From Aphanothece sacrum FPU1 (lineage in GTDB: Bacteria > Cyanobacteriota > Cyanobacteriia > Cyanobacteriales > Microcystaceae), in NCBI RefSeq assembly GCF_003864295.1, contig NZ_BDQK01000016.1, positions 124,001 through 188,000 on the forward strand: a DNA stretch of 64,000 nt, written 5' to 3'. Below the pieces are notes generated by a model. It did not search any database, was not told the origin of the DNA, and was given only the letters and a program-made list of their open reading frames with translations. The position numbers were made by a program, and so were the translations under genes. This document shows positions 1-64,000 of the stretch, piece after piece; position 1 is the first letter of the stretch; every line of letters starts with the position of its first letter.

Positions 1-1
1 A

Positions 2-673
2 GTAAGTTGTGTTCCAGTTGCTATAAATAGTCTCAAAGTTATGCTTAACCCTTTTGAAACAAAATTTACGGTAACTCCTAAAGGTATTTCTCGCGAAAGA
101 TACATTTATCATTGGAAATTAGCTTTTCCTTTAATCTTTCTTTTTGTCATTAACTTGATAAGTTTATTCTTCAATTTAAAAGAGGCATTAACTGAGATTA
201 CTGGAATTAATTTAGGTTTATATTGGAGTACCTATAATTTAATAATTATAGGAGTTGCTTTATGTGCTTTTTTGGATAAACCACAACCCCAATTATCTGA
301 AAGTTTTCCCATTAAGAAAAAAGTTAAGTTAATTAATTCAACTCAAACCTTAGAAGGAGAAACGATAGAGATTTCAGAACAGACTGCAATTGTTAAATTA
401 CCGAATAATGTATCTTTAGATGGTGTTATTTTATTAGACATAGATAGGTTAAGATTAAAGAGTCAAATCATTGAGCAAAAAATAGTTAATCATGAAATAG
501 AGATAAAGGTTCAATTTTTAAATTTAAATTTATCTCAAGAAAGACAACTTATTAATCTCTTATATTGTCAACCTGGTAGATGGAAATTCAAAGAGTTACA
601 GAAGAATCCAGGAGAATTATATTCCTTGTGGTTAATGTTAAAAATAGTTTTGAGGAGAAAGATGGTTGTATAA
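2..673 (+). CDS. cellulose synthase-like glycosyltransferase, C-terminal part (partial)
   Basis: The reading frame is open from the first complete codon of the window, so this is the 3' end of a longer gene; the ATG at 41 is internal. The visible part has the NPFxTKFxVTPKG signature that follows the catalytic domain in BcsA-type GT2 enzymes. Two hydrophobic segments follow (roughly LAFPLIFLFVINLISLFF and YNLIIIGVALCAF), then a beta-rich C-terminal domain where BcsA carries PilZ. Such enzymes polymerise UDP-sugars into extracellular beta-glucan and are activated by cyclic di-GMP. Here the PilZ-like part lacks a clear RxxxR and has GETIEISEQTA where DxSxxG is expected, so c-di-GMP binding is doubtful. 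The gene converges on psaL across a hairpin terminator. The family call rests only on the C-terminal third. Confidence 0.7.
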   Translation, partial: VSCVPVAINSLKVMLNPFETKFTVTPKGISRERYIYHWKLAFPLIFLFVINLISLFFNLKEALTEITGINLGLYWSTYNLIIIGVALCAFLDKPQPQLSESFPIKKKVKLINSTQTLEGETIEISEQTAIVKLPNNVSLDGVILLDIDRLRLKSQIIEQKIVNHEIEIKVQFLNLNLSQERQLINLLYCQPGRWKFKELQKNPGELYSLWLMLKIVLRRKMVV

Positions 674-675
674 AA

Positions 676-704
676 CCCACACCAAGAAAAAAGGTGTGGG
701 CTAT
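676..704 (-). terminator. intrinsic terminator of psaL
   Basis: Perfect 8-bp stem CCCACACC (676-683) / GGTGTGGG (693-700) with a 9-nt loop. On the minus strand the stem is followed by a short T run, so it fits as the psaL terminator, lying 20-50 bp after its stop codon. It also separates psaL from the convergent glycosyltransferase gene. Confidence 0.7.
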
Positions 705-723
705 GGTTTTCCAAGAGAAATAC

Positions 724-1245
724 TTAACCGACTTTGCTAAGTACGTCTTGTATCAGACTCATATAAGGGCTTTGAGAGAGGAGATAGGCGAAAAACGCAC
801 CACCACAACCACCAATGAAGAAACCATTGGCAAACTCTCCCCAACCTTCAGAAGTACCTAAATCTTCTGGCACATCAGGAGTGGTCAAAGTTGTTGTAGG
901 TGCGCTCACACCAACAAATGCATACATTGATACAGCAATGGTTAAAATAGCGACTAATGCAACCGAAGCTAAGAGTCCGGCGGTACTTGCGTATTCGCTG
1001 TTACGTAAGGGGCCTAAAAGGGCAAAAGGGCCATAGAGGAAATAACCATGAGTCATGCCGACTTCTAAACCACGACGATTAGGGGATAAACCTTTACGGT
1101 AAGCAGGGAGATTTCTGATGAAAGTGAGAGTAAACCCTGAAGAATTAACAGGAGTGGCTAAGTTGCCAATTTGAGGATCTCCCCCATGTCCAATAATGTC
1201 CATTGTGATGAATTTCAAATGTGGTGATACTGTATTTACCCCCAT
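724..1245 (-). CDS. psaL: photosystem I reaction centre subunit XI (PsaL)
   Basis: PsaL is the membrane subunit at the centre of the photosystem I trimer in the thylakoid and is needed for trimer or tetramer formation. The sequence has the family blocks GDPQIGNLATPVNSS, FIRNLPAYRKGLSPNRRGLEVGM and HGYFLYGPFALLGPLR, then two hydrophobic segments and a Gly-rich GFFIGGCGGAFFAYLL helix. I chose the ATG at 1245 (173 aa). A TTG 15 bases upstream adds five residues, and an internal ATG at 1203 would give 159 aa beginning just before GHGGDPQ; either could be the true start. No psaI or other PSI gene is adjacent. An insertion sequence starts about 135 bp upstream of the start codon, close enough to affect the promoter. 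Confidence 0.95.
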   Translation of the reverse strand: MGVNTVSPHLKFITMDIIGHGGDPQIGNLATPVNSSGFTLTFIRNLPAYRKGLSPNRRGLEVGMTHGYFLYGPFALLGPLRNSEYASTAGLLASVALVAILTIAVSMYAFVGVSAPTTTLTTPDVPEDLGTSEGWGEFANGFFIGGCGGAFFAYLLSQSPYMSLIQDVLSKVG

Positions 1246-1378
1246 GATAAAACTTTTCAAGTGTAGAGAATGGATAGGGGTACTGTTTCTAATCCGGCTT
1301 TTTTGTAATCACTCATCAATTTTTGAAAACCATCCCATTCTCAGTAGATCACAAAGTCAGTTTCAGAGAGGCGATTGC

Positions 1379-2652
1379 GACAAAACCGTGTTTTCATTAA
1401 TAAGTTTTAGTTATGTATTCGGAGAAGGAAGTCTCGAAGAATTATCTAAGGGAATATAGACCTCTTTTACTGTTTCAAAAATTTGTTCAACGGCTTGGCG
1501 TAAAAAGGATAACATCTGTTTTAAAGGAAACTTATCTCGGTAAATTAATCTTCCTCCACATCGAGGTTGGCTGATTCGTCTCCAGAGAAAATTGACCCAA
1601 ATATTGACAAGAAGAAAAGAAATTCCCACAAATAGAAGTCGCAAAACAGGTTTTTTAGTAGTAGTTCTAATGCGACAGACATTTTTAAGTCGGTAGCTAC
1701 TTTCAATACCAAAACGTTGACGGTAGCTCTCTCGAATATAGGATAAACTGGTTTTGACTTTATGAACGACATACACTAAATATTCTATGCCATTTTTTCC
1801 TCTTTTCCCTTTTTTATATCGACAAACTATCCAAAGCTCAAAGGTGACTGATTTGCCTTTCTGACTGGACATAGTATGATGAGTTTTATAGCTTTTTTTT
1901 CCTTTGAGAAATTGATTTATTCCCCCCGTTTTTCCTCTTTTAATGGCTGGCATAATAAAAGGAATATCTAAAGCAATTAACCAACTAATCACAGCTATAC
2001 TGAAAAACTCTCGATCTAAATAAATTTTTTGAATTTTAATGTTTAGGTCAGATAACTCAGCTAATAAATAAGTGATAATGGCTGCTTTCGTATCTGCCCA
2101 TCTTACTCCTCTAATAGCTAAAGTCACTCTTTTTCCATTTTTGATAACATAGAGAGTAGCGTAAGCATAAAAAGAACAAGTCCCATCTTTAGCTTGGCTT
2201 CGATAAATATAAGGAAGTTCTTCTTCTGTTGGTTCCCCATAATATGGAATTAAATTTATATCTAAAGCTAAGGTCTGGTTTTTCTTTTTTAAACCTTTGG
2301 GTATCTGACTTTTTAAGGCCAGATTCATTTCAGCCTCTAATTGTTTGAAATCCTTAATTTTATTCAGATGATATCTAATATTATTACTTGAAGGGACATT
2401 CTTTAATTCTTTGGATGTTTGTTCTATCGTGGCTCCACAACTTGCTGCTCTAACCAAAATTTGAAATAATGATTCAATATCAAAGGCTCCTTTTGTCTCT
2501 AGAGAAATATGACTTGATAAACAGTTAATTGTGTTTTCTAAAGTTTCTTGAGAAGTTAAAGCTAATTTAGTGAGTAAGTCTGTCAATTTTGTCTTACATT
2601 TTGTTGTTAAGGTCAGCTTTCTATTATATAAGATAAAATTATGGTTTGGCGA
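1379..2652 (-). mobile_element. ISH3-type insertion sequence (approximate ends)
   Basis: The transposase gene is flanked by sequences that could be imperfect inverted repeats: a block beginning CGACAAAACC at about 1379 resembles the reverse complement of a block ending near 2652. The match is partial and no target duplication was established, so the ends are approximate. Confidence 0.35.
1411..2586 (-). CDS. ISH3-family (IS4-like DDE) transposase
   Basis: This 391-aa protein is a DDE transposase. The three catalytic positions are visible: Asp in LALDINLIPYYGEP, Asp in KIYLDREFFS and Glu in YRQRFGIESSYRLK. The DxxxxPYYG and RFGIE-S-YR blocks are typical of the ISH3 group. The N-terminal 90 residues are helical and probably bind the ends. 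The start shown is TTG; no ATG occurs until residue 86, so the alternative start is non-standard or upstream. No frameshift is visible, so it may be active. It is transcribed in the same direction as psaL and ends about 165 bp upstream of the psaL start. Confidence 0.8.
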   Translation of the reverse strand: MTDLLTKLALTSQETLENTINCLSSHISLETKGAFDIESLFQILVRAASCGATIEQTSKELKNVPSSNNIRYHLNKIKDFKQLEAEMNLALKSQIPKGLKKKNQTLALDINLIPYYGEPTEEELPYIYRSQAKDGTCSFYAYATLYVIKNGKRVTLAIRGVRWADTKAAIITYLLAELSDLNIKIQKIYLDREFFSIAVISWLIALDIPFIMPAIKRGKTGGINQFLKGKKSYKTHHTMSSQKGKSVTFELWIVCRYKKGKRGKNGIEYLVYVVHKVKTSLSYIRESYRQRFGIESSYRLKNVCRIRTTTKKPVLRLLFVGISFLLVNIWVNFLWRRISQPRCGGRLIYRDKFPLKQMLSFLRQAVEQIFETVKEVYIPLDNSSRLPSPNT

Positions 2653-2672
2653 GTTTTTTGGGCTGTTTTAAC

Positions 2673-2927
2673 TTAAATTGGCGTTGCTTTGCACTCGCGT
2701 AGCGAGACCGCCACCTTTAAAAATCCGTCTCTGAAACTGACTTTGCGATCTACTGATTCTTGCCTATTACGAATAACGATGCACCCGGCCGAACCTGGGG
2801 CATTTGCATCAAAATGAACCCCAAACTCTCCCTTAGAAATTCCCTCGATGTTGACCGAATTGGGTAAAATGTGGTAAAAATTCCCTTCTATGCCCTTTGT
2901 TTGAGAAGGAAAATCAACCTTTAACAA
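2673..2927 (-). pseudogene. fragment of a secreted-hydrolase-like gene with repeat-derived tail
   Basis: An 84-codon open frame with a TTG start and no ATG. The middle part, GEFGVHFDANAPGSAGC followed by IVIRN, is a conserved block seen in cyanobacterial cell-wall hydrolase-like proteins; I cannot name the family with certainty. The last 20 residues (from FRDGFLKV on) are encoded by a palindromic intergenic repeat rather than by the ancestral gene. No longer N-terminus exists in frame. The fragment lies next to the ISH3 element and is probably a remnant. Confidence 0.4.
2681..2712. repeat. double-hairpin palindromic repeat, copy 1
   Basis: A unit of about 30 bp containing the stem CTCGC/GCGAG beside a second small stem. 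A close relative is at 61635-61668 inside the IS630 transposase. Here it replaces the 3' end of a coding fragment. Confidence 0.6.
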
Positions 2928-3033
2928 ACTAATTTATTCAGGAACCAAGGAGCTATTCCTTCATATTGGCGAAATTTACAATCAATATAGTATGTAAAGA
3001 TTACGTTTTCAGGTAAAGGCTCCTAAACATATT

Positions 3034-3492
3034 TTAATCGGGTAAAGGAGTTCCTAAAATACCTTCTTGTCGTGACACTCTTTCAATTTTAAAGTCTTCA
3101 ATATTATCTTCAAACCGACTAAAAATTACCCGAATTTCATCATACTTAATAGCAATTGAAACTCCTTGAGGTTCAGAACATTTTACCCGCATTAAACTAA
3201 GAAAACCCCCCGATGTTTCCTCAAAATAAAAGGTTTTTGTACAAGTAGGACTAATAAACCCTTCAATTGCCAATTGATTAAGGGCCGCAATACCTAACGG
3301 ACTATTTAAAATATATTTCCAGGTTTGAGATTCTTCAGCATCCGCCATTTTTCGCCATTGACGAACGTTTGCTTGTTGTAGTTCTTCTAACACATAAGCG
3401 GGGGTTTCTGTTAATGCTTTCAAGGGAAAAACGGCTAAAGTTCCTAATCCTATACTAAGAGATAAAATAAGTTTACAGGAATAGAATTTCAT
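3034..3492 (-). CDS. secreted cyanobacterial protein of unknown function
   Basis: 152 aa from the ATG at 3492. This start is preferred over one 14 codons upstream because it places a clean signal peptide at the N-terminus: MKFYSCK, a hydrophobic stretch LILSLSIGLGTLAVF, then a likely cleavage after LKALT. The mature part includes VLEELQQANVRQWRKMADA and NSPLGIAALNQLAIEGFISP, two cysteines, and a C-terminal beta-rich stretch. The N-terminal helical block resembles segments near the start of cyanobacterial alpha/beta-hydrolase-associated DUF1400 proteins, but no catalytic motif is present. It lies 8 bp after the DUF3181 gene and probably shares its transcript. Confidence 0.6.
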   Translation of the reverse strand: MKFYSCKLILSLSIGLGTLAVFPLKALTETPAYVLEELQQANVRQWRKMADAEESQTWKYILNSPLGIAALNQLAIEGFISPTCTKTFYFEETSGGFLSLMRVKCSEPQGVSIAIKYDEIRVIFSRFEDNIEDFKIERVSRQEGILGTPLPD

Positions 3493-3499
3493 GCCTAAA

Positions 3500-3808
3500 T
3501 TACCGATTGTTTTGATATTTTTCCAGTAAATCAATAAGATTAACCTGACATTGCATGGGCAATAATTCGAGTAAAGAAACTTCTAATCTTCCTGCACCTA
3601 ATTTAACGGGAATTTGACGCAAAATAGAGATAACTGATGCTTCACTTAACTCATCATTTTCTATGAGAGGATAGACTTTTTCGGCTACAATTGTATGTAG
3701 ATGAGCCTCGGCTAAATACAGATGCCATTTGGCTACATCGATGTAAATAGATTCTCCAATTTCAGCCGCTAGGGATTCAATTTCTTGAGTAGTATTAGAA
3801 TTAGCCAT
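3500..3808 (-). CDS. DUF3181 family protein
   Basis: 102 aa from the ATG at 3808; an upstream in-frame start at 3832 is less likely because it lies deep inside the preceding gene. The sequence IESLAAEIGESIYIDVAKWHLYLAEAHLHT is characteristic of a small helical protein found across cyanobacteria (recalled as DUF3181). It has no signal peptide, membrane segment or catalytic motif. Its start overlaps the stop of the 2TM-domain gene by 8 bp, which suggests translational coupling in a three-gene unit running 4052 to 3034. Function unknown. Confidence 0.7.
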   Translation of the reverse strand: MANSNTTQEIESLAAEIGESIYIDVAKWHLYLAEAHLHTIVAEKVYPLIENDELSEASVISILRQIPVKLGAGRLEVSLLELLPMQCQVNLIDLLEKYQNNR

Positions 3809-4052
3809 GGGATTTTTTTGAGTAATCAGCAATTGCTACAATATAAATAAGATGACCCAATAAAATCGCCCCCCAAATTCCCGTAAATCCTATAATCCAA
3901 CTCCAGTCTGTTTCTTTAATATTGTGGACAAACCAGACACCAGAATTACAGGCGAGAAATAGGGCAACATGAATAGCAAAATTCATGCGATCATCGAGAC
4001 GACGATAATCAGGATCAGCGCGATCAGGTTTGCGGGGCCAACGAGGAGGCAT
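3801..4052 (-). CDS. 2TM domain-containing membrane protein
   Basis: 83 aa: a charged N-terminus (PPRWPRKPDRADPDYRRLDDRM), then two hydrophobic segments, NFAIHVALFLACNSGVWFV and WIIGFTGIWGAILLGHLIYI, separated by a short loop KETDWSW. This matches the 2TM domain family of small inner-membrane proteins of unknown function, where the loop often has Trp and the second helix ends near His. First gene of the 4052-3034 unit. The stop overlaps the start of the next gene. Confidence 0.75.
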   Translation of the reverse strand: MPPRWPRKPDRADPDYRRLDDRMNFAIHVALFLACNSGVWFVHNIKETDWSWIIGFTGIWGAILLGHLIYIVAIADYSKKSHG

Positions 4053-4176
4053 AAATACTTAATAACTTGGTAACTAGGAAAAACAACTTAGAATCGATCC
4101 CTATTATACCATAGAGTAGAAGATATATTAGATTATATCAATTTTTAATCATCATTGTTTAGGGATTGTTTCTCTT

Positions 4177-4425
4177 TTAAGCCGCAGCAACTTCTCCATG
4201 ACCAAATTTGTCTAAACCTTTCAGTCTTTGATTAACTTGATCTAAAATTTCATTCGCTAAGTCCAATTTTTGAGCTATTTCTAGTTTATTATCTGTGACT
4301 GTTTGAGAACTTTCTAAAATCTCAATTGCTCCCTTAATTTCTTGTAAAGAAAGAGCTAATTGCTCTTGATAATCCACTAAATTAGGTGAATTTGTATAAA
4401 TTTCAGAGGTGCTTATATCTTTCAT
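4177..4425 (-). CDS. small helical protein of unknown function
   Basis: 82 aa, entirely hydrophilic and predicted helical: QEQLALSLQEIKGAIEILESSQ and KLDLANEILDQVNQRLKGLDKFG have heptad-like spacing. No recognisable domain, signal peptide or membrane segment. It is transcribed alone, with gaps of about 125 bp downstream and 250 bp upstream. The ATG at 4425 follows an AT-rich leader with no clear ribosome-binding site. Confidence 0.55.
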   Translation of the reverse strand: MKDISTSEIYTNSPNLVDYQEQLALSLQEIKGAIEILESSQTVTDNKLEIAQKLDLANEILDQVNQRLKGLDKFGHGEVAAA

Positions 4426-4678
4426 GATGTTCTATTTATTAATCTATTTGTAAATAATTGAACCGTATTATAACATGAATATCATCAACTTACAGAAAAC
4501 TTTAGATAAATTTAATAATATTCTCTAAATCAATTAGGAATAGACTTGATCAACTATTTTGTCTAAGTATCTTGGCTCTAAAACAGTAAAATTACAGCTA
4601 AATTTGAGACAATAGTTTACAATAGAAGAAGAAAAAAGAAATTTAAGATTTATATCGTTGCTTTCATAATTGATTCCT

Positions 4679-5698
4679 ATGACTCCGGCAATTGTTATTG
4701 ACTCCCTTAAAAAAAATTATGGCTCACTCGAAGCCGTGAAAGAGATTTCCTTTAGTGTACAACCAGGGGAGATTTTTGGCTTACTTGGCCCCAATGGGGC
4801 CGGAAAAACCACCACCATTCGTTGTTTATGTACCCTAGCCAAGCCTGATGGGGGTAAAATCGAAGTGGGGGGAGTTTCTGTGATAGATTACCCCAAAGCA
4901 ACCCGCAAACGCTTAGGATACGTGGCCCAAGAAGTAGCCCTAGATAAAATTTTAACAGGGCGCGAATTGTTACAATTGCAAGCAGCCCTCTATCATTTGC
5001 CCAAAACAATCGCTAAAGAACGAATTAACCAGTTAATCTCCCTCTTAGATTTAGGAGAGTATGGCGATCGCAAAACTGGAACTTATTCAGGAGGCATTCG
5101 TAAACGTCTCGATTTAGCGGCCGGATTACTGCATCAACCGGAAGTATTAGTCTTAGATGAACCCACCGTAGGATTAGACATAGAAAGTCGTTTTATTGTT
5201 TGGGACTTTTTGCGAAAATTGCGAGAAGCAGGGACTACGGTACTGATTACTAGCCATTATCTCGAAGAAATCGACGCGCTGGCTGATCGTTTAGCCATTA
5301 TTGATGGTGGACGAGTCATTGCTAGTGGAACCCCATCACAATTAAAAGATCGTTTAGGTGGCGATCGCGTTACCTTGCGAATTAGGGAATTTTCCCCCTT
5401 ATCCGAAGCTGAACAGGCAAAAACTATTGTACAAGCTTTACCCTTTGTAGAACAAATTATTATTAACACAGCCCAAGGAAATTCTCTTAACCTAGTAGTT
5501 AGTGTGGGCAGCAATCCATTAAGTAAAATTGAGAAATCCTTAGAAGAAGTTGGCTTACCTATTTTTAGCCTAGCCCAATCTCGTCCCAGTCTCGATGATG
5601 TTTATTTAGCTGCAACAGGGCGAACCCTGATGGATGCTGAGTTAGCGGCGGCCAGTGGCCGAGATCTCAAAGCCGAGAAAAAACAACAAATGAAATAA
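4679..5698 (+). CDS. ABC transporter ATP-binding protein (DrrA-type)
   Basis: 339 aa from the ATG at 4679; a TTG three codons upstream is in frame but unnecessary. All ATPase motifs are present: Walker A GPNGAGKTT near residue 40, signature YSGGIRKRLDLA, Walker B VLVLDEPTVGLD and the switch His in ITSHYLEE. A C-terminal extension of about 110 residues is typical of DrrA/CcmA-like exporters. It should energise export through the permease encoded 12 bp downstream; the pair forms a complete ABC-2-type exporter. The substrate cannot be read from sequence; relatives move drugs, lipids or polysaccharides. Confidence 0.9.
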   Translation: MTPAIVIDSLKKNYGSLEAVKEISFSVQPGEIFGLLGPNGAGKTTTIRCLCTLAKPDGGKIEVGGVSVIDYPKATRKRLGYVAQEVALDKILTGRELLQLQAALYHLPKTIAKERINQLISLLDLGEYGDRKTGTYSGGIRKRLDLAAGLLHQPEVLVLDEPTVGLDIESRFIVWDFLRKLREAGTTVLITSHYLEEIDALADRLAIIDGGRVIASGTPSQLKDRLGGDRVTLRIREFSPLSEAEQAKTIVQALPFVEQIIINTAQGNSLNLVVSVGSNPLSKIEKSLEEVGLPIFSLAQSRPSLDDVYLAATGRTLMDAELAAASGRDLKAEKKQQMK

Positions 5699-5710
5699 TC
5701 CTATAATTCT

Positions 5711-6607
5711 ATGAGTCAAACTATTACCCCTCCCCCGATTCCCTCGACCCTATCCCCCAAAAAAGGTCAATTTACACCGATTAATGAGGAAGGAAATGTA
5801 ATCGGAGAATTTGTACAAGAAACCTTAGCCATGACCAAACGGTTATTTATTCAATTACAACGTCGTCCTTCTACCTTGATAGCTGGGATAATTCAACCGT
5901 TTATGTGGTTAATTTTGTTTGGGGCCTTGTTTTATAATGCCCCTCAAGGATTATTCGGGAATGATATGAATTACGCCCAATTTCTCGCCCCTGGAATTAT
6001 CGTTTTTACCGCTTTTTCCGGGGCCTTAAATGCGGGATTACCTGTGATGTTTGATCGGGAATTTGGGTTTTTGAACCGTTTATTAGTGGCCCCCTTATCC
6101 TCTCGTTATTCGATTGTGGCCGCTTCTACCCTTTATATTATTGCCCTCAGTTTCATTCAAACCGCCGTTATTGTGGCGGCCAGTGCCTTTTTAGGGGCAG
6201 GATTACCCAATTTAGTCGGATTAAGCGCGATCGCCCTGATTGTCTTTTTAATTGTCTTAGGGGTGACAGGATTAAGTTTAGGATTAGCCTTTGCCTTACC
6301 GGGTCATATTGAGTTAATTGCGGTCATTTTTGTGACAAATTTACCGTTATTGTTTGCTAGTACCGCTTTAGCCCCCTTATCATTTATGGCAAAATGGTTA
6401 CAAATGGTGGCTAGTCTCAATCCCTTAACTTATGCGATCGAACCGATTCGTTATATTTATCTTGAGGGAAGTTGGTCTTTAAGTAGTATTGTCTTAGAGA
6501 CACCTTGGGGCCCCATCAGCGTCGCAGGAGTTTTGGCAATTTTATTAGCCTTTGATGGGTTAATATTATTAACAATTCAACCATTATTGCGTCGTCGTTT
6601 TGCTTAG
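5711..6607 (+). CDS. ABC-2 type permease (DrrB-type)
   Basis: 298 aa with about six hydrophobic segments after a cytosolic N-terminus. It contains ABC-2 signatures: a first helix STLIAGIIQPFMWLILFGALF, the coupling segment PVMFDREFGFLNRLLVAPLSS (conserved E and R), and a C-terminal helix before RRRFA. It is the membrane partner of the ATPase encoded immediately upstream and is translated from the same transcript (12-bp gap). The substrate is unknown. Confidence 0.9.
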   Translation: MSQTITPPPIPSTLSPKKGQFTPINEEGNVIGEFVQETLAMTKRLFIQLQRRPSTLIAGIIQPFMWLILFGALFYNAPQGLFGNDMNYAQFLAPGIIVFTAFSGALNAGLPVMFDREFGFLNRLLVAPLSSRYSIVAASTLYIIALSFIQTAVIVAASAFLGAGLPNLVGLSAIALIVFLIVLGVTGLSLGLAFALPGHIELIAVIFVTNLPLLFASTALAPLSFMAKWLQMVASLNPLTYAIEPIRYIYLEGSWSLSSIVLETPWGPISVAGVLAILLAFDGLILLTIQPLLRRRFA

Positions 6608-6680
6608 AACAGAAATTAACAATTAATGTTTAAAGCGTCGTCTTTCATTGTTTAATTGTGTATTGGAGTGAACTACTATT

Positions 6681-7022
6681 ATGCTCATTAAATCAACCCC
6701 TAAGAAACTCGTTTTCATTTTTACATTATTGGGAATTTTAGGGGGATTAACACCTCTTACCTTAGCCCAATTGACTAATTCTGTGGATAAAAATGTCTCC
6801 ACGAGTAATCAAAATTCTGACAAAGACGAATTGCAAAACTTTTTTAATCCCCTAGATATTATGCACCGGGCTAATCTAGAAAGAAGTCGTGATGGACAGG
6901 AATTTGCTGACGATACCCGTAACAGCATTAATAAAGCAGCCGAGGAGTTTAAGCGTCTGCAGCAACAAAGATTACAACAAGCTGGCTCAAATTCATCGAA
7001 TCAACCTATTCCTAAGAATTAG
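6681..7022 (+). CDS. secreted protein of unknown function
   Basis: 113 aa. A signal peptide is evident: KSTPKKLVF, a hydrophobic core IFTLLGILGGLTPLTLA, then cleavage before QLTNS. The mature part is hydrophilic, with NFFNPLDIMHRANLERSRDG and a Gln-rich helical tail (EEFKRLQQQRLQQ). No family recognised. It follows the exporter genes by 74 bp on the same strand and could be cotranscribed, but nothing ties it functionally to them. Confidence 0.6.
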   Translation: MLIKSTPKKLVFIFTLLGILGGLTPLTLAQLTNSVDKNVSTSNQNSDKDELQNFFNPLDIMHRANLERSRDGQEFADDTRNSINKAAEEFKRLQQQRLQQAGSNSSNQPIPKN

Positions 7023-7063
7023 CAACAGCTAACAATTAAAAATTATAGGTACGGCAGACAATA

Positions 7064-7085
7064 GGGGCAATTCATGAATTGCCCC
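7064..7085. repeat. perfect palindrome downstream of the secreted-protein gene
   Basis: GGGGCAATTC / GAATTGCCCC around a two-base centre. It could act as a weak bidirectional terminator but has no U tract. It is the kind of short palindrome that recurs in intergenic regions of this window. Confidence 0.5.
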
Positions 7086-7138
7086 TGCTCTCCTGACATC
7101 TTAGTATAAAATGTATAATCATCTACAATACTTAAGAT

Positions 7139-7205
7139 GGTGGGTTAGGACGCGCCTTAAAAGTTATAAGTTTTTCATCAAAATTATCGCCGCGTCTAAC
7201 CCACC
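7139..7205. repeat. inverted-repeat element of about 65 bp
   Basis: Ends are complementary: GGTGGGTTAGGACGCG at the left pairs with CGCGTCTAACCCACC at the right, around an AT-rich centre. It looks like a small non-coding mobile palindromic element. It lies between the secreted-protein gene and the nuclease-like paralogues. Confidence 0.55.
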
Positions 7206-7212
7206 CTACGAA

Positions 7213-7257
7213 TTATAAGCTTTACTTATCACCACAGGTACAGGAGAGCCGAATTAG
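7213..7257 (+). repeat. dispersed repeat with TTATCACCACA core, copy 1
   Basis: About 40 bp, containing CTTATCACCACAGGTACAGG, immediately upstream of the first nuclease-like gene. A close copy in the same orientation is at 62384-62426, where no such gene follows. Confidence 0.5.
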
Positions 7258-7279
7258 AGAGTTTTTTGAGGAATTAATC

Positions 7280-8011
7280 ATGGCTACCACTTCTGATGAG
7301 GTTTGGCAATTATTAGGGGAATTAATAGAAGCCCAAAAAGAAACCAGACGAATTTTACTCCAACAAGCTCAAGAAGCTGAAAAAAGCCGTCAGCAGGCTG
7401 AAAAAGATCGTCAGCAGGTTGAAAAAGATCGTCAGCAGGCTGAAAAAGATCGTCAGCAGGTTGAAAAAGATCGTCAGCAGGTTGAAAAAGATCGTCAAGA
7501 GACTAAACACAGTTTTCAAGAAACGGAACGAATTCTCGAAGAACAAAGCCGAAAAACTGACCTAAAAATTCAGCAAGTAAGTGAACAAATAGGTAAATTA
7601 GGTAATCGTTTAGGGGAATTTGTGGAATGGCAAGTACGTCCTGCGGCTGTACGTTTATTCCAAGAAAGAGGAATTGATGTTCATGAATTACATACAGAAG
7701 TGTCAGTAAAAAGACCTCAAGGTGGTCTAGAAATTGATTTATTAGTGGTCAATGAAACAGAAGTAATATTAATTGAAGTTAAAAGTAAATTAACTCAAAG
7801 AGATGTAGATGAACATTTAGAACGTTTAGCTAAATTTAAAGAATTTATGCCCCGTTATGGTGATGCAAAGGCTTTGGGGGCAGTAGCGGCGATGGTAGTA
7901 ACAGATGAGGTAGCAAATTATGCTTATCGTCGAGGTTTATTTGTGTTAGCGCAATCAGGAGAAAGTGTAATTATTTTGAATGACGCTCAATTTCAACCAC
8001 AAGTTTGGTAG
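7280..8011 (+). CDS. coiled-coil PD-(D/E)XK nuclease-like protein (DUF3782-type), paralogue 1
   Basis: 243 aa in three parts. The N-terminal motif ATTSDEVWQLLGELIEAQKE is shared by all three paralogues here. A long coiled coil (about residues 25-105) is built from exact heptads A/V-E-K-D-R-Q-Q. The C-terminal domain (about 108-243) has the spacing of a PD-(D/E)XK nuclease fold: D153 in LEIDLLV, then E166 and K168 in LIEVKSKL. Such folds cut DNA or RNA, but DUF3782-type proteins have no proven activity. A near-identical shorter paralogue follows 80 bp later, with a duplicated upstream sequence including GAGGAATTAATC before the ATG. Function unknown. Confidence 0.75.
   Translation: MATTSDEVWQLLGELIEAQKETRRILLQQAQEAEKSRQQAEKDRQQVEKDRQQAEKDRQQVEKDRQQVEKDRQETKHSFQETERILEEQSRKTDLKIQQVSEQIGKLGNRLGEFVEWQVRPAAVRLFQERGIDVHELHTEVSVKRPQGGLEIDLLVVNETEVILIEVKSKLTQRDVDEHLERLAKFKEFMPRYGDAKALGAVAAMVVTDEVANYAYRRGLFVLAQSGESVIILNDAQFQPQVW
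7376..7501 (+). repeat. six in-frame 21-bp tandem repeats (coiled-coil heptads)
   Basis: Six consecutive 21-bp units, each encoding one heptad (A/V)EKDRQQ; the first has S for D and the last ends QE. They account for most of the length difference from the 190-aa paralogue at 8092-8664, which has only the first unit. Unit length equals exactly one coiled-coil heptad, so copy-number change keeps both frame and helical register. Confidence 0.9.
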
Positions 8012-8091
8012 GCTATTATTATTATTATTTATTTGAAATGTGTTAACATCGGGCTTAAAATAGAATTAGAGAATTTTGAGAGGAATTAATC

Positions 8092-8664
8092 ATGGCTACT
8101 ACTTCTGATGAGGTTTGGCAATTATTAGGGGAATTAATCGAAGCCCAAAAAGAAACCAGACGGATTTTACTCCAACAAGCTCAAGAGGCTGAAAAAAGTC
8201 GTCAGCAGACTGACCGACAAATTCAACAAGTTAATGAACAATTAGGTAAATTAGGTAATCGTTTAGGGGAATTTGTGGAATGGCAAGTGCGTCCTGCGGC
8301 TGTACGTTTATTCCAAGAAAGAGGAATTGATGTTCATGAATTACATACAGAAGTGTCAGTAAAAAGACCTCAAGGTGGTCTAGAAATTGATTTATTAGTA
8401 GTGAATGAAAGAGAAGTAATATTAATTGAAGTTAAAAGTAAATTAACTCAAAGAGATGTAGATGAACATTTAGAACGTTTAGCTAAATTTAAAGAATTTA
8501 TGCCCCGTTATAGTGATGCAAAGGCTTTGGGTGCAGTTGCAGCTATGATAGTAACAGATGAGGTAGCAAATTATGCTTATCGTCGAGGTTTATTTGTGTT
8601 AGCACAATCAGGAGAAAGTGTAATTATTTTGAATGATGCTCAATTTAAGCCGCAAATTTGGTAG
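8092..8664 (+). CDS. coiled-coil PD-(D/E)XK nuclease-like protein (DUF3782-type), paralogue 2
   Basis: 190 aa, nearly identical to the upstream paralogue outside the coiled coil, which is shortened to about 25 residues. The nuclease-like core is kept: D100 in LEIDLLV, with E113 and K115 in LIEVKSKL. The 5' leader (GAATTAGAGA, then GAGGAATTAATC before the ATG) is also shared, so the tandem duplication included the promoter region. Few substitutions separate the two domains (for example NETEV/NEREV), which points to recent duplication or gene conversion. An IS200/IS605 element lies downstream. Confidence 0.75.
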   Translation: MATTSDEVWQLLGELIEAQKETRRILLQQAQEAEKSRQQTDRQIQQVNEQLGKLGNRLGEFVEWQVRPAAVRLFQERGIDVHELHTEVSVKRPQGGLEIDLLVVNEREVILIEVKSKLTQRDVDEHLERLAKFKEFMPRYSDAKALGAVAAMIVTDEVANYAYRRGLFVLAQSGESVIILNDAQFKPQIW

Positions 8665-8700
8665 ACTGAGTAGTCACATATAAATAAACGGCTATATATA

Positions 8701-8780
8701 TATTAATAACTGTTACGAAGCTTGAAAACCTTTGCTGTTGCCTAACCGTATAGATAGTAGGATGGGTTCCCAACCCATCC
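8701..8780. repeat. direct repeat left of the IS200/IS605 element
   Basis: An 80-bp block including TTGCCTAACCGTATAGATAG and ending in a GGATGGGTT/AACCCATCC palindrome. It recurs at 10585-10671 on the other side of the transposon, with a differently sequenced but equally palindromic end. A more diverged relative lies at 28037-28152. Confidence 0.75.
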
Positions 8781-8809
8781 TATTTATTGCTATCTAAAAT
8801 GCAAAAAGA

Positions 8810-8886
8810 GGACTCCCGCTACACCGCCTAAGCGGTTAGCGGTGAGATGAATTTTTGCCAACAAATAAACCGACCGTAGGGAGTCC
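8810..8886. repeat. left-end imperfect palindromes of the IS200/IS605 element
   Basis: Holds the hairpin CCGCTA(C)ACCGC / GCGGT-TAGCGG (8816-8842), nearly identical to the right-end hairpin. It is enclosed by an outer inverted pair GGACTCCC (8810-8817) / GGGAGTCC (8879-8886). Y1 transposases recognise such subterminal hairpins. Confidence 0.65.
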
Positions 8887-9303
8887 TTATTTCTTAGGGG
8901 AATTTTGGTTTTCAACATAATTTTTAAGTTGTTCAACAGTTACGCCACCACAACTTGCCACAAAATAAGAGCCTGTCCAAAAATAAGGTTTTCCATAAAA
9001 GTATTTCTTAGACAAGTCAGGGTTTTCTTTTCGTATCAACCTACTACTAACAGTTTTTAAATTACCGATTAAAGTAGATAAAGGTTTATCGGGTTTGTAG
9101 TCAATGAGCAAATGAACATGGTCGGACTCGCCATTAAATTCTAGTAATTCACAATCCCATTTATTTAAAGTGTCTTTAAAGATTTCTTGAAGTCTAGACA
9201 GTATAGGTTCACTGATAGCCTGTTTTCTGTATTTAACGACAAAAACAATATGAGCGTTAAGTCTGTAGACCGATCTAAATCCATGATTGTAAGCGTTTGA
9301 CAT
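8887..9303 (-). CDS. tnpA: IS200/IS605 Y1 transposase TnpA
   Basis: 138 aa, standard length. The HUH motif is H62-V-H64 in ESDHVHLLIDYKP and the catalytic tyrosine is Y129 in EQLKNYVENQ; both are intact. The protein nicks and rejoins single-stranded transposon ends through 5'-phosphotyrosine intermediates, acting as a dimer on the subterminal hairpins. Divergent from tnpB with a 52-bp gap holding both starts. With the catalytic residues and both end hairpins present, the element may still be mobile. Confidence 0.93.
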   Translation of the reverse strand: MSNAYNHGFRSVYRLNAHIVFVVKYRKQAISEPILSRLQEIFKDTLNKWDCELLEFNGESDHVHLLIDYKPDKPLSTLIGNLKTVSSRLIRKENPDLSKKYFYGKPYFWTGSYFVASCGGVTVEQLKNYVENQNSPKK

Positions 9304-9355
9304 ATTAAAGCGTTAAGTGTTACACTGGCTAATGTAACACAACAGGTCGAAAGCC

Positions 9356-10474
9356 GTGTTAAATGTCTTAAAAGTCAGAATTTATCCAAATCAGCCACAA
9401 GAAATTGCCTTAAATCGAAATTTAGGCTGTGCAAGATTTGTGTATAATTTTTACTTAAATAAGACTAACAATCAGTATCAAGAAACTGGGATTGGGATGA
9501 CTTATTGCCAAATGGCAAAAGACCTAACTCAGCTAAAAAAGCTCCCTGATTTTGAATGGTTGCAAGAATCAACGGCTGCCACCTTACAACAGGCACTCAA
9601 AAACTTAGAAGCTGCTTTTAAAAATTTCTTTTCTAAAAGGGCTAAATTTCCTAAGTTTAAGAGTAAATATAAACAACAATCAATCCGTTACCCTGAAGGT
9701 TGTTCTCTTAATAACAACGGTTTAAAGCTCCCAAAACTGGGGATTGTTAAAGCTAAACTTTCAAAAGAGATTTTAGGAAAGATTAAGTCAGTGACAGTTT
9801 CAAAAACAAGTACAGGTAAATATTTTGCCTCTATTTTATTTGAATCTGACGATTTAATCATCAATAAAACCTCTAAAGTCTCAGGAATTGATTTAGGCTT
9901 ATCTAGCCTAGTGACAGTCTTTGATGGTGAAACAACTTATAAGGTTGACCCAATTAAACCAACTAGAAAATATGCCAAACGATTAAAAAGGAGACAACAG
10001 AAATTATCTCGTAGAACCAAGGGTTCTAACAACCGTAGAAAAGCGATTAAAGAAGTCGCTCTTGTTCACGAAAAAATTACTAATACTAGACAAGATTTTC
10101 TCCACAAACTCTCAAGAAAGCTCGTTGACGAAAACCAAGTCATTGTAGCAGAAAACCTTTGTATAAAAGGATTAGCGCGTACCAAATTAGCTAAATCAAT
10201 ACTTGATGCTGGATTTGGTATGTTACTAAACTTCTTAAGCTACAAGCTAGAAAGAGAGGGGGGGAAACTTGTTCAAGTTGACAGATTTTATCCAAGTACA
10301 AAAACCTGTTCTTGCTGCGGATTCAAAAATAATTTGATAAATTTAAGCATCAGAGATTGGGTTTGTCCTAATTGTCAAACTCACCATGACCGAGACGAAA
10401 ACGCAGCTAAAAATATCAGAGCAGAAGGATTAAGAATACTGTCAATAAATACCGCCGGACAGACGGAATTTTAA
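9356..10474 (+). CDS. tnpB: RNA-guided nuclease TnpB (IS200/IS605 accessory protein)
   Basis: 372 aa from a GTG start. The RuvC residues are all present: D179 in SGIDLGLSS, E266 in VIVAENLCIKG and D345 in HHDRDENAAKNI. A zinc ribbon (C318, C321, C337, C340) sits between the second and third RuvC motifs. TnpB cuts DNA next to a transposon-adjacent motif using an RNA made from the right end of the element, which favours transposon retention; it is the ancestor of Cas12. The basic N-terminus and the short tail IRAEGLRILSINTAGQTEF are typical. No frameshift is seen, so it is likely functional. Confidence 0.93.
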   Translation: MLNVLKVRIYPNQPQEIALNRNLGCARFVYNFYLNKTNNQYQETGIGMTYCQMAKDLTQLKKLPDFEWLQESTAATLQQALKNLEAAFKNFFSKRAKFPKFKSKYKQQSIRYPEGCSLNNNGLKLPKLGIVKAKLSKEILGKIKSVTVSKTSTGKYFASILFESDDLIINKTSKVSGIDLGLSSLVTVFDGETTYKVDPIKPTRKYAKRLKRRQQKLSRRTKGSNNRRKAIKEVALVHEKITNTRQDFLHKLSRKLVDENQVIVAENLCIKGLARTKLAKSILDAGFGMLLNFLSYKLEREGGKLVQVDRFYPSTKTCSCCGFKNNLINLSIRDWVCPNCQTHHDRDENAAKNIRAEGLRILSINTAGQTEF

Positions 10475-10600
10475 GCCTGTGGAGAGTGAATAAGACTCGC
10501 TGGTACTTGTATTAGAAAGCATCGCTCGTTGAATCAGGAATCTCCCGCTACACCGCCCAAGCGGTTAGCGGCGAGAGTGTCAAATATTAAGAACTGCTAC
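10430..10600 (+). ncRNA. probable omega (right-end) RNA with guide
   Basis: By analogy with characterised TnpB systems, the guide RNA spans the tnpB 3' end and the transposon right end. The right-end hairpin is at 10545-10571: stem CCGCTA/TAGCGG, a bulged C, then ACCGC/GCGGT around a 4-base loop. It is followed by GTGTCAA and then host sequence from 10584, which would serve as the roughly 16-nt guide. Boundaries are inferred; no promoter was identified. A homologous hairpin with compensatory changes exists at 28477-28499. Confidence 0.5.
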
Positions 10601-10671
10601 GAAGTTGGAAAACCTTGGCTGTTGGCTGTTGCCTAACCGTATAGATAGTGGGATGCGTTGGGAACGCATCC
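10585..10671. repeat. direct repeat right of the IS200/IS605 element
   Basis: Copy of the block at 8701-8780, sharing TTGCCTAACCGTATAGATAG and an identical layout. It carries an extra partial duplication (GGCTGTT twice) and a different terminal palindrome, GGATGCGTT/AACGCATCC. Palindromes with the same GGATGCGT arm occur at 18439-18522. Confidence 0.75.
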
Positions 10672-10707
10672 TACTACATCTGGTGTTCACGGGTAAGTGC
10701 GCCTCAA

Positions 10708-11187
10708 CTAAAAAGGAATAGTATCAAAATCTTCCCCAGTGGTATCAGATGCTTTAGTATTAGGGACAGGAGCAGTTAACTCATAACTTTCTGTCTGATA
10801 GGAAGTAGAAGGGGTAGGAGTAGATTTAAAGCTATCCATTGACACCACATTACTACTAGGAGTATGACTGGTTAAGGTATTAGCATCACCATCCAAAGAA
10901 TAAACATGAGACGCGACTAACTCGGCCCGTTTTTCCTTAAACCCTTCGGGACGATCAAAGGTCGTCATTGATAAACGACCCTCAATAATTAAGCGATCGC
11001 CTTCATGACAAGTTTCTTTAATTTGTGTAGCTAAATTACGCCATCCTACTACTTTCAGAGTAGAGGGGGGATCTTCAGGTTTTCCTCCCTGAAACTCTAC
11101 CAACATTTGAGCAATTTCCACTTGTTCTTGAGTATAGCGCAATTCAGGATTACTAATCACTTTGACCATTAAAACACAACTATTCAT
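10708..11187 (-). CDS. ssb: single-stranded DNA-binding protein
   Basis: 159 aa from the ATG at 11187 (an upstream in-frame start at 11220 is less likely). The N-terminal OB-fold has the family pattern NSCVLMVKVISNPELRY, LKVVGWRNLA and LIIEGRLSMTT. A Ser/Thr-rich disordered linker (about 110-145) leads to the acidic tip GEDFDTIPF, which recruits replication and repair proteins. SSB coats single-stranded DNA during replication and recombination. The OB part is shorter and more diverged than E. coli SSB, as is usual for this cyanobacterial paralogue type. It lies 64 bp upstream of the sugar nucleotidyltransferase-like gene on the same strand. Confidence 0.9.
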   Translation of the reverse strand: MNSCVLMVKVISNPELRYTQEQVEIAQMLVEFQGGKPEDPPSTLKVVGWRNLATQIKETCHEGDRLIIEGRLSMTTFDRPEGFKEKRAELVASHVYSLDGDANTLTSHTPSSNVVSMDSFKSTPTPSTSYQTESYELTAPVPNTKASDTTGEDFDTIPF

Positions 11188-11251
11188 AACGGTTGTTAAC
11201 TCCCATTTATTGATTACCAATTGATAATTATCTATTATCTATTATTGAAGC

Positions 11252-13777
11252 TTAGATACTCACCATATCGTCTTGTTCTTGTTCAATAAACTCCTGTACC
11301 CTTTGACGATATTCCTTAAGAGTATGGTCAACCCATTCTCGATCATCACTGTTAGCGAAAATATGAACTAAAGGTTCGCCCCCATCAGGTAAAATGAGTA
11401 CCCAATTGTCATTTTGAGGATTAATAATTTTGACCCCATCAATTAATTCTAACTGTTCAGGGTTATGGGTTTCGACCAAATGACGCATTAAGGCCCCTTT
11501 TACCTTCCAGGGACAACGAATATCATAAGATTTATGGCAAACACGGGGCAGTTCATCCCGAATTTGTACTAGCGATCGCTCTTGAACCGTGAGCATTTCT
11601 AACAATTTAGCTACACTAAACATCGCGTCAAACCCTGGATGAATTTGCGGAAAAATAAACCCGGTTTCCCCACTTCCGGCTAAAACCACATTAGGATAAA
11701 GATGAGAGGCTTCCATCAAAGCCGTAGGATTAGCTTTAGTGCGGATCACATTGCCATCATGACGACGGGCAATTTCTTCTACCGCACTCGACGCATGAAC
11801 CGGAACCGCTACCGTACTTCTAGGATATGCTCTTAAGATAGTATTAACCATCAGTGCGGTTAACATTTCCCCCCGCACAGAAATTCCTGACTCATCAACT
11901 AAAATTAATTGTTCTCCGTTGGCCGAAACTTGTACCCCTAAATTCGCTTTGACGGCCTCCACCACTTGGCCAAGTTGATGTAATAAAGATTCTCGTTCCT
12001 CATTAGACACCGGAGTTTGACGTAAACTAGCATTGAGAACTACGGCATCGCAACCGAATTTGCTCAGCAGTTGGGGTAAAATCGCGCCAGACACCCCATA
12101 AACATAGTCAATGACAATTTTTGACCCCATATTGCGAATAGCTTCGACATTGAGTTGAGTTTCAAAGGTTTGACGATAAGTTTCAATAACTTGGGCCGGA
12201 TAGGACATATCCCCAATATCAGAAATACTCACCCGTCGCAAATCTTCTTTAAAATAAGCCCCCTCAATTTTCTTTTCTTTAGATTTAGAAATATTGATGC
12301 CTTTTTCGTCAAAAAATTCAATCAGGATATGATCCGGACGATCAGGATGTACCCGCAAGTGAACCCCTCCTGTTACCCCTAATTTGGGGGTCATAGTCCG
12401 AGAAATAGGAATGGCCGTGGCTTCTAAATTTTGAATATTGATCCCCACTGACATTAATCCGGCAATTAAGGAACGACTCACCATGCGTGATACACTGCGT
12501 TGATCCCGTGAGACAACCACTTGCGACCCAGGTTTTAAGGTCGAACCATAGGCGGCCCCTAATTTAACGGCAAAGTCGGGAGTAATGTCAATATTGGCTA
12601 ATCCCGTTACCCCTCGTTGGCCAAATAGGTTACGATGGGCTGTATTACCCCAAATCAGGTTAATATTCAAAATAGCTCCTGATTCTATGCGTTTGCTAGG
12701 CCAGACCCGCACATTATGACTGATTTGGGCTTCTTCTCCAATAGTACACAACGGCCCAACGACAACCCCCTCTAAGATTTGAGATCGACGATCAACTCGC
12801 GTTCCTCTAGCAATAGTACAAGCGGCGAGATAGGTTTCCTCCCCAACCGTGACCCCGTTCCAAAGAATAGGACGTTTTAATTCGCTTCCGGCCCCAATAG
12901 TGACATTATCCCCAATGACTGTTCCCTGTTCTATAATCACTCCTGGGCCAATGCGACAATTATCACCAATAATAACGGGGGGTTCTATTTTAGCGGTGGG
13001 GTCAATATAGGTATTTTGTCCGAGCCAAAATCCGGGGGATTTCTCCTCATAAGCAAAGTCTAGCTTCACTTTGTTTTGTAAACCGTCATATTGCGCCTCT
13101 CGATAAGCGTCTAAATGGCCAACATCACACCAGTATCCCTCTGCAATAAAACCGTATAGAGGTTCCCCTTGTTCAAGGAGTAAGGGAAAGAGATCTTTAG
13201 AAAAGTCTGATTCTTCGTTTTTGGGCAAATATTGTAGGACTTCGGGTTCTAAAATATAGGTTCCTGTGTTGACTGTATCGGAGAAAATTTCACTGGTGGA
13301 GGGTTTCTCTAAAAAACGGCTGATTCTTTGTTGTTTATCGGTAATAACCACTCCAAATTCTACAGGGTTGGGAACACGGGTTAAGACTATGGTTGCTTTT
13401 GACCCTTTTTGTCGATGAAAGGCGATCGCTGCTTGTAGATCAAAATCGGTGATACTATCCCCACTAATTACCAGAAAGGTATCATCGAGGAGTTCTTCAA
13501 TATTTTTAACACATCCGGCGGTTCCTAATGGTTGTTCATCTTCTACCGCATAGGTCATTTCTACTCCAAAATCACTCCCATCTTGGAAGTAGTCTCGCAT
13601 TACATCAGGTAAATAATACAGAGTGGCAATAATTTCGGTGATCTGGTGACGTTTGAGAAGGTTGATGATATGTTCTGCAATGGGCCGATTTAAAATAGGA
13701 ACCATTGGTTTAGGTAAATCACAGGTTAAAGGACGTAACCGAGTTCCAGAACCTCCAGCCATCAATACTGCGCGCAT
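11252..13777 (-). CDS. mannose-1-phosphate guanylyltransferase-like protein with degenerate phosphomannomutase domain
   Basis: 841 aa in three domains. Residues 1-235 form a nucleotidyltransferase with GGSGTRLRPLT (8-18) and PKPMVP (23-28). Residues 250-375 are left-handed beta-helix hexapeptide repeats (IGDNCRIGPGVIIEQG). Residues 380-835 have a phosphohexomutase fold. In the last domain the catalytic TASHNP loop is replaced by TGGVHLRVHP and the metal loop DGDADR by SANGEQ, so mutase activity is unlikely. The first domain could make GDP-mannose or another nucleotide sugar for surface glycans. Length and layout match the cyanobacterial GMP-PMM fusion. The ATG at 13777 is unambiguous. Confidence 0.88.
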   Translation of the reverse strand: MRAVLMAGGSGTRLRPLTCDLPKPMVPILNRPIAEHIINLLKRHQITEIIATLYYLPDVMRDYFQDGSDFGVEMTYAVEDEQPLGTAGCVKNIEELLDDTFLVISGDSITDFDLQAAIAFHRQKGSKATIVLTRVPNPVEFGVVITDKQQRISRFLEKPSTSEIFSDTVNTGTYILEPEVLQYLPKNEESDFSKDLFPLLLEQGEPLYGFIAEGYWCDVGHLDAYREAQYDGLQNKVKLDFAYEEKSPGFWLGQNTYIDPTAKIEPPVIIGDNCRIGPGVIIEQGTVIGDNVTIGAGSELKRPILWNGVTVGEETYLAACTIARGTRVDRRSQILEGVVVGPLCTIGEEAQISHNVRVWPSKRIESGAILNINLIWGNTAHRNLFGQRGVTGLANIDITPDFAVKLGAAYGSTLKPGSQVVVSRDQRSVSRMVSRSLIAGLMSVGINIQNLEATAIPISRTMTPKLGVTGGVHLRVHPDRPDHILIEFFDEKGINISKSKEKKIEGAYFKEDLRRVSISDIGDMSYPAQVIETYRQTFETQLNVEAIRNMGSKIVIDYVYGVSGAILPQLLSKFGCDAVVLNASLRQTPVSNEERESLLHQLGQVVEAVKANLGVQVSANGEQLILVDESGISVRGEMLTALMVNTILRAYPRSTVAVPVHASSAVEEIARRHDGNVIRTKANPTALMEASHLYPNVVLAGSGETGFIFPQIHPGFDAMFSVAKLLEMLTVQERSLVQIRDELPRVCHKSYDIRCPWKVKGALMRHLVETHNPEQLELIDGVKIINPQNDNWVLILPDGGEPLVHIFANSDDREWVDHTLKEYRQRVQEFIEQEQDDMVSI

Positions 13778-14008
13778 AAATTCTTCTTTCCTGTTCTTTT
13801 TTCGGGAATCAACTCACTTTTTAAGATCTAGCCTTTTTCCTGATTCGTCCTATCGTCTCATTATTTGACAGACTTAAGTTACTGTTATTTTTGATTGTTT
13901 TAACAAGAATCATTTACATAGGTTTTCTGCTCATTATAACTTTCAAATTTATTTTTGTCTCAAATTAAAGGATTTATTTAACCTCAGTTTTGTGTTTAAT
14001 CAACTTTT

Positions 14009-14266
14009 CTATTTTTCTAATCGAATCACATACCATTGTAAATAATTACCTGGCCCCATATCCAAATCACAAAAATTTTCCTGTAAATAAACTGCTTGTT
14101 CTTCAATACTAGAAATTTTTTGTAACTCTCTGGGTAAATCATCTTGACGAGTTGATAAAATATCTTTGAGTTTATCTAATAACTCTTGATGGGTTAAAAT
14201 TTGTTCATCTTGATCAGTTTCGAGGACAACAAAACCATCCTCTTGATACATAATTGAATTGGGCAT
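14009..14266 (-). CDS. CRR7 family protein (chlororespiratory reduction 7)
   Basis: 85 aa. The sequence IMYQEDGFVVLETDQDEQ, LTHQELLDKLKDIL, SSIEEQAVYLQENFCDL and GPGNYLQWYVIRLEK matches the CRR7 family. In chloroplasts CRR7 is required for accumulation of the NDH complex; the cyanobacterial protein is presumed to have a related role near NDH-1 in photosynthetic cyclic electron flow. No signal peptide or membrane segment. It is preceded by a 326-aa-frame gene whose stop lies 14 bp upstream of... its own start region on the same strand (next gene ends at 14281), so the two are probably cotranscribed. Confidence 0.8.
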   Translation of the reverse strand: MPNSIMYQEDGFVVLETDQDEQILTHQELLDKLKDILSTRQDDLPRELQKISSIEEQAVYLQENFCDLDMGPGNYLQWYVIRLEK

Positions 14267-14280
14267 AGTTTTAATTGTAA

Positions 14281-15228
14281 TTAAATGTTATTTGATAAAC
14301 TAACTAAAATTATGATGTCATTGCCCACCACCGGATTACGAGCAATTAGATTACCTTGATTATCGAGTAATTCTAATTTACGAAAATCTAACCGTTTAGA
14401 TCGTTTTAAAATAGTATTACCGAGAGAAGTTTGTCGATTAGGACTTAATTTATACCATTGATCACCCATTGTTACAATTAAACGACTAGCCGAAAAATTA
14501 GCCTCAATTGAACCAATTAATCCTTGTGGATATTGACTGGTTAAATTCGTTACTTCCTGTTGAATAGCCGCAATTAAACTTTGTTCTGGGGTTAATTGGG
14601 GTTTAGGGGGAGGCAGAATATCAACAGGTTGGGGAGACTCAGGGGCCTCTAATTGAGGTGGAGTCACAGAAACATCAGGTTTTGTCCTTTCTGATAATAA
14701 GTTAACCCCTTCCCCTAAAGGACCAGAGAGAAACAACACAGAAGTTAACAAAACCGTTACCAAAAGCCCTGTTAAGATACCAGTAATCCCCCAATCAGAA
14801 AGCCTTTCACTAATTCGAGTGGGTAGAATACCGCGAATTCTTCCTAGAATGCCATCCCACCAACTTTCTAGACGGTTAAAACTCGGCAAAGCGCGATCAA
14901 GACCTTCTAATTCTAGTGATGGTTGTTTTTGTGGTTCTTCAACCCATTCTTGAGCCTTAGCTACTTCTGGCGAGGGTTGAGGGACTTCTGAAACCATTGT
15001 CGGGGTCAAAAAAGTAGCGATCGCTTCCGTACTTTTGATTAAATTATCTACAGTAGCGCGATTCGGTAAACTTTCTAAAGATTCCTGATTGAGCTTTGTG
15101 ACAATGGCCTCAAGTTGTTGGCGAGTGTTTTCCAGCAACGCCACTAATTCCCCTTGAGATAAACCATTTTCTAGGGTTTCTGAAGAGATAAAAGACTCTG
15201 ATGTTGAGGGTTGGTGTTCTTCTGACAT
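14281..15228 (-). CDS. single-pass membrane protein of unknown function
   Basis: 315 aa from the ATG at 15228 (an upstream in-frame ATG at 15261 adds 11 residues). A low-complexity cytosolic N-terminal half with helical segments (SQGELVALLENTRQQLEAIV) leads to one membrane helix, ITGILTGLLVTVLLTSVLFL, near residue 170. A Pro-rich linker (APESPQPVDILPPPKPQ) and a C-terminal folded domain of about 100 residues follow, with IGSIEANFSASRLIVTMGDQW and LDNQGNLIARNPVVG. This layout recurs in conserved cyanobacterial proteins without assigned function. It lies directly upstream of the CRR7 gene. Confidence 0.7.
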   Translation of the reverse strand: MSEEHQPSTSESFISSETLENGLSQGELVALLENTRQQLEAIVTKLNQESLESLPNRATVDNLIKSTEAIATFLTPTMVSEVPQPSPEVAKAQEWVEEPQKQPSLELEGLDRALPSFNRLESWWDGILGRIRGILPTRISERLSDWGITGILTGLLVTVLLTSVLFLSGPLGEGVNLLSERTKPDVSVTPPQLEAPESPQPVDILPPPKPQLTPEQSLIAAIQQEVTNLTSQYPQGLIGSIEANFSASRLIVTMGDQWYKLSPNRQTSLGNTILKRSKRLDFRKLELLDNQGNLIARNPVVGNDIIILVSLSNNI

Positions 15229-15490
15229 AGGAACTGAGCCGATAAATTTTAAGATCGCCATAGCTCCAATTTATCATTTGTGTTGAGTTTTATGGGGAGA
15301 AATAAACTAATTTCGTTAATTTGCTCTGAGTTAAAGGAAAGTGCTAATATAATTAGTGAAATGAGAATCAAGATCGGTGATCAAGTTTGTTGTCAGTATT
15401 CCCCAGGTTTTTTCTGAATTTAATATTGACCGGCTCGCTCTCCAGGGTCTTGCATCTCTGCACACCTAAATTATTAAGGAGATCGTTCCG

Positions 15491-15790
15491 ATGTCAATCT
15501 ATGTTGGCAATCTTTCCTACGACGTTACACAAGAAGATGTAAGTCAGGTATTTATCGAGTATGGAACCGTTGTGAGAGTTCATTTACCAACGGATCGAGA
15601 AACAGGAAAAATGCGAGGCTTTGCTTTTGTTGAAATGGGAGACGACGCTCAGGAAACAGCCGCGATCGAAGCACTTGATGGTGCTGAGTGGATGGGAAGA
15701 AATCTTAAAGTCAATAAAGCTAGACCTCGTGAAGAGAATAATAATCGCTCCTTTGGTGGAGGTGGAGGCGGTCGTCGCAACAACTACTAA
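15491..15790 (+). CDS. RRM-type RNA-binding protein (cyanobacterial Rbp)
   Basis: 99 aa: one RNA-recognition motif followed by a Gly-rich tail ([14 protein letters not shown]). RNP2 is IYVGNL (3-8) and RNP1 is RGFAFVEM (42-49), both intact. Cyanobacterial Rbps bind mRNAs; many are cold-induced, and some localise photosystem mRNAs at the thylakoid. The start is fixed by AAGGAG 9 bases before the ATG. The upstream gap of about 230 bp is long enough for a structured, possibly cold-regulated leader. A small basic protein gene follows 120 bp downstream. Confidence 0.93.
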
Positions 15791-15909
15791 CGATAAAATG
15801 CGGTAAAAAAATACCGATTTCAATCAAGTGACGCTTCTGGAAGTTACAATAAGTTTAACTTGTAGAGACTTTTCCAGGAGTCTTTTATTATTTTAATGAG
15901 GAAATTTTA

Positions 15910-16071
15910 GTGGCTAAACGTCGTAATCTAAAAAAAGAGAAAGCTGAGCGAAATCAAGCTTATGCTCGTCAATTTCGTCAAAAATCTTCTCGTTTCTCTT
16001 CACGGGGAGGTAAACGCTATTCTAACAATGGTAATGGTAATGCTGCTGAGAAACAAGAAGGTGAAGACTAA
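15910..16071 (+). CDS. small basic protein of 53 aa (GTG start)
   Basis: The frame begins at GTG 15910, preceded by a good ribosome-binding site (GAGGAAA, about 7 bases upstream), and ends at TAA 16069-16071. It encodes a very basic N-terminal half (AKRRNLKKEKAERNQAYARQ, then FRQKSSRFSSRGGKRY) and an Asn/Gly/acidic tail (NNGNGNAAEKQEGED). The charge pattern suggests binding to RNA or the ribosome. It is not ribosomal protein S21, which sits beside rbp genes in some cyanobacteria. A terminator follows, so it is probably cotranscribed with the RRM gene upstream. Function unknown. Confidence 0.7.
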   Translation: MAKRRNLKKEKAERNQAYARQFRQKSSRFSSRGGKRYSNNGNGNAAEKQEGED

Positions 16072-16134
16072 TATACCCTCACAAAGTTATTTAGTGATCT
16101 CATAAAAAGTTTACTACTATTAACTTAAAATTCC

Positions 16135-16168
16135 CCCCAACTCAATCTTAATGATGGTTGGGGTTTTT
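16135..16168. terminator. terminator between the rbp unit and murJ
   Basis: Stem CCCCAAC (16135-16141) / GTTGGGG (16157-16163) followed by TTTTT on the plus strand. It terminates the RRM/small-protein transcript and may also stop murJ transcription coming from the opposite direction. Confidence 0.75.
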
Positions 16169-16179
16169 ATTAATTCTAA

Positions 16180-17781
16180 TTAAGCTTTTTTGAACTTTTG
16201 AAGAATACGAGACAATAGAATATCAACTTCTGGTAACTTTAAGGGTATAGCCAATAAGAGAAATAAGCCAAAGGCAACCCCAACTGCGACACTTAATTGT
16301 AATAATTGAAATAATAAATTATCACTTCCTAAAAATTGTTCCCATAACCCACAGACTCCCCAACTGCCTAAACCAGCTATAACACTAATTCCTGTTAATG
16401 CTAATAGAGATATTCCCCACTCTTTAAGCGGTAAACCATTAAGACGCTTATGAAGAATTCCTAAAAATATAATCATTGAGATAACATTAACTCCAACCGT
16501 AGCAAATACTAATCCAGGAGTACCCAAAGGTTTGTATAATAAAAAATCAAGCAAACCATTGAAAAAAATATTTAAAATACTTACTTTAAAAGGAGTTTCT
16601 CCATCCCCTAACGCATAAAATACCCTTACTAAAATATCTCGACCTAAATAAAAGAACATTCCCACACCATAAGCCATCAAAACCGGAATAACTATATCAG
16701 AATCTGCTGATTTAAACGCCCCCCGTTGATAAATTAGGCGAATAATAGGGGAAGCCAAAGCAATAAAAATAGCAGTAAAAGGTAACATCGTCAAAGCAGT
16801 TAATAAAAGTCCCTGACGAATTCTTAATTTTAATTCCGTCCAATTTTCAGGGGCCGCTAAACGAGAGAAAACAGGCATAAATGGCACTAAAATCATATTA
16901 GAAATAATCCCCAAAGGCGTTAAGACAATAAAATTGCCATAACGCATAGCGGCCGCCGCATTAGGAATAAAAGAAGCAAAAAATAAATCAGTATAAACAT
17001 TAATATGTAACATCCCTGATGATAGAGTAGCTGGGGCCATCACATTCATCACATCTTTCACCCCAGGAATACGCCAGTCAAAGCGTAAACGCAATTTACC
17101 TAGCCCTGACTGAATTTGTGCCATAATTTGACTTAACCACTGTAAAACCCCTCCTGCTAGGGTTCCTGCGGCTAATATTACTCCCCCTAATTGAATATAT
17201 TGAGGGGTGTTAATTTTGTCACCCACTTGCCAGGCCAAGACCCCAACTCCAATAATAACTGTTAAACTAGAGAATAAAGGGCTGATACTAGGCAACCAAT
17301 ATTGATCCGCCGCATTGAGTGTACCAAATCCAATACCAATGAGTCCGGCAAATAAAGCTAACGGGGCCATTATTTGTAATTGTTGCACAGCGATCGCTTT
17401 AGCTATTGGTTCTAAACCAGGGGCCAACAAATCAATACAAGTTCCGGCAAAGAAAATTAAAATTACTGTTACGAATAGTAGTAGAATACTAACTAAGGTA
17501 GTAACAGTTTCGACGATAGGGGCCGCTTCTGACTTATTACGTTTAGCAATGACACTAACTAAAGCACTATGAAAAGGGCCATTAATTCCACCGAGAAGAA
17601 TTAACAAAAAACCAGGGACAACATAAGCATAGGCGTAAGCATTAACCACAGGGCCAACCCCAAAAGCAGCAGCGATAACTTGTTCTCGGAATAACCCGAA
17701 TAGTTTACTAATGAGGGTAGCAAGAGCGACTATTCCAGCAATACCTACCAGGGAACGAGACTTTTTATTCTTATCAGACAC
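16180..17781 (-). CDS. murJ: lipid II flippase MurJ (MviN)
   Basis: 533 aa with about 14 membrane helices, the family's usual size. The N-terminal block SLVGIAGIVALATLISKLFGLFREQVIAAAFG is cut here only for length; it is diagnostic of MurJ, as are NGPFHSALV, the LAPGLEP loop and the internal RIYQRGAF-like LIYQRGAFK segment. MurJ moves undecaprenyl-linked peptidoglycan precursors across the cytoplasmic membrane. Adjacent genes are unrelated; it is transcribed alone, convergent with the rbp unit. In cyanobacteria murJ is usually essential. Confidence 0.93.
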   Translation of the reverse strand: MSDKNKKSRSLVGIAGIVALATLISKLFGLFREQVIAAAFGVGPVVNAYAYAYVVPGFLLILLGGINGPFHSALVSVIAKRNKSEAAPIVETVTTLVSILLLFVTVILIFFAGTCIDLLAPGLEPIAKAIAVQQLQIMAPLALFAGLIGIGFGTLNAADQYWLPSISPLFSSLTVIIGVGVLAWQVGDKINTPQYIQLGGVILAAGTLAGGVLQWLSQIMAQIQSGLGKLRLRFDWRIPGVKDVMNVMAPATLSSGMLHINVYTDLFFASFIPNAAAAMRYGNFIVLTPLGIISNMILVPFMPVFSRLAAPENWTELKLRIRQGLLLTALTMLPFTAIFIALASPIIRLIYQRGAFKSADSDIVIPVLMAYGVGMFFYLGRDILVRVFYALGDGETPFKVSILNIFFNGLLDFLLYKPLGTPGLVFATVGVNVISMIIFLGILHKRLNGLPLKEWGISLLALTGISVIAGLGSWGVCGLWEQFLGSDNLLFQLLQLSVAVGVAFGLFLLLAIPLKLPEVDILLSRILQKFKKA

Positions 17782-17920
17782 GGGATTTTAAGGAAAATGT
17801 TCAATGATCAATTATCTACTCTACATAATACTTTATGCGGTTTAAAACCCCTGATGCTAGTCAAGGGTCTATTTATGGAAAATTTGAGTTTAAAACCCCG
17901 TATCTTTAGGACGGCTTTGG

Positions 17921-17926
17921 TATAAT
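17921..17926 (+). promoter_or_regulatory. candidate -10 box for the peroxiredoxin gene
   Basis: A consensus TATAAT, 65 bp upstream of the ATG at 17992. No convincing -35 box is visible at 17-bp spacing, so this may be a type 2 cyanobacterial promoter. Position only; not tested. Confidence 0.4.
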
Positions 17927-17991
17927 GAATTGTGTGCAAGGATAATCAACCCCAGTTTATTTGTGGGGATTCACTTTAGGAATGAGTTATT

Positions 17992-18426
17992 ATGGCTTTA
18001 GCTGTTGGAAGTGTTGCCCCTGCCTTTACTACCATTGATGATGAAGGTAATACTGTTTCCTTGTCTGACTTTAAAGGCAAAGTTGTAGTTTTGTATTTCT
18101 ATCCCAAGGATGACACACCTGGTTGTACGAAAGAAGCTCAAAGCTTTCGGGATAATTATGAACAGTATCAAGATAAAGATATTGTGGTTTTAGGGGTCAG
18201 TATGGATGATCAAGCTTCTCATAAAAAGTTTAAGGAGAAATATGGTTTACCTTTTCAATTATTAGTAGATAAAGATGGCAGTTTAACTAAGGCCTATGAT
18301 GTTGATGGTGGTGGTTATTCTAAGCGAGTTACCTATATTATTGATGGAGAAGGTAAAATTAGTTCTGCTGATCAACAGGTTAATACGGGAACTCATGCTC
18401 AAGATATTTTAGAATCTATGGGTTAA
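17992..18426 (+). CDS. bcp: thioredoxin-dependent peroxiredoxin, BCP/PrxQ type
   Basis: 144 aa. The motif FYPKDDTPGCTKEA holds the peroxidatic Cys45, and the thioredoxin fold continues through VLGVSMDDQASHKKFKEKYG and LPFQLLVDKDG. The enzyme reduces hydrogen peroxide and alkyl peroxides at the expense of thioredoxin. In most PrxQ proteins a resolving Cys lies five residues after the first; here that position is Gln50 and no second Cys is present, so this is a 1-Cys version needing an external thiol. The ATG follows AGGAATGAG. It is divergent from murJ. Confidence 0.93.
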   Translation: MALAVGSVAPAFTTIDDEGNTVSLSDFKGKVVVLYFYPKDDTPGCTKEAQSFRDNYEQYQDKDIVVLGVSMDDQASHKKFKEKYGLPFQLLVDKDGSLTKAYDVDGGGYSKRVTYIIDGEGKISSADQQVNTGTHAQDILESMG

Positions 18427-18438
18427 TTAACTGTATTA

Positions 18439-18522
18439 GGATGCGTCGGGGACGCATCCTCACTAAACTACATTATTAAACTACATTATTAAACTACGTT
18501 TTGATGCGTTGGGAACGCATCC
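18439..18522. repeat. paired GGATGCGT palindromes with AAACTACATTATT tandem units
   Basis: Two palindromes (18439-18459 and 18503-18522) with arms GGATGCG/CGCATCC flank short tandem units of about 13 bp reading AAACTACATTATT. The same palindrome type ends the repeat at 10585-10671. Non-coding. Confidence 0.6.
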
Positions 18523-18598
18523 TACTAAAATGACTATCTTAATTATAAACTGTTATAGTTTTAAGTATATAAATAATTACATGAGGAGCATTGTTACC

Positions 18599-19063
18599 AT
18601 GAAGAAACTACTTGTCTTGTTACCTATTTTATTAGGTATTGTGGCTATCCCTACTAAAATCTTAGCTCATGCAGTAGAAACTAACTATTTATTGTCTAAT
18701 CAATTAGAGTTTCAAACAAAATATAGCACAGGAGAACCGTTAAAAGGAGCAAAAGTTATGGTTTACGCGCCTAATAATCCTGATAAACCTTGGATGGAGG
18801 GAAAAACAGACGAAGAAGGACGATTTTCTTTTTTACCCGATAAATCTATAAAAGGAGATTGGCAAGTTGAAATTTTACAAGAAGGTCATGAAGATTATTT
18901 AACAGTTCCAGTTGATGAAAAAGGCATTGAAGTTGATAAGATTAGTCAAAAAGATCAACAAGATCTTCACTATAGTTCCAGTGCTTTAAGTCCTATTGAA
19001 AGTCTCATAATTACTGCTGGAATTGGAGCAAGTTGGTTTGTATTTTTACGGAAAAAAGTTTAA
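18599..19063 (+). CDS. secreted or membrane-anchored carboxypeptidase-regulatory-like protein
   Basis: 154 aa from the ATG at 18599, chosen because AGGAG lies 10 bases upstream and a signal peptide follows at once (KKLLVLLPILLGIVAIPTKILA). The mature domain has the beta-sandwich pattern of carboxypeptidase-regulatory or DUF4198-type proteins: STGEPLKGAKVMVYAPNN, then KTDEEGRFSFLPD and GDWQVEI. A C-terminal helix SLIITAGIGASWFVFL ends in RKKV, anchoring it to a membrane. Relatives often sit near nickel/cobalt transporters, but none is present here. The substrate or partner is unknown. Confidence 0.7.
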   Translation: MKKLLVLLPILLGIVAIPTKILAHAVETNYLLSNQLEFQTKYSTGEPLKGAKVMVYAPNNPDKPWMEGKTDEEGRFSFLPDKSIKGDWQVEILQEGHEDYLTVPVDEKGIEVDKISQKDQQDLHYSSSALSPIESLIITAGIGASWFVFLRKKV

Positions 19064-19070
19064 ATAAAAA

Positions 19071-19168
19071 TGTAGGGGCGGGTTGATTTAACTTATTTTT
19101 GAGCATCATAAATACAGAAAAAAACCCGCCCCTACAAAAATCCGCCCCTACAAAAATCCTGCCTCTAC
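19071..19168. repeat. dispersed TGTAGGGGCGGGTT hairpin repeat, copy 1
   Basis: The left arm TGTAGGGGCGGGTT pairs with AACCCGCCCCTACA about 55 bp later, followed by two degenerate repeats of CCGCCCCTACAAAAAT. The same element in inverted orientation is at 62597-62686. Confidence 0.65.
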
Positions 19169-19285
19169 AAAAAATCCACGATAGAAGCTCGTACTACAAT
19201 AAATAAGCCATAGTGTATTAATCTACTAATATATTTAACAAAAGTAATACAATTATTAGAGGTTTTAGCTAAAAGAGAGGCATTC

Positions 19286-19639
19286 ATGACATCAGGCGAA
19301 AAAATCGGCATTATTACGGCCACCATAGAGGAAAAGGGAAGCAGAGGAAGTGAAGATACGGGTGGGAGACTAATAAGAGAAGCTATCATTCCTGAAGTTA
19401 TGGGGGTGAGGCGAACTGAGGTGGAGTTAGATAAGCTAAAAGCGGAAATTAAGGCATTTATCGGGGCTATGAGAGAAATGCTCGATGAAGCTGATCCCCC
19501 TAATAGTCAAATGAGATTAGAAGAAGTAGAATTATCTGTCGAGATTAATGGTGAGGGAAAGGTTAGTTTATTGGGAATAGGAGGGAAAGCAGGAGGAAAA
19601 GGCGCAATGACCTTCAAATTTAAGCGAAAAGATGGCTAA
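19286..19639 (+). CDS. effector-associated (Pepco/Trypco1-like) small protein
   Basis: 117 aa. The N-terminus GEKIGIITATIEEKGS is beta-rich, a helix follows (VELDKLKAEIKAFIGAMREM), and the C-terminus EVELSVEINGEGKVSLLGIG ends in a Gly-rich GGKAGGKGAMTFKFKRK. This strand-helix-strand layout with a Gly-rich last hairpin resembles the small domains described next to caspases and trypsins in bacterial conflict systems; assignment to Pepco rather than Trypco1 is by gene context. The ATG has AGAGAGG 6 bases upstream. It overlaps the caspase start by 8 bp, implying translational coupling and joint function. Confidence 0.65.
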   Translation: MTSGEKIGIITATIEEKGSRGSEDTGGRLIREAIIPEVMGVRRTEVELDKLKAEIKAFIGAMREMLDEADPPNSQMRLEEVELSVEINGEGKVSLLGIGGKAGGKGAMTFKFKRKDG

Positions 19640-21326
19640 GAATTGGGCGATCGCTATTGGTGTCAATCATTATGATAATCTCAAAAACCTTCATTTTGCT
19701 AAACGGGATGCGGAGGCTATAGATATATGGTGTAAACATCCCCTAGAAGGTAATTTTGACAGAGTTTTTCTATTTACAGAAGATTCCCCTGCAATACCAG
19801 TTAATCCCCCCATTTCTACTAAACCAACTTACGGCAGTCTCAGAAGATTTCTCCGAGCGCAATTTGATACACCCTTATTAGGTGCGGGGGATAATTTATG
19901 GTTCTTTTTTGCTGGACATGGTAAACGTGATCAAGATCGGGATTATTTGATGTTATCTGATAGTGATCCTGGTGATGTGGCCGGAAGTGCGCTATCTGTA
20001 AGTTGGATAACTGAGCGTTTACGACGGTGTGGGGCGGATAATGTGGTATTATTCCTGGATGCTTGCCGTTCGGATGGCAGTCGAGATGGTAGAGGTATAG
20101 GTTTAGAACAACCTCAAGGGGTGATCACTTTTTATGGGTGTGACCCGAAAATGGTGTCTTATGAGATTGACGAACTACAACAAGGTGCTTTTACCTATGC
20201 CCTGTTAGAAGCTCTCAGAATCAAAGGAACTGACAACTGTGCGACCGTAGAACGTCTTTATGATAGATTACGTTATCGTGTGCCAGAAATTGTCACACGC
20301 TATCAAAAACCCCTTATTCAGCGTCCCTATGCGATCGCGGAACCGGTCACAAAATATCATTTAATCCTGTTACCTCAACAAGCAACCCTAAAAGATGCAG
20401 AAACCCTCAAATTAGACGCTGTGAGGGAAGAAAGAAGGAAAAATTATGCTCTAGCTAGGCAGTTGTGGATTAGGGTGTTAGCTATTTCACCCGCAGATAG
20501 AGACGCGATCGATGCTATTGAAGATTTAGCAAGGTCAGGAAATAGACAAAACAGGGACATTAGGCCTTCTAATGAACCATCAAGCAATAGAGGAACAAGA
20601 CAAGTAAGGAATGTAAGACCACCTATATCATTACCGACCTTACCCACTATCAGGGTGACTCGCAGACAGATACTAACAACACTGGGTTTAACAGGGGCAG
20701 GAATCACCGTATTTGGGGTAGGAAAGGGGATACAACAACATTTAGCTAACTTACCTCCATCTGAACCTTTACCCAGTGCTAAAACGGGAAAATTCGAGTT
20801 TCCAGTAGTGACAGTTAACAACAAAGGGGAAGAAATTAAGCGTGAAACGAAACAAGCAGAATATAGAGCAGAATATTTAAACAAAAATGTGCTTTTAGAG
20901 ATGGTGTCCATCCCTGGTGGAACTTTTATGATGGGAACGGAGGATGCTGAAATTGAGAGATTGGTGAAAAAGTTTAACTGGGACGGTTTCAGAAGGGAAA
21001 AACCCCAACATGAGGTAACAGTTCCAGCTTTTTGGATGGGTAAATATCCCATTACCCAAAAACAATGGAAGGCGATCGCCGCTTTAAGCAAAATAGATAT
21101 TGATCTTCAACCAGACCCATCATTTTTCAAAGGGGATGACCGTCCTGTAACAAATGTTAGCTGGAATGAGTCTGTAGAGTTCTGTAAGCGACTATCCAAG
21201 CTAACGGGCAAAGATTATCGCCTACCCTCAGAAGCAGAGTGGGAATACGCTTGTAGGGCAGGAACAACCACTCCTTTTCATTTTGGGGAAACTATCACAG
21301 GGGATTTAGCTAATTATGAGGCCTAG
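19632..21326 (+). CDS. caspase family protein (metacaspase-like) fused to FGE-sulfatase domain, frameshifted
   Basis: 564 aa up to a premature stop. The N-terminal peptidase C14 domain has the dyad His96 (FFAGHGKR) and Cys145 (LFLDACRS) and the start [11 protein letters not shown]. Residues 265-300 resemble a TPR hairpin. A helix [20 protein letters not shown] (344-363) could be a membrane or Tat-like anchor, and an FGE-sulfatase/SUMF1 domain begins at [12 protein letters not shown] (425). The frame stops at TAG after NYEA, while the rest of the FGE domain continues in the +1 frame (21316-21714). Removing one C from GGCCTAG (21317-21323 area) restores [14 protein letters not shown]. Likely role: cell-death or conflict protease sensing ligands through its C-terminal domain. 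Confidence 0.85.
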
Positions 21327-21714
21327 ACAAACCTTTGCTAATGAACCCCCAGGAAAATATCGAGGAGAAACGACCCCTGTAGGTCAATTTCCCCCCAATG
21401 GGTTTGGTTTATACGATATGCACGGGAATGTGTGGGAATGGTGCTTAGATCCTTGGCATGATAACTATAATGGCGCACCGAATGACGGTAGTGTGTGGGA
21501 TGAGCAGAGTCTGGCGACAAATAATGATGAATATATTGTAAAGAATTATAAAAAACTATTGACAGATGAGCAATTTCGTGTACTGCGGGGCGGTTCCTGG
21601 GGCAACAATCCTTATAACTGCCGTTCTGCTATCCGCGTCATCGACTATACGCGCGACAACCACGACGATTATAACGGTTTTCGTCTGGTATGCCTGTTCG
21701 GTAGACCTCTTTAA
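21316..21714 (+). pseudogene. C-terminal FGE-sulfatase part of the frameshifted caspase gene
   Basis: This continues the upstream caspase gene in the +1 frame. The FGE/CLec-fold blocks are [33 protein letters not shown] and [19 protein letters not shown], ending GFRLVC. The apparent ATG at 21316 is an internal codon, not a real start. The final 25 codons before GFRLV show adenine-site diversification as in DGR variable regions. If the one-base insertion is real, this part is translated only through frameshifting; otherwise it is a sequencing error and the gene encodes about 693 aa. Confidence 0.8.
21586..21714 (+). other. candidate DGR variable region (VR)
   Basis: Between RGGSW and GFRLVC (codons 21601-21675), 17 of 25 codons are AAC/AAT or differ from AAC/AAT only at the first two bases (ATC, GTC, GAC, CAC, TAT, GAT, GGC). 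Seven of the other eight codons (CCT, TGC, CGT, TCT, GCT, CGC, CGC) contain no A. This is the pattern left by adenine-specific mutagenic retrohoming. The segment sits at the ligand-binding end of a CLec fold, the usual DGR target site. No template repeat or reverse transcriptase was found in the window. Confidence 0.7.
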
Positions 21715-21792
21715 CCCTCTGCTCTTTTCCCCTATTGCCCTTTATCCTTCCGTCAAATTTTTTTTGGCAATTGTTACATTTCTTAACATAAA

Positions 21793-21827
21793 GATCCCCC
21801 TAAATCCCCCTTAAGAAGGGGGACTTT
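21793..21827. repeat. GATCCCCCTAAATCCCCC hairpin repeat, copy 1
   Basis: A C-rich arm, TTAAGAA loop and G-rich arm. A related longer inverted element occurs at 30657-30731. These are short non-coding palindromes; this one lies between the caspase cassette and the larger repeat at 21905. Confidence 0.5.
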
Positions 21828-21904
21828 GAGGAAAACCTGTCATTGCGAGGGGGTTTTATGACTGAAATTCTTGTTAAAAAGAGATGACCCCCCGAAGCAA
21901 TCTC

Positions 21905-22092
21905 GGTTCTACCGGACAAGTTATGCTAAATTATCACAAACAATGGACTTTAACTCTAAAGAGTTAAGCTATACAAACAAAGGTTGCCTACGCAACCTAG
22001 AATTTAGTCCGCCTTCGCGGACTTCGTTTCTATAGCATAAGGCTTTAGCCTTTTATTCATTATTAATTTAGCATAGTAAGTCCGGTAGAACC
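21905..22092 (-). repeat. hairpin repeat family, copy A (full-length with terminal inverted repeats)
   Basis: 188 bp with terminal inverted repeats of about 26 bp: GGTTCTACCGGAC at 21905 and its complement GTCCGGTAGAACC ending at 22092, each continuing into the ATGCTAAA/TTTAGCAT arms. Inside, read on the minus strand, are three hairpins: GTCCGC-GAAG-GCGGAC, AGGTTGC-GTAG-GCAACCT and TTAACTC-TTTA-GAGTTAA. It is an inverted copy of the repeat at 57097-57247 and shares its architecture with copies at 29771, 43477 and 43612. The 448-bp gap 21715-22162 holds only this and the smaller palindrome at 21793. Confidence 0.85.
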
Positions 22093-22162
22093 AAATCTCT
22101 AATCTTCGGCCAATAATGCCCTCTCGTAATGACATAAAAAATTGTTACTTTTTAATGATTCA

Positions 22163-23353
22163 TTATCTTTCAGTGGGAAAATTAAAACGAGTTTTAGGGG
22201 GAAGTTGTTGTTTAAACCATCCTCTACGCCAGAAAAAGAAAATAGAAGTTAAGGAAATTCCTAACATTACTCCTAAACAGATAAAATAGCCCCAATACCA
22301 ATTAAGTTCTGGCATATTAAAAGGAGAAGCTTCTGGATTAAAATTCATGCCATAAATTCCAGCAACAAAGGTTAAGGGAATAAAAATAGTAGAAACAATG
22401 GTCAATAATTTCATTACCTCATTAGTTTTATTACTAATTGAAGATAAATAGAGATTTAATAATCCTTCGAGAAGTTCATCTCCAGCATCGAGAGTTTCGA
22501 TTATTTGCAAACTATGATCATAACAATCTTTTAATCCTGTACGGGCTTTTTTGCTAAAAAAATTGGTATTTTCTTGAAGTAAAAATTCTAAAGCATTGCG
22601 TTGTGGCCAGATAGCACGATGTAAAATTAGTAACTCTTTTTTGGCTATATAAATCTTTTCTAAAGTTTTAAGACTGGCATTAAATAAAACTTCTTCTTCT
22701 AACCCAGCAATTCGCTCTCGAAAGCTTTCTAAAATTGGATAGTATCCATCAATAATAGCATCCCAAAGAGCATAAGTTAAATAATCTGTTCCCAGAGTTC
22801 TAATTTTTCCTTTGTTGTTAAGAATGCGTTCACGAACCAATTCAAAACAATCTTTTAGAGGTTCCTCTTGAAATGAAATAACATAGGTTTTACCTAAAAC
22901 TAAACTAACTTGTTCTAACCAAAATCCTTCTCCATAAGGTTTAGGAATTGCCATTTGAGCAATAATTAATAATTGTTCGGAAAATTCTTCAACTTTAGCC
23001 CGTTGTGGCACATTAACAACATCTTCAATTAAATAGCTATCTAATTGAAATATTTCTGCTATTTGTTGTAATATTTCCTCACTGCCTAATCCGGCAATAT
23101 CAAACCAAGAAACAGAGTCAGTATGAAGATAAGAAGCACAATTTTGAGGAGTTAAATTTTTAGATTTAATAGCTTTTTCAATGGTATAATCTATTAAGTT
23201 AATTTCTGTTGTTTGTGCATCTTGAGCAATGCGGAGAGTTCCTGGCATTGTACCTGGATGGTCATGACGATAATTGAGATAATCGTTATGATCAGTATGT
23301 TGCCTTTTTCGAGATCGTGGGTTCATTTTGTTAAAAGAACTTTGAATATTCAT
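22163..23353 (-). CDS. corA: CorA-type magnesium/cobalt transporter
   Basis: 396 aa from the ATG at 23353; other in-frame starts at 23380 (TTG) and 23326 are possible. A long cytosolic N-terminal domain is followed by two C-terminal membrane helices. The first ends in the selectivity motif YGMNF (IFIPLTFVAGIYGMNF), with the acidic loop NMPELNWYWGY, and the second is ICLGVMLGISLTSIFFFWRR, ending in basic residues. CorA forms a homopentameric divalent-cation channel in the cytoplasmic membrane. No operon partner; ndhF1 lies upstream on the same strand with a gap of about 130 bp. Confidence 0.92.
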   Translation of the reverse strand: MNIQSSFNKMNPRSRKRQHTDHNDYLNYRHDHPGTMPGTLRIAQDAQTTEINLIDYTIEKAIKSKNLTPQNCASYLHTDSVSWFDIAGLGSEEILQQIAEIFQLDSYLIEDVVNVPQRAKVEEFSEQLLIIAQMAIPKPYGEGFWLEQVSLVLGKTYVISFQEEPLKDCFELVRERILNNKGKIRTLGTDYLTYALWDAIIDGYYPILESFRERIAGLEEEVLFNASLKTLEKIYIAKKELLILHRAIWPQRNALEFLLQENTNFFSKKARTGLKDCYDHSLQIIETLDAGDELLEGLLNLYLSSISNKTNEVMKLLTIVSTIFIPLTFVAGIYGMNFNPEASPFNMPELNWYWGYFICLGVMLGISLTSIFFFWRRGWFKQQLPPKTRFNFPTER

Positions 23354-23482
23354 AATATTAACTGTTAATATCACAGGCAAGATGCCTGTGCCACAAGAGA
23401 CAGGATGGCTGTGTCATATTCTAGAAAAAAAGGGGCTTTAAGCCCCTATGATTAAGAAATCAATGGTCAATTTATGCTTAGT

Positions 23483-32082: not shown

Positions 32083-34701
32083 ATGCAACCAACTAATCCG
32101 AATCAATTTACTGAAAAAGCTTGGGAAGCCATCGTCAGAACTCCCGATATTGCTAAACAAAATACTCACCAACAAATTGAAACCGAACACTTAATGAAAT
32201 CTCTCTTAGAACAAGAGGGACTTGCTATTAGTATTTTTAATAAAGCTAATATTAGTGTGCAACGGTTACGAGATAGAACCGAAGACTTTATTAGTCGTCA
32301 ACCCAAAATATCTAATCCGGGTGAGTCTGTTTATCTTGGCCGTAGTTTAGATAGTCTTCTGGACAGGGCTGAACAGTTTCGGAAAGAATTTGAAGATGAA
32401 TATATTTCTATCGAACATTTACTGTTAGCTTATACGAAGGATGACCGCTTTGGTAAAATTTTATTGAATGAATTTGGTTTGACGGAAAGTAAGTTAAAAG
32501 AAATCATTAAACAAGTGAGAGGAACTCAAAAAGTGACGGATCAAAATCCAGAAGGGAAATATGAATCTTTGGAAAAATATGGGCGTGATTTAACTCAATT
32601 AGCCAGAGAAGGTAAACTAGACCCAGTAATTGGGAGAGATGATGAAATTCGCCGGACTATTCAAATTCTTTCCCGTAGGACTAAAAATAATCCGGTTTTA
32701 ATTGGAGAACCTGGAGTGGGTAAAACTGCTATTGTAGAGGGATTAGCACAACGAATTATTAATAGAGACGTTCCTGAATCTTTACGGGATAGAAAGTTAA
32801 TTGCTTTGGATATGGGGGCATTAATTGCTGGAGCAAAATATCGAGGAGAATTTGAAGAAAGACTTAAAGCAGTGTTAAAAGAAGTGACAGATTCTCAAGG
32901 GAATATTGTCATGTTTATTGATGAAATTCATACGGTTGTGGGTGCAGGGGCAACTCAAGGGGCGATGGATGCAGGAAACCTTTTAAAACCTATGTTAGCG
33001 CGGGGAGAATTGCATTGTATTGGGGCGACAACTTTAGATGAATATCGTAAGTATATTGAGAAAGATGCAGCCTTAGAACGACGTTTTCAATCAGTGTTAG
33101 TTGATGAACCTAATGTAGTTGATACAATCTCAATTTTACGAGGATTAAAAGAACGTTATGAAGTCCATCATGGGGTCAAAATTGCTGATACGGCTTTAGT
33201 GGCTGCGGCTATGTTATCTAATCGTTATATTAGTGATCGTTTTTTACCGGATAAAGCGATTGATTTAGTTGATGAAGCTGCTGCTAAATTAAAGATGGAA
33301 ATTACGTCTAAACCTGAAGAATTAGATGAAATAGATCGCAAGGTTCTTCAGTTAGAAATGGAACGACTTTCTTTACAAAAAGAAGAGGCTCAAGCTTCTC
33401 GTGAACGGTTAGCAAAACTAGAAAAAGAGTTAGCTGATCTCAAGGAACAACAATCTCAACTTAATGCTCAATGGCAATCAGAAAAAGAAGTGATTGATCA
33501 GATTCAAACAGTTAAAGAAACTATCAATCAAATTAATCTAGAAATTCAGGAAGCTGAGCGAAATTATGATTTGAATAAAGCGGCTGAATTGCGTTATGGT
33601 AAATTAACTAATTTACAACGAAAAGTAAAAGAATTTGAAACTAAAATTGAGGAACGTCAGACAACCGGTAAAACACTATTACGTGAAGAAGTTGTAGAAA
33701 CTGATATTGCTGAAATTATTGCTAAATGGACAGGAATTCCCATTATTAAGTTAGTCGAATCTGAGAAGGAAAAACTATTACATTTAGAAGACGAACTTCA
33801 TGAAAGAGTCGTTGGTCAAGAAGAAGCTGTTACATTTGTAGCAGAAGCAATTCAGCGTTCTCGTGCTGGACTTTCTGATCCTAATCGTCCTACTGCTAGT
33901 TTTATCTTTTTGGGGCCAACAGGGGTAGGTAAAACTGAATTAGCTAAAGCCTTATCTCAAAATATTTTTGATACGGAAGATGCGTTAGTTCGGATTGATA
34001 TGTCTGAATATATGGAGAAGCATAGTGTATCTCGTTTAATTGGTGCGCCTCCAGGATATGTAGGCTATGATGAAGGGGGACAATTAACAGAAGCAATTCG
34101 TCGTCGTCCTTATTCTGTTATCTTGTTTGATGAGATAGAAAAAGCTCATGCTGATGTCTTCAATATGATGTTACAAATTCTTGATGATGGACGTTTAACG
34201 GACTCTCAAGGTCGTACAGTAGACTTTAAGAATACTATTATCATCATGACCAGTAATATCGGTTCTCAATACATTTTAGATGTGGTGGGTGATGATTCTC
34301 GTTATGATGAAATGCGTTCCCGTGTGATGGAAGCAATGGGTAATAGTTTCCGTCCTGAATTTCTTAATCGTATTGATGAAATTATTATTTTTCACGGGTT
34401 ACAAAAGTCTCAGTTACGGGAAATTGTTAAGTTACAAGTTCAACTACTGAAAACACGATTAGAAGAACAAAAAATGTCTCTTAAATTAGCTGACTCTGCT
34501 TTAGATTTTGTGGCGGATATCGGTTATAATCCTATTTATGGTGCCAGACCTTTAAAACGGGCGGTTCAAAGGTACTTAGAAACGTCTATTGCTAAGTCAA
34601 TTCTTAAGGGAGAATTTAAAGCAGGAGATACTATTTTTGTCGATGTAGAAGATGAAAGATTGAGCTTTAAACGGTTGCCTTCTGAGATGTTAATGGTTTA
34701 A
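32083..34701 (+). CDS. clpB: ATP-dependent disaggregase ClpB
   Basis: 872 aa, the expected full length. Order: N-terminal Clp repeats ([17 protein letters not shown]), AAA1 with Walker A GEPGVGKT and Walker B VMFIDEIH, a coiled-coil middle domain (about 410-530, [20 protein letters not shown]), then AAA2 with [19 protein letters not shown] and the pore loop GYVGYDEGG. It rescues aggregated proteins together with DnaK. There is no IGF/IGL loop for ClpP binding, as expected. No CIRCE element is seen in the 207-bp upstream region, so HrcA control is not indicated. A GGGGCATAATA hairpin follows the gene. Confidence 0.97.
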
Positions 34702-34708
34702 TTAAATA

Positions 34709-34742
34709 GGGGCATAATATGAGAGTAATACTATTATGCCCT
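34709..34742 (+). terminator. hairpin after clpB
   Basis: Stem GGGCATAATA (34710-34719) / TATTATGCCC (34732-34741), 10 bp with a 12-nt loop. It lacks a strong U tract. A second hairpin with arms GGGCATGGCA/TGCCATGCCC follows at about 34763-34823. Confidence 0.55.
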
Positions 34743-34918
34743 GACCAAGTTTTAATCTAAGTTGGGCATGGCAGAGCATGAATATTTAGGATAAGATTAG
34801 ATGATTCTCTGATGCCATGCCCCTACAAATATTATACTTAAATATTATTAATGTCATTACGAGTGGACAATAATGGTAAAATAGTGACTTGTTGTTAATC
34901 AGGTTGAATTTAATTAAT

Positions 34919-35143
34919 ATGTGGCGAGTCAATATTTATTGTAGTGGAGATGATTGGAAACGCTATGGTGCTGACTTTAAAGAAATGACGAAAAAATATC
35001 AATCTGAATTGATAGTTTCCCAAAAAATGCCCGATGAAACGCGTATTATGGCTTACAAAATTGAGGGTATTAACGAAGCAGAAAGCTTTCAGGAAGATTG
35101 TATTAAGTTTTCTGGATTTACTTCTGATTATGAATCTTTTTAA
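34919..35143 (+). CDS. small protein of unknown function
   Basis: 74 aa from the ATG at 34919; a longer frame from 34889 starts in a non-coding-looking leader. Sequence features: WRVNIYCSGDDWKRYGADFK at the N-terminus and a mixed alpha/beta pattern, EDCIKFSGFTSDYESF at the end. No domain recognised. Its stop overlaps the stop of the convergent GT2 gene by 4 bp. Confidence 0.5.
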   Translation: MWRVNIYCSGDDWKRYGADFKEMTKKYQSELIVSQKMPDETRIMAYKIEGINEAESFQEDCIKFSGFTSDYESF

Positions 35144-36162
35144 AAATGATTTACTTTAGCGATTGGTATTATTGAACGGTTCAGCTTTTGATTATAGTGT
35201 TCCGTGTCAAACCCCAAGTGTTCACGAACTAGATATAAAGGACGACGTTTATCTTCTCTGTAAATGCGACCAACATATTCCCCAATTACCCCTAAAAAGA
35301 CCAATTGAATGCCTCCAATAAATAGAGTAGCCATGAATAATAATGTCCAACCAGGAACCCAAATTGAGGTAAATAATCGCAATATTAAAGCATAAATAAT
35401 ACCCGCTAAAGATAAGCCAAAAGTCAATAATCCAGCCCAAATTGCCATTCTTAAAGGAACCAAAGAAAAAGATAAAATCCCATCCATAGCAAAGCGGAAC
35501 ATTTTCCATAAGGGATATTTACTCACTCCCGCAAATCTTTGGGCCCGTTGATAGGGAACTGGAATCTGACGAAACCCGACCCAACTGACCATCCCTCGGA
35601 GGAAGCGATCACGTTCTGGCATATGTTTTAACGCTTCTACCACACGACGATCCATCAGACGAAAATCCCCCGTATCTAGGGGAATAGCTACGTCTGACAG
35701 ATGGTTGATTAAACGATAGAAAGCCTTAGCAGTCCACAGTTTAAATGCGGTTTCTCCCGGTCTATCTGTCCGAACCCCATAGGCCACATCGTAACCTTTG
35801 CGCCATTGTTCTATCATGTCTGGAATGACTTCAGGAGGATCTTGTAAATCCGCATCAATGAGAACAACTGCATCTCCTGAAATGTAGTCTAAACCTGCGG
35901 TGACAGCCATTTGATGGCCAAAGTTTCGAGAGAGTAACACCACTTTGACTCTTTTATCGTCCCGTTGCAAGTGACGCAACAGTTCAGATGTTTGATCTTG
36001 ACTGCCATCATCAACATAAATGACTTCAAAGGAGGGGGTTATTTGTTCTAAAACCCTGACTAAACGATGGTGAGTCTGGTTGATGACTTCTTCTTCGTTG
36101 TAACAGGGGACAATGACTGAGATCAACAAGGTGATTTTCTCCTCACAACAGACTTTCGACAC
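35140..36162 (-). CDS. GT2 family polyprenyl-phosphate glycosyltransferase (GtrB/DPM1-like)
   Basis: 340 aa. A GT-A domain with ISVIVPCYNEEEVINQTHHR, VIYVDDGSQDQTSELL and the metal site DADLQDPPEVI is followed by two C-terminal membrane helices (GLLTFGLSLAGIIYALILRL; ATLFIGGIQLVFLGVIGEYVG). Such enzymes move a sugar from a nucleotide to undecaprenyl or dolichyl phosphate at the cytosolic membrane face. The product can feed GT-C membrane glycosyltransferases, several of which lie in the next 14 kb. The start MSKVCCEEK is the only sensible choice. Same strand as the FkbM gene 40 bp upstream. Confidence 0.9.
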   Translation of the reverse strand: MSKVCCEEKITLLISVIVPCYNEEEVINQTHHRLVRVLEQITPSFEVIYVDDGSQDQTSELLRHLQRDDKRVKVVLLSRNFGHQMAVTAGLDYISGDAVVLIDADLQDPPEVIPDMIEQWRKGYDVAYGVRTDRPGETAFKLWTAKAFYRLINHLSDVAIPLDTGDFRLMDRRVVEALKHMPERDRFLRGMVSWVGFRQIPVPYQRAQRFAGVSKYPLWKMFRFAMDGILSFSLVPLRMAIWAGLLTFGLSLAGIIYALILRLFTSIWVPGWTLLFMATLFIGGIQLVFLGVIGEYVGRIYREDKRRPLYLVREHLGFDTEHYNQKLNRSIIPIAKVNHF

Positions 36163-36202
36163 TTGCCACTGATGCTAACTTAAGAGAGGGAGTCTTAAGA
36201 CA

Positions 36203-37120
36203 TTATTGATGAGTTTTGGCCGGTATACAGAGTAAAGTATGTCCTTCAAGGCGAGTTTCGTAGCCTAGATGACTCAAGAAGGGTTCAACCCCTAATAAGG
36301 CTGATTCTCCGGTTTGAACATCTTTATGTATATCAATACAAAGGTATGGTAGATAGGTAGTCAGGGTAGTTTTAGCCCCATGTAAAGCATATAGTTCAAA
36401 ACCTTCAATATCAATTTTTAATGCTTTGGGTTGTAAATTATGGGCCGCTACATAATCATCAATTGTTGTTACTTCGACTTTGTAAGTTTCATGTTTAAGA
36501 CTATGACTAACCGTTGGCGCATTGAGGGTCGAAACATCTGAAGCCCAAGTTAATTCATTATCGGGAGTATATTCTATAAATTCCGCTTCTCCTGGTTTAT
36601 CTGCGATCGCGGCTTTGACAACTGTTACATTATCAAGATGATTTAAGTCAACAATTTGTTGTAAAAAATGTTGTGTTCTTTTAGCAGGTTCAAAGGCATA
36701 AACATGACCCTGAGAACCAACAGCACGAGATAAAGGAAGGGCAATTACACCAAAAGCAGAACCAATATCTAAGACGGTATCTCCTTCTTTAATCTGGGAA
36801 CAAAGCCAATTAGAACAGTGAGTTTCTACATAATAAGTCAATTTCTTATCATTTTTAGGATGTAGACAGTGAGGATAAATTCTTAACATCTCTACTGGTG
36901 CGAGAACTTCCATATCGTTCATCTGACAAGTTAGAATAGAACCTGATTTATTTTCAGTTACTAATTCCTGACAGGTTTCTCTAAGAAGTTGTTGATTGAG
37001 TTTTTCTAATAATTCGATAGTTTGGCTCTGTTGTTGTTGTAAACTAATAACTTGGTTTTCAAGGTGGGTCAGTCCCAAAGCCTTACGGATAAAGAGTTTT
37101 ATTGAATTTATTATTGCCAT
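36203..37120 (-). CDS. FkbM family methyltransferase, copy 1
   Basis: 305 aa. A short helical N-terminus (QVISLQQQQSQTIELLEKLN) precedes a Rossmann SAM-binding domain with the motif I GDTVLDIGSAFGVIALPLSR, VYAFEPAKRTQHFL, and the FkbM block PKALKIDIEGFELYALHGA. FkbM enzymes O-methylate sugars or other hydroxyls and are frequent in polysaccharide loci. It precedes the GT2 gene on the same strand. A second FkbM gene is at 48748-49908. Confidence 0.88.
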   Translation of the reverse strand: MAIINSIKLFIRKALGLTHLENQVISLQQQQSQTIELLEKLNQQLLRETCQELVTENKSGSILTCQMNDMEVLAPVEMLRIYPHCLHPKNDKKLTYYVETHCSNWLCSQIKEGDTVLDIGSAFGVIALPLSRAVGSQGHVYAFEPAKRTQHFLQQIVDLNHLDNVTVVKAAIADKPGEAEFIEYTPDNELTWASDVSTLNAPTVSHSLKHETYKVEVTTIDDYVAAHNLQPKALKIDIEGFELYALHGAKTTLTTYLPYLCIDIHKDVQTGESALLGVEPFLSHLGYETRLEGHTLLCIPAKTHQ

Positions 37121-37372
37121 GTTTTTAAGATATTAATCAGTTTCAATTTTTAATTTATGCAGATCCAAAGTTCATTGGACTGAGTATAGCATGAGAAAGT
37201 TCCCGAAATTGTCCTTGACACTTAGCCATCTTTCGATTAATGTGACACAATATGTTAAATAGTACATTTATGTGATTAAATAGGTCAAAAATATTCATTT
37301 TAAGTTTGTTCTAACCTATTGAGGGCTTAACAATTAAACAGAGTATCGATAAATTTTGTCTAGGTTCTTATT

Positions 37373-39154
37373 ATGTTTTTAGTTGTCCATCAAAAAAAAG
37401 TTGGTTTTATTATACTTAGTTGTATTTATTTTTTAATAGGAATTTTTTTGATTTTTCAAACCTCAATTACGGGGGATGAACCGGCTTATCTTGGGGCAGC
37501 TTATGCTTATAGTCAAGGGTTAGGATTAAATGTAGAACATCCTTTATTATTAAAATTGATAAATGGGGCTTCTTTAAAACTTTTTTTTCAAAATTTACAG
37601 GTGTCAGTTCCTCTTATTGATCAAATTCAAAATTATGACAGTGCTGAGGGACGTTTAGCCTCTTTCCAAGTTGGTTATCATCTTTTAATGGGTTATCCTG
37701 AACACTTTTTTAATATTATTTATGTTTCTCGTTTTGGTTATTTATTATTTAATAGTATATTTTTAATTTGGTTATATTTTTATACATTTGTTTTTAAATT
37801 TATTAATTCTAATGTATCTTTAATTTTCTTAACTCTTTATATTTTTTCTCCGAGTTTTTATTCTCATAGTTTTTTAGCCACTTTTGATGTACCTGCTTCT
37901 CTCTATGGTTTAGGAAGTATTTTATCAGCCATTCTTCTTAGCTTTAATTTAGAGAAGCTATTCCAAAAAGAAATTTTACTTCATTTTATAATTAACACAA
38001 TCTTAATATTTTTAGCGATCAATATAAAATTTAGTAACTTAATTATTATACCAATCATCATAGGAGTTTATGGAATTACTATATTTTACCTAATTTGTGA
38101 TAAACAAAAAAAATTAGCTATCTGTTACAGTATTTTAGCAATCATTAGTTTGTTGGCGCAAATCGGTTTAATTAATATCATGTATAACCTAGCATTTGGT
38201 AATTTATCACAGCCTGAAGTTCAGAGCAATTTTGAATACTATTGGCAAGGGATAAAAATGAATCTTAATACATCAAATGGAGTTCGTGAACCATTTTTTA
38301 AAGATCGTTTTTTGCCGATTAATTACTTAGAATATTTGTTGAGAATTTTTTGGTTTAAGGAAAATCCAGGATTTTTGATCATGATTGTGCTTATCTTAGT
38401 TAGTTTAATTACTTCAATTCAGCACAATAGAAACTTATTTACGAAAATTAATTTTTTCCAGAAAATCAAAATAAACTTCAACTCACTATTAATATTAGCT
38501 TTTACTTTATATCCTATAATTTATCTAGGTTTATTGAGTAAAAGTAGATTAATTATTGGTTATCGATATTTTTATCCAATTCTCATTTTTTTGTATTTAT
38601 TCACTGCCATCTTTTTATTAATTGTTACCAAAAAATTAAAAAAACAACGAGAAATAATAGGAGTGTGTTTAGGTATTTATATAGTTTTTGGTATTGTAGG
38701 AATTCCTCAATCTCTAAGTTATGTTAATCCTTTATGGTTTAATGAGAAATGGCAACTAACCGATGATTCTACTGTCAACTGGGGACAAGAAAACTATCAG
38801 GCTGTACAATACCTAGTTAATAATAAACTACTACCTCCTAAAAATGTAAATATAATAGCGCAACAAACATTTGGAGTTATAATTAATATTAATCAATATT
38901 TAGAGATTATTGCTAAACAAAAAAATTATCCCATTGATATTCAATCTTATTATGCTCATCCCCCATTTAATCCTCTAGAAGATGAAATTACTAAACTACC
39001 CGATAAATATTTATTAATTGATAGTAGTATCAAACAGAAAATAGTAGCAAACACCTCTCAAAATTTTGTAGCCGCTAAAAACTGGGACTATTTACAAAGC
39101 CATCAACCGATTTATTCTTATAACAAAATAATGTTTATTTATCAACTCAGATAA
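37373..39154 (+). CDS. GT-C/GT39-like membrane glycosyltransferase
   Basis: 593 aa with roughly ten to eleven membrane helices. The first lumenal loop has the acidic motif TGDEPAYLGAAYAYSQGLGL and VEHPLLLKL, which matches the DE-type catalytic loop of PMT/ArnT-like GT-C enzymes that use lipid-linked sugars. The C-terminal 130 residues are soluble, starting SYVNPLWFNEKWQLTDDSTV and NWGQENYQAV, a feature of a conserved dolichyl-phosphate-mannosyltransferase-like group. First gene of a plus-strand trio (4-bp gap to the next). Codon use is very AT-rich. The substrate is unknown. Confidence 0.72.
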   Translation: MFLVVHQKKVGFIILSCIYFLIGIFLIFQTSITGDEPAYLGAAYAYSQGLGLNVEHPLLLKLINGASLKLFFQNLQVSVPLIDQIQNYDSAEGRLASFQVGYHLLMGYPEHFFNIIYVSRFGYLLFNSIFLIWLYFYTFVFKFINSNVSLIFLTLYIFSPSFYSHSFLATFDVPASLYGLGSILSAILLSFNLEKLFQKEILLHFIINTILIFLAINIKFSNLIIIPIIIGVYGITIFYLICDKQKKLAICYSILAIISLLAQIGLINIMYNLAFGNLSQPEVQSNFEYYWQGIKMNLNTSNGVREPFFKDRFLPINYLEYLLRIFWFKENPGFLIMIVLILVSLITSIQHNRNLFTKINFFQKIKINFNSLLILAFTLYPIIYLGLLSKSRLIIGYRYFYPILIFLYLFTAIFLLIVTKKLKKQREIIGVCLGIYIVFGIVGIPQSLSYVNPLWFNEKWQLTDDSTVNWGQENYQAVQYLVNNKLLPPKNVNIIAQQTFGVIININQYLEIIAKQKNYPIDIQSYYAHPPFNPLEDEITKLPDKYLLIDSSIKQKIVANTSQNFVAAKNWDYLQSHQPIYSYNKIMFIYQLR

Positions 39155-39158
39155 AAAA

Positions 39159-41345
39159 ATGTCATCAATAAAATTCTGGTTAATTAGTCATCGTCGTCAC
39201 TTATTAGTTTTGCTACTTTATGGAATAATTGCCATAGCTTTAATGGGCCCAATGGCTTCATCTTCAGTAATTTTTTCAACAGGAGAAACTGGGCCACATT
39301 TAGGTTATTTAATTCAAGCAAAAATGGCTTTAGAAGAAGGACAATTTCCCCTACGAATTGCTCCCATTGAAAATAATGGTTGGCGTTATGCTGCCTTTCA
39401 ATTTTACAGTCAAATTCCCTATACTTTAGGAGCATTAATTTACAAATTTATTACTCCTGAAAATCCTTATACTGCATATAAAATAATGCTCTGGTGTTCT
39501 TTAACTATCGGAGGCTTCTTTATTTATAATCTCAGTTTATGGCTAACGCGCCGTCAAATTCCAGGGATTTTAGCCGGGGTATCTTATATGTCAGCCCCCT
39601 ATTTTCTGAATACAATTCATGCTCGCGGTGCTTTTCCTGAATCTATTGCTCAAGGCATTTTACCTATTGTTATTTATTATGTAATTCGTTGTTATAATAG
39701 TTCTAAACCTCGTTATATTTTACTCAGTAGTCTTGCTTGGTTTGCCCTAGCAACAACCCATATTATTACCTTTGTTTATGGGTCATTATTTATTGGTCTA
39801 TGGGGATTTTTATTAATCATAAAAACAAGTTTTTTAGGTCAAATAGATAGGCAATCATATAAATTATCTCTAGTAATTAAAACTCTTCATTTTCCAGTAT
39901 TAAGAAGTAAATTAATACGAATTAGTTGCTCCTATATTTTAAGTTGGTTATTAGGCCTATATTTTCTAATCCCAGTAGTATTTGAATCGACTACCTTGAG
40001 TATGCGGGTTCAACTTAATACCATCAATCCTTATGTGACTAATTGGATGTCTCCCTTAGCTAATTTACTATCTCCTACTGCGCTTTCACCCCTTCCCACT
40101 CCAACTGGAGATTCTCCAACTTATGGCTTAAATCCGGCAGTTGGTTGGATTTTTTTAGCTGCTTGGGGTGTAGTTTTTTATTATTATTATTTTAGACAAA
40201 AATTACCTCCTCGTCTTCAAGTAACAAGACCTTATATTTTGGGGTTATTATGGATTTTTATTCTTGTTTTATTCATTACTTGGAGTCCTATAGACTTCTG
40301 GAGTTTCTTACCTAAAACATTTTGGGTAACTCAATTTACTTTTCGTTTTTTAACTCATATTATGTGGACTGGAGCATTATTAACAGGTTATGCAGTAGTT
40401 ATTTTATTTCGACAAAAGTTAGAATCTAAACATCTAATTATTGGCATTTTAATTATTATATTAGCCAGTAGTCCTTGGCTTCCTAATCCTCGTGGTACTT
40501 TGACAGTGGATGAAGTTCTAAAAAGTCCCTTATTTCGCTATTCAGGTGCTTTAGATTATCTCAACCGTAGTCCTCTAAAAGCATTATACGGCAATGCTCA
40601 AATGCCTTTACTACCTAATTCTTGGATTCCCGGAGGTGATGCTTGGGATGCCTTTAATACTCGTCCTTTATTAATAATTCCTGAAAATGACAATAATTGG
40701 CAAACTTGGCCTCTTTGGCAACCTGGAGAAAATCCTATATTAGTATTAGAAGGTAGGGTGTTTCAAGATAGATTAGCTGGACCAACTATCTTATCAGTTT
40801 TATCTAATGGGAAACTAATAGCAGAAATATCTTTAAATCAACCTCAAATCAGTTGGAGTATTCCTTTTAAAGATGCAAAAACTGACGAAAAGAGTTTTAA
40901 TATACAATTTATTTATAAAGGAATTACTCAGAATGGACAACGACCTAGAGTAGAAGTAGATAACTTATATTTTCAAGGTATTTCACCTACAAATACTGTT
41001 ATTCCTCTTAAGTTTACAAAAGATAAATGTGACCTATACGGGATGGAAACTTTATGTAAAATATCCGTCAATGAAACTGCTCAAGTTGTTCAACTTCCTG
41101 TGCTTTATTATCCCAATATGCAACGAGTTGAAGTAAATGGGAAAAAAGTTCCATATTTTGCGACTAATTATCATGATTATAATGTAGTTGGTATTCGCTT
41201 AAAACCCGATACCTATGAGATTAAAGTTATCTTTATTGGGTTAGCTTGGGCTAACTGGATTAGTTTTGTGGCTTGGATTACTCTAATTACCATAAGTGCT
41301 TTTAGACTTTATCAGTCGAAACTAAAACTAAAACAAATATTATGA
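39159..41345 (+). CDS. multi-pass membrane protein (PTPS-related / YfhO-like), paralogue 1
   Basis: 728 aa, about a dozen membrane helices followed by a soluble beta-rich domain of about 200 residues and a last anchoring helix. Blocks conserved with the next gene: ALMGPMASSSVIFSTGETGP, EEGQFPLRIAPIENNGWRYA, RGAFPESIAQGILPIVIYYV, ATTHIITFVYG and RFLTHIMWTGALLTGY. This architecture belongs to the membrane family annotated as 6-pyruvoyl-tetrahydropterin synthase-related, whose members resemble GT-C enzymes; the name does not imply pterin synthesis. It probably transfers or assembles sugars on the periplasmic side. It overlaps the next gene by 4 bp. Confidence 0.7.
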   Translation: MSSIKFWLISHRRHLLVLLLYGIIAIALMGPMASSSVIFSTGETGPHLGYLIQAKMALEEGQFPLRIAPIENNGWRYAAFQFYSQIPYTLGALIYKFITPENPYTAYKIMLWCSLTIGGFFIYNLSLWLTRRQIPGILAGVSYMSAPYFLNTIHARGAFPESIAQGILPIVIYYVIRCYNSSKPRYILLSSLAWFALATTHIITFVYGSLFIGLWGFLLIIKTSFLGQIDRQSYKLSLVIKTLHFPVLRSKLIRISCSYILSWLLGLYFLIPVVFESTTLSMRVQLNTINPYVTNWMSPLANLLSPTALSPLPTPTGDSPTYGLNPAVGWIFLAAWGVVFYYYYFRQKLPPRLQVTRPYILGLLWIFILVLFITWSPIDFWSFLPKTFWVTQFTFRFLTHIMWTGALLTGYAVVILFRQKLESKHLIIGILIIILASSPWLPNPRGTLTVDEVLKSPLFRYSGALDYLNRSPLKALYGNAQMPLLPNSWIPGGDAWDAFNTRPLLIIPENDNNWQTWPLWQPGENPILVLEGRVFQDRLAGPTILSVLSNGKLIAEISLNQPQISWSIPFKDAKTDEKSFNIQFIYKGITQNGQRPRVEVDNLYFQGISPTNTVIPLKFTKDKCDLYGMETLCKISVNETAQVVQLPVLYYPNMQRVEVNGKKVPYFATNYHDYNVVGIRLKPDTYEIKVIFIGLAWANWISFVAWITLITISAFRLYQSKLKLKQIL

Positions 41346-43522
41346 AGTTAATTAATTTGTTAAAACAAAGCAATAGATTATTATATATCCATCAAACTAA
41401 TCTGCTAATTCTGATTCTTTATGGCGTAATAGCTATTGGTTTAATGGCACCCATGGCTTCAGATAATATTCTCAGCACTACCGGAGATAATCCCTCTCAT
41501 TTAGGGTATATGATTCAAGCTAAAATGGGTTTAGATGAAGGACAATTTCCATTAAGAATTGCTCCTGTTGAAAATAATAGCTGGCGTTATCCCAGCTTTC
41601 AATTTTATAGTCAAATTCCCTATACTTTAGGTGGATTATTTTATAAATTTTTTACTCCTAATAATCCCTATGAAGCTTATAGATTAGTTATTTGGCTATC
41701 ATTATTAATGGGAAGTTTTTATATTTATCGTCTTAGTTATTGGTTAATAAACTCTCAAATAGCTTCTATATTATCCGGAATTTCTTATTTATCATCTCCC
41801 TATTTTCTCAATAATATTCATGCAAGAGGGGCTTTCACTGAGGCTGTTGCTCAAGGAATTTTACCTATTATTATTTATTACGTTATTCAGAGCTATAATT
41901 ATCCTAAAATAAAGTATATTTTTCTATGTAGTATTGCTTGGTTTGCTCTGGCAACAACTCATATTATTACTTTTGTTTATTCAACCTTATTTATTGGGTT
42001 ATTTGGATTAATTTTAATTATAAAAACAGGAAAAATAAATTTTAAACTATTATCATTATGTCGTGTAATCATTGGATATGGGGTCAGTTGGTTACTGTCT
42101 TTATACTTTTTAGTTCCTGTTATTTTTGAGTCTTCATCTCTATCTATTCGGCAACAAGTTCAAGTTATTAGCCCCTTTGAAAATAGGTGGTATAGTCCCT
42201 TAGCTAACCTTCTTTCTCCCACTTCTTTACCTCCTTTTCCCTCAGAAATGGGAGTCGCACCTACTTATGGTTTACATCCCTCTATTGGTTGGATTTTTCT
42301 CTCAGCAGTTGGGGTCATTATTTATTATAATTACTTTGCTCGTTCCCTATCCTTAAAATCACAATCTACCTATCCTTATCTTATTACTTTACTCTGGATA
42401 TTTTTGATTGCTTTTTTAGCAATTTGGAGTCCTATTGATTTCTGGAAATTTCTACCACGTCAATTATGGGTGACACAATTTAGCTTTCGGATATTAACCC
42501 ATATTATGTGGACAGGTGCATTATTAACTGGTTATGGAATTATCTTGATTTTTAGAAAAAAATTAGATCGTCGTCATCTTATTCTTGGTTTATTAATTAT
42601 TATTATAGCCAGTCGTTCTTGGTTGCCCTCACCTCGTGGAAACATCAGTGTTGATGATATTGTAAAAGACCCCCGGTTTAAGTATACTGGTGCTTTAGAT
42701 TATCTAAATCGTAACCCCATTGAAGCATTATATGGAAATGCAGAACTGCCCTTACTTCCCCCTAAATGGATTCCTGATTATAGCACTTGGGATATCTTTG
42801 TTAATCAATGGTTAGTATTACCAATAAAGCAAAATTATCCTGTCTGGAAAGCTGAAGAAAAGCCTGTTTTATCTTTAGAAGGAGAGGTCTTAGATAATCT
42901 TCCAGAAAATGCTTCATTAGTTGTTCAACTTAACGGAAAAATCATAGATTCTATTTCCTTATCTTCGTCTCAATTTACTTGGAATATTTCTTTTTATAAT
43001 ATTAATATACCGGATAAATATTTTAGATTAAAATTTTTAGTAAATGGTACAAATAACAATGAACAAACCATTAAAATTAAAATCAATAAATTTGTCTTTC
43101 AATCTCTTTCTCCTCAAAAGACTATAATACCTGTCTCGGAGACGGAAAAAAACTGCTCTCAAGAAGGGGTTAATAAGGTTTGTCAAATTACAATAACTCC
43201 AGAAGCGCAAATTATTCAACTTCCTGTTTTATACTATCCCAAGATGTTAAAAATATGGGTAAATAACCAGAGAGTTAATTACTTTCCTGTGTATTATCGA
43301 GATTATAATTTAGTGGGTTTACAGCTTGAACCAGGCACTTATAAAATTAAAGTAGCTTTTCATGGTTTATCATGGGCTAATTGGATTAGTGGTTTAGCTT
43401 GGTTAGGTTTAATTAGCGGAATTATTGTATCAATAACACAAGATAAGAAAACAATTAAATCAACCTCTAGAGAGAGACTAAAGTTTGATACTATAGGAAC
43501 AAAGCCTCCGAAGGGAGGCTAA
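41342..43522 (+). CDS. multi-pass membrane protein (PTPS-related / YfhO-like), paralogue 2
   Basis: 726 aa, a clear tandem duplicate of the preceding gene, sharing LMAPMASDNILSTTGDNPSH, DEGQFPLRIAPVENNSWRYP, RGAFTEAVAQGILPIIIYYV and the C-terminal LPVLYYPKMLKIWVNNQRV. It begins at an ATGA overlap with the upstream stop, so the two are translationally coupled. The last residues (GTKPPKGG and stop) are encoded by the first hairpin of a dispersed repeat (43477-43579), so the original stop codon has been replaced. Confidence 0.7.
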   Translation: MKLINLLKQSNRLLYIHQTNLLILILYGVIAIGLMAPMASDNILSTTGDNPSHLGYMIQAKMGLDEGQFPLRIAPVENNSWRYPSFQFYSQIPYTLGGLFYKFFTPNNPYEAYRLVIWLSLLMGSFYIYRLSYWLINSQIASILSGISYLSSPYFLNNIHARGAFTEAVAQGILPIIIYYVIQSYNYPKIKYIFLCSIAWFALATTHIITFVYSTLFIGLFGLILIIKTGKINFKLLSLCRVIIGYGVSWLLSLYFLVPVIFESSSLSIRQQVQVISPFENRWYSPLANLLSPTSLPPFPSEMGVAPTYGLHPSIGWIFLSAVGVIIYYNYFARSLSLKSQSTYPYLITLLWIFLIAFLAIWSPIDFWKFLPRQLWVTQFSFRILTHIMWTGALLTGYGIILIFRKKLDRRHLILGLLIIIIASRSWLPSPRGNISVDDIVKDPRFKYTGALDYLNRNPIEALYGNAELPLLPPKWIPDYSTWDIFVNQWLVLPIKQNYPVWKAEEKPVLSLEGEVLDNLPENASLVVQLNGKIIDSISLSSSQFTWNISFYNINIPDKYFRLKFLVNGTNNNEQTIKIKINKFVFQSLSPQKTIIPVSETEKNCSQEGVNKVCQITITPEAQIIQLPVLYYPKMLKIWVNNQRVNYFPVYYRDYNLVGLQLEPGTYKIKVAFHGLSWANWISGLAWLGLISGIIVSITQDKKTIKSTSRERLKFDTIGTKPPKGG

Positions 43523-43579
43523 ATTAAACCCACGTAGGTGGGTTTTGTCTTTATAGCTTAACCTTTCAAGGTTTAAGCC
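43477..43579 (+). repeat. hairpin repeat family, copy C
   Basis: Three hairpins in order: GCCTCC-GAAG-GGAGGC (43504-43519), AAACCCAC-GTAG-GTGGGTTT (43526-43545) and GCTTAACCTT-TCA-AGGTTTAAGC (43556-43578), joined by AT-rich linkers. It supplies the last codons and stop of the upstream gene. Copy D follows 33 bp later in the same orientation. Confidence 0.85.
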
Positions 43580-43611
43580 TAATTTGTTCTGTTAAATCAA
43601 TCTCTACAGAC

Positions 43612-43716
43612 AGACCTTATGTCTGATACTATAGGAACGAAGCCTCCCTTTGAAGGCGAAATAAAACCCACGTAGGTGGGTTTTGTATTTATAGTTTAAC
43701 CTTTCAAGGTTTAAGC
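43612..43716 (+). repeat. hairpin repeat family, copy D
   Basis: Begins AGACCTTATGTCTGATACTA, as in copy E, then repeats the layout of copy C with hairpins 2 and 3 nearly unchanged. Its first hairpin is weakened (GCCTCCCTTTGAAGGC). The pair of copies occupies the 213-bp space between two convergent gene groups and could also act as a bidirectional terminator. Confidence 0.8.
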
Positions 43717-43734
43717 TGATAATTTCTAATAGTT

Positions 43735-45288
43735 TTACATACTAGGTTCGGTAGAAGCAATTTTTTTTACCTTAACTAGCTGATAAAGTTCTTCACCATT
43801 AATATCTTTAAAATGATGCACAGATTTAGCATGATAACCTCTATCTCTTAACCTGGAAAATTCTTGAGTAGAAACGATATAAAGACAGGTTTCATTTAAA
43901 CTAGCATCTTTACTTAAATCAATTACTTTCCATCGTCCCATATCTAACTTATTAATAGCAACATCTACATTTAATTTCTGATAATCAGAGGGGTCTAACT
44001 TAGTATAAAAAGGAACCAGGATATAAATATGTTTTCCGTAAACATTACTATCGATAATTATGCACTCGGCAGAAGTATTATTAGCATAAGTAATAACTTC
44101 TCCCATAGTAGATAACCAAGCATCAGTACGCCATCGAGGATAATCTATAAAATAGCGATGACAAAAGAAAACAAGAGAAATAGAAATCACAAATAAAATA
44201 ATACCGTTAATAATTTTTTGTTTTTGAGGAAATAAATCTATTAATTTAGTAATACCATAACCTGAAATAATTGCCATTAGAGGTGCGCCAATCATTGCTC
44301 TAAGTGAGTGAATTTCTGAGGTTAAAGCGGCGGGTATAGGATATAATAATAACCAGAGCATAAAAATTGCACTTTCTTTTCGTTTTTCTTTGATTAAATA
44401 AATTAACCCAATGGTTAAAGTTACCATATCAAAATAATAAATTTCCCCTCTATTTTGGGGAAGATGTCGCGGATTAGGATCACCTTTAAAAAACATAAAA
44501 TCAGGGCTAAAATGAGCAAAATAATAATTACTAAATGTGAGAAAATCAGGAGCAATCATAACATCATTTGCTCTTGTCATTCCTTCAGGAGATAAATAAT
44601 ATATTAATTGTGGAACAAAAAAACACAAGAAAACAATAATAGAAATTAATGTATAACGTTTATTTTGCCACAAGTGTTGATAAAAAATAATCACTAGACC
44701 AATTAAAAAAAGCGGAACAAATACTCTAGCTGATTGATATGTAAAAATACTTATAGCAAATAAAAAACTAGATAAAGGTAAATATTTAAGTTGTTTTATA
44801 CTCTTGACAAATACGAGTAAACTTAAGCAAAATAAACAAGGAAATAAAATAGCTCTAAACCCAATACGGCTAAATTGAATATGCCAAGGTGAAATGGCTA
44901 ATAATAAAGCCGAAAATAAGCCAACACGCTTATTAAAACACTCTTTAGATAAATGATATACAATTAAAACAGTTAAAGTTCCAATAAAAGCTGAAGCTAC
45001 TCTAATTCCAAAAACATTAAGCCCCAAAATTTTAATAAAAGGAATCAACAAATAAATATATAATCCCTCCCGATAATCATTAGCTGATTTAAACATGAAG
45101 GGTAAAAATTTGCCATATTGATCTCGCAATGTATGAAGAATAGAATAAGCATCATAAGCATAAGAAGCTTCATCAGGGAAAAAACCATTAGGAACTTTAT
45201 CAAGAAAAATTAAACGTAGTAAAGCAGCAATTATTAAAATAATTATTAGTAATTTTAAATGACCATTTTCTGCTTGATCTTGTCCCAT
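43735..45288 (-). CDS. GT39-like membrane glycosyltransferase, paralogue 2
   Basis: 517 aa, about eleven membrane helices. The first loop has PNGFFPDEASYAYDAYSILH, with the Asp-Glu pair expected in PMT/ArnT-type GT-C catalytic sites. Further blocks: KSANDYREGLYIYLLIPF, LLAISPWHIQFSRIGFRA and a soluble C-terminal domain of about 120 residues (CIIIDSNVYGKHIYILVPFY, then DVAINKLDMGRWKVIDL). A tandem paralogue is encoded 29 bp upstream. It likely glycosylates a surface lipid or polymer using a polyprenyl-phosphate sugar, such as one made by the GT2 enzyme at 35140. Inference from family and context. Confidence 0.75.
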   Translation of the reverse strand: MGQDQAENGHLKLLIIILIIAALLRLIFLDKVPNGFFPDEASYAYDAYSILHTLRDQYGKFLPFMFKSANDYREGLYIYLLIPFIKILGLNVFGIRVASAFIGTLTVLIVYHLSKECFNKRVGLFSALLLAISPWHIQFSRIGFRAILFPCLFCLSLLVFVKSIKQLKYLPLSSFLFAISIFTYQSARVFVPLFLIGLVIIFYQHLWQNKRYTLISIIVFLCFFVPQLIYYLSPEGMTRANDVMIAPDFLTFSNYYFAHFSPDFMFFKGDPNPRHLPQNRGEIYYFDMVTLTIGLIYLIKEKRKESAIFMLWLLLYPIPAALTSEIHSLRAMIGAPLMAIISGYGITKLIDLFPQKQKIINGIILFVISISLVFFCHRYFIDYPRWRTDAWLSTMGEVITYANNTSAECIIIDSNVYGKHIYILVPFYTKLDPSDYQKLNVDVAINKLDMGRWKVIDLSKDASLNETCLYIVSTQEFSRLRDRGYHAKSVHHFKDINGEELYQLVKVKKIASTEPSM

Positions 45289-45317
45289 AGTAAAAAAAGT
45301 TTCTAAAAGTGTTTAAT

Positions 45318-46862
45318 TTAATTGTTTTTGGAAATTCTAACTAATTCATAATTCAGATCATTATTAATATCTCTAGGGGCATAAATAACTTCTTGTTTAT
45401 ATCCTTTTGATTGTAATATTTTCTCATCTGTATTTTTAGAAATAACGTATAGACAGTTAGAATCTAATGTTTTATAATTATTTAGAGTTAAAACCTTCCA
45501 TCTTCCCATATCTAATTTATCAGTAACAACATCAACCCCAAGTTTTTGATATTCTGCTGGAGGAAATTGGGTATAAAATGGAATCATTATATAAATATAT
45601 TTTCCATGAATATTATCACTCATCACCAAACATTCAGACTGACTTTTATCTGCATAATTAATCACATTTCCTAATTTAGCAAACCAAACATCTGTATGAT
45701 ACTTTGGATATTCTACAAAATATCGTTGACAAAATACTGTTAAACCAGCAACTAATATTAAAGAGATTGTAAACTTAACAGCTAATTTTAAATTACCTTG
45801 AAAAATATCAATAATAGTAATTAAACCATAGGCTGATATGAGAGCAAATATAGGAGGGCCTACACAAGTTCTCACTGCACTACTAGGCGAAATAAGAGCG
45901 GCTGGTATTGGATATAGTAGTAACCACAAAAATATAATACCTCTTCCTTGAACTTTATTTTTGATTAATGTAATTAGGCCAATAATGATGGTAAAAAATT
46001 CAAATGAATACAATTCTCCCATCTTATTAACCGTATGACGAGGAATAGGATCTCCTTGAAAAAAGAGAAATTTAGAGCTAAAATAAGAGAAGTAACTATT
46101 AATAATATCAGACAAAGTAGGAAGAATACCTACTGCACTAGCCCTGGCCCCACCTTCATCAGAAAAATGATAAATAAGTTGGGGAATAAAAATTAGTAAA
46201 AATAAAATTAATCCCCAAAGTGTTTGTTTTTTATGTTTCCATAAGTGATCTTTATAAATAATAATTAAGCCTAGCAAAAAGAGAGGAACAAAAACCCTGG
46301 CAGAGTTATAAGTATAAATACTAATGCCAAATAATAAACCAGCTAAGGGAATAAAATTAGGTTTCTTAAGACTTTTGAGAAAAATAAACAAACTTAAGCA
46401 GAATAATAGAGGAACGGAAATAGTTCTAAAAGCGATACGGCTAAAGTGAATATGCCAAGGAGAAATAGCAAGAAATAAGGCAGCAAATAAAGCTACTCGT
46501 TGATTAAAAAGCTCTTGAGCGAGATAATATAAAATTAAAACTGTTAACGTTCCAATGACGGCTGATGTCAATCTTGCGCTAAAGACACTAAGTCCAAATA
46601 ATTTTAGGAAAGGAACCATTAAATAAATGTATAATCCTTCCCGATAATCATTGGCTGACTTAAAAAAGAAGGGCAAAAATTTACCATACTGATCTCTTAA
46701 AGTATGAAGAATAGAATAAGAATCATAACTATAAGACGCTTCATCAGTAAAAAATCCATTAGGAATAGTTCCTAAAAAACTGACTCTTAAAGTAAAAGCC
46801 AGTAATATAATTCCTAATAAATAAATTTCTTGAGGTGGTTTAATTTTGAAAAATTTTAACAT
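45318..46862 (-). CDS. GT39-like membrane glycosyltransferase, paralogue 1
   Basis: 514 aa, same architecture as the downstream gene. The catalytic loop is PNGFFTDEASYSYDSYSILH, followed by KSANDYREGLYIYLMVPF, LLAISPWH-like LFLAISPWHIHFSRIAFR, and the C-terminal DVVTDKLDMGRWKVLTL. The paralogues share most residues in these blocks but diverge in the variable loops, suggesting related but distinct acceptors. It lies 14 bp downstream of the 596-aa gene; the minus-strand genes from 52901 to 43735 are closely spaced and may form one transcript. Confidence 0.75.
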   Translation of the reverse strand: MLKFFKIKPPQEIYLLGIILLAFTLRVSFLGTIPNGFFTDEASYSYDSYSILHTLRDQYGKFLPFFFKSANDYREGLYIYLMVPFLKLFGLSVFSARLTSAVIGTLTVLILYYLAQELFNQRVALFAALFLAISPWHIHFSRIAFRTISVPLLFCLSLFIFLKSLKKPNFIPLAGLLFGISIYTYNSARVFVPLFLLGLIIIYKDHLWKHKKQTLWGLILFLLIFIPQLIYHFSDEGGARASAVGILPTLSDIINSYFSYFSSKFLFFQGDPIPRHTVNKMGELYSFEFFTIIIGLITLIKNKVQGRGIIFLWLLLYPIPAALISPSSAVRTCVGPPIFALISAYGLITIIDIFQGNLKLAVKFTISLILVAGLTVFCQRYFVEYPKYHTDVWFAKLGNVINYADKSQSECLVMSDNIHGKYIYIMIPFYTQFPPAEYQKLGVDVVTDKLDMGRWKVLTLNNYKTLDSNCLYVISKNTDEKILQSKGYKQEVIYAPRDINNDLNYELVRISKNN

Positions 46863-46876
46863 TCTTTAGAACATTT

Positions 46877-48667
46877 TTATCGAATTAGGGTTCTACCTTT
46901 ACATTTTTGTGTACTATATTTTGGACTAATTTCAAATTCCGATTTAAGTGAATAATTTCTAGAAGGATGAAAATAAGAACTATAAAAGAAGCTATGGGGA
47001 GTCTTACCGACTAAACAAACTTTTTCTCCATCCTTAATTTTATCTAAGATTTCCGTTTGAACGTTCCCTTGAATATATCTAGATAAAGGCTCAAATTTTG
47101 GTATAGTGAAAAATTTATCAGTTTGCAGAATAAATACTAACATGAAGCCAGTCGCTACCAAAGCAAAATTTTGTGAATTAATCAGCTTATTTTCAGAGAA
47201 ATAATTAAGATGCTGAGAGATAAGATAGGCATTTAAAGAAACAAACACAATCATCCAATACATATAATATCTGAGTTCATAAGATTGGGGCATAATAGAG
47301 GTTAAACCTGTCATTATAACCATCAAAAATATAGCTATTTTAGATTCGTGATTATGAATTTTCCAACAGAGATAAATAAAGAGCAATAAATTAAATATGA
47401 CATAGCCACCGAAATAACCACCTATGCCAAATGCTTCTTCATCCCAGGAAATAAAATCCATAGCCAAAGTCCATGGCCAAGGTCTTCTCTTATCAAAAGC
47501 ATTAATTTCTAGCACAGATTTTGCCCATCTTAATGTTGGAGGAAGCTTTCTGAGATTTGCGTGCATAAAATCAGGAGGTGCTTCATTATGGTTAAAAATA
47601 TGTCCAGCTATTTCAATTTTAACTGGATAAAAAGGATTGTGATATACAAGAATATTTCTTATTGGTGTAACAAAAATAACAAGAGTTGCTAAAAAAGATA
47701 TTGATAGAACTTTAATTAAACGAATCAATCCTGTTTTTGCATTACCATCAGGTTTCCAATATTTAGAAATTATTTGAGGAAAGATAAAGCATAATATAAT
47801 AAAGACAACAGGAATTAACTGAAACTTAATATTGGCAGCACTAGCAGCCGATAAAAATATTATTAATAAGGTTTTGTTGTTAAATGAAATTTTGTTAATG
47901 TATAGAAGATAAGTTGTCAAAATTAGAATAGATACGCACACATTTCCTGGTAAGTCAATATAACTTCTAGCTGCGTGCATATGAACCATAGGAATAGCTA
48001 GTAAAGAAATTGTAGCTAAATAGAAAGGTATTTTGAGAGAATTTGTTAAATAAGTGATTAAGATAATTAGACTTGAAAAGCAAACTAGATTAGTAGCTTC
48101 AGGTCGTTGAAAAATTTTCCAGAAAAAGCCTTGAAGCGCGTTGGCTAAAAGTGGAAATCCTAAAAATCTATGTTCTGTATAATCTTCAAATGTGTATTGT
48201 TCAGGGGAAATAATTCCCCAAATTCTGGCAGCAAAAGGAAGATGATACATATAGCCATCACCTCCATAATTACCGTCAAAGAAACTAATCAAAAAAATTG
48301 AAAATAAAGTAATTATGGAAATAAAAGTTAAACCTGTTTTTATATTAAGATAAGGAGCAATATATTTACCGAATTTCTCTGAATATTTAAGTCTTTCTGC
48401 AACAGGAAACGTCATTAATATTATTCCGCCTCCTCCCATAACAAATCTTAAAGTTCTCAGCATCTGGCCATCAATATAGCCAAAATAACCGATAATCCCT
48501 AACATCAATGTTAAGGAAATTAAACTACTTCCTAATCCAAAATAAGGTTGACTCTTTAATTTAAAAAGTACAGGAATATTTTTGAGGAGAGGTAAACCTA
48601 TATAAGTTAAAAGTGTTAAACTTAATATAAAACAACCTATGGCTAAACTAGCTAGTGGAATTAACAT
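46877..48667 (-). CDS. large multi-pass membrane protein, probable GT-C glycosyltransferase
   Basis: 596 aa with about 13 hydrophobic segments. The loop FFDGNYGGDGYMYHLPFAAR and the motif THMHAARSYIDLPG-like VHMHAARSYIDLPGN give charged residues in positions typical of GT-C folds, but it does not match a family I can name. A C-terminal soluble part of about 90 residues contains GEKVCLVGKTPHSFFYSSYF. Position in the cluster and topology suggest sugar transfer to a lipid-linked acceptor; this is inference. Confidence 0.6.
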   Translation of the reverse strand: MLIPLASLAIGCFILSLTLLTYIGLPLLKNIPVLFKLKSQPYFGLGSSLISLTLMLGIIGYFGYIDGQMLRTLRFVMGGGGIILMTFPVAERLKYSEKFGKYIAPYLNIKTGLTFISIITLFSIFLISFFDGNYGGDGYMYHLPFAARIWGIISPEQYTFEDYTEHRFLGFPLLANALQGFFWKIFQRPEATNLVCFSSLIILITYLTNSLKIPFYLATISLLAIPMVHMHAARSYIDLPGNVCVSILILTTYLLYINKISFNNKTLLIIFLSAASAANIKFQLIPVVFIILCFIFPQIISKYWKPDGNAKTGLIRLIKVLSISFLATLVIFVTPIRNILVYHNPFYPVKIEIAGHIFNHNEAPPDFMHANLRKLPPTLRWAKSVLEINAFDKRRPWPWTLAMDFISWDEEAFGIGGYFGGYVIFNLLLFIYLCWKIHNHESKIAIFLMVIMTGLTSIMPQSYELRYYMYWMIVFVSLNAYLISQHLNYFSENKLINSQNFALVATGFMLVFILQTDKFFTIPKFEPLSRYIQGNVQTEILDKIKDGEKVCLVGKTPHSFFYSSYFHPSRNYSLKSEFEISPKYSTQKCKGRTLIR

Positions 48668-48747
48668 AATTGTAAACGGCTAATTAGGATTTTAAACATT
48701 GGGGGTGATTAATAAGTTATCATGACTTTAAATAATTCCCCCCAGAT

Positions 48748-49908
48748 TTAGATATAAAGATTAGTAGACAAATCTTTAAAATCATTGATTCTCGTGATTT
48801 TAGCTCCTTTTACTAATAATGTATCATCAGAACTTTCATTAAGGAAATCAAAATAAAGATTAACTTTTGATGTTTCCGAAATATGAATTACCCAATCTCG
48901 ATAAGTAGAGGCAAGCAAGTTACTATAGGCATGATAACGGAAAATAATTTTATCATCTATTTTCACACCACAAGTCAGATCATTGTCCCTTCCTTGAGCA
49001 GTAAAATCCATATCAATTAGATATCGACCTTTATCAAGAATTAAGGGATTTTTGAGAGAGATTGAACCTTTATTTTTAGTTTCAAAATCTTCTACTATCA
49101 GAGTATATATTTCCTGAAATTCAAAGGGAGGTTGATAAGCCACTTCAGCTAACCTATCTTGATGAATATAAAGATTATTCCGAATTCCTGTACCTGGAGG
49201 ATAATCATTTGAACTCTTAACTTCTTGATAAGTATTCAAATCAATCGAAATATATCCATTTTCTCTTAATAAATCTAAGCAGCGAGTATCATCAGGTTGA
49301 GTTTCTAGAATTAAGTGAGGTTTAGCGGTGGTGATGGTATTAATCATCCCTTTTAAAGCATCTAATTCAGCCCCCTCAATATCCATTTTAACAACAGTAG
49401 GAACCAGTCCCGTATGATTAACAAAATCATCTAAGGCAATGGTTGAAACTTGATAAGCAGCTGGTGCATTTTGAGGATTACTATAAATACTGTCATTGAG
49501 ATGACTTCCCAAATAAATAGGAACCTTCCCATAAGATTTGTGATAAACGGCTGTATGAAAAAGCTGCACATTACTACAACCACTTAAGACGATATTTTGC
49601 TGACATTTATCCACAATTCGAGGACTAGCTTCAAAGGCACAAACTACCCCTTTTGGCCCTACCATTCGAGACATTAATGTAGTTAATCCGCCAAAATTTG
49701 CCCCGACATCAAAAACTACATCACCAGGACGACAGAGATCTCGTAACGCGAGTTGAACAGGAGGTTCCCAAAGGTTTTCTTGATACCATGGGGCAATACC
49801 ATAGAGTCGAACTTCTTCTAACTTTTGATTGATTTGGAGTTGTTGATCAATTTCTCCTAATAGAAAGCGAGTTAAACGAACTTTTAACCAATTTTTGAGT
49901 TTATTCAT
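48748..49908 (-). CDS. FkbM family methyltransferase, copy 2, with C-terminal extension
   Basis: 386 aa. Residues 1-245 form an FkbM methyltransferase: GDVVFDVGANFGGLTTLMSR, GVVCAFEASPRIVDKC, TVVKMDIEGAELDALKGM and LILETQPDDTRCLDLL. Residues 260-386 add a beta-rich domain (LILDKGRYLIDMDFTAQGRD, FRYHAYSNLLASTYRDWVIH) not present in copy 1, possibly a carbohydrate-binding module. The stop of the 995-aa gene upstream lies only 5 bp away, so the two are cotranscribed. Confidence 0.85.
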   Translation of the reverse strand: MNKLKNWLKVRLTRFLLGEIDQQLQINQKLEEVRLYGIAPWYQENLWEPPVQLALRDLCRPGDVVFDVGANFGGLTTLMSRMVGPKGVVCAFEASPRIVDKCQQNIVLSGCSNVQLFHTAVYHKSYGKVPIYLGSHLNDSIYSNPQNAPAAYQVSTIALDDFVNHTGLVPTVVKMDIEGAELDALKGMINTITTAKPHLILETQPDDTRCLDLLRENGYISIDLNTYQEVKSSNDYPPGTGIRNNLYIHQDRLAEVAYQPPFEFQEIYTLIVEDFETKNKGSISLKNPLILDKGRYLIDMDFTAQGRDNDLTCGVKIDDKIIFRYHAYSNLLASTYRDWVIHISETSKVNLYFDFLNESSDDTLLVKGAKITRINDFKDLSTNLYI

Positions 49909-49913
49909 GATTG

Positions 49914-52901
49914 TTATTTTTCTATATTAGTAAACCAAAGAAAAGCGTGTTGTTCGTGACGGTTATCATTGAAAATACGATAATTTAGTTGTAGTTCTAA
50001 ATTATTATGCTGATGCCAATAAACTTGATGTTCTTGTTGAATTTGAGCAGCAATCTTGCGAGTTTCAATGATTCTATTTAATGGAGAGAAACGGGATAAT
50101 TTAGGAATCCAATCCAAAGACCGATAAGCCTTTAATAAAGTTTCAATTCCTTTAAAATACCGCAAAGCTTGGGACTCAGGATGAACTTCTTTTAGATATA
50201 AACTTAGGTTATAAGCATATTCTAAATCCGTACTGATATGACCGCAGTAGGACTTACGATAACCCAGACATAAGTAAATTAATTGTTCAATTTCCTCGAC
50301 CTTTCTATTGGCAAATCCATAACGAACCCCACCTAAAGTTCGATGAACATACCAGGCCCGCATATCTTCAATTTCGGCTGCGGGACTTTGGGTCGTTCTT
50401 TCATCAGGATAGTTCCAAAATACTCCTAATGTTTGGTCAACTACTTTACTGTTAATAAAAGGCAAAATCCGACTCTTAAATTCCGTATCTCCTGCCCCCC
50501 GGAAACTACCATCATAGTAACCAAAACGATCATGAATTGAACGACGATATAAAGCACCAACCCAAGACAAATAACAGGTTTCTAAATAAACTAAGTCCTG
50601 TTTATAATTCTGGCGATTATAAGACATAACGTCATTGACCCAACTGCCTTGTTTATCAACATTAGTGACTAAACTATGGCCAATGACCCAATCTAATTCT
50701 GGATCTTCATCTAATTCTTCGGCTAAAATTTCTAGACAACCAGGTAAGATGGTTTCATCTACTCCTAAAAATGACAAAAAACGTCCACTAGAAAGGTCAA
50801 TTCCTCGGTTCCAAGCTGTCTGAATTGTTTCTCTTTTTTTGGATCGCGCGTAAACAATCGGGATATTAAGTTCATCCGCTAACTGTTGAAAAACCTGATA
50901 TTCATCCCCCGGAGAACCACTATCAACTAGGATAACTTCTGCTTCTCCCCGTTGAATTAAAGTTTGATGCTGTAACGTTCTTAAAAACAAAGGAAGTTTA
51001 TCTGCTGCATTGTAAAGGGAGACAATAACACTGACACGATAAACAGATTTATCTCGGCGATCATCAACAAATTCATAGTCCCATGCTTTATTGAGAACAT
51101 TGTCTAATAATGACTGTTGAATTAATTCATAACAGCGATTTTCTCTTTCAGAATTTTGGACATACATTGCTTGTACTATCTCAGCTTCTTTAGTGAAACC
51201 TTGATGAGTTAAAGCCCGTTTTACATAGGAAATATCGCCGAATAAATCTTGATCTAACAGACGCATTCCCCTGAGTTTATAGGTAGCGGCTACCAGTTCA
51301 TTCCCTCGTAATTCTTCAATTCTGGCAATTTCTCGCCATAAACGAACCCGATCTATCCGATAGCCATTTCCTAGTCTATCTTCTAAATTTTGATTTTCTC
51401 CACCAAAATCTGAACCTAACTTCCAACATTCTTTAACTTTGTTTCCCAAATCTTTTTGGGTTAATTCTGAAGCATTAAAAGTATATTTGTAGCGTTTAAC
51501 TAATTTAGAAGATTTTAAAGTTTGAGCATTGCGAGTTTCTTCTAATGGTTTTCTAAGTTGCTCTCTTGTGTCTCCAATAGTGTTTTGAATCTGTTTATAA
51601 ATTGGTTTAATTTGAGATTTAACAACTTTAACTACAGGTATTTTACCTAAACTAAATCCTGATCGATTAGAACCCCAATAAGTTACTAACTGACTATACC
51701 ATTGAGCCAACTCTTCACTGGTTTCTGAATCAGACACTAAGGAAGAATTATAAATTGTTTCTAAATCGGGATCACTGGTTTCACGATTAGTAGAGAATAG
51801 TTGATTGACTAGATATTCTCGATATTCATCATAATTATCTAAAACTTTACTAATGAGAGGAAGAGCAGTATAGATATTATTAACATCAATTTTAATGAAG
51901 GGAATTTCTGGGAAAGTTTCTTCTAAAAAGCGACAAACTCCCGCCCCATTACCAATAGCCGTAGGACAACCAGAAAATAGAGATTCTAAAGCCACTAAAT
52001 TTAAAGTATCGTATCTAGATGGCACAAAAGTAATCGATTTACTAGCAAATAATTCTACCAGTTCTGCTGGATTCATTGGTACACAAATCTTCAGATCTTT
52101 GTTTCGATTATTAATCATCTTCATTAGATAATCTTTAGAGCATTGGAGTTCGTTATAATTGAAACTATGAGGCCCAATTATTCTGGCTTCACTATAACTT
52201 TCTCTGGGAATCCACCACACTAAATCTACAAAAATATCAGGCCCTTTACGTTTTTCTGTGCGGCCAATAAAATTGATACTTGGGGGTTTTTCTGAGGGTA
52301 AACCTCTGGTGGGTTTAGGTAAATCAAGAAAATGGAGAGGATTATAATAATGAGAGTCTAAATCAGAAACTTCTCGCCATTCATCCAAATAACTATTACT
52401 AATCCCATAGCGAATATCTGCGGTTTTATATTGCATTTTTTCTTGGATATCTAAGGGAATATTCTCCAAGCCAAAATCAAACCAATCTAATCGCACAGTT
52501 GTAGAAATTATGCCATGCATTGAAAGAGCAATACGGTCAAAATTTACCTTAAAATAGTTAAGCGCAGGACGTAAAAAGATGCCCCATTGTTCATAGTCAG
52601 GCACATCAACTACATCAAATTGTTGATTAGCTGCGGATGCGGCAATATTACCCGCCATCACAAAAGCCCTTTCTACCCATTTTGGAGGTGTCACCTCGAA
52701 GAAATTTTTGAAATTTGTTAACAGAAACTGTTCTTGATAGGGAAGAACATGGGCGTTAGTCGGACGAGGGCTATCTAACAATTCTTTTACAGCAATATAA
52801 TAGAAATCTATCTGGGGGTTTTTTTTGATAATACTGCGGTAAAAAGTTTGACCACCGCCAAGCTTAATAAATAAATCGAAATCAGCAATAAGGACTTTCA
52901 T
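49914..52901 (-). CDS. bifunctional glycosyltransferase, GT4 plus GT2 domains
   Basis: 995 aa. An N-terminal GT4-like domain (1-410) has the opening VLIADFDLFIKLGGGQTFYR, INFIGRTEKRKGPDIFVDL and the donor-binding block FVPSRYDTLNLVALESLFSG. A linker of about 200 residues follows, then a GT2 domain from about 620: YRVSVIVSLYNAADKLPLFL, EVILVDSGSPGDEYQVF, and AWNRGIDLSSGRFLSFLGVD with the acidic metal region. The last 150 residues (WYVHRTLGGVRYGFANRKVE) are helical. A two-domain enzyme could add two sugars in sequence to a surface glycan. First gene of the minus-strand cluster. Confidence 0.85.
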   Translation of the reverse strand: MKVLIADFDLFIKLGGGQTFYRSIIKKNPQIDFYYIAVKELLDSPRPTNAHVLPYQEQFLLTNFKNFFEVTPPKWVERAFVMAGNIAASAANQQFDVVDVPDYEQWGIFLRPALNYFKVNFDRIALSMHGIISTTVRLDWFDFGLENIPLDIQEKMQYKTADIRYGISNSYLDEWREVSDLDSHYYNPLHFLDLPKPTRGLPSEKPPSINFIGRTEKRKGPDIFVDLVWWIPRESYSEARIIGPHSFNYNELQCSKDYLMKMINNRNKDLKICVPMNPAELVELFASKSITFVPSRYDTLNLVALESLFSGCPTAIGNGAGVCRFLEETFPEIPFIKIDVNNIYTALPLISKVLDNYDEYREYLVNQLFSTNRETSDPDLETIYNSSLVSDSETSEELAQWYSQLVTYWGSNRSGFSLGKIPVVKVVKSQIKPIYKQIQNTIGDTREQLRKPLEETRNAQTLKSSKLVKRYKYTFNASELTQKDLGNKVKECWKLGSDFGGENQNLEDRLGNGYRIDRVRLWREIARIEELRGNELVAATYKLRGMRLLDQDLFGDISYVKRALTHQGFTKEAEIVQAMYVQNSERENRCYELIQQSLLDNVLNKAWDYEFVDDRRDKSVYRVSVIVSLYNAADKLPLFLRTLQHQTLIQRGEAEVILVDSGSPGDEYQVFQQLADELNIPIVYARSKKRETIQTAWNRGIDLSSGRFLSFLGVDETILPGCLEILAEELDEDPELDWVIGHSLVTNVDKQGSWVNDVMSYNRQNYKQDLVYLETCYLSWVGALYRRSIHDRFGYYDGSFRGAGDTEFKSRILPFINSKVVDQTLGVFWNYPDERTTQSPAAEIEDMRAWYVHRTLGGVRYGFANRKVEEIEQLIYLCLGYRKSYCGHISTDLEYAYNLSLYLKEVHPESQALRYFKGIETLLKAYRSLDWIPKLSRFSPLNRIIETRKIAAQIQQEHQVYWHQHNNLELQLNYRIFNDNRHEQHAFLWFTNIEK

Positions 52902-53264
52902 AAGATATTAACTAATTACCTTTTTTATATTTTGATCTTTGGTCACACACTTAATCAATTTTCTTATTAAATTTAGGGACGACATTGGTAAAATATTATG
53001 CACAATACGACAATAAGTCAACTAATCAATGGTCAGTAATTTTAATGCTTTACATCATTTTAGTTTACAATAACTAATAACTTTTTTTTGCGGTTTGACT
53101 GCAAAAAAACTATACAATGACACATTAATGCTATCCTTGACGTTTGTCCTTTCAGATAAGTTCCCTAACTCATCGAGGACTTAAGCATAGACTCTACCAA
53201 TAGTGTCACAGTGGGTTACGCTATGATAATCCACCCTACTAATAGCGTATCTGCGTAAGTCGTG
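52902..53264. other. intergenic region, no gene seen
   Basis: AT-rich sequence with the likely promoter of the minus-strand glycan genes near 52910-53000 and a short palindromic repeat with GTGGGTTACG and ATCCACCCTAC near 53210-53240. No ORF or RNA gene recognised. Confidence 0.4.
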
Positions 53265-53573
53265 TCATCCTAATTTTGCTTGTTCAATCAGATCTTGATA
53301 TTGACGATATAAGTTACGGTAATCATAATCTTGGCTAAATTTTCGGGCATTTTGTCCAATTTATTGCCGTTTTTTAGGATTATTCAAAAGTTGAGCAATG
53401 AGAGAAGGATATTCATCTAAGCGATCGCAGATAATTCCTTCTTTGCCAGATGCGACTGGATAACCCCGAAACGCTACAGTTGTTCCAAGAATTACTTTTC
53501 CATAAGCCATTACTTCAAATGTTAGTCTATCACTAACTTTGATTACGGTTTGTAAGAATGCCGAGAGATTCAT
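53265..53573 (-). pseudogene. remnant of a GT4 glycosyltransferase, with nonsense codon
   Basis: The C-terminal third of a group 1 glycosyltransferase: LTFEVMAYGKVILGTTVAFR, GKEGIICDRLDEYPSLIAQL and NNPKKRQ. A TAA (53361-53363) interrupts the frame where a Gln codon would fit, and the homologous sequence continues in frame as IGQNARKFSQDYDYRNLYRQ to a TGA at 53265. The N-terminal two thirds are missing and an IS5-type transposase gene lies 115 bp upstream. A decayed member of the glycan cluster. Confidence 0.75.
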
Positions 53574-53688
53574 AGAAAAAGCAATACAGAAGACATCTCC
53601 AATAATCTATAATCCAGTTACAGCAATGGAAGTAAGTGGGTTAAGACCTAATTGAAAATTTGGACTCAAGAACGATTTAATTAGAGTT

Positions 53689-54669
53689 TCAAGTATCAAA
53701 ATCTAATTTTGCAGAAAAATTATGACTCATTACAACGTCAATTACTTGACCAGTATCAGCCGATTCTATTATTTCTAAAATTAAAGAACCAATTCTTAAT
53801 CTTACTAAGCCACAAACGGTTAGAATAATTGAATCATATCGACTTTTATGTAAACGAAATCTTTCTTGAATAATTTTAAATATTTTCACGACTCTAATTA
53901 GATGTTCAACAAAAATTCGCTTCGATGATAAAATTTTATTTTCTTCTTTTTGTTCTTCAGTTAATTGCCCGTTCTTAGGCTTTTTCTGTGGGGTAGTTAT
54001 TTGAGATTCTCCTACATAAGCTTTATCTCCACTGAAAGCTTGTTGAGAATCAAATTTATTTAGGGTTTGGCGACAGATTCTAATATCACTCATAGGACCG
54101 GGTTTTCCTACAACTACATCCACAATATCCGCTCCCTTTGGTAAAACCACAAACTGACTTTTAAAAGTATGTCTTTTTTGTTTTCCTGAATAATATTTTT
54201 TCTGAATTTCATAGTCGGAAGGTCTTTCTATGACTTGCTCAGCACTGTCTACTATCAATTCATGATTGGTTAATTCTTCCCGAATCTTTTCCATTTCTTC
54301 TTGACACTTTTTTACTTGTTCTAAGAGACTTGGTGGTAACTCATCTTGAAATATTTTTTGCCAATAATCAAAGAATTTATGAGCGGATGATTCACTGATC
54401 TGAAAAAGTAAGCCTAACAATTGAAAACTTAAGTGATGTCTTAGATAAACTAACATTAAAATAATTTGTTCTTCCTCAGAGAGTTTAGGATGATTTCCTC
54501 CTCCTGCTTTGATAATTCTAATTTTCTTTTTTTCGATTTCATCTTGTTTTCTTTGGCGCAGAATTTTTCCTTGTTCTATCAGTTGCCTTAATTGGTGATA
54601 ATCAATTCCTAATAATCTTTTTGTTTCTTGAGGATGTTTCTGGATATGTTTCCAAGTGTAATTGTCCAT
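53689..54669 (-). CDS. IS5-family transposase (DDE)
   Basis: 326 aa. An N-terminal helix-turn-helix-like part (LSEEEQIILMLVYLRHHLSF, SAHKFFDYWQKIF) is followed by a DDE_Tnp_4 type catalytic domain. The acidic residues are D in ELIVDSAEQVI, D in AFSGDKAYVG, and E in KRIFVEHLIRVVK, all in expected order. The frame is uninterrupted, so the element may be active. Inverted repeats could not be defined with confidence. It is inserted between the glycosyltransferase remnant and cimA. Confidence 0.85.
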   Translation of the reverse strand: MDNYTWKHIQKHPQETKRLLGIDYHQLRQLIEQGKILRQRKQDEIEKKKIRIIKAGGGNHPKLSEEEQIILMLVYLRHHLSFQLLGLLFQISESSAHKFFDYWQKIFQDELPPSLLEQVKKCQEEMEKIREELTNHELIVDSAEQVIERPSDYEIQKKYYSGKQKRHTFKSQFVVLPKGADIVDVVVGKPGPMSDIRICRQTLNKFDSQQAFSGDKAYVGESQITTPQKKPKNGQLTEEQKEENKILSSKRIFVEHLIRVVKIFKIIQERFRLHKSRYDSIILTVCGLVRLRIGSLILEIIESADTGQVIDVVMSHNFSAKLDFDT

Positions 54670-54812
54670 TGGTCGGTGTTACTAAATTAGTTTTCACTTC
54701 AATTATACTCTATAATTTTAATCTTATAGTATTATAGAGAGGTCTAGAGTATTGTTCATCAAACTTACACAAATATAGAATGAATGAACATTAGTGATAA
54801 AATAATCAATAT

Positions 54813-56435
54813 CTATTTAACAGTCTCTTTAATAGCAGAATTTAATAATAATCCATATTCAATTCCTTCTACTACTGCTTGATATGAGGCTTCTAAAATA
54901 TTAGGAGAAACTCCTAATGTTGTCCAGCGTTCTTTGCCATTACTCGACTCAATTAAAACACGAGTATTTGCTGAAGTTCCTGACCCTCCATCTAAAATTC
55001 TCACCTTATAATCAGTTAGATGAAATTCAGCAATTTTAGGATAAAAATTAACTAAGGCTTTTCGTAAGGCACTATCTAAAGCCGAAACGGGGCCATTGCC
55101 TTCAGCAACTTCTAATCTATCTTCTCCATTCACAGTGACTTTAATCGTCGCTAAAGCATTAGTATAGGGCATTCCTTCCCCATACAACCTATCACAATGA
55201 ACTTGAAAACCTTGCAGTTGAAATAAAATTTCTCGCTGTCCCAAAGCTTGACGCATTAATAATTCAAAACTCGCTTCTGCTGCTTCAAATTGATAGCCTT
55301 CATGTTCTAATTCTTTGATTTTTTCTAATATATTACGACAAGCAATATCATCCTTATTTAACTCAATTCCAAAGGTTTTAGCCTTGGATAAAACATTACT
55401 TAAACCTGACTGTTCAGAAATAACAATACGTCTTTCATTGCCAATTTCTTCCGGTTTAATATGTTCATAAGTTAAGGGATTTTTCTGCACTGCTGATACG
55501 TGAATTCCTCCCTTATGAGCAAAAGCAGAACGTCCTACAAAAGGCGCATGATCATCCGGGGCTAAATTGACAATTTCACTAATTAAACGACTGCTTTTTG
55601 TCAGTTGAATTAACTGATTTTCGGTTAAACAATCATAGCCCATTTTTAACTGTAAATTGGGAATTAATGTACATAAATTAGCATTGCCACATCGTTCCCC
55701 ATAACCATTAATGGTTCCTTGTACCATTCTGACTCCTTCAATGACCCCGGCCAAACCATTAGCAACGGCCGTACCTGAATCATTATGAGTATGAATACCC
55801 AACTGCACAGAATCCGTATCCGGTTTAATCTCTAATTTTCTGGCCACATCCTGGACAATTTGGCTAATATCGTGAGGTAAGGTTCCCCCATTGGTATCAC
55901 ACAAAACTAACCATTCTGCCCCGGCATTTTTCGCCGCTTTTAGGGTTTTTAGGGCATAATCAGGGTTTTGTTTATAACCATCAAACCAGTGTTCTGCATC
56001 GTAAATGACCCGCCGTCCTTGACTAAGAAGATACTCAATAGTATCTGCTATCATCTTTAAATTTTCTTCTAGGGTGGTTTTAAGCCCCTCTGTAACGTGG
56101 AGATCCCAAGATTTTCCGAAAATAGTCACCCAACGGGTTCCGGCGGCTAGAATTGCTTTTAAGAGGGGATCTTCGGCGGCAATTTTATTAGGACGACGAG
56201 TAGAACAAAAGGCGACTACTTCAGCTTGGGTGAGGGGTTCTTCTTGTAATTTCCAGAAAAATTGTACATCTTTGGGATTTGCACCGGGCCAACCACCTTC
56301 AATGAAAGGAATACCCATTTGATCGACTTGACGGGCAATTTTGAGCTTATCTTCTAAGGATAGAGCAATTCCTTCTCGTTGGGCCCCATCTCTGAGGGTG
56401 GTATCATAAATCCAAATCCGATTAGATGCACACAT
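54813..56435 (-). CDS. cimA: (R)-citramalate synthase
   Basis: 540 aa. A DRE-TIM metallolyase: IWIYDTTLRDGAQREGIALS at the N-terminus, LGIHTHNDSGTAVAN with the HTHND metal site, and FAHKGGIHVSAVQKNPLTYE. A LeuA-type allosteric domain occupies the C-terminal 130 residues (DYKVRILDGGSGTSANTRVL). The VQKNP and GGWPGANPKD blocks fit the citramalate synthase branch rather than 2-isopropylmalate synthase. It condenses pyruvate with acetyl-CoA to begin threonine-independent isoleucine synthesis, a route established in unicellular diazotrophic cyanobacteria. Feedback by isoleucine through the C-terminal domain is likely. Confidence 0.93.
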   Translation of the reverse strand: MCASNRIWIYDTTLRDGAQREGIALSLEDKLKIARQVDQMGIPFIEGGWPGANPKDVQFFWKLQEEPLTQAEVVAFCSTRRPNKIAAEDPLLKAILAAGTRWVTIFGKSWDLHVTEGLKTTLEENLKMIADTIEYLLSQGRRVIYDAEHWFDGYKQNPDYALKTLKAAKNAGAEWLVLCDTNGGTLPHDISQIVQDVARKLEIKPDTDSVQLGIHTHNDSGTAVANGLAGVIEGVRMVQGTINGYGERCGNANLCTLIPNLQLKMGYDCLTENQLIQLTKSSRLISEIVNLAPDDHAPFVGRSAFAHKGGIHVSAVQKNPLTYEHIKPEEIGNERRIVISEQSGLSNVLSKAKTFGIELNKDDIACRNILEKIKELEHEGYQFEAAEASFELLMRQALGQREILFQLQGFQVHCDRLYGEGMPYTNALATIKVTVNGEDRLEVAEGNGPVSALDSALRKALVNFYPKIAEFHLTDYKVRILDGGSGTSANTRVLIESSNGKERWTTLGVSPNILEASYQAVVEGIEYGLLLNSAIKETVK

Positions 56436-56682
56436 AATTAGGATTAATATTCAATAAAATTTAACGAAACAAGGGTTAGTCTATCCCTTTCTTTTATCTG
56501 CGATCGCTCAAAACCCATTTGTTAGCGATCGCGGATTTAGATTAGCTTTCTTTGTTATACCATTTAAGTGACTTTTAAGGGTTAATTTCCGTAAAAATAC
56601 AGCTTTGTTTTAAATAAAGTTAACAAACATTAGAACAAAAGTTAGGTTATGATCTAAAAAAATATAGTGGAGTAAAAATGAG

Positions 56683-56934
56683 ATGAGTTTTAATAATAAG
56701 TTTTTAGGTGATTTAAAAGGATTCATCGACGATCTGGAAAATGTTTTTGATGTTAAAACTAATTCAACAAAAACTACTTCTGACTCAAAATCTACAGAAA
56801 ATTCTCATAATTATCTAACAACAGAAGAAAGAAAAGCGTTTGCTGGTTTATGTGCTTTAGAAGGAAAATCTGAAGTTGAAAAGTTAGCAGAATTAGTTAA
56901 AGAATATATAGATATAAAGAGACAAAGATTATAA
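56683..56934 (+). CDS. small protein of unknown function
   Basis: 83 aa from ATG 56683 (GAGATGAG context). The sequence has an amphipathic N-terminus (FLGDLKGFIDDLENVFDV), a Ser/Thr-rich centre and a C-terminal helical part TTEERKAFAGLCALEGKSEV with EYIDIKRQRL. No domain recognised. Divergent from cimA with a gap of 247 bp that includes two GCGATCGC sites. Confidence 0.5.
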   Translation: MSFNNKFLGDLKGFIDDLENVFDVKTNSTKTTSDSKSTENSHNYLTTEERKAFAGLCALEGKSEVEKLAELVKEYIDIKRQRL

Positions 56935-57096
56935 AAAGAACTCCTATTGTAGGTTGGGTTGAGGGATGAAACCCAACAACCTGAGGTCGGAGTTCGGATT
57001 TTTTCAACGAGAGAATAAGGGTTGCCAGACTCTTGCTTGTAGCGAATTTTCCACAAATTACCTTATGTCGAACTCAGGTCAACAATTAATCTTATA

Positions 57097-57247
57097 CAGA
57101 CCTTATGTCTGATCCTATAAAAACTAAGTCCGACGAGCGCGGACTAAATGCTAGGTTGCGTAGGCAACCTTTGTTTGTATAGCTTCACTCTGAGCGAGTT
57201 AAAGTCTATTATTTGTGATAATTTAGCAGAACAAGTTCGGTAGAACC
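57097..57247 (+). repeat. hairpin repeat family, copy E
   Basis: Begins AGACCTTATGTCTGATCC, then the hairpins GTCCG/CGGAC and AGGTTGC-GTAG-GCAACCT, the linker TTTGTTTGTATAGCTT and a weaker third stem. It ends with GTTCGGTAGAACC, the same terminal sequence as copy A. Copy A lies in the opposite orientation 35 kb away and shares about 150 bp. The left terminal repeat of copy A is not recognisable here. Confidence 0.85.
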
Positions 57248-57302
57248 CTGATTATTTCATTTTAATATTTGTTGGGTTTCGTTCCTCAACCCAACCTACA
57301 TT

Positions 57303-58124
57303 TTAAAGGTTACTAGAATCCAAACTTTTAGCTGCTTCTGGACTTAAAGGAAGATGTAAACCACATTCTTGTTTAAGTCCATGAAAACGACTGTCTCTTT
57401 CATTTTCATCCCCGGCCATTACCGGACGACTAGAATGCCAATCACCCACAGAAACATATCCTTGATCAAAATAGGGATGATAAGGAAGATCATAAGCAGT
57501 TAAATAATGATAAATATCACGAGAAGTCCAAGTTAAAATCGGATGAACTTTATAATGATTTCCTTGTTTAGCAACACGAGAAAGAGATTTACGGTGATTA
57601 GTTTGATCACTTCTTAAACCTGCTAACCAAGCTGTCCCATTTAACTCTTGTAAGGCCCGTTGCATCGGTTCAACCTTGCGAATTAAATCGTAGCGATTGA
57701 GAGATTCCACATCATTTTGATCCCAAAGTTTACCATAAAGAGCCTCCATGCGGGCAGGACTGAGGGGAGATTGATAAACTTTTAAATTAAGCTGTAAGCG
57801 TTCGGTTAAGTCTTGGGCAAATCTATAGGTTTCCGGGGGAAGATAGCCTGTATCGACCCAAATCACCGGAATATCAGGAATAACTTGAGTCACTAGATGT
57901 AACATCACGGCCGCTTGAATACCAAAACTGGTACTCATCACTAAACCATCACCAAAGGTATTAACTGCCCATTGAACCATTGTTTGGGCATTAGCATTAA
58001 TTAAGGTTTGGTTAATGGCTTCTAAGTCTAATTCAGGTTGATTGGTATAATGAGGGTGAAGAACCTGATAGGCTGTACCGTAAGTGTTATCTGTATGAGA
58101 GTTGACCAAGTTAGTATGGGTCAT
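57303..58124 (-). CDS. cysH: phosphoadenosine phosphosulfate (PAPS) reductase
   Basis: 273 aa. The PAPS reductase fold is shown by [18 protein letters not shown] (PP-loop-like), [33 protein letters not shown] and the C-terminal catalytic ECGLH with Cys254. It is the only cysteine in the protein; the CC pairs of the iron-sulfur APS reductases are absent, so it is the thioredoxin-dependent PAPS type. It reduces PAPS to sulfite in assimilatory sulfate reduction. The start (ATG 58124) is followed by a 35-residue leader. No other cys gene is adjacent. Confidence 0.93.
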
Positions 58125-58559
58125 GCTATATTTTTCCTCTTGTGTTCAATAAATCTTGAGGAGCCATTGAAATATGACTAGGCTAATTTTGATTGTATCT
58201 TAGTTTTAGGGGGGAAAAGTACTCAACTTCTGACTTAAGAACTTGTATCGAGGGTGTCTTTCTCCTGAGCGTTCAATGTTTATACTGTAATAAGTTAAGA
58301 GATCTAGAGTCAATGGTTGGTTGAATGTAACATAATTGATACTACATTAGTGTTATAATAATTTATAGGTATTGCTTATATTAGTTAGGTTGTCCTGACT
58401 TAAAACATAAATGAAGTATAAGTGAAGTATTAACAAGGTGAGATATCATGATTTAAGGGGTTAAAACACCCCAATTGAAGTAATACAAAAGTTAAATACC
58501 TACTTCTGTTTATCTCAAACCTGAAAACCTTTATCCATATAGGATAAGACCATTAATCA
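58125..58559. promoter_or_regulatory. divergent promoter region of cysH and nadK
   Basis: 435 bp without an ORF or RNA gene. AT-rich, with several TATAAT-like boxes, including one near 58353 (GTTATAATAAT). A small GGGG/CCCC hairpin lies at 58457-58472. No NtcA or CysR-type operator could be assigned by eye. Confidence 0.35.
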
Positions 58560-59483
58560 GTGGAACTTAAACAAGTTATTATTGCCTATAAAGCGGGGGA
58601 TGCTCAAAGTAAATCTTGGGCCCAGACCTGTTCTCGGCAATTAGAAGCCCGCAAATGTAAAGTATTAATGGGGCCGAGTGGGTTTAAAGATAATCCTTAT
58701 CCAGTGTTTCTGTCTTCAGTAACGGATAAGATTGATCTAGCTGTTGTCTTAGGGGGGGATGGTACCATATTAGCCTCTGCCCGACAATTAGCCCCCGAAG
58801 GAATTCCTATTTTAGCGGTCAATGTGGGGGGACATCTAGGGTTTTTGACCGAACCTTTTGAACTATTTGAAGATACAGAAAATGTTTGGGATCGTCTTCA
58901 AGGCGATCGCTATGCTATGTTACAAAGGATGATGTTAGAAGCGCGTTTATTTGAAGGCGATCGCTTATCTCCTAAACAAAGTAGTGAACGTTTTTATTGT
59001 CTCAATGAAATGTGTGTTAAACCCGCCAGTATTGACCGAATGCCAACGGCGGTGTTAGAAATGGAAGTAGATGGGCAAATAGTAGATCAATATCAAGGAG
59101 ATGGTTTATTAGTGGCCACTCCTACGGGATCAACTTGTTATAGTGCGTCAGCAAATGGCCCTATTATCCATCCAGGGATGGATGCTATCTCCGTGACTCC
59201 TATTTGTCCTTTGAGTCTTTCAAGTCGTCCTATTGTTATTCCTCCCCGTTCGGTAGTCAATATTTGGCCCTTGGGGGATTATGAATTAAATACTAAGTTA
59301 TGGACAGATAGTTCTTTAGCTACGTCTATTTGGCCCGGACAATGGGCCTCTGTCAGAATGGCTGATTGTATGGCTAGATTCATTATTTTGCGGGAAAATT
59401 ACTCCTTTTATCAAACCCTCAGAGAAAAATTACAATGGGCAGGTGCCAGAATTCGTTATAACAATAATCATCGAGTCTCTTGA
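58560..59483 (+). CDS. nadK: NAD kinase
   Basis: 307 aa from a GTG start at 58560. Motifs: VVLGGDGTILASAR (GGDG at residues 65-68), the NE dyad in YCLNEMCVKP, GDGLLVATPTGSTCYSASANG and PICPLSLSSRPIV. The TGSTCY variant of TGSTAY is common in cyanobacteria. It phosphorylates NAD to NADP using ATP or polyphosphate, supplying the acceptor for photosynthetic ferredoxin-NADP reductase. Cyanobacteria usually carry two nadK genes. The 3' end overlaps the next, convergent gene by 16 bp. Confidence 0.93.
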   Translation: MELKQVIIAYKAGDAQSKSWAQTCSRQLEARKCKVLMGPSGFKDNPYPVFLSSVTDKIDLAVVLGGDGTILASARQLAPEGIPILAVNVGGHLGFLTEPFELFEDTENVWDRLQGDRYAMLQRMMLEARLFEGDRLSPKQSSERFYCLNEMCVKPASIDRMPTAVLEMEVDGQIVDQYQGDGLLVATPTGSTCYSASANGPIIHPGMDAISVTPICPLSLSSRPIVIPPRSVVNIWPLGDYELNTKLWTDSSLATSIWPGQWASVRMADCMARFIILRENYSFYQTLREKLQWAGARIRYNNNHRVS

Positions 59484-59824
59484 AGTTCAGTGTTAGGGGG
59501 GGTTTCCTCAGATAGACATTGAATCAGGGTTTGCAGTTTCATCCGTTCGATGTAGGGCCAACCTCCAGTTTCCTCAATTTCTCTGAGAATCTCATAGAGA
59601 GAGTTACGAGTATTGGGTAAGGAAGGTTCAAACATATCACTACGAATTTCTCGGTGGAGAGTTTCTAGGATACGCAGTAAAGCTAGTAATTTCTGACTAT
59701 CCCCCTCACATTGATGAGCTAAACTGTTGACATTGACAACAAGATCTTTAAGAGACTCCGAGAAAGAACTGCTTTCTGGGAGCAAAGACGACTGTATTGT
59801 CTGTTGTGTTTCTTGTTGCTGCAT
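59468..59824 (-). CDS. small helical protein of unknown function
   Basis: 118 aa, mostly helical, with a Gln/Ser-rich N-terminus (QQQETQQTIQSSLLPESSSF) and helices VNVNSLAHQCEGDSQKLLAL, RILETLHREIRSDMFEPSLP and LYEILREIEETGGWPYIERM. The GGWPYIERMKLQ block looks conserved, but I do not recognise the family. Convergent with nadK, overlapping its end by 16 bp; divergent from psbO. Confidence 0.6.
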   Translation of the reverse strand: MQQQETQQTIQSSLLPESSSFSESLKDLVVNVNSLAHQCEGDSQKLLALLRILETLHREIRSDMFEPSLPNTRNSLYEILREIEETGGWPYIERMKLQTLIQCLSEETPPNTELQETR

Positions 59825-60041
59825 GGTTAATCTTGTATCTTTGCCCTAGTCTTCCCATCATAAGAGATTCTGAGTCCAAAGAATTCTCAACTTTTAAAGT
59901 AGGGGCGTTACGAAATTTTGGTAGAGTAGATCCCGATACAATTTAGCGAACTTGTCCGAGATGCTATCTGTTATCTCTTTAACGAGTGATGCAAATAGGG
60001 ACAAGAAATTAAAATTTGAGATTGACAAAGCGAGGATGATC

Positions 60042-60869
60042 ATGAAGTTTCGTGCATTAATTATTGCTTTTTTGGCTCTATGCTTAGGGTTAATAACAGC
60101 TTGTAGTGATGGGCCTGCTAATGCGGTTAATCCCCAGGATTTAACCTATGATGAGATTTTGAATACCGGATTGGCTAATCTATGCCCCCAAATGTCTGAA
60201 TTTACACGGGGTTCTTTACCCGTTGAAGCAGGTAAAACTTACTTAGTTGAAGATTTGTGTCTTCAACCCGAAGAATATTTTGTTAAGGAAGAACCTGTTA
60301 ATAAACGACAAAAGGCAGAATATGTTGCTGGGAAGCTCTTAACTCGTTATACAACCAGTTTAGAGCAAATTACTGGAAAAATCACCGTCAGTAACGATGG
60401 GGTTTTAACCTTTTCTGAAAAAGAAGGGATGGATTTTCAACCTGTGACAGTTCAGTTACCTGGTGGTGAACAAGTTCCTTTCTTCTTTACTATCAAAAAC
60501 TTAGTGGGTATTACTGAACCTGGATTCAGTTCTATCAACAGTTCTACTGATTTTGAAGGCTCTTTTAAAGTTCCTTCTTATCGGGGGGCAACTTTTCTTG
60601 ATCCTAAAGGTCGTGGGTTAGCTACTGGTTATGATAATGCGGTTGCTTTACCTGCAACGGCTGATAATGACGAATATGCTAATGTGAAGCAAACTCCTAT
60701 TGGTAAAGGGTCTATTTCTCTACGAGTCACTAAAGTTGATAAGGAAACTGGAGAAATTGGTGGGGTGTTTGAAAGTGAACAGCCTTCTGATACTGATTTA
60801 GGCGCGCAAGAACCTCTTGAGGTAAAAATTCGGGGTAGTTTCTACGCTCGCGTTCAACCTGCATCCTAA
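60042..60869 (+). CDS. psbO: photosystem II manganese-stabilising protein PsbO
   Basis: 275 aa from the ATG at 60042, chosen because GAGGATG lies just upstream and a signal peptide follows (KFRALIIAFLALCLGLITAC, with a Cys that could be lipidated, then SDGPANA). The mature protein has LTYDEILNTGLANLCPQ, the Cys pair (NLCPQ and EDLCLQP), GGEQVPFFFTIKNLVGITEP and YRGATFLDPKGRG, all PsbO landmarks. It sits on the lumenal side of photosystem II and stabilises the Mn4CaO5 cluster. It is monocistronic with a strong terminator. Confidence 0.97.
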   Translation: MKFRALIIAFLALCLGLITACSDGPANAVNPQDLTYDEILNTGLANLCPQMSEFTRGSLPVEAGKTYLVEDLCLQPEEYFVKEEPVNKRQKAEYVAGKLLTRYTTSLEQITGKITVSNDGVLTFSEKEGMDFQPVTVQLPGGEQVPFFFTIKNLVGITEPGFSSINSSTDFEGSFKVPSYRGATFLDPKGRGLATGYDNAVALPATADNDEYANVKQTPIGKGSISLRVTKVDKETGEIGGVFESEQPSDTDLGAQEPLEVKIRGSFYARVQPAS

Positions 60870-60925
60870 TCAGTTTCTTTAAATGTAAGCTACACATTTA
60901 TCTACTGGGTTTTATTATACGGATT

Positions 60926-60955
60926 AAAAGACCCCTGTAACTCAGGGGTCTTTTT
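60926..60955 (+). terminator. psbO terminator
   Basis: Stem AAAAGACCCCTG / CAGGGGTCTTTT with a 5-nt loop, running into Ts; 57 bp after the psbO stop. A textbook intrinsic terminator. Confidence 0.92.
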
Positions 60956-61029
60956 ACCTCTATCTGCAAATCTGTCAACTTCCCATAATATAAATTGTAG
61001 ATATTCTGGTATAGCAACCGCCAAGGCGG

Positions 61030-61713
61030 TTAGGACACTGTGCGAAGCACATCTTCCATGGCATCCCGGAGACAGTCAAACTGACTAATTTTTTTACGAA
61101 TTCGACTCTTTAACCATGACCAGCATCGCTCAATTTTATTAAGGTCAGGTGAATAAGGTGGCAAGTATTTTAACTGGCAACCAGCAGCTTCAATTAATTC
61201 TTTAATACGTCCACCTTTATGAAAGGTAGCATTATCGGCAATCACTATTTGACCCGGTTTTAGTGATGGGATCAAACAAGTTTCTAGCCACGTTTCAAAA
61301 ACGATTCTATTACAAGCTCCTTCAACAGTAAACGGAGCGAACAGCTCTCCATTACACAAGGCAGCAATCATATTAACTCGTCCTTCCCTCCTCCCACTTT
61401 TGAGTGCATAAAAACGTTTTCCTCTTTCATTATAACCATAGCCATAATCTTCTCTATTATCCATGCCCGCCTCATCTATATAAACTCTTTGCTCAGGTTT
61501 ATATCTAGCTATTTCTTCAGAGAATTTCTGTCTAGCGAAGTCTCCTGTTTCTTTAAGACGCTTCAGCCATAAATCTATGGTATTACGACTAATGTTGAAT
61601 AGTTCGCTTGCTTCACTCTTTTTGAGTCCATCAAGCTCGGTGCTTTCGCACTCGCGCAGCGAGACCGCATTAATGACTTTCTGGCGCAGGTCATAACTGT
61701 AGGGTTTAGCCAT
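61030..61713 (-). CDS. IS630-family transposase with internal deletion
   Basis: 227 aa, whereas full-length relatives are about 280-290. An N-terminal helix-turn-helix is present (KSEASELFNISRNTIDLWLK), then the frame jumps from LKETGDF to RQKFSEEIARYKPEQRVY, missing the linker of about 60-70 residues that normally lies there. The catalytic core follows: D in RVYIDEAGMD, D in IVIADNATFHKGG and E in YSPDLNKIERCWSWLK. Nine residues near position 17 (VSLRECEST) come from an inserted palindromic repeat. All DDE residues remain but end binding is probably impaired. Confidence 0.85.
   Translation of the reverse strand: MAKPYSYDLRQKVINAVSLRECESTELDGLKKSEASELFNISRNTIDLWLKRLKETGDFARQKFSEEIARYKPEQRVYIDEAGMDNREDYGYGYNERGKRFYALKSGRREGRVNMIAALCNGELFAPFTVEGACNRIVFETWLETCLIPSLKPGQIVIADNATFHKGGRIKELIEAAGCQLKYLPPYSPDLNKIERCWSWLKSRIRKKISQFDCLRDAMEDVLRTVS
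61635..61668. repeat. double-hairpin palindromic repeat, copy 2
   Basis: GGTGC-TTTC-GCAC beside CTCGC-GCA-GCGAG. It lies in frame in the IS630 transposase and adds nine codons without breaking it. Copy 1 is at 2681-2712. Confidence 0.65.
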
Positions 61714-61817
61714 AGAGAAGAAAAGTTTAAGGGTCTTTCTCTATTCTATGTCCTAATCGCCCTGGCGATTGCTATATCTCTGAAAGGACTATTAATTCAT
61801 GGGTTCTTAAGGAGAGA

Positions 61818-61970
61818 ATGCCTAAGCTTGATAGTGCTGTGCTTTTATGCGGTCATCTTGGCGTATCCCTTAAAACTCTGGCCAAGTCATTAGATATCGA
61901 TGTATCGAATGTTCGTAATGACTTACCCATCTCAGAACCATCAAACGAGTTAACCATCAGTAAAGTCTAA
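61818..61970 (+). CDS. small helix-turn-helix-like protein (50 aa)
   Basis: ATG 61818 with GGAGAG five bases upstream, ending at TAA 61970. It encodes PKLDSAVLLCGHLGVSLKTL, AKSLDIDVSNVRNDLPISEP and SNELTISKV. The stretch VSLKTLAKSLDIDVSNVRND has the helix-turn-helix pattern (a Leu-Ala-Lys helix, a turn at D-I-D, then a recognition-like helix). It could be a small regulator or the N-terminal part of a broken DNA-binding protein. Three TGCCA/TGGCA palindromes lie downstream. Function not assigned. Confidence 0.45.
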   Translation: MPKLDSAVLLCGHLGVSLKTLAKSLDIDVSNVRNDLPISEPSNELTISKV

Positions 61971-61994
61971 CTGCTCTGTGTGTTCCCTAACTTG

Positions 61995-62126
61995 TGCCAA
62001 ATGGCAGCGATCGCGGATTTGTTCCCTAAAAACATTCGTTCTGAAAAGGTAAGGAGTTTTTAGAAACTAATTAACTGTGCCAATTGGCAGAAAATTAATG
62101 ACTATATTTTTTTGTGCCAATTGGCA
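61995..62126. repeat. three TGCCA-NN-TGGCA palindromes
   Basis: TGCCAAATGGCA at 61995 and TGCCAATTGGCA at 62078 and 62115, each preceded by TG. A degenerate fourth, TGCCATTGGTCA, is at 62290. GTTCCCTAA also occurs four times (61982, 62021, 62527, 62557). The arrangement looks like operators or iterons rather than chance. Confidence 0.6.
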
Positions 62127-62493
62127 TCAACTCACTCCGATCCATCACCGCCAGAGCCTTATGCCAAACCCTGAAAAATCTCATCTATATAGAGGCGACA
62201 AAAGTATCTCTATATATAAAAGAGTTCAGCACTTAATCCTTGCCATCATAAATGACCAAAGCGGCCATCGGGGACACTCTAAGGTCATTTGCCATTGGTC
62301 AAATTTTGGTATCTTGGCCACCTTGGCCATGGTGATGGTGTGGTGCGCGATCGCTTACTGGTTTCCCCGCTTGTTTATTTTAATAAGCCGTGCTTATCAC
62401 CACAAGTGCAGGAGAGCCCAATTTCAACGGTTAATGGCTACCTATCAACGGGCTGGCTTAAGTACCATTCCCCTAATTGTTGCTTATTTCTGA
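62077..62493 (+). CDS. doubtful ORF in a repeat-rich region
   Basis: 138 codons from GTG 62077, which is inside a palindrome; an ATG at 62098 is also possible. One hydrophobic stretch (ILATLAMVMVWCAIAYWFPR) could be a membrane helix, and the rest is low-complexity and basic. The 3' part runs through a dispersed repeat (62384-62426). Codon use and repeat content suggest it is not a real gene; it is listed because nothing else occupies 61971-62691. Confidence 0.2.
   Translation: MPIGRKLMTIFFCANWHQLTPIHHRQSLMPNPEKSHLYRGDKSISIYKRVQHLILAIINDQSGHRGHSKVICHWSNFGILATLAMVMVWCAIAYWFPRLFILISRAYHHKCRRAQFQRLMATYQRAGLSTIPLIVAYF
62384..62426 (+). repeat. dispersed repeat with TTATCACCACA core, copy 2
   Basis: Matches the 45-bp block directly upstream of the nuclease-like gene at 7280, sharing CTTATCACCACA, then AGTGCAGGAGAGCC. 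No nuclease-like gene follows here, so this may mark a lost copy. Confidence 0.5.
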
Positions 62494-62596
62494 GGTGTTC
62501 GGGGCAATGGCGATCGCGGGCTTATTGTTCCCTAACTAATTGTTCGGAGACTGATTGTTCCCTAACTACGCGATTGCTATCAATACCAATTGTGGG

Positions 62597-62686
62597 GTAT
62601 TTTTGTAGGGGCGTTTTTTGTAGGGGCGGGTTTTTTACATAAGTCCATTATGTTCACAAGAAAGTTAAATAAACCCGCCCCTACTT
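62597..62686. repeat. dispersed TGTAGGGGCGGGTT hairpin repeat, copy 2
   Basis: Inverted relative to the copy at 19071-19168. Arms GTAGGGGCGGGTTT and AAACCCGCCCCTAC flank an AT-rich centre that contains GTTAAATAAA in place of TGATTTAACTTA. Preceded by one extra degenerate arm. Confidence 0.65.
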
Positions 62687-62691
62687 CAATA

Positions 62692-63084
62692 TTAAGATAC
62701 TTTATCTTGTGATCGCTTAGCATCTAGTTCTTTTGTTAAAAAATAGTTAAGAAAAGTCCGAATCACAGCAATGATACCTAATTTGCCTAAAGCCTCAAAA
62801 GAAGGGGCCACAGTAGTTGCCACCACATCCGCTCCTAATTGAAATTCTAAAGCTAAAGCCAGCCAAGAGGCAAATTCTAATCGCAGTTGGGCCAAAGGAA
62901 AAGAACGACTACGAGGAAAAGCGATTATGACCGAACGGACTGAAACAAAAAAACCATAGACAACACAAACCACAGAAACAAAGTCTAATAAGAGCTTAAA
63001 CAACAGCACCCATTGATGTAAATTTGCTTCAAGATATTCGACTAATTTTATAGTCTGTGTAGTTTCTGTAATCAATTTTAGCAT
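62692..63084 (-). CDS. DUF1622 family membrane protein
   Basis: 130 aa with two or three membrane helices: LLFKLLLDFVSVVCVVYGFF, the conserved LRLEFASWLALALEFQLGAD and LGKLGIIAVIRTFLNYFLTKEL. These blocks are diagnostic of DUF1622. The role is unknown; members are widespread in bacteria with a conserved Arg-Leu-Glu and Phe-Gln-Leu pattern in the membrane. Transcribed alone and divergent from the V4R gene. Confidence 0.85.
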   Translation of the reverse strand: MLKLITETTQTIKLVEYLEANLHQWVLLFKLLLDFVSVVCVVYGFFVSVRSVIIAFPRSRSFPLAQLRLEFASWLALALEFQLGADVVATTVAPSFEALGKLGIIAVIRTFLNYFLTKELDAKRSQDKVS

Positions 63085-63239
63085 GAATTGTCATTTTCTT
63101 CTGTAATTCTACCCATAAATAAGGGCAATTAGCCAGGGATTTACCCAAAACTACAGAGGAAAAGAAACACAGAATTTTTTAGAATGAGATTAAGTTGACT
63201 AAATGTTTACGTTTTCCAATATTTTGAGGTTTTTATTCT

Positions 63240-63953
63240 ATGGTCTTCACCTCAATTCCCACACAGAAACTCTCTCAACAAGCAGAGCATATTTTAAAGA
63301 AAAAATATCCCAAAAGACATCATCATTATGGACTAGACGATTTTTTCTGTTTTCAAACTAATACAGGTACTATTATTGATTGGAATGAATCCCGTAATAT
63401 TCTCACCAGTGAAGATTTTATCATTGGTTTAATGGAAGGACTCGAACAAGAAGTAGGAAGTGCCGCAGGAGTTGTCCTTTATAGTATTGGTCTTGAATGG
63501 GGTAAACGAGATGCTGACTTTTTTCAAAAATGGTTTTATAGTGAATACGGATACCAAAAACCTCTTAATCAACTCAATCTTTTATATGTTTTAGAGGCTT
63601 GGTGGTGGCCTTTTACCGCTCAAGGTTGGGGTAACTGGGAAGTAGATATGAGCGAACAGAAAAACGGTTTCATGTTCGTCAATATTTTTGATTCTGCTGT
63701 AGCAAGAACTTTAGGAGATGTGGGTAAACCCGTCTGTCACATTTACGCCGGACTCTTAGCCGGATTTTTTGGCAATTTAGTCAAAAAAGACTTAAGCTGT
63801 ATCGAAATTCAATGTTATGCCATGGGGGAAACCTTTTGTAAATTCCTCTTAGGGAAACAAAATCGCATTGATGCGGCTACGTTTTGGCTAAATGAGGGGG
63901 CCCACGCGAAAGATATCGAAAAACGCCTACAAAATGGGGAGTATCTCAAGTGA
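63240..63953 (+). CDS. V4R domain protein
   Basis: 237 aa. The C-terminal half carries the V4R (4-vinyl reductase) small-molecule-binding pattern: GVVLYSIGLEWGKRDADFFQ, HIYAGLLAGFFGNLVKKDLS and CIEIQCYAMGETFCKFLLG with three conserved Cys. Cyanobacterial members occur in a conserved photosystem-related operon (slr0144-type in Synechocystis), so a role in tetrapyrrole binding or photosystem assembly is possible. The next gene starts with a one-base overlap (TGATG), consistent with such an operon. Confidence 0.8.
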   Translation: MVFTSIPTQKLSQQAEHILKKKYPKRHHHYGLDDFFCFQTNTGTIIDWNESRNILTSEDFIIGLMEGLEQEVGSAAGVVLYSIGLEWGKRDADFFQKWFYSEYGYQKPLNQLNLLYVLEAWWWPFTAQGWGNWEVDMSEQKNGFMFVNIFDSAVARTLGDVGKPVCHIYAGLLAGFFGNLVKKDLSCIEIQCYAMGETFCKFLLGKQNRIDAATFWLNEGAHAKDIEKRLQNGEYLK

Positions 63954-64000
63954 TGAGTCAGCATACCTGGGCCGGGTTAAGGGTTGACTACTTTTTTAGT
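63953..64000 (+). CDS. start of a further gene (partial)
   Basis: ATG overlapping the V4R stop by one base; 16 codons (SQHTWAGLRVDYFFS) remain open to the window end. The coupling suggests a conserved operon partner of the V4R gene. The product cannot be identified from so few residues. Confidence 0.45.
   Translation, partial: MSQHTWAGLRVDYFFS

Follow-up and report, generated by a model that had tools for sequence, protein, structure and literature searches.

In cyanobacteria, diversity-generating retroelements (DGRs) act on variable proteins with C-type-lectin/FGE domains, on orthocaspase fusions and on remote variable proteins, as described in the available text of Vallota-Eastman et al. 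2020 (PMC7517822). The same text includes all3226, a paralogue with remnant homology between template (TR) and variable region (VR) and no proximal reverse transcriptase (RT); the loss of diversification components is, as an idea, already published there. DGRs also diversify ternary conflict systems, whose components include vWA, MoxR and FGE domains, according to the available portions of Kaur et al. 2020 (PMC7159879) and Dore et al. 2024 (PMC10907252). An intact, plasmid-borne element, with avd and an RNA-directed DNA polymerase annotated in the DGR, is found in Microcystis aeruginosa FD4 (plasmid p1FD4, NZ_CP046974.1).

The subject of this report is a 64,000-nucleotide stretch of the genome of Aphanothece sacrum FPU1 (the window), and within it the 3′ end of a gene encoding a caspase and an FGE-sulfatase domain. 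Positions 21592–21703 are, in the reading that we hold to be probable as a whole, the VR of a cyanobacterial Avd/RT-type DGR that has lost its machinery, leaving a scar on contig C13 and a set of frozen VRs. Like the DGRs covered in the available text of PMC7517822, the locus joins a caspase-type domain to a lectin fold, has its VR at the 3′ end, exhibits A-directed change and belongs to a dispersed set of VRs; unlike those systems, it lies in an assembled genome that lacks an RT altogether, and one of the VRs is fused to a template 3′ flank. This fusion points to a deletion route. Caspase–lectin DGR targets are thus already known, and the window feature is an example of a decayed state. The ternary conflict systems, as far as the available portions of both papers go, are resembled in two respects: a second FGE gene of the genome, on C13, stands beside MoxR-like and vWA genes, and the window follows an adaptor-plus-peptidase logic. 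They differ in that the machinery is gone here and that the window target is a Pepco and caspase pair, not the vWA set. The p1FD4 element has the order VR-avd-RT-TR-VR and the same core and template flank as here, whereas its targets are a SAV_2336-N protein and an FGE protein. Among solved DGR variable proteins, Treponema denticola TvpA (PDB 2y3c) is matched by the FGE profile of the present family (E=3.5e-21), best in the N-terminal part (profile positions 27–104), with the VR outside that comparison.

Gene pair and reading frame in the window

The features of the window are as follows, all on the + strand.

19286–19639, +: Pepco adaptor gene, 117 aa (Pfam PF24393, E=1.7e-26)
19632–21326, +: caspase (Peptidase_C14) plus N-terminal half of the FGE-sulfatase domain, 564 aa (PF00656, E=4.2e-17; PF03781, E=1.8e-27)
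21316–21714, +: C-terminal half of the FGE domain, 132 codons in a shifted frame whose end holds the VR (PF03781, E=9.4e-24)
21320–21326, +: position of the single inserted base, as judged against the intact orthologue of genome G017 (locus L107); the frame closes here in TAG (orthologue comparison)
21592–21703, +: DGR VR core, 112 bp (comparison of three copies within the same genome)
21704–21718, +: VR-type 3′ boundary with the stop codon, unlike the template-type boundary of relatives' TRs and of the C13 copy

The 3′ end of the Pepco gene overlaps the start of the caspase-FGE gene. In the caspase, the motifs GHG (residue 95) and DAC (residue 143) are both present, and we take them to be the catalytic His and Cys; PADLOC assigned only its caspase model to the gene. 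The VR core comprises the last 112 bases before GGTA/GACCTC... and lies at the 3′ end of the FGE coding sequence; the stop codon ends 11 bases downstream of it.

The FGE domain that carries the VR is split by a frameshift, which the sequence-only reading had missed. An extra base near 21323 puts a TAG in frame, so that the caspase frame stops at 21326, upstream of the VR; the second half of the gene has its own ATG at 21316. The intact orthologue in G017 is a 673-aa open frame with 73% identity over residues 1–563. A programmed frameshift at 21323 was considered and rejected, as it finds no support in this orthologue, the frame of which is continuous. The extra base may be a sequencing error. 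In the assembly, the caspase half stops short of the variable end, and the earlier claim that the caspase carries a hypervariable sensor is not supported by the assembled sequence, in which the VR sits in the separate 132-codon frame.

About 190 bp past the gene, at 21905–22092, lies a MITE-like element; its terminal inverted repeats are 29 nt long and 86% complementary. The element has some 40 near-full-length copies (>=85%) in the genome, with 40 of 277 first-look candidates scored.

Three copies and adenine-directed change

The suspicion of a DGR first came from codon shape. Between RGGSW and GFRLVC, 17 of the 25 codons are AAC/AAT or NNC/NNT at the sites named by the earlier reader, a figure that a hand count reproduced, and seven of the other eight contain no A (CCT, TGC, CGT, TCT, GCT, CGC, CGC), the eighth being ACG. 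Since this partition is partly post hoc (CGC, TGC and others have C or T in third place too), little can be concluded from codon shape by itself, and it is the comparison of copies that is decisive. A DNA search of the A. sacrum genome with the window VR returned two further strong copies, C3:206259–206411 and C13:520878–521015, each 87% identical; beyond these there was nothing better than E=1.

Aligned by codon, the three cores agree in 90 of 112 columns; the other 22, which vary, are distributed 13/8/1 over the three codon positions. In window coordinates, the varying columns span 21604–21674 and are followed by a constant tail. The templates of three relatives (G044, G039 and G054) served as guide; 37 of the 112 columns have an A in at least one of them. 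With this guide, 21 of the 22 variable columns fall on template-A columns (hypergeometric P=8.2e-12). Only core column 78 departs from this, with T/C at a third codon position, so 74 of the 75 non-A columns are identical. The DGR signature is therefore real: a VR in an FGE domain, borne out by A-directed differences among three copies in one genome. Against single templates the picture is less clean (A mismatches 11–21 of 31–35; non-A mismatches 7–14 of 77–81; Fisher p between 3e-8 and 0.046 in nine comparisons), because templates have diverged between species.

It might be argued that no DGR is involved, and that an Asn-rich FGE C-terminus with a preference for codons ending in C or T has simply diverged; FGE-domain proteins are indeed common (39 of the 50 family genomes match a caspase-FGE query at E<=1e-30), and FGE ends are rich in Asn. 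Such divergence would have to account for variation at template A's in 21 of 22 columns, with near-perfect identity across three loci elsewhere in the core, for the template flank on C13 and for the complete machinery in relatives. It is extremely improbable, and, as judged from the copy comparison, already refuted.

The core stands out against its surroundings. The C13 and window cores are 87% identical, and the alignable segments of the two genes 64–77% (the longest, at 75%, includes the core). Window and C3 have the segment 21487–21791 in common, with 13 differences in 75 positions before the core, 19 in 112 within it and 1 in 58 after it. With only one of the 75 non-A core columns varying, copying from a common template postdates the divergence of the upstream flanks. 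The scarcity of such differences suggests either that the RT was lost recently or that it remains on a missing replicon.

At the 3′ boundary, the window and C3 copies are of VR type, while relatives' TRs and the C13 copy are of TR type; these two types presumably correspond to IMH and IMH*. A search with the DNA pattern of the constant tail gave no match in genome and viral contig collections, from which the present genome was perhaps left out.

The C3 copy was considered as a candidate template and rejected, having 3 AAC/AAT triplets in 132 bases as against 14–15 in the first four templates found; it is also in frame with FGE coding. It is a fragment of an FGE target. In this part of contig C3 (locus L037, around 8507–9398), the fragment lies next to a TPR gene, and two small genes beside it resemble, by eye, a HigBA-type toxin–antitoxin pair.

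Cassettes of relatives and the missing machinery

What a complete element looks like can be seen in the comparison set, 50 genomes of the same cyanobacterial family with A. sacrum included. Of these, 25 match the window VR at E<=1e-5 (some matches are short and perhaps not VRs); seven have an RT resembling the one in G039 (E<=1e-20), with eight loci that have an unbroken RT and several broken ones. The cassette order is target(VR)-avd-RT-TR-target(VR), and avd, RT, TR and VR occur together in one cassette in L069, L071, L073, L136, L138 and L139. The RTs are assigned to RVT_1 and PHROG 1423, and the Avd proteins to PF22296 and PHROG 3206 ('Avd protein of DGR'). DGR RTs are recognised by an SQ motif; in three loci the RT has IGNLTSQ (L069, L071 and L073), which fits [IV]GxxxSQ, together with YVDD. 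The templates are A-rich, with repeated AAC/AAT codons; that of G049 (L140:6523–6659) has an insertion of about 25 bp in its 3′ part relative to the others. Over 10 TR–VR pairs from six loci with intact RT, 156 of 315 template A's are changed. For the other bases the count is 3 of 776, with a single pair of L139 accounting for them all; two pairs of L068, the template of which is 3 nt longer, were dropped, and L137 and L140 yielded no pair.

The closest counterpart of the window is L136 of G041, with the order Pepco-caspase-FGE(VR)-avd-RT-TR-FGE(VR); its caspase is 44% and its Pepco protein 37% identical to those of the window. Since the target in cis is here a Pepco and caspase-FGE pair, the architecture seen in the window is that of a direct DGR target.

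Broken cassettes are also present among the relatives (L141, L142, L143, L145 and L068), with truncated or split RT, an avd remnant, or an RT tail beside FGE genes. In two Microcystis genomes, Pepco-caspase-FGE(VR) is followed only by a remnant of the RT (residues 262–351; L141) or of avd (residues 1–27; L145). Decay by truncated or split avd or RT, as in L068, L141, L142 and L145, represents routes other than recombination between VR and TR, and a second VR/TR scar was not found among the relatives' loci.

In A. sacrum, neither template nor RT is at the window locus, as the sequence-only reading had supposed; it placed them elsewhere in the genome or considered them lost. A near-identical AAC/AAT repeat next to an RT, which it proposed to look for, was sought in the assembled genome and none was found. 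The assembly (20 contigs, 99.36% complete) has no RVT_1 match at E<=0.001, the best being partial with E=0.08 and 14 bits. The DGR RT of a relative (P0001) gave no match at E<=10; the same query matches 7 of the 50 family genomes, and so works. For Avd (query P0002), the best hit in the genome is a 33%-identical scrap of 52 residues with E=0.23 and one stop inside. As to an A-rich template repeat, the genome has only the three strong copies described, none with the AAC/AAT density of a template, and no fourth strong copy that could serve as one. Of the two earlier suggestions, loss fits the assembled genome, which lacks RT, Avd and template and has a VR/TR-flank junction on C13. The absence of template and RT from the genome had been named in advance as grounds for abandoning a DGR origin, and would have led to its being wrongly rejected.

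The DGR could still be alive in trans, with RT, avd and template on an unassembled plasmid or contig and the three VRs still being rewritten. The identity of all but one non-A column suggests recent homing, the FD4 cassette is carried on a 43.6-kb plasmid, and the available text of PMC7517822 describes cyanobacterial VRs that lie far from any RT; with an assembly of 20 contigs, an RT could still sit on a plasmid that escaped it. The completeness of the assembly, the lack in it of RVT_1 over the cut-off, Avd and template, the fusion of the C13 VR to a template flank, by which at least one cassette would have been deleted, and the state of the targets (a fragment on C3, a frameshift in the window) together make continued activity quite unlikely.

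The C13 junction and variable regions without reverse transcriptase

The FGE gene on C13 (L038:6338–8125), which retains its VR, adjoins MoxR-like and vWA genes, identified as vWA_CoxE by Pfam and as MoxR by sequence similarity to relatives. Its VR has a template-type end, beyond which the template 3′ flank follows for about 160 bp, 83–88% identical to the template flanks of five relatives and 74% to that of a sixth. This flank occurs once in the A. sacrum genome, on C13, without a template. Each cassette of the relatives has a single long match to this flank, placed after the TR, and the VRs are without it. Among the 43 RT-negative genomes of the 50, A. sacrum is the only one in which the flank match exceeds 150 bp; in G043, a piece of 50 bp lies close to an RT fragment. 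The protein encoded on C13 is intact and reads across the junction into 37 extra residues. An AlphaFold model of its FGE domain (17 sequences) was poor, with a mean pLDDT of 46, and RNAalifold of the template flank (6 sequences) gave 45 pairs with two-sided change in only one, too little variation to argue for a structure.

The junction is best read, from its sequence, as the product of recombination between VR and TR with deletion of avd and RT. VR1 and TR are in direct orientation around avd and RT in all seven relative loci where both were found, and a crossover between them would give exactly the C13 product. Past the flank, a second target gene would be expected; it is absent on C13, and so more than one event is needed. 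No published report of a VR/TR deletion scar was found in the open-licence literature searched.

Alternatively, the junction might stem from over-long retrohoming or gene conversion that copied the template 3′ flank into the target, with separate loss of avd and RT. In the Bordetella phage DGR, the template RNA includes sequence beyond the TR, and a cDNA could in principle carry the flank. Here, the flank extends over about 160 bp, whereas relatives' VRs do not have it and each cassette has a single long match, at the TR; we think this origin unlikely.

The favoured course of events, loss of the machinery with the crossover as its simplest route, can be outlined as follows. An ancestor would have held a cassette target(VR1)-avd-RT-TR-target2. 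By mutagenic retrohoming, copies of one template with errors at A would have entered no fewer than three FGE ends: that of the window caspase-FGE gene, that of the vWA/MoxR-associated gene on C13, and that of the present fragment on C3, each end presumably serving to sense targets. The machinery would later have disappeared from the assembled genome. In relatives, VR1 and TR are direct repeats on either side of avd and RT; their homologous recombination would delete both genes and leave a hybrid repeat. The remaining VRs would then be inactive and frozen, on C13 in an intact protein with its 37-residue tail, on C3 in a fragment, and in the window cut off from the caspase.

Template types differ between lineages. 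The VR of the G017 orthologue is of another type and fits the type-B template of G041 (16 of 30 A's and 2 of 77 other bases changed); after the stop codon, G017 and window are alike again (87% in one 60-base window). L144 (G017:C321) and window positions 19632–21791 thus present orthologous caspase-FGE genes with VRs of two template types and similar sequence on both sides. By these alignments, one and the same caspase-FGE gene has received its variable sequence from different DGR templates, depending on the lineage. The G041 template was rejected as the source of the type-B VRs of G044 and G042, with 11 and 20 of 77 non-A differences.

VRs may also occur without RT elsewhere in the family. 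A P0001-like RT is lacking in 18 of the 25 genomes that have VR-like matches; several are draft assemblies, and the counts are to be taken as leads. An RVT_1 scan of seven of these 18 found no match in G000, G022 and G007; G009, G012, G014 and G017 have RVT_1 matches, of kinds that were left unclassified. In G022 (Microcystis; L148–L158), 11 FGE ends are of VR type, and RVT_1 finds nothing at E<=0.001. Five of the 11 share the template length of L139 (12–21 of 30 A's and 3–6 of 74 other bases changed), three are comparable only with a template of another type (12–13 of 70 non-A bases changed), and three with none.

Small stand-alone FGE-domain proteins are encoded by the Microcystis phages Ma-LMM01 (gp037, L161:2574–3314) and MaMV-DL01 (L162:2068–2625), with ends that resemble host DGR VRs (RGGSWG...CRSAIR...GFRV). 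Compared ungapped with one template of differing length, these ends differ at 16 and 18 of 30 A's and at 24 and 25 of 75 other bases, figures that, the lengths being unequal, carry no weight in either direction. They are possible decoys or captured sensors.

For the question of how DGRs are switched off or lost after a useful variant has been made, the VR/TR junction offers a concrete, searchable scar of DGR removal. True VRs can exist in a genome that RT-first surveys would miss, and genomes with VRs and no RT are natural material for testing selection on locked repertoires. Tentatively, recombination between VR and TR might even constitute a built-in off switch: a single crossover would remove the mutator, fix the chosen target variant and leave the hybrid repeat with its flank. 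Genomes with several VRs and no RT, such as those of A. sacrum (three VRs) and G022 (11), would then hold frozen receptor repertoires, selected and locked.
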